From positions 1 through 23,151 of the IMG/VR virus record IMGVR_UViG_3300025828_000205: a DNA stretch of 23,151 bases; one strand, 5' to 3'. How positions within the stretch are numbered: position 1 is the stretch's first letter; the number at the start of each line of letters is the position of its first letter. Positions 1-23,151 of the stretch are shown here, piece after piece. A model generated the notes under the pieces. It saw only the letters and a program-made list of their open reading frames with translations, did not search any database and was not told the origin of the DNA. The position numbers and the translations under genes are program-made. The DNA comes from a virus.

Positions 1-117
1 GCAAACCGCTAACCGTTTGGTTCCTATTGGATATTCCTCCTCCATCAATGGTTCGGTGTAGCATCGAATGATGAAGTCGTATTCGCTTTCTTCTGGTCCG
101 GGTTTAGGAATTGGCAT
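1..117 (-). CDS. 5' end of a phage gene with an MPIPKP-type start, possibly head module (partial)
   Basis: Only the first 39 codons are inside the window; the frame runs off the left edge. The start is the ATG whose complement is at 115-117, and it overlaps the end of the upstream small membrane gene by 14 bases. The peptide begins MPIPKPGPEESEYDFIIRC and continues with a PLMEEEYP...KRLAVC segment. From memory this pattern (MPIP-KP-E-D-FI-RC, then EYP, then QR-AVC) is common at the N-terminus of phage proteins encoded near portal, protease or capsid genes, sometimes fused to prohead protease. That would place the start of the head module here. The full domain content cannot be seen, so the function is inference; the existence of the gene is well supported by frame, spacing and motif. 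Confidence 0.6.
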   Translation of the reverse strand, partial: MPIPKPGPEESEYDFIIRCYTEPLMEEEYPIGTKRLAVC

Positions 118-340
118 CTTCGTTGTTTTTTATGTTGTAGTATAAACCCAACCCTGCGATTACTGCTACCACGATTGAGCAGATTTGCGCTAAGGTGAGT
201 AAAGTGGCCGTTAAAAACCCAACTCCGTTATCGGTTACTACCCATATCAATAGGAATAAACCTACTCCAAACATACTAAGGAATGCAAGGAATATACGTA
301 CTAACTTCTCGGTGTGATCGTCTTGTTCTTCGTATTTCAT
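104..340 (-). CDS. Small two-helix membrane protein
   Basis: A 78-residue protein with a charged N-terminus (MKYEEQDDHTEK) and two strongly hydrophobic segments at about residues 13-36 and 43-67, ending in a polar tail. Two short transmembrane helices joined by a brief loop would put both ends on the same side of the inner membrane. This topology is shared by class II holins and pinholins, but the gene is far from the lysis cassette, so a holin role is only a possibility; superinfection exclusion or another membrane function is equally open. It lies 34 bases downstream of ninG and overlaps the next gene by 14 bases, so it belongs to the same transcription unit. I do not recognise a specific family. 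Confidence 0.65.
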   Translation of the reverse strand: MKYEEQDDHTEKLVRIFLAFLSMFGVGLFLLIWVVTDNGVGFLTATLLTLAQICSIVVAVIAGLGLYYNIKNNEDANS

Positions 341-374
341 AATCTAAATTTAGTGAATTGTTTTAATATATTAG

Positions 375-917
375 TCAAATATCGGACTTTTTTTGCATTG
401 CGTTACCCAGCCTTCGGTACTTGGCTTTCATCTCTTTGAGTTCATCGATGGAATACTTCTTTATTTTCCCTCTCCTGGACTTTAACTGCTCGAACTTCTT
501 ATCCCCTATGCGAAGTGGTAAACGCTCTGTGTACTCGATTAAATTGCCGTGTAGGTGCTGATTGCAAGCCACGCATTGTCCGTGTACGTTATCCGCATCG
601 AATCTTAACTCTGGAGTGCTACCTACTGAATAATAATGCCCTGCATCGTATTTGCCCACTAATGGCTTGCCACAACTGATGCAAGGCTTATTCTTATCGC
701 GTAGCCTGATGTAACGATTGAACTGCGTTTGTACCTCCTTCAGCCAATCGGACTGCGTTTTAAGTGCATCTCTGCGTTCCTTCTTCTCCTTATTCCACCG
801 CTTCTTCTCTTGTTGCTTAGTGTAGGCCATCGCGCAGATCGGACTGCATACCATTTGCGTTGTGGTGTACTTCGGAGTGAAGGTGTTCTTGCAGATCTTA
901 CACTTCTTTGGCTTCAT
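375..917 (-). CDS. ninG: NinG/Rap-like recombination protein
   Basis: A 180-residue protein matching the lambda NinG (Rap) family layout. An N-terminal zinc-finger-like unit has Cys at 6, 9, 24 and 28. A basic coiled region (about 35-60) is followed by the family block LKTQSDWLKEVQTQFNRYIR (53-72). A second metal-binding region follows with C79/C82, the DAGHYYSVGS loop (91-100), LRFD, and NVHGQCVACNQHLHGN (110-125). The last part, with CxxC and nearby histidines, looks HNH-like. In lambda, Rap is a structure-specific endonuclease that resolves or nicks branched recombination intermediates; this protein probably acts on products of the Erf/exonuclease system encoded upstream. Its start overlaps the C5 methyltransferase end by 20 bases. 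Recognition is by remembered motif pattern. Confidence 0.85.
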   Translation of the reverse strand: MKPKKCKICKNTFTPKYTTTQMVCSPICAMAYTKQQEKKRWNKEKKERRDALKTQSDWLKEVQTQFNRYIRLRDKNKPCISCGKPLVGKYDAGHYYSVGSTPELRFDADNVHGQCVACNQHLHGNLIEYTERLPLRIGDKKFEQLKSRRGKIKKYSIDELKEMKAKYRRLGNAMQKKSDI

Positions 918-1743
918 ATTGGTTTATTGCTTTGAATATCTGTAACGCTACTTGTGGTACTATTGCGTTTCCTCCTGCTTGAAGTCTTTGTCTTTTGAAC
1001 TCCACCCTGGAGGAAAGCCCATCAACCAATCTATCCAATCTGGGTTCGGTGTCCCACCAAGTTGATCTGGCAAGGTTGGTGTTAAATCCCCTTTCGATCG
1101 CTCTCGCCATTTTTTTGAGCTCATCCCTTTCCAATCCCTGCTCGTTGGTGTGCGATACAATAATTGTTCTGGTCCTTCTGTGAGGCGCTCCAATTCTGGA
1201 AGCTGGTACATTGAACCACAATGAATCATACCCGATTTTGGTAAGTCCTGCAAGGACTGTTGATAATCCTCGAACATTGAGATTTGTACTGTTTTCCACG
1301 ACAACCCATCTTGGTCTAAGAAGGCATAACACCCTTTCGAACTCGTACCACAATCCTGATTCAGTTCCATCTTGTATTCCTTTTGGTTTTTCTATTGCGT
1401 TCTTTGCATTCGTTATATCTACACACGGGAATCCGCCCGTAATAATATCTACCTCGCCAATTTCATCATCCCATTGGCTGCAATCTATGCATTCACAATC
1501 GGCAAAGTCCTGGTTATGTCGATCGCACCACAATACCTCTCTATCGCCGTAGATGTCATCGTATTCATCGCTAAAACGATAAATATCTTTTACATCATTT
1601 ATAGAAATCGCTTTTGGAAATCTTTTTTTCAAAACTTCCCTTTGGTATTCTTCCTTTTCACAATGGAATATGTTTTCCCACCCCATCCATTCTGCTGCAA
1701 GGTCGAACCCTCCGATTCCTGAAAATAAGCTCCCGTGCCTCAT
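898..1743 (-). CDS. C5-cytosine DNA methyltransferase (phage type)
   Basis: A 281-residue enzyme with the conserved C5-MTase motifs in order. Motif I is SLFSGIGGFD (5-14), the AdoMet site. Motif IV is GGFPC (103-107), with the catalytic Cys at 107. Motif VI is WVVVENS (146-152), with the catalytic Glu. RIGAPHRRTR (183-192) corresponds to motif VIII, and GNAIVPQVALQI near the C-terminus to motifs IX/X. It methylates cytosine at C5 in a target that cannot be read from sequence. No cognate restriction enzyme is nearby, so protection of phage DNA from host restriction is the likely role. Between motifs I and IV is an insertion rich in Cys/His (C73, H76, C83, C85, C88) that could bind zinc. The start is ATGA-coupled to the upstream gene. 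A second long frame lies inside its 3' half. Confidence 0.9.
   Translation of the reverse strand: MRHGSLFSGIGGFDLAAEWMGWENIFHCEKEEYQREVLKKRFPKAISINDVKDIYRFSDEYDDIYGDREVLWCDRHNQDFADCECIDCSQWDDEIGEVDIITGGFPCVDITNAKNAIEKPKGIQDGTESGLWYEFERVLCLLRPRWVVVENSTNLNVRGLSTVLAGLTKIGYDSLWFNVPASRIGAPHRRTRTIIVSHTNEQGLERDELKKMARAIERGFNTNLARSTWWDTEPRLDRLVDGLSSRVEFKRQRLQAGGNAIVPQVALQIFKAINQYEAKEV
960..1370 (-). CDS. Overlapping +1-frame ORF inside the C5 methyltransferase gene
   Basis: A 136-codon open frame lies wholly inside the methyltransferase gene in the +1 frame. It can start at the ATG at 1370; a TAG is 7 codons upstream in that frame. The translation is not random-looking: it contains SWKTVQISMFED, LPKSGMIHCGSMYQLPELER, LYRTPTSRD and NPDWIDWLMGFPPGWSS. 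From memory this pattern (SWKTSQ-SLFED, PRSGM-R-G--YPLP-L, PTPT-SD, NP-WVEWLMGFP-GW) is a widespread phage ORF family annotated beside C5 methyltransferases. A typical methyltransferase gene read in +1 would itself give such a pattern, so the family may be a real overprinted protein or a DNA-level shadow of the methyltransferase. I see no obvious dedicated ribosome-binding site. Expression is unproven. Confidence 0.35.
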   Translation of the reverse strand: MELNQDCGTSSKGCYAFLDQDGLSWKTVQISMFEDYQQSLQDLPKSGMIHCGSMYQLPELERLTEGPEQLLYRTPTSRDWKGMSSKKWRERSKGDLTPTLPDQLGGTPNPDWIDWLMGFPPGWSSKDKDFKQEETQ

Positions 1744-1928
1744 AACACTTCTACCATCTTGAGGAATCCGTTATCAACTGGTACTATCTTTGTTTCTCTC
1801 AATCGCTTGGCCAATTGTTGGTAGTTGTATTCGCTCGTTTCCGCCATCGCGCTCTTTACGGTCTTGTAAACCTTGATGTTGTTCACGCTCTCAAAATAAA
1901 CTACTACCGGCCTCTCTTTATATTTCAT
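1740..1928 (-). CDS. Hypothetical 62-aa protein
   Basis: A short basic protein beginning MKYKERPVVVYFES. After a beta-like N-terminal stretch (about 6-22) it has a helical segment, VKSAMAETSEYNYQQLAKRL (23-42), that could be a helix-turn-helix-like or small nucleic-acid-binding fold, and then ends in a short strand-like tail. I do not recognise a family. It sits 14 bases downstream of the ribbon-helix-helix gene and is ATGA-coupled to the C5 methyltransferase, so it may serve as an accessory or regulator for that enzyme. That link is inferred from position only. Confidence 0.6.
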   Translation of the reverse strand: MKYKERPVVVYFESVNNIKVYKTVKSAMAETSEYNYQQLAKRLRETKIVPVDNGFLKMVEVL

Positions 1929-1942
1929 CTGTTGTAAGTTAA

Positions 1943-2089
1943 TTATAATTCCTCTGCTATTTTCTGAAGTGCTTTCCTGATCGTATCGCTCATGGTTTTT
2001 GCATTTAGCTTCTCTTGAGCCCTTTCAATGTTTTTAATATCTGAATCATTGGCTCGGAATCGCAATGTAGTATCTAACCTTCTTTTCAT
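1943..2089 (-). CDS. 48-aa ribbon-helix-helix DNA-binding protein
   Basis: A 48-codon gene with ATG at 2089 and TAA at 1943-1945, filling a gap between ssb and the 62-aa gene. The sequence begins MKRRLDTTLRFRANDSDIKN and ends MSDTIRKALQKIAEEL. This fits the Arc/CopG/MetJ ribbon-helix-helix layout: a basic beta strand with alternating residues (LDTTLRFRA), a first helix (about 15-29), a turn, and a second helix starting near MSDTIRKA. Such proteins dimerise and bind operator DNA through the strand, usually as repressors. It would be a small transcription regulator, perhaps of this accessory operon or of host genes. It starts 35 bases downstream of ssb. The fold call is from pattern only, but the helix amphipathicity and tight spacing make it a convincing gene. 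Confidence 0.7.
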   Translation of the reverse strand: MKRRLDTTLRFRANDSDIKNIERAQEKLNAKTMSDTIRKALQKIAEEL

Positions 2090-2124
2090 CGAATGTAAGT
2101 GTTTCTGTTTTTAGTCTGTTCTAA

Positions 2125-2487
2125 TTAAAATGGGAATGAATCGTCGATATCTTCTTGAGCGTGTGCAGCTACCTTCGCTTGGCTCTGAACCACTCGCTTA
2201 ACATCTCGTGCGATGATGTTGGTGTACCTGGTACCGTCTTTCTCGGAGTAACTCAACTCGCCTTCAATATACACCATATCGCCCTTCGCGAATCCTGATG
2301 CTTTCTTAGCAGCGTAGCCGAAGGTGGTGATGTTATGCCATTGGGTGTCCTCTTTCCAGTTCCCTTCTTTGTCTTTGTAGTTTCGGGTGGTGGCAAGTGA
2401 GAACGTTGCCATTGTGATTTCACCGTTGCGTTCGGTGGTTCTTGGTTCTTGGCCGATGCGACCTAAAATAATGCTCTTGTTGATCAT
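2125..2487 (-). CDS. ssb: Single-stranded DNA-binding protein
   Basis: A 120-residue SSB. The N-terminal OB-fold shows the family start MINKSIILGRIGQEPRTTER (1-20), followed by MATFSLATTRNYKDKEG, a DTQWHNITTFGYAAKKA segment, and KGDMVYIEGELSYSEKDG with TRYTNIIARDV closing the fold near residue 97. The last residues, DIDDSFPF, form the acidic tip that in bacterial SSBs binds partner proteins such as helicases and recombination factors. It coats single-stranded phage DNA during replication and recombination, acting with the DnaB helicase and the Erf/exonuclease pair. It is shorter than chromosomal SSBs because the glycine-rich linker is minimal. A 140-base non-coding gap separates it from the upstream methyltransferase gene; I see no consensus promoter there. 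Confidence 0.95.
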   Translation of the reverse strand: MINKSIILGRIGQEPRTTERNGEITMATFSLATTRNYKDKEGNWKEDTQWHNITTFGYAAKKASGFAKGDMVYIEGELSYSEKDGTRYTNIIARDVKRVVQSQAKVAAHAQEDIDDSFPF

Positions 2488-2627
2488 TGTGTTTAATTAA
2501 AGGGTTAAATTGTTATTCGTTGTGATGTGCAGAAAGTGCACTAACCACTATTTTCGCTTTTAATGGTGTGTAGTTCCATCACTCTTTGGTGTTAAAGGTT
2601 TCGTTGTATAAGGAGTTGTGCATAATA

Positions 2628-3395
2628 CTACATCAGTCTTTCATTAGCGATATCGCAGTATTCTTTACTTATCTCACTTCCTATAAAATTTCTATTGTTA
2701 GCCTTAGCCATTTTCGCAGTAGTTCCACTTCCCATAAAGCAATCATAAACTAAATCGCCTTCATTGCTCCAACTTATGATATGGTCATTTGCTAATTGTT
2801 CGGGAAATATCGCACTATGTCCATAAGCTATTTTGTCAGTAGTAGATTTCATATAACCTACTTTGTAAGTCCATATATTAGTCCTTCTTCCGTACTCATT
2901 TATTACAACATCTTTTCTTTTGCTTGTAGTTCCATCTGCGTTCCTTACTGTTTTACTACTTGTTTTTTTACCCGCTTGTTTATTTTTTCTGTCGCAAATT
3001 AGGTTATACGCTTTAGGTTTACCATTGCTAAATACAAACATATACTCCATACAGCTCCAGTATCTATTTGGAGAGGGTTTTTGAAATGAATCTTTATAGT
3101 ATATCATAGTATCGTGAAGATTAAACCCACACTCTTTAAAATATAGGGCTTGTCTAAAACTTGTGCCAGTCTCGCTGCCTTTTATAGTAGCATCACCCAC
3201 TACCCATACCACAACTCCACCTTCTTTAGTTACTCGGTAGAGTTCTTTGGCTATACTTTCAAAATCAAAACTATACCCATTGTACGTTCTCAAATTATCA
3301 TAAGGTGGTGATGTTACAACTAAATCAACAAAGTTATCAGGCATTTTAGCCATTGTGTCAAGGCAACTTTCGTTATATATTTTATTTAGTTCCAT
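2628..3395 (-). CDS. Orphan DNA methyltransferase, SPPY type (N6-adenine or N4-cytosine)
   Basis: A 255-residue amino-methyltransferase. The catalytic motif IV TSPPYDN (28-34) comes before the AdoMet-binding motif I DCFMGSGTT (218-226), which is the beta-class order. NFIGSEISKEY after motif I carries the acidic residue that binds the ribose. The serine-containing SPPY form occurs in N4-cytosine and some N6-adenine enzymes, so the modified base is uncertain. The start is the ATG at 3395; a TTG just upstream is not needed. No restriction enzyme is adjacent. Sampled 60-base lines are about 30-43% G+C, clearly lower than ssb next door (about 50%), which suggests recent acquisition. Role inferred: protection from host restriction or a regulatory mark. 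Confidence 0.88.
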   Translation of the reverse strand: MELNKIYNESCLDTMAKMPDNFVDLVVTSPPYDNLRTYNGYSFDFESIAKELYRVTKEGGVVVWVVGDATIKGSETGTSFRQALYFKECGFNLHDTMIYYKDSFQKPSPNRYWSCMEYMFVFSNGKPKAYNLICDRKNKQAGKKTSSKTVRNADGTTSKRKDVVINEYGRRTNIWTYKVGYMKSTTDKIAYGHSAIFPEQLANDHIISWSNEGDLVYDCFMGSGTTAKMAKANNRNFIGSEISKEYCDIANERLM

Positions 3396-3416
3396 CAATC
3401 TTTTGTGTTATAAATT

Positions 3417-3467
3417 GTCAAGGCATACCCTGACGTTACTGCAATTATTGTAAGGTTATATCCTTAC
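3417..3467 (-). promoter_or_regulatory. Two small hairpins between ninB-like and methyltransferase genes
   Basis: The 68-base gap before the orphan methyltransferase holds two inverted repeats. GTAAGG/CCTTAC (3450-3455 and 3462-3467) overlaps the stop codon of the upstream gene. GTCAAGG/CCCTGAC (3417-3423 and 3428-3434) forms a 7-bp stem with one G-U pair in the minus-strand RNA. Neither is followed by a T-tract, so they are not ordinary terminators. They could be operator sites or mRNA processing structures around the acquired gene. Function unknown. Confidence 0.3.
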
Positions 3468-3910
3468 TCTATACTTTCCACTTGGTTTGGATCGGGAATC
3501 GCGATATTGAATACCTCCGATGCAAACATCTGCGCCTCGTTTACCAACTCCATAAATTCCGAAGTGCTCAAGTCCGAAGTTCCCCTCTTCTCCTGGAATA
3601 CCTCACCCTCCAAAACGCTCTCCTGCAAGATTACCGAATATCCATATTTTTGGATAATTAGATCGGTGATTAGCTGATGCGTTTGTTCTTTGTTTCGCGC
3701 CATTCCAGCCTCTCTGAAGCAGTCTTGGAAGATTGGTACTATAACTCCCCACCAATAGGCATTCTGCTCGTTAGATCGCTTCTTACGCCATCTCTCGATG
3801 GTGATGCTTACCTCTCGGCCTTCGTGTTGTCTTAATGCTGCCTCGAGTAGCGGCCTATTCTTGCGAACCTGACCGCCCTCGATTGAGCACTTTATCTCTA
3901 TCTTTCTCAC
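3464..3910 (-). CDS. NinB-like recombination protein
   Basis: A 148-residue protein with the layout of lambda NinB (Orf), a recombination mediator that helps load annealing or exchange proteins on SSB-coated DNA. Matching elements, from memory, are an N-terminal beta region with VSITIERWRKK, the RSNEQNAYWWGVIVPIF block (45-61; lambda has RSLDQN), and a C-terminal TSDLSTSEFMELVNEAQMFA block (lambda TS...EFAELLELIQAF), ending with IPDPNQ. The presence of a NinG-like gene and an Erf/exonuclease pair in the same genome supports a NinB role. The start is ATGA-coupled to the upstream unknown gene. It could alternatively belong to a related conserved phage family of unknown role with the same motif blocks. 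Confidence 0.55.
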   Translation of the reverse strand: MRKIEIKCSIEGGQVRKNRPLLEAALRQHEGREVSITIERWRKKRSNEQNAYWWGVIVPIFQDCFREAGMARNKEQTHQLITDLIIQKYGYSVILQESVLEGEVFQEKRGTSDLSTSEFMELVNEAQMFASEVFNIAIPDPNQVESIE

Positions 3911-4341
3911 AATCCCCCGTGAATGTATTCAAAGCTATCGTCGTAGGGTGAACCGTTCTTCATGTAACGGTCTGATGCGATATCTAAGATGTCCTGCACC
4001 TCGTCGCTGATATTTACCTTGTAAACTAACCCGGTGTTGTCGTTCTCGATGTACGCGTAGTGGTTAAGGTTATCCAAGTGAATCTCCTTTGTCTTGTGGT
4101 TATTGCGATCGTCTTGGAAAACTTTGTAAGATACCTCTGCAAAGTACATTATCTCATCACGGTACTTTACATCCACCTCCAAACGTTCGTGGTCTGTATC
4201 GCAATCTTGATACGTGTCGAATGCGTAGCTGAAGTTCTCCTCTAAGTTGTTGAGGAATATCTGAATGTAGTCCTTGTGGCCGAAGATATCAATCGCGGCT
4301 CTCCATTGGTCTAAGCTAATTTCTATATCTGCAACTCTCAT
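3907..4341 (-). CDS. Hypothetical acidic 144-aa protein
   Basis: An acidic protein (many Asp/Glu, for example DTYQDCDTDHERLEVD) with mixed alpha/beta character and no signal peptide or membrane segment. I do not recognise a family. Both ends use ATGA overlaps with its neighbours, so it is expressed together with the 96-aa protein upstream and the NinB-like protein downstream. Acidity and position in the early region would be compatible with a DNA-mimic or a host-takeover protein, but nothing in the sequence shows this specifically. Confidence 0.7.
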   Translation of the reverse strand: MRVADIEISLDQWRAAIDIFGHKDYIQIFLNNLEENFSYAFDTYQDCDTDHERLEVDVKYRDEIMYFAEVSYKVFQDDRNNHKTKEIHLDNLNHYAYIENDNTGLVYKVNISDEVQDILDIASDRYMKNGSPYDDSFEYIHGGL

Positions 4342-4628
4342 AACTCTATCTCTTCATTGATTACTGAATAGTGTAATTCGCTGGTAGTGTCGATGTCGAA
4401 ATACTGATCTCCGATGTTAATCCGGGTGGTGCAGCTTTTAATCTCTACCTCGACCATTCCGATATCGTGGTCCTTTCTCCATTTCCACTTGGCTCGGGTT
4501 TCCAGAACTAACTTACCGTCGATGTTGGCCCGAATGTAGGTTTCATCCTGCTGGTAGTGGTTTACGATGTGATTGGTTACGCGCTCCAACTCGGACTCGA
4601 TAACCTCTTGAAAATAACTGTAATTCAT
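4338..4628 (-). CDS. Hypothetical 96-aa protein
   Basis: The protein starts MNYSYFQEVIESELERVTNH. I chose the ATG at 4628 rather than a longer frame reaching back into the helicase gene, because a promoter-like box at 4652-4659 lies 23 bases upstream and the extra residues of the long frame look like non-coding translation. An N-terminal amphipathic helix is followed by beta-rich sequence with alternating residues (VEVEIKSCTTRINIG) and an acidic end. No family is recognised. It is the first gene after the helicase and leads an ATGA-coupled chain into the unknown 144-aa and NinB-like genes. Confidence 0.7.
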   Translation of the reverse strand: MNYSYFQEVIESELERVTNHIVNHYQQDETYIRANIDGKLVLETRAKWKWRKDHDIGMVEVEIKSCTTRINIGDQYFDIDTTSELHYSVINEEIEL

Positions 4629-4651
4629 TGTAGTAAGTGTTGATTCAAAAA

Positions 4652-4682
4652 CAAATATACACTTTATTTTAATATAAACTAA
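4652..4682 (-). promoter_or_regulatory. Bacteroidota-type promoter candidate
   Basis: The minus strand shows TATATTTG at 4659-4652, a perfect match to the Bacteroidota -7 box TAnnTTTG, 23 bases upstream of the chosen ATG at 4628. The -33 region is weaker: TTAG with 19 bases spacing instead of TTTG/TTG. The segment is very AT-rich and lies just after the helicase stop codon. It would start transcription of the 96-aa gene and the nin-like block. Confidence 0.5.
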
Positions 4683-5971
4683 AAAGGTGCTGAATTTTTT
4701 TGTTCTTGAATCACATCGTCGGCATACCTGATCAACTCGGGAATCCAACTTACCTTCATCTTGCCCGTGCTACCTGCTCGGTTCTTCGCTATTATCCACT
4801 CACCCTTCCCTTCGGTGTTTGAGCCATCGTCGAACTCCATTAGTCCGTAATACTCTGGTCGGTGAAGGAAGCAAACCATATCGGCCTCCTGCTCTATTGA
4901 GCCTGATTCGCGAAGGTCTGATAACATCGGCTGCTTATTACCGCGCTCCTCTACTTTTCTGTTTAATTGGCTCAATGCGATTACCGTGCATTTGTGTTGC
5001 TTTGCAAGGTTCTTCATTGCCGTTGCGATCTCGTTAATTTCCTGCTCTCGCATATCCTTTGTGCCTGATATCCTTTGAATGTAGTCCACTGCTATTAAGT
5101 CTATCTTGCGCTTTCCTGCTTCCACTTGGATTCGGTTTTGAATCTGCGGAAGGGTTACCGATTCATCGATTGTTAAGTTCCACTTCTCGATTAGTGCAGC
5201 TGCTTTGTTGATCTTAATCCACTCTTCTTGGCTCAATCTTTTTCTTCTCATCTGCTCGGAATCTATCTTGGTGAGTTGAATAATCATTCGGCCTATTAAC
5301 TCCGATGCAGTCATTTCTGCACTAACTACGTGAACGGACTTTCCATCGTAGCAGGCCTGCATTACCTCTCCAATCATTGCGGCCGTCTTACCCATTGCTG
5401 GCCGTGCTGCGAAGATAATTAGTTGTCCGGGTTGATAACCTCCAGTGAACTTGGTCATCATCTCAATACTGGACCTGATGCGGCTCGTGTCTGATTCTTG
5501 CAGTTGATCAATGAAGGTTTTTATTTGTGTCGTTGTGTCCTCGATTCGGTTGCCGTCTATCTGGACTGCTTCCTGGTAGTATTCGCCTACTTTTTTGAGC
5601 ACGGTATCTATTGGATCGGCAAGGTTTATGGTCTTTATCTTGAGTGCTAACATCTCGATATTGCGCTTCATTTCCATCTCCAATAGTTGAGTAACGTAAT
5701 ACTCGATGCGCTCATTAGCTACCTTTTCCTGAAGCGTGAGTAGCATTACGGACCAACCCTCTTCTGGTGGTGTTTCGGTCTTTAGCTCGTGATCGAGTGC
5801 GAATACGTCGATTGTAGCTTTGTTGGATAATCTTTGCATTGCTCTCCATATCTTGCGATGTGGCTCGAAGTAAAAACTGGTTTCTCGAATCATTGAAGCG
5901 TATTGGAAGTAAAGTTGATTCCAGATGATGAACCTTCCCAGTACGCCTTCTTCGATGGTCTTGTCGTTCAT
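4679..5971 (-). CDS. dnaB: Replicative DNA helicase, DnaB family
   Basis: A 430-residue hexameric helicase that unwinds the replication fork 5' to 3'. The N-terminal domain (about 1-150) is DnaB-like. The RecA-like ATPase domain starts near residue 177 with GGYQPGQLIIFAARPAMGKT, where ARPAMGKTA is Walker A. DLIAVDYIQRISG near residue 290 is Walker B with the DYIQ signature. VIALSQLNRKVEERGNKQP and SDLRESGSIEQEADMV are the H3/H4 motifs, followed by FLHRPEYYG. Length is close to bacterial DnaB (about 450-470) but slightly short. The gene is ATGA-coupled to the initiator-like gene, so initiator and helicase are made together, as with lambda O and P. No separate DnaC-type loader is visible; the initiator's C-terminal domain may recruit the helicase. 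Confidence 0.95.
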   Translation of the reverse strand: MNDKTIEEGVLGRFIIWNQLYFQYASMIRETSFYFEPHRKIWRAMQRLSNKATIDVFALDHELKTETPPEEGWSVMLLTLQEKVANERIEYYVTQLLEMEMKRNIEMLALKIKTINLADPIDTVLKKVGEYYQEAVQIDGNRIEDTTTQIKTFIDQLQESDTSRIRSSIEMMTKFTGGYQPGQLIIFAARPAMGKTAAMIGEVMQACYDGKSVHVVSAEMTASELIGRMIIQLTKIDSEQMRRKRLSQEEWIKINKAAALIEKWNLTIDESVTLPQIQNRIQVEAGKRKIDLIAVDYIQRISGTKDMREQEINEIATAMKNLAKQHKCTVIALSQLNRKVEERGNKQPMLSDLRESGSIEQEADMVCFLHRPEYYGLMEFDDGSNTEGKGEWIIAKNRAGSTGKMKVSWIPELIRYADDVIQEQKNSAPF

Positions 5972-6624
5972 AAGTTGATAGATTGGTAGTTGTTAGTTTT
6001 GGTGGACAATTTACTAAATTGATTCCGATCGTCGTTGCGGAGCCAATTACTCAATGCGCTTTTGTAGTTCTTGTACTTCTTGTTCTTCGCTTGGCAATAG
6101 TCCACTAACGTATCGAATGCCTTGCCGATGTCCTTATCTTTGAACTTAGGCGCGAGTTCCCGGACCACTCTCTCCCTTTCCTGAATGAAGTTGTTTAAGG
6201 TGTTATATATATTAGTTTCTTTATTACTATCTATATTATTATTATAGTGTAAACTTTGTTTACTATCATCGTGTAAACTTTGTTTACTATCGGTGTAAAC
6301 TTTCTTTACAGTGTGTAAACTTTGTTTACTATCCTTATTTAGCTTCTCAACTGTATCATACCACAAGGTCGTGGACCGAAGATAGCTGGTGTTCTCGTCT
6401 TTCTCAATAAGGCCCTTTTCAATCAAACGATTAATAATCTTATGGACCGCGATTCGTGAAATGTTTAATGCATCTGCAAACCATTGCTTCGATGCGTAGC
6501 ACCATCCTGGAATGTTACTACCGTTATAAGCACTCAGCCTATAAACCATTGAAGCTACTATGTATTCATTGGTGCTGATGTCGAGCTTCTTCTGCTCCTC
6601 GTGAAAAATTGTGGTGTATCTCAT
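5968..6624 (-). CDS. Winged-helix replication initiator-like protein carrying the candidate origin
   Basis: A 218-residue protein starting MRYTTIFHEEQKKLDISTNE. The N-terminal part (about 1-90) reads as a winged-helix DNA-binding domain: YIVASMVYRLSA, WFADALNISRIAVHKIINRL as the helix-turn-helix, then LIEKGLIEKDE as the wing. The middle (about 100-140) is a low-complexity linker with three copies of DSKQSLH, encoded by the iteron array. The C-terminal part (about 145-205) is helical and ends in YKSALSNWLRND, resembling the end of DnaD/RepA-type phage replication proteins. The frame is open further upstream to 6849; an in-frame ATG at 6720 would add 32 residues but would translate through a terminator hairpin, so I prefer 6624. 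Role inferred: binds the repeats in its own gene and recruits the helicase encoded next. Confidence 0.75.
   Translation of the reverse strand: MRYTTIFHEEQKKLDISTNEYIVASMVYRLSAYNGSNIPGWCYASKQWFADALNISRIAVHKIINRLIEKGLIEKDENTSYLRSTTLWYDTVEKLNKDSKQSLHTVKKVYTDSKQSLHDDSKQSLHYNNNIDSNKETNIYNTLNNFIQERERVVRELAPKFKDKDIGKAFDTLVDYCQAKNKKYKNYKSALSNWLRNDDRNQFSKLSTKTNNYQSINL
6201..6333 (-). other. Candidate phage replication origin (iterons plus AT-rich region)
   Basis: Inside the initiator-like gene, four dyad repeats (6247-6333) are bordered on the downstream side of the gene by an AT-rich stretch (6201-6246, roughly 85% A+T by eye, with runs such as TTATATATATTAG). Iterons within the initiator gene, followed by an AT-rich unwinding element, is the layout of the lambda origin inside gene O. 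The flanking genes (a DnaA domain IV protein upstream, a DnaB helicase downstream) fit a replication module. Function is inferred from architecture. Confidence 0.6.
6247..6333. repeat. Four tandem iterons with internal dyad symmetry
   Basis: Four copies start at 6247, 6271, 6293 and 6313 (steps of 24, 22 and 20 bases, about two helical turns). The core is GTAAACTTTGTTTAC, a perfect 6-bp dyad around TTT, at 6249-6263, 6273-6287 and 6315-6329. Copy three (6295-6309) has one changed base (CTTTAC for GTTTAC), breaking perfect symmetry. Copies are preceded by GT, and three are followed by TATC. They encode DSKQSLH peptides in the protein linker. Too short and too closely spaced for a CRISPR array. 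Confidence 0.9.
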
Positions 6625-6635
6625 AATGTACAAAT

Positions 6636-6670
6636 AAAAACCCCCGCGTCGATTGGACAAAACGCAGGGG
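6636..6670 (-). terminator. Rho-independent terminator upstream of the initiator gene
   Basis: The minus-strand RNA forms a 9-bp stem CCCCTGCGT/ACGCGGGGG (one G-U pair) around a 12-base loop, followed by five T. The stem occupies 6641-6649 and 6662-6670, and the T-tract 6636-6640. It lies between the DnaA-like gene and the chosen start of the initiator gene (6624), so it would reduce read-through into replication genes. The G-U pair becomes a mismatch on the plus strand, supporting minus-strand function. Confidence 0.7.
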
Positions 6671-6715
6671 TGATCATAGAAACTAAAACTAAATCTGTAC
6701 GGAAGGTGTCCAATC
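6651..6715 (-). promoter_or_regulatory. Putative antiterminator pairing (attenuator) of the initiator leader
   Basis: GATTGGACA at 6651-6659 (plus strand) and TGTCCAATC at 6707-6715 form a perfect 9-bp inverted repeat. In the minus-strand RNA, the upstream GATTGGACA can pair with TGTCCAATC inside the terminator loop, which could form a pseudoknot or compete with the terminator. The upstream arm lies at codons 2-4 of an in-frame leader ORF (ATG at 6720), so a translating ribosome would cover it. The complementarity is seen; the regulatory role is inference. Confidence 0.4.
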
Positions 6716-6739
6716 TTCATTGCTAATATAAAAAAAATA

Positions 6740-7138
6740 TTAATACCTCCGATAATAGTCAAATAATTTTTGCCGAAGGATATCCAACGTGTTTTCAATC
6801 CGCTCATCGAATGGCATCTGATTATTGATGGTGCGAACGTAGTGAACAACGCTGGAGTGATCGCGATTGATAAATCCTCCTATCGTGTAATAGGTGATCC
6901 CTGCATCCTCTTTGAGCAGATAACCGTAGTACATCCTCGCCATTACTTTGGGTTGCTTACGATTGGGTGATTGCGCCTCCTGAACCGTTACTCCGAAGTG
7001 ATCGCAACAAACCTTGAGTACTTCGAATGGGTTTACCTTCCTGAACTCGTACCATTGCATTGGCCGATTGTACTCGACCTTGCCCTCTGGTGCAACGGGT
7101 GCTACCTTCTCTACCGAATAAGTGTAAACCGATTTCAT
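6740..7138 (-). CDS. Stand-alone DnaA domain IV-like protein
   Basis: A 132-residue protein whose C-terminal half matches domain IV of the bacterial initiator DnaA, the part that binds DnaA boxes. The block RKQPKVMARMYYGYLL (60-75), then TYYTIGGFINRDHSSVVHYV (82-101), contains the helix-turn-helix and the DnaA signature RDHS-V-H; FDERIENTLDILRQKL follows. The AAA+ ATPase domain III is absent, so it cannot act as a full initiator. It may read DnaA boxes, divert host DnaA, or act with the initiator-like protein encoded downstream. VNPFEVLKVCCDHFGVTVQE (35-54) matches the start of domain IV. An internal Met27 is another possible start, but ATGA coupling to the exonuclease gene supports 7138. Confidence 0.8.
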   Translation of the reverse strand: MKSVYTYSVEKVAPVAPEGKVEYNRPMQWYEFRKVNPFEVLKVCCDHFGVTVQEAQSPNRKQPKVMARMYYGYLLKEDAGITYYTIGGFINRDHSSVVHYVRTINNQMPFDERIENTLDILRQKLFDYYRRY

Positions 7139-7746
7139 ATCGTCTGAATTAATTGGTTAATGTATTCCCGAGCGTTATTCACTCGTTGCTGAAGGTCCTC
7201 GATAACGGAATGATCGTACTCCACCTCATAAACCTTTACGCGATGCTTAGCTTCAACTTGTGAATAGTCGTAGTGAACGTGTGTTAGATCTTCGGGTGTT
7301 TCCATCAATACGTACACTAACTCGGCCTTCTTTAATCCAGTCAAGTGCATATAAACCTGAAGCTGGTAGTAGTAGTCCTTATTCGGAATCTCATCCTCAA
7401 ATAAAGGGAAGGTAAAGCAGTCCCAGCTGCTCTTTATATCCACCACCTTATCGCGTGGGAATATAACATCGGGTGTACCGGTGAAGAAGTCATCCTCGTA
7501 GCTATCCTCGTTCTTAACTGCTAAATCCCAGCCGAGAACCTTCTCTGCAAAGTTGATGGAATCCTGCTCCACCTCAATTCCTTTGGTAAGGTACTTGGAA
7601 GTGATCACTTGTCGCACTCCGTATATCTGCTCCTTAGTCCACTCCTGAAGATAGGATTTCGTGGTTTCTGAAAGAACCTCCCCCTTTTTACGCGGGTTGG
7701 TCATTAACTTTCCTGCGGCTGATGCTCTAATTTTGAACTCTTTCAT
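7135..7746 (-). CDS. YqaJ/lambda-exonuclease-like PD-(D/E)xK nuclease
   Basis: A 203-residue nuclease. The active-site pattern is GTPDVIF (90-96) with Asp93, then VVDIKSSW (101-108) with Asp103 and Lys105, and YYYQLQVYMHLTG (125-137), where the glutamine helix follows. The N-terminal RASAAGKLMTNP is the opening motif seen in YqaJ-type recombinases. Such enzymes resect double-stranded ends 5' to 3' to give 3' single strands. It is ATGA-coupled behind the Erf gene, forming the classical two-component phage recombination pair (annealase plus exonuclease). Expected uses are repair of ends, concatemer formation and exchange with other phages. Confidence 0.88.
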   Translation of the reverse strand: MKEFKIRASAAGKLMTNPRKKGEVLSETTKSYLQEWTKEQIYGVRQVITSKYLTKGIEVEQDSINFAEKVLGWDLAVKNEDSYEDDFFTGTPDVIFPRDKVVDIKSSWDCFTFPLFEDEIPNKDYYYQLQVYMHLTGLKKAELVYVLMETPEDLTHVHYDYSQVEAKHRVKVYEVEYDHSVIEDLQQRVNNAREYINQLIQTI

Positions 7747-8306
7747 TTTGCTTGATTTGCTTGGATTAGTAATGCCTCACGGTCTGCACCGGTGAGCTTG
7801 AATTTACGATCTATCTGATTGATGTTTACCGTGTTATCACGGAGTGCGAGTACCGCCTTCTGCCAAGTTGGAGTACCTGGTTTCAGTTCCTCTTTACTCG
7901 GTGCGGGTTGGTTACGCTTCATTGCGCGCTCTCCATCGTCGTCGTTCTCTGCATTAAGTGATAACGCTGCGCTGATGGAATAACGCCGAGCGTAGGTAAT
8001 AGCTGAACCCATCGCTTGTGGATCTTTCTCTTTTGCAGCTACTAACTCTGTACCGAGAATGGAAACGTACTGCCCTGATGAATGTACGAAGGTGGTAACG
8101 ATGTGGTTCTCGTGTACGGGTTGGAATACTGCCAAGCCGTGTTCCTGAAGAACGGGTTCTACCTCGTTAAGGATTGCAGAAAGGTCTGCGTACTTGGATT
8201 TGAAGAAAGGGTTTTTACTTCCTTTGGTGATTGAACCGATGTGGCTCTTTGCTGCAACGAGTGCCTTTAGCACCTCGTCTGCATTGGGTGACTGTTGAAT
8301 AAACAT
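7743..8306 (-). CDS. erf: ERF-family single-strand annealing recombinase
   Basis: A 187-residue protein of the ERF superfamily (P22 Erf-like). Diagnostic parts are NPFFKSKYADLSAILNEVEP (32-51), HGLAVFQPV, and MGSAITYARRYSISAALSL (99-117), followed by the acidic ENDDDGE. Erf proteins form rings that anneal complementary single strands, here supplied by the exonuclease encoded immediately downstream. The C-terminal 50 residues, after a proline-rich linker (PAPSKEELKPGTPTW), look like a small helical partner-binding domain. The gene sits near the start of the early unit behind a consensus promoter. Confidence 0.92.
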   Translation of the reverse strand: MFIQQSPNADEVLKALVAAKSHIGSITKGSKNPFFKSKYADLSAILNEVEPVLQEHGLAVFQPVHENHIVTTFVHSSGQYVSILGTELVAAKEKDPQAMGSAITYARRYSISAALSLNAENDDDGERAMKRNQPAPSKEELKPGTPTWQKAVLALRDNTVNINQIDRKFKLTGADREALLIQANQAK

Positions 8307-8309
8307 AAT

Positions 8310-8402
8310 TTAATGGTTTGATTGATTAGTAAACTTGTTGTCTGCGTACTGCTGGAGTTTTGCCCAGCCGATGAATAGTGCGATAAAAAGTAGTGCGTTC
8401 AT
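8310..8402 (-). CDS. 30-aa membrane micropeptide (candidate)
   Basis: A 31-codon frame fills the 100-base gap between the 63-aa gene and erf: ATG at 8402, 4 bases after the upstream stop, and TAA at 8310, 3 bases before the erf start. The peptide begins MNALLFIALFIGWAKL, one hydrophobic segment of about 12 residues, and then has a polar tail. Tight spacing on both sides and a plausible membrane segment argue for a real gene, but its size makes chance possible. No family is recognised. Confidence 0.5.
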   Translation of the reverse strand: MNALLFIALFIGWAKLQQYADNKFTNQSNH

Positions 8403-8406
8403 ATTT

Positions 8407-8598
8407 TTAGAATTTACTGTGGTCGTTCATAAACTTTACTAACATCTCTGTATTGAGTGTCTTGAGCCAATCTGCGATATCCTCGTTGGCCAAGCTGCGT
8501 GCGTTAGTATCAAAATAAATTTGAGCTGCAAGACTTGCAAGCTGATTGTGGCTTACTTTCTTAGCGTAGTCGGTCCAGTCTGTTGTTTTAGTTGTCAT
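8407..8598 (-). CDS. Hypothetical 63-aa protein, first gene of the early unit
   Basis: I chose the ATG at 8598 (MTTKTTDWTDYAKKVSHNQL) because the longer frame to 8730 would run through both a consensus promoter and a terminator. The protein is soluble and helical, with short amphipathic segments (NQLASLAAQIYF and DIADWLKTL). No family is recognised. It is the first gene behind the promoter at 8630-8658, with 31 bases between the -7 box and the ATG, a typical place for small early proteins acting on the host. Confidence 0.7.
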   Translation of the reverse strand: MTTKTTDWTDYAKKVSHNQLASLAAQIYFDTNARSLANEDIADWLKTLNTEMLVKFMNDHSKF

Positions 8599-8629
8599 TG
8601 TGTAGTTGATTAAATGATTAATTCTTTGA

Positions 8630-8658
8630 CAAATATAACACTTTTCAACAAACCACAA
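8630..8658 (-). promoter_or_regulatory. Consensus Bacteroidota promoter of the early/replication unit
   Basis: The minus strand shows TTG (8658-8656), an 18-base spacer, and TATATTTG (8637-8630). This matches the Bacteroidota promoter TTG-N17..23-TAnnTTTG at every defined base. It lies between the late-unit terminator (8691-8719) and the first early gene (ATG 8598), as expected for a new transcription start. The predicted start is a few bases downstream of 8630. Confidence 0.8.
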
Positions 8659-8690
8659 CACAAAATGCAAGTTTTTTTTACTTAAGGCAT

Positions 8691-8719
8691 AAAAAAAGGC
8701 CCGAGAATCAACCCGAGCC
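8691..8719 (-). terminator. Terminator of the structural/lysis unit
   Basis: The minus-strand RNA gives an 8-bp stem, GGCTCGGG/CTCGGGCC, with two G-U pairs and the loop TTGATT (8698-8719), followed by seven T (8697-8691). Because of the G-U pairs, the plus strand cannot form the same stem, so it acts on minus-strand transcription. It closes the late operon just before the early promoter. Confidence 0.85.
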
Positions 8720-8770
8720 ATACTAATCAACTATCAAACTACTTCGTAAAGATACGGAATCTAACCCGTA

Positions 8771-9205
8771 CTACATCAAGATCGAAACTAAAAGTAGCAC
8801 CCCCAAACCAACGCCTCCGTAGATTATCGCGTTCTTGGTTGTATTCAGCCTCCGTTCCAGGATCGCTACCTCCTCCCGACAAAAGTCATACCGCTGGACC
8901 ATATAACCCTTCTGCAGCTCTTGAAGCTCTATTTGCTTATTGTAGTTCCCAGCTAAATTGCGGAAGTCGATTGCTTGTGCTTTGTAGTGAAGCAATAGCT
9001 TGTCTTGGGTCTGAATGATGCTATCTGCTATTAATAGGTCTTGATACCAAGTCCACACCGCCCGGAATTGTGTACCCGTTAGCGACGTATCGGTCTGCCC
9101 ATATACGGACTTGGTCAATAATGATATCAGTATTAACCATGTAATGTAAAGAATCCACACGTTGCCTTCGCGTTTTAAGGATTTCAAGTTCTGAATTAAG
9201 CGCAT
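8771..9205 (-). CDS. Membrane protein overlapping the Rz-like gene (spanin partner candidate)
   Basis: A 144-residue protein with an N-terminal signal-like segment (WILYITWLILISLLTKSVYG, 17-36, with a possible cleavage before Gln37), a long helical middle (about 50-120, heptad-like: QELQKGYMVQRYDF, EEVAILERRL), and a C-terminal transmembrane helix, AIIYGGVGLGVLLLVSIL (126-143). Its first 185 bases overlap the upstream gene in the +1 frame, the arrangement of lambda Rz/Rz1. Unlike Rz1 it has no lipobox cysteine, so it is not a typical outer-membrane spanin; it could be the inner-membrane member or a single-protein spanin. It is the last gene before the late terminator. No later Met keeps the signal segment, so the overlap appears genuine. 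Confidence 0.6.
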   Translation of the reverse strand: MRLIQNLKSLKREGNVWILYITWLILISLLTKSVYGQTDTSLTGTQFRAVWTWYQDLLIADSIIQTQDKLLLHYKAQAIDFRNLAGNYNKQIELQELQKGYMVQRYDFCREEVAILERRLNTTKNAIIYGGVGLGVLLLVSILM

Positions 9206-9416
9206 TGATCGTATCTTGTTTCTCGCGCAAAGATAACAAAAGTATCTCGTTGGAGTGTTTTATTTCTGTCAAAACAACGTTAAGACTATCATATTTGCGT
9301 TCTAAGCGATTATCTTCTTTCGATGGTACTCTATATCCAAAACGTATCCAAATGCCGTAAGAAGCCGTAAAAACCACTAAAGCAAGGCATATAATATCTT
9401 TGGCCGTTACTTTCAC
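9021..9416 (-). CDS. Rz-like inner-membrane coiled-coil protein (i-spanin candidate)
   Basis: A 131-residue protein with one N-terminal transmembrane helix (IICLALVVFTASYGIWIRFG, 8-27), then a charged coiled coil (about 33-85: LERKYDSLNVVLTEIKHSN, LLSLREKQDTINALNSELEI), and a short C-terminal tail containing Pro/Gly. This is the plan of lambda Rz: membrane anchor, periplasmic coiled coil, C-terminal contact region. It follows the endolysin and phosphoesterase genes, is ATGA-coupled to the latter, and its 3' end overlaps the next membrane gene. Such proteins join inner and outer membranes at the last lysis step, expected for a Gram-negative host. Confidence 0.6.
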   Translation of the reverse strand: MKVTAKDIICLALVVFTASYGIWIRFGYRVPSKEDNRLERKYDSLNVVLTEIKHSNEILLLSLREKQDTINALNSELEILKTRRQRVDSLHYMVNTDIIIDQVRIWADRYVANGYTIPGGVDLVSRPINSR

Positions 9417-10525
9417 TCGAAGTAATGCGTTAATCGTGCAATCTGTCCTCTATCCCGTGAATGAATGAATCCCTCAATCGCCTTGATTGCGCTATAACCT
9501 TGTCGATGGTGCCAGCTGTCCGTACCCGATGGACTGCGTAAACTCTCCACCGTTACTCCGGTGTAGTCTTTGGCCGTCTTGTGGTGTACGTGATGAGTGT
9601 ACACATATCGGAATGTCGTTTTGCTCCAGTCCTCCTTTGCTTCGTGCGCCATCAATAATGGAAGGTCGGCTTGCTTTGCTCCATCTCCGTGTGTTGTGCC
9701 GATTAAGTTGTTAAAATATCGGTAGTACTTTCTGTGGCTGATTGAGCAGTCGAACGTGATCGCATCGTTATTCCTGAACCAGGTCTGAATTACATCGGCC
9801 AAAAAGAACCCGTTCGTGTAATCGTGATTCGATGGATTGAATACAAAATGGACTGGTGCTACCGTGCAAAGGTATTCCAGGACCGCGATGTATATCTCCT
9901 TAGCGTGTAGGAAGTTGTCGTACCACATCCCATCCGTATCTTGTGGTGTGCCTGATGTCGTGGTTCTCTTCGGAGTGTCGATGTGCAGAATATCATTACC
10001 GCCCACGAATAGAATCTGATCAATGTCAAACCCTTGCGCTTTGTGTAGGATACCTGCAACGCCCTCCAGGACTCGCTGTTTTGCTATCTTCACGTTGTAC
10101 TCGTCGCCCGTTTCTACCTCCCGTGCTAACTTGCCAATGTGAACGTCGGCTGGATCAATAACCAATAGGTGAGGATTCTCCGAATGTTGGTAGTTGTATT
10201 CCGGGTAAATCGGCGCGTGGTTCTCCATCTCCGCAATCAACTCATCGCGAATGTCCTCGTACTTAATCGCCTCTGGTTTAACGTGTGCGCTGATGTGCTT
10301 ACCTTTGAACCAATAGTGGTTTACTTGGTCCGCATTGAATCCGTTCTGCTTTGCGAACTCATATAATCCTGAATGCTCTCGCAGTTTCTTTTTAAGGTAG
10401 AATTTCTTGCGAAGGTTGTCTTTGTTTACTCCGTATTGAGCAGATAACTCGCGGCAAAGGCCACGAAGATTCTTAGCACCATCAAGTTGATCGTAATGCT
10501 TTTCGATTATTTCGTTTGTAGTCAT
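9413..10525 (-). CDS. Metallophosphoesterase (calcineurin-like)
   Basis: A 370-residue protein. The first about 115 residues are helical, with a helix-turn-helix-like segment (LRGLCRELSAQYGVNKDNLR, 20-39), and may bind DNA. The rest carries the two-metal phosphoesterase motifs in order: DVH (127-129), GGND (175-178), NHD (233-235), THGDG (278-282) and HHVHHK (311-316). These ligate two metal ions and hydrolyse phosphate esters; the substrate (nucleic acid, nucleotide or protein) is not deducible. The gene lies between the endolysin and the spanin-like genes, an unexpected place for this enzyme, and is ATGA-coupled to the latter. The family pattern resembles Mre11/SbcD-like and phage-encoded phosphoesterases only at motif level. 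Confidence 0.85.
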   Translation of the reverse strand: MTTNEIIEKHYDQLDGAKNLRGLCRELSAQYGVNKDNLRKKFYLKKKLREHSGLYEFAKQNGFNADQVNHYWFKGKHISAHVKPEAIKYEDIRDELIAEMENHAPIYPEYNYQHSENPHLLVIDPADVHIGKLAREVETGDEYNVKIAKQRVLEGVAGILHKAQGFDIDQILFVGGNDILHIDTPKRTTTSGTPQDTDGMWYDNFLHAKEIYIAVLEYLCTVAPVHFVFNPSNHDYTNGFFLADVIQTWFRNNDAITFDCSISHRKYYRYFNNLIGTTHGDGAKQADLPLLMAHEAKEDWSKTTFRYVYTHHVHHKTAKDYTGVTVESLRSPSGTDSWHHRQGYSAIKAIEGFIHSRDRGQIARLTHYFE

Positions 10526-10531
10526 GGCTGC

Positions 10532-10942
10532 TTAGTAATACCAAGTCGCGGCTGGCTTGGTCGTGTCGATGTCTAAATGTACAAAGGTCCGCGCGATGCC
10601 TATCCGGTTAATACCGTGTCGCTTTGCTGATGCTATTATGGTATCTCTTTGTGCTCTGCTTCGTATCTTGATATCTACTGCGCAATAACACGGTTCGGTG
10701 TGTGCGCTATTCGCTACCCCTCCAACGTGCCTATTGTGCTCTAAGGTGCGAACGCCTGAATTGATTACGATCGGGAATCCTAACTCCTCGCGAATGGAAT
10801 CCAGCTTGCCTACCAATACCGGACTGATTAACTCCCCGCTGGTAATGTCGTCGGGTGATGCAAACTCATCGTAGGTGAAGTAAGTCGCTGCAACTACTCC
10901 TACTCCTAAGATAAACTTCTGTGCCTTACGTGATGGCCTCAT
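10532..10942 (-). CDS. Peptidase M15-type endolysin with N-terminal membrane anchor
   Basis: A 136-residue zinc peptidase. SGVRTLEHNRHVGGVANSAH (62-81) is the M15 core; ligands are likely His81, Asp90 and His122 (in FVHLDID). The enzyme should cut peptide crosslinks in peptidoglycan. The spacing His81-x8-Asp90 is two residues longer than the usual H-x6-D because of a CYC insertion (85-87). Residues 9-24 (KFILGVGVVAATYFTY) are a weak, Gly/Ala-containing membrane segment after a basic start, compatible with a signal-arrest-release endolysin exported by the host Sec system. ATGA coupling to the coiled-coil membrane gene upstream makes a lysis cassette. Confidence 0.85.
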   Translation of the reverse strand: MRPSRKAQKFILGVGVVAATYFTYDEFASPDDITSGELISPVLVGKLDSIREELGFPIVINSGVRTLEHNRHVGGVANSAHTEPCYCAVDIKIRSRAQRDTIIASAKRHGINRIGIARTFVHLDIDTTKPAATWYY

Positions 10943-11235
10943 TTTATTTGGTTTGCAGCCAACGTCTGTTTGATTTCGCTAAGCTGCTCTTGAATGTGGT
11001 CTAATATCTTGAATATCTTGTCGGTCGTGTCCTCATATCGGCCTAAATCCCTGCGAAGATATTCCACGTCTTTTTTAAGGTCTGATACTTCTGACTCTGC
11101 TCTGTTTACTCGCTCAATGGCCTGCTCGATGTCCTCGTACATCTGCTCGTACTTACTCCATAATAGTTTGCCTATTATCCCGAATACGGTGCTCACTCCA
11201 ATACCTACCAATGTAGCAACTAACTCAAAACTCAT
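10939..11235 (-). CDS. Membrane-anchored coiled-coil protein, holin candidate
   Basis: A 98-residue protein with one N-terminal hydrophobic segment (LVATLVGIGVSTVFGIIGKLLW, about 5-26) and then an unbroken charged heptad pattern (about 30-95: IERVNRAESEVSDLKKDVEY, YEDTTDKIFKILDHIQEQLS). One membrane helix with a cytoplasmic or periplasmic coiled coil is seen in class III holins and related phage lysis proteins. It directly precedes, and is ATGA-coupled to, the M15 endolysin gene. A holin or pinholin-regulator role is likely from position; a generic membrane scaffold is possible. Confidence 0.6.
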   Translation of the reverse strand: MSFELVATLVGIGVSTVFGIIGKLLWSKYEQMYEDIEQAIERVNRAESEVSDLKKDVEYLRRDLGRYEDTTDKIFKILDHIQEQLSEIKQTLAANQIK

Positions 11236-11267
11236 GTTCTTAATTTTTTACAAAAGTGTCTAAATAC

Positions 11268-11975
11268 TCAAAGACTGCGTTCTAAATGTCCCGTAATTTG
11301 AATGTTCCGTCGTACCTCGTTGAGACTCACGGGTGTTAGCTTGTGCTTATGTCGGTTACGTGTTTTAGCGAAGGCTTCGTAACTCCAGATGTTCTGATCG
11401 CTCTTGATATCCACTACCAATGGATTCGGCCATTCGATTTCTTTGCAATAGTACCCATGCTTATTGAATCGCATCTCGCTATCGTTGTCGAGTCCTTTGT
11501 TTAGATTCTCGGTCCATACCAAACCCTCTTCTTCTAATATGTGCTCCACCATCATCGTACTGATTAATCTACCTGCTCCGACAAACTTATTTTTAAGGTG
11601 TGGTGCGTACTCAAACTCTACGCACTCATCGTTAAGTGAGTTCCAAAAGTAAAGCGTCTTGAACCCTGCTAAATGAACCCCCTCTGATACCAACTTCCCG
11701 ATCGCCTTGAAGTAGTTGTCCGATAATAAATCATCCGAGCCTACCTGGATAATATAGTCCGTGTCTAAGCAAGCCTCTAACCCTGCATTCCATTTCGCCC
11801 CGAGTGGATTGTTTTCTGCTCTTATTACCTCCCATCCGTAATGGCGCATAAAGGACTCATCTTCGTCTGTTGAACAAACCGCTACCTTATTTATCTCCCA
11901 CTTGTCGTAATGCTCGCAGAATAGCTTTAAGATGGCCCTGCGCCCCCAAACGGATGTGAACAGTGTGTAGGTCAT
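11268..11975 (-). CDS. Glycosyltransferase-like protein (GT-A fold)
   Basis: A 235-residue protein starting MTYTLFTSVWGRR at the ATG at 11975, which forms an ATGA overlap with the upstream tail gene; a start at 12011 would need a 40-base overlap. It reads as a small GT-A glycosyltransferase: an N-terminal beta-alpha unit, NPLGAKWNAGLEAC (56-69; the conserved N-G-A region), then YIIQVGSDDLLS (74-85), where VGSDD is the metal/nucleotide-sugar site. Later acidic motifs (LNKGLDNDSEM) may supply the catalytic base. It would transfer a sugar to an acceptor not deducible here, perhaps a tail protein, phage DNA or host surface glycan. It sits between tail-tip and lysis genes. Confidence 0.75.
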   Translation of the reverse strand: MTYTLFTSVWGRRAILKLFCEHYDKWEINKVAVCSTDEDESFMRHYGWEVIRAENNPLGAKWNAGLEACLDTDYIIQVGSDDLLSDNYFKAIGKLVSEGVHLAGFKTLYFWNSLNDECVEFEYAPHLKNKFVGAGRLISTMMVEHILEEEGLVWTENLNKGLDNDSEMRFNKHGYYCKEIEWPNPLVVDIKSDQNIWSYEAFAKTRNRHKHKLTPVSLNEVRRNIQITGHLERSL

Positions 11976-14671
11976 GTTGTAAGGTATTGGATTTGTATTC
12001 TTATTGTACACCCGTTAGTTAATTCATCTGCCGCATTGCTGGAATCTGTTTTATATATAAATAGACTCGTAGTCGATGCGCCCATTTGAATCATTGCTAT
12101 ATCTGTTCCGCTCGCACTATTAGTGATTTGAGCATTACCGATATAAACTGTAAACCCTTCCGATGCATATGGTAAACCAGTTATGGCTAATGAACCAGTC
12201 GGTGAAGATACCGTGCTTATTGGAATAGTAGCTGATGCCATTACTACATTCTGAAACTTGTAATACCTCGCTTGACCTCCAGCACCAACTGTTACCGAGC
12301 CACCTCCAACGGTGATGCCTGGAGTCCAATTGTCCACCTCTACTGCATTAACTTGACTCGCTTGTTGTTGAGCCGTTAATACGATTAAATCTCCCGGACC
12401 TATATCGAAGTCGGTAGTGGCTGAACTTACGCTAATGGAAGTATCGCCCTGATCAACTCTGGCCGTCGTGGTGAATACCTGACTCTGGCCCGTACTTGCA
12501 GAAATAACCGTGATGTCATCTCCTGAACCGATAACGCCTGACTTGAAGAACCCTCCAATCGTGATACCCGTAATGGTGCTTCCCTTTGCAATCGTCTGAT
12601 TCACCGAGCCCTGACTTACCGCACTTGCTAAACCTGCAATTACGCCTCCCGTTCCTGGCAAGGTCGGCTGCGTAGTTCCTGCCGTGATGCCTGATGGATT
12701 GGGTTTGCTGATATTACTGGAAGTTATTCCCGAACTCGCCCGCTCTACCAATTCCCAAACGCCCTGCCATCTGTCGTTATTGGCAATGAACTTACCTCCG
12801 CAAAATACGTAGTAATTGGAAATGATTCCGTAGCGCAAACATTCATCCGGGTTATACTCTCCGAAGATAGTCGCATATCTGCGCTCTCTTGGTACTTTCA
12901 TCATCCGCAACGCCTCAACTACTGCTAAGTCGTTGAAGTCGTAGGCTGCGCTGATTACGTTAAAATTCCAACGCCCATTATCAACTGCGTACGTGGATTT
13001 GTCTGATGTTGCCCGCAATAATCCTGGCTCGAAGTTGCTCTTGAATCGTGAACCAATCAATGCGTTTTGTGGGTAGTCGTAGGTATTAACCGTGTCGCCT
13101 GATGTATTCGTTGCCGTAAATTGAATCTCAACGTCGCTTTCGTTATTTCCCCCCTGCATTCCCATGAACATAAAGTTCGTGCGACCTTGAAGCACCGTAT
13201 CTCCGTTGTACGTTCCTGCATTTGGATTAAGGTCGAAGTCGATCTCATTCATACTAACCCCTATTCCAGAAGTCGCTCCAAAATTAGCATATATCTCTGG
13301 GCTAACTCCGTAGTTGATGTAGAATGTGGTGCCGGTCATATCATCCTCTGTGAATGATGGAGTGGTAATACTGAATCGGAATACCTTTCTGAACTGCTCA
13401 CCGTCTAATAGCTTGCCCATCGGTACGGTTGCATAATATCTACCTCCCACCGTCGTACTCCAAGTGGCCGCGCCTTCATCATCCCATACGTCTTTCCTAA
13501 GGTAGTATGTAGTGGAGCCGTTACTGATTACCACCGCTAACGCAAGTTCTATTAATGAATTTGCATTTGCGTAGTCGCTACCCGTGTTATTCGTAATAAC
13601 CAACTCCACTTCGCCATCAATGATGAACTTCTTGTTTACCCCAGCACTTGCAAACTCCAACGGTACTGCTACATACGGGAATAGTACGTTATTAGCTGAA
13701 CCAAAATAGTCGGGTTGTTGGGTGAGGATATTTGCTGAATAACGATGCTCGTAGGTACGATTAACCTCGATAACTGGCTTGGCCCATTCGCGCTTACCTC
13801 CTGCCAACTCGATTACCGTGCTTTGGTTAACTACCGTGATCGCTTGACTTGTGCTTGATGCCGTATTATCTCCTGATGTATCTATTATCGTTTCCCGTCG
13901 GTTTGCCGTCGTGTAGCTTGTGGCCTGCTCGATTAGATAATAGCCGTTGGTGAGTAAGATTCGCGCATTCCAATCGTGAAGAATGCTCTTTAATACGTCG
14001 TAGCAATTCGGTGCAGCAACGTTTCCCGTATCATCATCTCTGGTCCAATAGTTTTCTACCCGGACTGCCGTGTATTCCATTGGCTCGCGGCCCGTAGTCA
14101 AGTGGCTTGAATGATACCATTGCGTTGCGAACTTCAAGTAGTCCTTATTCACCACATCCGTTCCGTTACCGCTCAACTCCATTATCTCGGCAATAATCTC
14201 TGTGAAGCGTTTTAAGCCCTTTGGTAGATCACCTGCACCATCTACGTACTCAATCTCTTTAAGTCGCCCTAAAGCATCCGTAGCTACTAAATTTATAAGG
14301 GTTGGGTAGGCATTTGGTTCTTTCACCATATCGGTTAATATCGGCCCCCACCAATACGGTACGTAACTTCCAGTTGTATCTTCTGAAACGATTAAAAAGT
14401 ACCTTCCATCGTCGGCTTGTGCAATGTCGGTGATTAAGGTTTCCAATCCCGTATCGCCTGGATTGATAATCATCTCCGCACTACACTTGCTGGCCTTAAT
14501 CGGTTCTAATAGGTCGTCGTTGGGACTTTCGTATTGTATGGTGAATCCGGGTGCAGCTACCTCGAAGTCTAAGATTGTTGGCGTACCGGTTTCGTCTAAG
14601 TCGTAAATCTCCACCTCCCACTCGCGGCCGAGTTCGGAAGTAAATTGCGCCCGTGCTAATACTGCACCCAT
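11972..14671 (-). CDS. Large tail-tip/baseplate protein with fibre-like C-terminus
   Basis: An 899-residue structural protein directly downstream of the tape measure gene (TAATG overlap), the position of distal tail and tail-associated proteins. The N-terminal about 200 residues (EWEVEIYDLDETGTP, LEPIKASKCSAEMII, ADDGRYFLIV, LVATDALGRLKEIEY) resemble a family of long Bacteroidota phage tail proteins that I know only as tail proteins. The middle is beta-rich. From about residue 640 it becomes Gly/Ser/Thr-rich and repetitive, and the last about 110 residues (ARYYKFQNVVMASATIPI, GSLAITGLPYAS) match the beta-sandwich domain often found at the tip of tail fibres. Likely role: baseplate hub and host contact. 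Confidence 0.7.
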   Translation of the reverse strand: MGAVLARAQFTSELGREWEVEIYDLDETGTPTILDFEVAAPGFTIQYESPNDDLLEPIKASKCSAEMIINPGDTGLETLITDIAQADDGRYFLIVSEDTTGSYVPYWWGPILTDMVKEPNAYPTLINLVATDALGRLKEIEYVDGAGDLPKGLKRFTEIIAEIMELSGNGTDVVNKDYLKFATQWYHSSHLTTGREPMEYTAVRVENYWTRDDDTGNVAAPNCYDVLKSILHDWNARILLTNGYYLIEQATSYTTANRRETIIDTSGDNTASSTSQAITVVNQSTVIELAGGKREWAKPVIEVNRTYEHRYSANILTQQPDYFGSANNVLFPYVAVPLEFASAGVNKKFIIDGEVELVITNNTGSDYANANSLIELALAVVISNGSTTYYLRKDVWDDEGAATWSTTVGGRYYATVPMGKLLDGEQFRKVFRFSITTPSFTEDDMTGTTFYINYGVSPEIYANFGATSGIGVSMNEIDFDLNPNAGTYNGDTVLQGRTNFMFMGMQGGNNESDVEIQFTATNTSGDTVNTYDYPQNALIGSRFKSNFEPGLLRATSDKSTYAVDNGRWNFNVISAAYDFNDLAVVEALRMMKVPRERRYATIFGEYNPDECLRYGIISNYYVFCGGKFIANNDRWQGVWELVERASSGITSSNISKPNPSGITAGTTQPTLPGTGGVIAGLASAVSQGSVNQTIAKGSTITGITIGGFFKSGVIGSGDDITVISASTGQSQVFTTTARVDQGDTSISVSSATTDFDIGPGDLIVLTAQQQASQVNAVEVDNWTPGITVGGGSVTVGAGGQARYYKFQNVVMASATIPISTVSSPTGSLAITGLPYASEGFTVYIGNAQITNSASGTDIAMIQMGASTTSLFIYKTDSSNAADELTNGCTIRIQIQYLTT

Positions 14672-16641
14672 TATCTCAAGTTGTTAAGGTCTTTACTGCT
14701 TTTGTCCAATACCAAGCGAAGTGCATCTCCATCGAACTCACCCGTGATATTAACGTTTACGTTTGAGCCTCCCATCATATTCATGAATGCGCCCATCTTC
14801 TCGAATGGAATGATCGCTTCCTTTCCTGATGCGTTATCTCCTACCATTGCAAGTGTTGGCCCGGTTACCATACCCCCTTGTGCGAAGGCTGGTGCGCTTG
14901 ATAAAGCAGATTTCGCTTGAGCGATTCCACCCAATACCGATGTAATACCCGTTGCAATGGCTGCTAAGTTACCTGGAAACGGAATACCTGCTCCAGCTGC
15001 AACTGCTGATGCAATACCTCGTGCCGTGTTTGCTGCTATCTCAAATAAGGCCAATGCTTTGCTATCTCCAGCTAACCCTCGCATCGCTCCAATGATACTT
15101 CCAATAGCACCAATAGCAGATTCTGCTCCTATCTTAACGGACTCTTGAATGGTTTCCACAACGGTTGGTAAGGTTTCCATTGCGCGCTCTATCTCATCCA
15201 TCTGATTAATAACCTCATCTGCAATAGATGGAATACTTGTAACGGGCTGTCCTGCTCCACCGCCTCCTCCAGCTGGAGTGGTTGTAGTTCCATCTACTGT
15301 TGTATCTGGAGTGCTTAGTTCTCCCGTTTTTTTCTGAAGCAAACCAAGTGCCTCTGCCGCACTCATTGCTCCGTTCTTTACCGCCTCCGCAAAAGTGCCG
15401 AACTCGTGCTCGTATTCTTTGGTTTCTACCTTCAATCCTTCTAACCCCTCACTCATTTCGGTGAATGGATTAGTGATCGGGTTTCCACCCATTAAATTGG
15501 CCAATTTGTTATAAGCCTCAATTAATACGCTGAATGGATTAAAGTCAATAATAAACTGCACCATGTCAATCAACGCATTACGCCACCATCCCATGTCGCC
15601 TAACCGCTCCTTGACTGCTTCCCAATTATCAACTAAATAAACAAAGGCCGCAGTAACTCCAGCAATCGCTACAACTACTAATCCAATAGGCCCAGTCAAG
15701 AATGCGAATGCTGATGCTAAACCTCCCAGCGCAATGCTCAACTGTCCTACCACAACAAGCATCGGACCAATGGCTGCCGCAATACCTGCTATGAGAATCA
15801 GCTTCTTCTGCGCTTCGGGTGTTAGTTGTTTGAATGATGCAGTAAGTCGCTGAACGTAAGCCGTTAAATCTCCAACTACTTGAGCAAAGTTTAAGTTCTC
15901 GGAAATACTATTACCGATCTCGGCCAATGCGATATTCATGTTATCTCTCAAAGTGCTGAATAACCCGAAGATGGTCTTGCTCTGCAACTCCATACCTCCT
16001 GCGAATTGTCCTCCCGCACTTGTAGCATCCTCGAAGGCCTTAATCAATACCGGGAAGGTAACTGCACCCTCTGATACCAATCCTTTCACCTCCGAAGTAG
16101 CAACGCCCATTGAGGAAGCTAACATATCAATAATCGGTACTCCGTTGTTGATCAACTGGAGTAGGTCCTGGCCCATTAACCGCCCTGAAGCAGCTACCTG
16201 ACCAAACGCTACCGAAATACCTTGTAAATCCCCTCCTGATACCGCAGCGATATCTCCGATGTTCTTTAATGCCTTGTATGCGGAATCCGAACTCATCCCG
16301 AATCCGAGCAAGGTATTGTTGGCCTTTACCAACTCATCCAACTGGAATGGAGTACCTGCGCTGAATTTTACCAAACGCTCGAAGGCCTTTGAGCCTTCCT
16401 CTGCGCTTCCCGTTAATACGTTAAGTGATGTTCTAAGCTTCTCGAATTTACCTGCGCTCATTACCGCCGCAGTACCTAACCCTAATATCGGAGTGGTTAG
16501 TTTTAAGCTCATCTCGCGGCCTATCTTGTCCGCTCTCTTACCGAAGTCCTCTAATGATTTGGAAGCAGTTTTAATGGACTTACGGAAGCCCTCAATGTCT
16601 GCACTAATTATTGCTTGTATCGCGCCTACCTGCTCTGCCAT
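14671..16641 (-). CDS. Tape measure protein
   Basis: A 656-residue protein that sets tail length and helps DNA pass into the cell. The N-terminal tape measure domain is clear: MAEQVGAIQAIISADIEGFR, then SLEDFGKRADKIGREMSLKL, FEKLRTSLNVLTGS, FSAGTPFQLDELVKANNTLL, and GDIAAVSGGDLQGISVAFGQ (128-147). Hydrophobic stretches (about 285-345: LILIAGIAAAIGPMLVVVG, GPIGLVVVAIAGVTAAFVYL) are typical membrane-interacting parts. A Gly/Thr-rich break (about 450-470) precedes a second Ala-rich helical region. At about 0.15 nm per residue, the tail would be near 98 nm. The start overlaps the gpGT end by 38 bases, as is common for this pair. Confidence 0.92.
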   Translation of the reverse strand: MAEQVGAIQAIISADIEGFRKSIKTASKSLEDFGKRADKIGREMSLKLTTPILGLGTAAVMSAGKFEKLRTSLNVLTGSAEEGSKAFERLVKFSAGTPFQLDELVKANNTLLGFGMSSDSAYKALKNIGDIAAVSGGDLQGISVAFGQVAASGRLMGQDLLQLINNGVPIIDMLASSMGVATSEVKGLVSEGAVTFPVLIKAFEDATSAGGQFAGGMELQSKTIFGLFSTLRDNMNIALAEIGNSISENLNFAQVVGDLTAYVQRLTASFKQLTPEAQKKLILIAGIAAAIGPMLVVVGQLSIALGGLASAFAFLTGPIGLVVVAIAGVTAAFVYLVDNWEAVKERLGDMGWWRNALIDMVQFIIDFNPFSVLIEAYNKLANLMGGNPITNPFTEMSEGLEGLKVETKEYEHEFGTFAEAVKNGAMSAAEALGLLQKKTGELSTPDTTVDGTTTTPAGGGGGAGQPVTSIPSIADEVINQMDEIERAMETLPTVVETIQESVKIGAESAIGAIGSIIGAMRGLAGDSKALALFEIAANTARGIASAVAAGAGIPFPGNLAAIATGITSVLGGIAQAKSALSSAPAFAQGGMVTGPTLAMVGDNASGKEAIIPFEKMGAFMNMMGGSNVNVNITGEFDGDALRLVLDKSSKDLNNLR

Positions 16642-17322
16642 TTTTCATCCAATTTTTACGAATTAACTCTTTTTCTTCTTCGGTAATTGTCCTTCTGTTG
16701 TCCTGGTCGATGCTTAACGGTATCAAGTCCTTTGGATTAACCTTCCGCTTACTGTTCGCGTTGATTAAGATCGCTCCAATGAACCGCGTCTGCTCCCACT
16801 CTTTATCCCTTGCTATGCGATATCCATCTAACTTCCATATCGCTTGCCTCATCGTCGCCCTCCAGAAACTTTCCTCCTCCAAGTGCAGATTCACGCACCA
16901 CATTCTCCGCAGGTCTGCAAAGGTTATTTTCCTGCCTTCTGCGTCGCTTTTTTTTTGCCCTCATCCACTTCTGGCATATATTGAGCAATAACACCTGCAA
17001 AGGCCTCTATGAGCGTCGTAGCATCTTGTCCTAACATCGTGTTACGAACCCAGCGAAGATTCACCGATAATGGTTCTTCTTTGTGCTCGTGCCCGGTTTG
17101 AATAGCTACGTATATCATCTTGGCCATCGCGTCGATGCTGGATATCTTGATTGCACCATCTTCGCCTGGATTGAGTTCTGAAAGAACCTCCACCATTTTG
17201 GTCTGCACCTCGTTTACATCCTCGATGCCGAGTGCCGTAGCGAAGTCCAATGCACTTGCGTTATCCCAAAAAAGGTGAACAGTTGATCCATCCACCTTAA
17301 TTGTATAAATCTTTGTGCGCAT
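16604..17322 (-). CDS. Tail assembly chaperone fusion gpGT, made by -1 frameshift
   Basis: The frame after the slip encodes a second domain without a stop up to 16604. Ribosomes would read gpG to the lysine codons at the A9 run, slip back one base, and continue SDAEGRKITFADLRRMWCVN and on to DQDNRRTITEEEKELIRKNW. A -1 frame TGA sits at 16961-16963, immediately before the slippery run, so this frame opens only there. The ORF could otherwise begin at the ATG at 16903, but the open sequence between the slip and that Met and the conserved gpG/gpGT organisation favour fusion. The product (about 239 aa if the slip is at the last two AAA codons) recruits tail tube subunits around the tape measure during assembly. 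It ends 38 bases inside the tape measure gene. Confidence 0.8.
16924..17322 (-). CDS. Tail assembly chaperone gpG
   Basis: A 132-residue protein starting MRTKIYTIKVDGSTVHLFWD. The ATG at 17322 overlaps the tail tube stop as TAATG and has AGGAGG (17327-17332) four bases upstream, which decides this start over the TTG at 17337. The sequence is mixed alpha/beta with SSIDAMAKMIYVAIQTGHEH and TLIEAFAGVIAQYMPEV in the helical half, as expected for gpG-type chaperones that sit between tail tube and tape measure. It ends in a lysine-rich tail, encoded by the slippery run, 8 codons before the stop. It is the main product; the frameshifted gpGT is minor. Confidence 0.8.
   Translation of the reverse strand: MRTKIYTIKVDGSTVHLFWDNASALDFATALGIEDVNEVQTKMVEVLSELNPGEDGAIKISSIDAMAKMIYVAIQTGHEHKEEPLSVNLRWVRNTMLGQDATTLIEAFAGVIAQYMPEVDEGKKKATQKAGK
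16948..16957 (-). other. Programmed -1 frameshift (slippery) site
   Basis: On the minus strand, C followed by nine A (16957-16948) reads GGC AAA AAA AAA GCG in the gpG frame. Both C-AAA-AAA and A-AAA-AAA heptamers are available for a tandem slip back by one base. The -1 frame has a TGA directly upstream and the 0 frame a TAA 22 bases downstream, confining the shift to this region. Polymerase slippage on A9 would give an equivalent mix. Confidence 0.8.
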
Positions 17323-17726
17323 TAAACCTCCTGCCAACTGAAGCTACCCGTTGAGCGAAGTGTTACCGAGTAGGTAGTCATTTCGTTCTTAGGCGCGTCG
17401 ATGCTTACCGACTCCACTAATGCCGAACCCGTGATGTAGCGATCTCCAGTCGTTGCGAATTGCCCCCACTTGTAAGTTACCTCTGTACCTGCAACAAGGT
17501 CGTCGAATGCTACCTCTCCTGATTGAGTGGTTTCGTCTACGTTGTGCAAACCTTCGATGCTGATAGTGAGTGAACGCTCTCCGCGAGTAAACTCTTTGTA
17601 CGCGCTTGAATCTTTAGTAGTCTTGTCGATCATATCGGCTGCCACCTCTAAAGAAGTAGAAGTCGTTCCAACGTAGGTGTTGGAATCTGACTCAACAAGA
17701 ATTACATCTCCATTAACTAATGCCAT
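17322..17726 (-). CDS. Major tail tube protein
   Basis: A 134-residue protein starting MALVNGDVILVESDSNTYVG. It has the pattern of TP901-1/lambda V-like tail tube proteins: an N-terminal strand and loop, IDKTTKDSSAYKEFTRGERS (33-52; the conserved tube motif: change of background, then a loop), SLTISIEGLHN, and a C-terminal beta-rich part (ITGSALVESVSIDAPKNEMT). These proteins form stacked hexamers around the tape measure. Position directly upstream of gpG/gpGT and the tape measure gene confirms the role, and absence of a sheath gene agrees with a flexible siphovirus tail. Confidence 0.8.
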   Translation of the reverse strand: MALVNGDVILVESDSNTYVGTTSTSLEVAADMIDKTTKDSSAYKEFTRGERSLTISIEGLHNVDETTQSGEVAFDDLVAGTEVTYKWGQFATTGDRYITGSALVESVSIDAPKNEMTTYSVTLRSTGSFSWQEV

Positions 17727-17783
17727 TGTCTGTTATTTTAATTTGTTGCTAATTTACTGTCTTGCCTTGTGGTCTTGTTCTAA

Positions 17784-18158
17784 TTACTCGATAATGTCGG
17801 GATCGGGTTCTGGAAAGTATTCCGGGTGCAACTCCTTGCACTTCTCAACCCATTCTGCTATTGCGCTACTTGAGCCAAAAACGTGAACGCCCATCGGTGG
17901 GCACCAAACCAACTGATTATCCCAGCTTGCATCGGGTTCTCCATCCCATAATACGTCTATGTGATAAGTCGAAGTCATAACGGGTGGTGTTACCTCGTTT
18001 CCTTCCTCATCGTAAACTGCGGGTGTAACAACAAGGTTGCCTAAGTGTACGATTGCGTGAGAGTGATTAGGGTTGCCTTCCTCATCTACGCCTAATTGAT
18101 TGATTTTTGTAGTTGCAGCACCCTTGCTGCCGAAAGAGTATTTTCTAAATGTTTTCAT
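17784..18158 (-). CDS. Hypothetical 124-aa protein of the adhesin-like block
   Basis: An acidic protein starting MKTFRKYSFGSKGAATTKIN, with a central segment NHSHAIVHLGNLVVTP and a C-terminal ELHPEYFPEPDPDII tail. I do not recognise a family with certainty; similar small proteins seem to follow tail adhesin genes in marine phages. Its start lies one base after the adhesin stop codon, so it may be a chaperone or a capping subunit for that protein. It lacks a signal or membrane segment. A 57-base gap separates it from the tail tube gene. Confidence 0.65.
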   Translation of the reverse strand: MKTFRKYSFGSKGAATTKINQLGVDEEGNPNHSHAIVHLGNLVVTPAVYDEEGNEVTPPVMTSTYHIDVLWDGEPDASWDNQLVWCPPMGVHVFGSSSAIAEWVEKCKELHPEYFPEPDPDIIE

Positions 18159-18159
18159 A

Positions 18160-19806
18160 TTATAGGGTTGTTAAGGCGATACACTCGGCATCTGTTAATG
18201 CAGTTGGGAAATAAAGCAGTTGTTTTACTTCTCCTTCAAATAATGCCGCACCAACACCATTATCAAAACGCAATACATTTAATCCGCTTGGTGGCGTTAC
18301 ACTTGTATCACTTGCTATTTCAGTACCATTCAAATACATCTTTGCGTTGTTTGATGCGTAGCGTATCAAAACTTTATTATTGTCGGTTTGAGTTGCTGAA
18401 GTTGTAAAACCGCTAACTTGCGCAGAACCTCCAGATATTACATTCGTGGTGATGTTTGTACCCGATTGGTAAAAAATCTGCACTCGATTGCTGCTTGTAC
18501 CATCACCAATAGTGATAACTTTTGTGGAAGCCGTATCACTTAAGCCCTCAATTTCTACATAGAATGTACCCTCGCTATCATTGAAAATACTTGAGCCACT
18601 TGAAATATTAGGCACATCAGCCGACCTCGTTACACTACTCCCATAGGTAGGTATGTAGGATGTTGGGTAAGAGCCTTCTTCGAGTTGTGCGCCGAAAATT
18701 AATAAATCTCTTGCCGTAGCACCGCCAAAAGTATTTAGAACAAATGTAGAATTTATTGATGTTGCATTTGTTTCTATTCTCTGCCAATCACCATTCAAGG
18801 TGTGCATAGTATCAACACCACCAGCCGCCAATCGTATTGTTTCTCCACTTGTTCCTTTTACATATATAGTTGCGCTACAAGAAACACCAGTAGATAGTGA
18901 TGATGTTATTGTTAAAACTTGATTAGAACCAGTAAATAAACATCTTGAAGCATTTTGAGAACCATCTGGGGATATTGCATAATTTGATGTAATATAGGTA
19001 CTCCCAGTCCAAGTGCCAAAATACTCACTATTCGTAATCAAATTAGTCCTCTGCGGCTCTAACAAGAGTGCTGGACAACTTGCCCCTCCGCTATAATCTA
19101 TTCTCGGTAAGTCCTCTAAGATACCTGCTTGTGCAGTAGTCGCTCCCGTTTCTATGTAGTCGGTTGCTACCAAGCCTGCCTCTAATTGAGCGTCTTGGAT
19201 GTAGATGTATCCATTGGAACTACTTGGTAAATTTTCGCTATCACTTGGTTTAATTTGGAAATAACTTTTTGCACCCGATTGAGTTACGGATAATCTATAC
19301 CATCCATTGCCTACACTTTCAATACTTGCATCTATATTGCTACCTCCTTGCGTTCCTATTGTTCCGTTAGTCAAATCAAACCAAGCGGAAAAACCCGAAC
19401 CCGACATATTTACGAATCCAATATGGTCTAATGTTCCCGCTTTTGCATAAATACTTTGAGTGCCAACATACGAACCGCTAATGACTTGATAAAGTCCAGA
19501 ATAAAGTTGGGTATTAACAACATTTAATTTCCAAGCATTACTTGAACCATCGTATCCCTCCTGACCACTTGTAACACTTGAGCCTTGAAATTGTACCCAA
19601 GTAGTATCAAACTGATTTGATTGCAGCAATAGATTCTCTCTACCCTTCTCAATTAACCCGTTCTCATCTACCCTCGTAGCAGCTAAATTGCTGCCTCGTG
19701 TAAAGGTGAAATCCCCAGTTCCATCGGTAGGCTTAACTGAATACAAAGTGCCATCCTTAGCACCGTCTGGAATCAATACTAAACTCGCATCATCGAATAA
19801 ACTCAT
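18160..19806 (-). CDS. Multi-domain receptor-binding protein with two CBM-like modules and a LamG-like end
   Basis: A 548-residue beta-rich protein. Residues 34-53 hold the FTRGSNLAATRVDENGLIE motif that opens many phage tail adhesins. Two related carbohydrate-binding-like modules follow: 57-221 (ENLLLQSNQF ... QLEAGLVATDYIETG) and 253-389 (RTNLITNSEYF ... QLEEGSYPTSYIPTYG). The final part (about 405-548) reads as a LamG/concanavalin-like fold (GTFYVEIEGL, KMYLNGTEIAS, LYFPTALTDAECIALT). It probably binds host surface sugars. The gene is coupled by ATGA to the 52-aa gene. It is visibly more AT-rich than the tail tube and connector genes (sampled lines about 37-45% G+C against about 50%), suggesting transfer. 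Its place before the tail tube gene is unusual. Confidence 0.75.
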   Translation of the reverse strand: MSLFDDASLVLIPDGAKDGTLYSVKPTDGTGDFTFTRGSNLAATRVDENGLIEKGRENLLLQSNQFDTTWVQFQGSSVTSGQEGYDGSSNAWKLNVVNTQLYSGLYQVISGSYVGTQSIYAKAGTLDHIGFVNMSGSGFSAWFDLTNGTIGTQGGSNIDASIESVGNGWYRLSVTQSGAKSYFQIKPSDSENLPSSSNGYIYIQDAQLEAGLVATDYIETGATTAQAGILEDLPRIDYSGGASCPALLLEPQRTNLITNSEYFGTWTGSTYITSNYAISPDGSQNASRCLFTGSNQVLTITSSLSTGVSCSATIYVKGTSGETIRLAAGGVDTMHTLNGDWQRIETNATSINSTFVLNTFGGATARDLLIFGAQLEEGSYPTSYIPTYGSSVTRSADVPNISSGSSIFNDSEGTFYVEIEGLSDTASTKVITIGDGTSSNRVQIFYQSGTNITTNVISGGSAQVSGFTTSATQTDNNKVLIRYASNNAKMYLNGTEIASDTSVTPPSGLNVLRFDNGVGAALFEGEVKQLLYFPTALTDAECIALTTL

Positions 19807-19961
19807 AATCTTTGTAGTGCTTTAATTTTACCATGTGTGCAAGTGCGGCTGCTAAACATCGTACCGCCGTCGGTCAATACCCTTTCCCGATAATTTAAGT
19901 ACTCGCGATACGTTTCGGAGTTCGCCGTAGTTCCAACCCTATTGCTGATGTCTATCCTCAT
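19803..19961 (-). CDS. 52-aa protein coupled between two adhesin-like genes
   Basis: The ATG at 19961 overlaps the upstream stop as ATGA, and its own stop overlaps the next start as ATGA, so I prefer this start to one at 20012, which would need a 55-base overlap. The peptide begins MRIDISNRVGTTANSETYRE and is basic (many Arg, Lys), with no signal or membrane segment. It could be a small linker or chaperone for the tail adhesin. No family is recognised. Two perfect couplings make it a likely real gene. Confidence 0.65.
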   Translation of the reverse strand: MRIDISNRVGTTANSETYREYLNYRERVLTDGGTMFSSRTCTHGKIKALQRL

Positions 19962-20389
19962 ACCGTGCCGAAGTTCTTGTGTTGGTAAAGGTATAAATCG
20001 CTTCCAATGCAAACCGCCTCGAAGATATCCGTACCGCTATTGGTTACGTTGGGTAAACTGCCACCCTCTAAGTACATAACCCCTCCCGTTACCACGATCG
20101 AGTTTACGTCGTGATTGCCTCCGTTGGTTACGATGAAAACATAACGCTCTCCGTCTGCCGGGTTGGTCAAGGTTACATCCACGTCTCCACTTAAGGTAAA
20201 AGTGAAATGATGGCCCGTGCTTAAATCAACGCTAACCGCTCCCGTAACGCTTCCCGCTGCAACGGTTGTATTACGCATAAAATTCGAGCGCGTTATCTTC
20301 TTCGTAGTAGTACCATTCCAGATTGCTAACTCGTGCGTTTCCGATACCGTAGTGATCGCGTCTAATTGTGTTATTGTCTTGTCTGCCAT
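19958..20389 (-). CDS. Small tail-fibre-like structural protein
   Basis: A 143-residue protein starting MADKTITQLDAITTVSETHE. The first 38 residues follow the pattern common at the start of phage tail fibres and spikes (K-I-L-L-A-T-----LAIW-GTTTKKITRSNF), a segment thought to attach the protein to the virion. The rest is a beta-rich domain, GHHFTFTLSGDVDVTLTNPA (58-77), ERYVFIVTNGGNH, IVVTGGVMYLEGG and ending QHKNFGTV. It is likely a minor virion adhesin or decoration. It is ATGA-coupled to the 52-aa gene and starts a few bases after the tail completion gene. Confidence 0.65.
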   Translation of the reverse strand: MADKTITQLDAITTVSETHELAIWNGTTTKKITRSNFMRNTTVAAGSVTGAVSVDLSTGHHFTFTLSGDVDVTLTNPADGERYVFIVTNGGNHDVNSIVVTGGVMYLEGGSLPNVTNSGTDIFEAVCIGSDLYLYQHKNFGTV

Positions 20390-20392
20390 TTC

Positions 20393-20890
20393 TTATATCT
20401 TAATTCGTGATGAAGCTGCCCATAATAGATTGCTTCCAGCCTCCCACAACAAATAATCTCCGTTCTCCTGGTATATTACCCTCAAGCTGATTAATTGGCT
20501 GAAGATAACCCCATCGTTGCCGTATTCCTCTATCTCGCGTGTATCTTCGATGTAGGTGTGCAGGTTAAGCAACCCCTCGTTTAAGTCAAACGTGGTGCTC
20601 TTGCTATCCTTTACCAATTGTAATACCTGCTGGCTGATCGCATACATCGGCAACTTACTTACTCCGCCTTTCCTCTGCTTGGTTACTACCCGAATATCCA
20701 AACGCGCTGGACCTCCGAAGTAGTCCTTTGTCAAGTCCTCGATGAACCTGAACCCCTCCAGTACGATGTAATTGGAAGGTGCGTTCTTAGGTACTCCGGT
20801 GTAAACTGGTACATCGCTCCCGTCGTAAGATAGATTCCCATCCAACAACTGAATCAATGCAGATAATATGCCGAGTGCTGGCTCTCTCAT
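20393..20890 (-). CDS. Tail completion/terminator protein (DUF3168-like)
   Basis: A 165-residue protein with the pattern of gp17-like tail completion proteins: a helical N-terminus (LGILSALIQLLDGN, 6-19), DGSDVPVYTGVPKNAPSNYI (23-42), a central strand (LDIRVVTKQRKGGVSKL), then a helix (YAISQQVLQLVKDSKS). Such proteins cap the tail tube and join it to the head closure ring. The start is TAATG-coupled to the 87-aa gene. The last about 15 residues (EAGSNLLWAASSRI) extend beyond the usual end. Confidence 0.7.
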   Translation of the reverse strand: MREPALGILSALIQLLDGNLSYDGSDVPVYTGVPKNAPSNYIVLEGFRFIEDLTKDYFGGPARLDIRVVTKQRKGGVSKLPMYAISQQVLQLVKDSKSTTFDLNEGLLNLHTYIEDTREIEEYGNDGVIFSQLISLRVIYQENGDYLLWEAGSNLLWAASSRIKI

Positions 20891-21153
20891 TAATAGATAG
20901 CTAATAGGTCGCCTGAATACGTCGTGCCTGAAGTCAAAACTTTCTTCACTGCAACGGGAATGTACTCGGGATCTCCAACGCCTTTGAAAGTAGCCGTAGT
21001 GTCGTCTGCCGTTACTACTGCAACGTCGCCCGTACCTCCTGATGCGCGAACGTAAAAGATACCTACTGGATCGGTTTGGAAGTCCGCTGCCGATACGTCG
21101 ATTTCTTCTGCCGTTTGTCCTTGATAACGCTCAAAACCTCTTTGTCTTGCCAT
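20890..21153 (-). CDS. Small 87-aa virion-associated protein
   Basis: The protein starts MARQRGFERYQGQTAEEIDV and continues with GIFYVRASGGTGDVAVVTAD, TATFKGVGDPEYIPVAVKKV and ends TSGTTYSGDLLAIY. The GxxYVxxxGDVAV...F.GV....PVxVxxV...GT.A..I.A.Y pattern resembles a family of small phage proteins sometimes called spike base proteins; I recall this only as a pattern. All of it is beta-rich and could form a trimeric or hexameric ring. It lies within the head-tail joining genes. Confidence 0.6.
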   Translation of the reverse strand: MARQRGFERYQGQTAEEIDVSAADFQTDPVGIFYVRASGGTGDVAVVTADDTTATFKGVGDPEYIPVAVKKVLTSGTTYSGDLLAIY

Positions 21154-21158
21154 GATGT

Positions 21159-21587
21159 TTATTTTAGTGCTTGTTTTACTCTTTTTATGAACTCTTTGTA
21201 ATTTTTCTCTAATGCTGGCCTCATAAATGGCCGTTGCTCCATGTTAACCGTTCCGAACTCCAAGTAAGTGGAATAATCCGCTCCGCTTATCACCTTGCCC
21301 GTAAACTGTCCTGCTACCGTTTCCCACCTTAGATTCCGCTTCAAGTTACCCGTATCCGTTGCTGGTGGATTATTGGGTGCGCTTGCCGTGTGCGTTCTCT
21401 TTGGTAAATATAACTCCCGCGTCTTACCACTTCCCTTCTTGCTGATGCTCTCTACGGCCGTTTTGTGGACCTCTATGGTCGTTTCCTTTATCACCTTATC
21501 AACCGCAGCTTGTCGTTGCTTAGAAGCGTTCTCAATGCGTGCCTGAAGCCCTCTTAATTGCGTCTTATCTATCTGTACCTTAATCAC
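21159..21587 (-). CDS. HK97 gp10-like head-tail joining protein
   Basis: A 142-residue protein with the HK97-gp10 pattern: an N-terminal helix (LRGLQARIENASKQRQAAVD, 11-30), VIKETTIEVHKTAVE, the NPPATDTGNLKRNLRW segment, and the family signature ADYSTYLEFGTVNMEQRPFM (103-122), followed by RPALEKNYKEFIKRVK. These proteins act in tail-head joining next to head closure and tail completion proteins, as the neighbours here show. The start overlaps the head closure gene by 8 bases. Confidence 0.9.
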   Translation of the reverse strand: MIKVQIDKTQLRGLQARIENASKQRQAAVDKVIKETTIEVHKTAVESISKKGSGKTRELYLPKRTHTASAPNNPPATDTGNLKRNLRWETVAGQFTGKVISGADYSTYLEFGTVNMEQRPFMRPALEKNYKEFIKRVKQALK

Positions 21588-21903
21588 GTTTAATAAACAT
21601 TATTAAGGTCCATACATTGCGCCTCTCATCCTTTACCAAGCTGTGCAACTCGTACACCTCTCCATCGTACTCTACTCGGTAGTGCATATCCAATCCCGGT
21701 ACGTCGTCGTAATAGACTTCGCACTCATACGGTTGGCCGTTTACAATCTGGCTAACCTCCAATGCTTCGCTTCCCTTCATCGGCTGAACGTAGGCCCATG
21801 TGCTCACCTCTCCAGTCCATGATGCGGAATAACCCCCAAGCGCATCTTTCGTCTGCGTGGAAGTCTGAAACGTTACCCTATCATCCATCTTGCCTACACC
21901 CAT
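21580..21903 (-). CDS. Head closure / head-tail adaptor protein
   Basis: A 107-residue SPP1 gp16-like protein: GKMDDRVTFQT (4-14) opens the beta barrel, followed by KDALGGYSASWTGEVSTWAY, VQPMKGSEALEVSQIVN, a Tyr-rich strand and loop, and DERRNVWTLIMFIKRD at the end. These proteins form the ring that closes the connector channel before tail attachment. The ATG at 21903 keeps the usual short leader before the RVTFQ strand and overlaps the connector gene by 10 bases. Confidence 0.88.
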   Translation of the reverse strand: MGVGKMDDRVTFQTSTQTKDALGGYSASWTGEVSTWAYVQPMKGSEALEVSQIVNGQPYECEVYYDDVPGLDMHYRVEYDGEVYELHSLVKDERRNVWTLIMFIKRD

Positions 21904-22448
21904 ATCCTCGTACGATAAGCGTTTAGCATCTTCTGTGCGTTGAAGTAACTCAACGTGCGCCCTTGATCGTTACTCGAACTTCTTACCTCCCACATCTCGG
22001 CCAATATGCTCAAGATAGCCTCCTGAACTGGTCCTGGACAACTCGCGCTGGTAGTGTAGATAAACTCGTAGGAATACGAATTGTCGGTGCTGAAGACTTG
22101 AGTAACACGAATGGTCGGCTCGGTGTTTCCTATTTTCCAATAGTTGGTGTTTAGGGTTAATGTCGTAGCCGTGCCTTCCTTATCTATTCTCTTAACGCTG
22201 GTGATCGTTGCTACCGGTACATGAATCAAGTCGAACTCGGTTGTATCTCCTGGTTCGCTTACGTACTGCGTAACGGTTTTGTCAATGAACGCCCGGTTGC
22301 AATAACGCTCGGCCCACTCCCTCGCAGAAGTTATCATCCGCGTTATCATCGTGTCCTCTTGCGTATTGCTTACCCGTAGATGTGCTTTGGCTTCCGATAA
22401 CGTTATTGGCTCTGTACCAATGCTCGAAAAAGTGCTTTCTACTTTCAT
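21894..22448 (-). CDS. Head-tail connector (gp6-like)
   Basis: A 184-residue protein. The N-terminal PITLSEAKAHLRV (15-27), DTMITRMITSAREWAERYCN (32-51) and FDLIHVPVATITSVKRID form the gp6/gp15-type connector pattern; helices at the end (PVQEAILSILAEMWEVRSS) complete it. These proteins form a ring below the portal. The gene is the first after the capsid terminator at 22495-22521. I see no perfect consensus promoter in the gap, so expression may depend on read-through. Confidence 0.85.
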   Translation of the reverse strand: MKVESTFSSIGTEPITLSEAKAHLRVSNTQEDTMITRMITSAREWAERYCNRAFIDKTVTQYVSEPGDTTEFDLIHVPVATITSVKRIDKEGTATTLTLNTNYWKIGNTEPTIRVTQVFSTDNSYSYEFIYTTSASCPGPVQEAILSILAEMWEVRSSSNDQGRTLSYFNAQKMLNAYRTRIWV

Positions 22449-22494
22449 ACTTACGAAGGTATTAATTGCTCTGTTGGTGGTGTTCTAATTGCAT

Positions 22495-22521
22495 AAAAAA
22501 AGGGATGACCGCAGCCATCCC
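22495..22521 (-). terminator. Terminator after the major capsid gene
   Basis: In the minus-strand RNA, GGGATGGC/GTCATCCC (8 bp, one G-U) with the loop TGCG occupies 22502-22521, followed by seven T (22501-22495). It begins 29 bases after the capsid stop codon. Termination here would lower expression of connector and tail genes relative to the capsid protein, which is needed in hundreds of copies. Confidence 0.85.
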
Positions 22522-22550
22522 CCTGATTACAACTAATCAACCAATGCTTA

Positions 22551-23151
22551 TTATGCAGACTCGATTGCAAGTTTGATGTTAGCAAACGTATCCACGAACC
22601 AAGCAGTTGGGTAGTAGATAGGGAATGCCAAACGCTCTTCAACAACAACTGTTACCAAGTTGTAAATAGCGTTGTCTTGGTCTTGGTCAAACAAGCGAAC
22701 CGATACTCCTTCGCGTTGTGCGATTTGAGCAGCGTTAGTATCTCCAATGTAAAGCGTTCCAGCAGCAACTGAAGTTGACTGATAAACTGGAATACCTTGA
22801 AAGAATGCTGATCCACCTTCGTAGGTGATTTGGTCAAACAAGTACTGCCCGTTGCTACCTTTGTCGCTCAATGCGTCGTAGTAGTCGATTGGGTTAAGTA
22901 CAATAGCGTTTGCGTTGTGCTTGTTTGCAGCTAATACACCGCGAGCAGCAATCATCGCATCCCACTTGTTTGAACCGTCTAATGCATACTTGTCATCGAA
23001 TACTGTACCAGCGATGTCGGCATCTGTAAGTGCTCCTGCTGCAAGTCCAGTCAAGTTTGCTCCTGAACCAGTACCAGTCAAAAGTTGAGTATCTTCTACT
23101 TTCAACAACTCGATTACTCCGTAGGTTTGAAGGAATCCAGCCAATGCAGGA
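22551..23151 (-). CDS. Major capsid protein, HK97 fold (partial, C-terminal part)
   Basis: The frame is open to the right edge, so the N-terminus is outside the window; about 199 codons are visible. An internal TTG at 23144 is a normal leucine codon, not a start. The visible part is the A-domain side of HK97-type capsid proteins: IELLKVEDTQLLTGTGSGAN, ANAIVLNPIDYYDAL, GSAFFQGIPVYQSTSVAAGT, GDTNAAQIAQREGVSVRLFD, VVVEERLAFPIYYPTAWF. It builds the icosahedral shell. The gene ends just before a strong terminator, and downstream head-tail genes confirm its role. Confidence 0.92.
   Translation of the reverse strand, partial: PALAGFLQTYGVIELLKVEDTQLLTGTGSGANLTGLAAGALTDADIAGTVFDDKYALDGSNKWDAMIAARGVLAANKHNANAIVLNPIDYYDALSDKGSNGQYLFDQITYEGGSAFFQGIPVYQSTSVAAGTLYIGDTNAAQIAQREGVSVRLFDQDQDNAIYNLVTVVVEERLAFPIYYPTAWFVDTFANIKLAIESA

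Follow-up and report, generated by a model that had tools for sequence, protein, structure and literature searches.

A probable lambda-style replication origin of dyad iterons inside the initiator gene of an uncultured phage

The window (the whole stretch of DNA that was analysed) is a virus record of 23,151 bases that is possibly a fragment. It carries an initiator gene followed by a gene for a DnaB-type replicative helicase (Table 1). A preliminary description made from the sequence had proposed a winged-helix gene coupled to a DnaB gene, and both were found, with a 4-bp overlap of stop and start codons. The initiator protein matches PHROG families of DnaD-like loaders and O-like initiators (E 7e-10 to 6e-4). 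The best match is the DnaD-like phrog_186 (7e-10), and four O-like PHROGs match with E values from 3.8e-8 to 4e-6. No Pfam family matched the initiator at its curated cut-off, and the RepA_N domain (PF06970) was not among the matches listed at E 0.1. The AlphaFold2 model, made from an alignment of six sequences, is poor overall (mean pLDDT 60.8, pTM 0.44); its winged helix is confident and residues 101-140 have a pLDDT below 50, as expected if the linker that the array encodes is disordered. A fold search with the winged-helix model returned only weak MarR-like matches (E 1.6e-3 or worse, none at E 0.001). Just upstream of the initiator gene, at 6740-7138 on the minus strand, a 132-aa protein is encoded that contains a DnaA DNA-binding domain only (PF08299, E 1.1e-12); Cellulophaga phage phi46:1 and Tenacibaculum phage Gundel_1 have weakly related proteins. 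The phage had been assigned to Bacteroidota. The nearest Erf matches, which are Nonlabens phages, agree with this assignment whereas the nearest DnaB matches come from mixed hosts, and a Bacteroidota host is only suggested by these similarities.

Table 1. Features of the initiator locus (window positions; iterons numbered in gene order)
Feature	Position	Strand	Remarks
DnaB-type replicative helicase	4679..5971	-	Identified by Pfam; ATG overlaps initiator stop by 4 bp
Initiator gene, 218 aa	5968..6624	-	ATG at 6624; contains all four dyads
C-terminal helical region	5986..6225	-	About residues 134-213; low model confidence; presumed partner-binding part
A+T-rich element, candidate DNA unwinding element	6201..6248		87.5% A+T; encodes Asn-rich stretch
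Iteron 4	6249..6263	+	Perfect GTAAACTTTGTTTAC; adjoins A+T-rich element
Array-encoded linker	6250..6330	-	Residues 99-125; pLDDT below 50 from residue 101
Iteron 3	6273..6287	+	Perfect GTAAACTTTGTTTAC
Iteron 2	6295..6309	+	GTAAACTTTCTTTAC, one mismatch; other frame, read as VKKVY
Iteron 1	6315..6329	+	Perfect GTAAACTTTGTTTAC; adjoins winged-helix part
Winged-helix DNA-binding part	6355..6594	-	About residues 11-90; pLDDT 73-94 by blocks of ten
Putative recognition helix	6418..6456	-	Residues 57-69 in model; motif SRIAVHK at residues 56-62

The dyad array consists of four 15-bp copies of GTAAACTTTGTTTAC, three perfect and one with a single change, and spans 6249-6329. All four had been reported before and were found again at the same spacing, with start-to-start steps of 24, 22 and 20 on the plus strand. 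The shrinking of the step by two bases had been called odd. The step shrinks along the plus strand but grows along the gene, which is read on the minus strand, where the steps are 20, 22 and 24 toward the A+T-rich side. The iterons of phage lambda vary as well (20, 24 and 23), and a varying step is therefore not odd. When both strands of the window were searched for the dyad at three mismatches or fewer, nine matches were found compared to a shuffle mean of 1.04 and a maximum of 4; in this count the three perfect copies score on both strands, and two of the matches lie elsewhere in the window. In a whole-window search for direct repeats of at least 16 nt (seed 12), the array was the only tandem family with at least three copies, and the one further three-copy family was dispersed. 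The array lies about 300 bp into the initiator gene, not at its start, and the order along the gene is winged helix, dyads, A+T-rich stretch (encoding an Asn-rich peptide) and C-terminal helices. The stretch of roughly 85% A+T that had been seen beside the dyads reaches 87.5% at 6201-6248 versus 55.8% for the whole window. This is the window maximum for 48-mers, attained by five overlapping 48-mers that are all located here, and the next peaks elsewhere reach 85.4%. The A+T fraction is 0.83 after the array, on the C-terminal-coding side, versus 0.57 before it. A search of open-licence papers found neither an exact match to the dyad, forward or reverse, nor the string SKQSLH, and no paper that brings together Bacteroides phage, replication initiation and iteron; this is weak evidence for novelty.

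Among the closest known systems is the ori of phage lambda. As a positive control, lambda gene O was put to the repeat detector, which recovered its annotated iterons at a score of 39 (threshold 36). The lambda iterons (TCCCTCAAAACGAGGGA) form four dyads at steps of 20, 24 and 23 with copies in three frames, and the A+T fraction is 0.60 before the array and 0.68 after it, on the C-terminal side. Like the window, lambda ori thus has a set of four dyad iterons midway along the gene at steps of about two turns in mixed frames, an A-rich iteron centre on the coding strand and an A+T-rich element on the C-terminal side. The two differ in their neighbours, since gene P lies next to O in lambda whereas the window phage has its own DnaB gene next and no P-type loader there; lambda P is the loader for host DnaB. 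They also differ in the sequences of dyad and protein, the proteins being linked at the profile level only (phrog_678, E 3.8e-8). The O genes of lambda and lambdoid Stx phages have been described as containing iterons inside the initiator gene that adjoin an A+T-rich element (PMC7466680). Similarly, oriL of phage SPP1 lies within gene 38, which encodes the origin-binding protein gp38, and is described as having direct repeats and an A+T-rich unwinding element (PMC6316719), so that by description it too resembles the window in having both elements inside the initiator gene. SPP1 also has another origin and encodes its loader separately as gp39 (PMC6316719), whereas no second array was found in the 23-kb record of the window, which may be a fragment. 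The Rep protein of the staphylococcal plasmid pSK41 has a winged-helix N-terminal domain, four Rep boxes in the centre of the rep gene and a central linker encoded by the ori, and its C-terminal domain binds DnaG (PMC5703833). This RepA_N initiator shares the winged helix, the four central sites and the ori-encoded linker with the window, but it is a plasmid initiator while the window is from a phage and has no RepA_N Pfam match. Systems of the lambda O, SPP1 gp38 and pSK41 RepA_N kind are established, and the predicted origin of the window is a fresh example.

Relatives of the array were sought both by DNA pattern and by protein similarity. When the viral collection was scanned for two copies of GTAAACnnnGTTTAC, 21 stretches were obtained, 17 of them in winged-helix initiator-like genes (10 distinct). 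Seven of the 21 are near-identical to the window, two are from one phage pair (L021/L027), eight are in further distinct winged-helix genes (L012, L013, L016, L018, L019, L023, L025 and L028) and four are outside initiators. The window and seven others of the ten distinct genes match phrog_186 over the array gene. L028 has no such match and was linked by tblastn; in L023 the phrog_186 match lies elsewhere in the record, and the array gene is linked only by the analyst's alignment. Protein similarity identified relatives with other dyads in the same place (L089, L090, L092, L094-L097 and L213), weaker arrays in L098 and L099, two copies in L093 and an array in L100, a C-terminal relative; L101, also fetched by C-terminal similarity, has no repeats. 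The dyad of L089, again in the same place in the gene, is GGTGCAAAATTTGCACA, and that of L090 is GTCTCAAAATGAGAC with poor copies 2 and 4 (5 and 4 mismatches of 17). Among named phages, the dyad GGTTGGAAAATCCAACC is present in Bacteroides phage BKO1-3 and Parabacteroides phage PD491P1, and related dyads occur in Bacteroides phages B40-8, BF486P1 and BF10P2. Two Flavobacterium phages have weaker repeats, and bajarodcaudo virus 2 has two copies. Lactobacillus phage phiPYB5 carries an array of the GTGAAG type, and Vibrio phage 1.147.O has no array. Judged by these sequences, array and position are retained among the relatives, and it is the dyad that varies.

The spacing recurs in part of this group. 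Steps of 20 and 22 are found in the window, L013, L021, L089 and L090, followed by 24 in the window, L021 and L089; L089 therefore shares all three steps with the window despite its different dyad. L012, L016, L018, L086 and L213 have other steps and belong to the same tree group of ten. Equal steps among relatives can be explained by shared ancestry, whereas a conserved peptide does not explain a change of dyad beneath equal steps. The neighbour downstream of the array gene is DnaB by Pfam in the window and in five of the ten relatives scanned, an IstB/DnaA-type ATPase in one and a gene without a Pfam match in four. Two Bacteroidota phages picked because their neighbouring genes are similar (Nonlabens P12024S and Cellulophaga phi46:1) had no such array in the fetched stretches, with 0 of 14 ORFs in L217 and 0 of 9 in L218. 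Searches with tblastn gave no match for P0001 in 50,697 phage records at E 0.01 and none for the L013 protein in phage records at E 0.001. A less regular array (CCACAAAATCGTGG) occurs in L136, in a winged-helix gene that is followed by DnaB; its steps are 36, 19, 33 and 33, three of which are near three helical turns.

The frequency of such arrays was determined by a census in Bacteroidota genomes with an array score of at least 36 as the threshold and ORFs from the same loci as controls. Arrays were detected in 8 of 49 phrog_186 genes versus 1 of 100 control ORFs (50 of 54 places tested, one without an ORF), in 8 of 23 phrog_678 genes versus 0 of 44 (23 genes of 27 places), and in 4 of 21 phrog_270 genes outside the phrog_678 set versus 0 of 39 (21 genes from 30 loci of 43 places, nine being repeats of phrog_678 genes). 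Genes recur between the phrog_186 census and the other two, and the distinct array genes number 14 over the three families, as the families overlap. The majority of census genes have no detectable array. Some of the detected arrays are weak or in frame, namely L137 and L198 (in-frame repeats), L193, and L109, which has no clear dyad. A search of 395 genomes with profile A1, run without a positive control, gave nothing at 1e-5, and the GTAAAC tandem pattern was found among 395 Bacteroidota genomes only in the centre genome G001, whose site was already known. A set of 30 arrays, lambda included, was assembled by hand from DNA patterns, the DNA repeat detector and protein searches combined, so that proportions in it describe arrays, not all initiators, and ignore kinship. 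Excluded were near-duplicates (L094, L096, L097, L099, L151 and near-copies of the window and L021), weak or peptide-like repeats (L109, L137 and L198), pattern matches outside initiator genes (L015, L017, L022, L024, L085 and L087) and chromosomal matches. In this set 69 of 90 steps are 19-25 bp long, and the C-terminal side is the more A+T-rich one in 28 of the 30 arrays (sign test 1.1e-7, ignoring kinship), the exceptions being L136, where it is less so, and L098, where the sides are equal.

Since the array lies within a gene, its repeats could have been selected as DNA or as peptide. The array had been described as encoding a DSKQSLH linker between two domains. The linker position stands, and three copies encode SKQSLH, but iteron 2 is read as VKKVY instead of SKQSL, the steps of 20 and 22 not being multiples of three. 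The chance that selection for a DSKQSLH-repeat peptide produced the array is negligible even with SKQSLH encoded three times. Copies occupy more than one reading frame in the window and in 28 of the 30 arrays (exceptions L093 and L193), and the three SKQSLH copies use identical codons. When residues 97-130 were resampled with the peptide fixed and with the codon usage of the window's own record, four dyads arose in 0 of 100,000 trials and the maximum, three, arose 16 times. The frame-shifted copy and the resampling thus point to selection on the DNA of the array and not on the DSKQSLH peptide. For the window, peptide selection as the cause of the repeats is ruled out by the copy in another frame. 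None of the relatives examined keeps the peptide linker without the dyads, and several keep the dyads and alter the peptide. In L006, the nearest diverged relative, none of 17 differences falls within the 60 dyad bases, but only about 1.6 would be expected there, so this is not significant.

With dyads in the linker that follows the winged helix, an A+T-rich C-terminal side, frame-independent DNA and the same layout in lambda and in relatives, the proposal of a lambda-like origin has held up at the level of sequence. The element is very probably the replication origin of the phage, located inside the initiator gene in the style of lambda O, SPP1 gp38 and RepA_N, and this intragenic origin is well formed and probably functional. 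It is quite unlikely that the array is mainly an operator through which a MarR-like winged-helix protein represses its own operon or blocks dnaB transcription. MarR-type folds are the nearest, if weak, structural matches, and a GTAAACnnnGTTTAC pair lies upstream of an ORF that is MarR-like by eye in Acidobacteria (L041), but an array about 300 bp into a gene, the one-sided A+T-rich flank beside 28 of 30 similar arrays, a layout equal to that of the annotated lambda ori and a replicative helicase as the partner gene argue against an operator. Moreover, binding and autoregulation are compatible with an origin. There is a slight chance that replication starts elsewhere by means of the DnaA-domain-IV-like protein encoded at 6740-7138 and that the array serves just for helicase assembly or as an accessory site. 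The PF08299 match of this protein is above the cut-off and its gene is just upstream of the initiator gene, yet neither of two DnaA-box patterns counted is enriched in the window (TTWTNCACA occurs once versus 2.24 expected, and six sites are within one mismatch of TTATCCACA versus 5.89 expected), and no other tandem array was found there. An even smaller probability attaches to a structured RNA element with hairpins in the mRNA. The predicted fold of the transcript is better than that of each of 200 shuffles (z -4.02), as expected of a set of dyads, but the copy with one change breaks its own dyad and remains a direct repeat, 5900-6800 has no Rfam match, and the conserved steps and the A+T-rich flank would be left unexplained.

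If the array is the origin, replication would be initiated by the initiator in several steps that we infer by analogy with lambda O, SPP1 gp38 and pSK41 Rep. The N-terminal winged-helix domain would bind each 15-bp dyad as a dimer, and four dimers about two helical turns apart would assemble into a nucleoprotein complex along a single face of the double helix. Its assembly would melt the A+T-rich element that adjoins the array toward the C-terminal coding end. The C-terminal part of the protein would recruit the phage's own DnaB, the product of the next, overlapping gene, and replication would start here. The linker between the domains would be disordered, its exact residues being of little importance, which would leave the DNA beneath free to act as the origin. 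A GC-skew switch, suggested earlier as a sign of an origin at 6.2 kb, was not found as a lasting feature; the skew shows no more than slight positive excursions at 5501-6250 and 7751-8750. By the analyst's reading of the ORF list, the likely genes run nearly all in one direction, which bears on the missing switch. The locus pins the predicted origin of an uncultured phage group to a definite place.

The recognition helix may be related to the type of dyad. The motif [ST][RK]x[GA][VLI]xK is present at the start of this predicted helix in 9 of 9 genes classed as having GT(A/G)AAC half-sites and an A-rich centre and in 0 of 21 others, with the motif defined after the data were seen and the classes drawn post hoc by the analyst. 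The class is loose with regard to the A-rich centre (the dyad centres of L013 are AAA, TTA and CTA), and the 21 others include L019, L023 and L025, which have GTAAAC half-sites, G/C-rich centres and no helix motif. L028 and L093 are in another branch (support 99/97) together with proteins of Bacteroides and Flavobacterium phages that have different dyads. On a tree built without the helix residues, in which 3 of 27 inner branches are well supported, dyad type requires five changes. There are three well-supported independent pairs, all in the same direction (sign test p 0.25); when L019, L023 and L025 are moved to the GTAAAC class, two of the three pairs agree and one does not differ. A prospective search with the back-translated helix motif found only L013, the source itself. 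The association is a lead, not proof. We give even odds to the reading that the residues of the recognition helix set the dyad (the motif going with GT(A/G)AAC half-sites), that helix and dyad change together by evolution or cassette exchange, and that it is mainly the geometry that is held, i.e., about two turns, with the steps widening as 20-22-24 toward the unwinding element in some members of the clade. If true, one could read from sequence where many uncultured phages start replication and what their initiators recognise. This co-change within a kept layout is the point that would deserve follow-up. Because relatives keep the layout with other dyads, their genes offer natural pairs of helix and binding site for specificity tests, and such pairs would allow phage initiator specificity to be probed directly and origins to be proposed in metagenomic phages.

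Several observations were made in passing. The initiator homologue of L012 (10065-10718) has an in-frame TGA at the Trp of the GWC motif, which does not vary in alignment A2; this would fit a phage that reads TGA as Trp. Two phage-record matches of the DnaA-like gene, L219 and L220 (MT836067.1 and MT835860.1, deposited as 'Bacteriophage sp.'), appear by eye to be a bacterial dnaA-recF-gyrB region and were left out of later comparisons. Pairs of GTAAACnnnGTTTAC are also found in bacterial chromosomes (55 stretches); the surroundings that were viewed contain no initiator gene, and the half-site by itself therefore does not single out origins. In an Acidobacteria contig (L041) such a pair, at 2745-2783, is just upstream of the MarR-like ORF, and several other Acidobacteria loci have comparable pairs 26-28 bp apart. 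Many Rheinheimera (L030, L046, L056 and L069) and Marinomonas (L034, L035 and L049) chromosomes have pairs 35-36 bp apart, start to start, which are possibly operators of another regulator.
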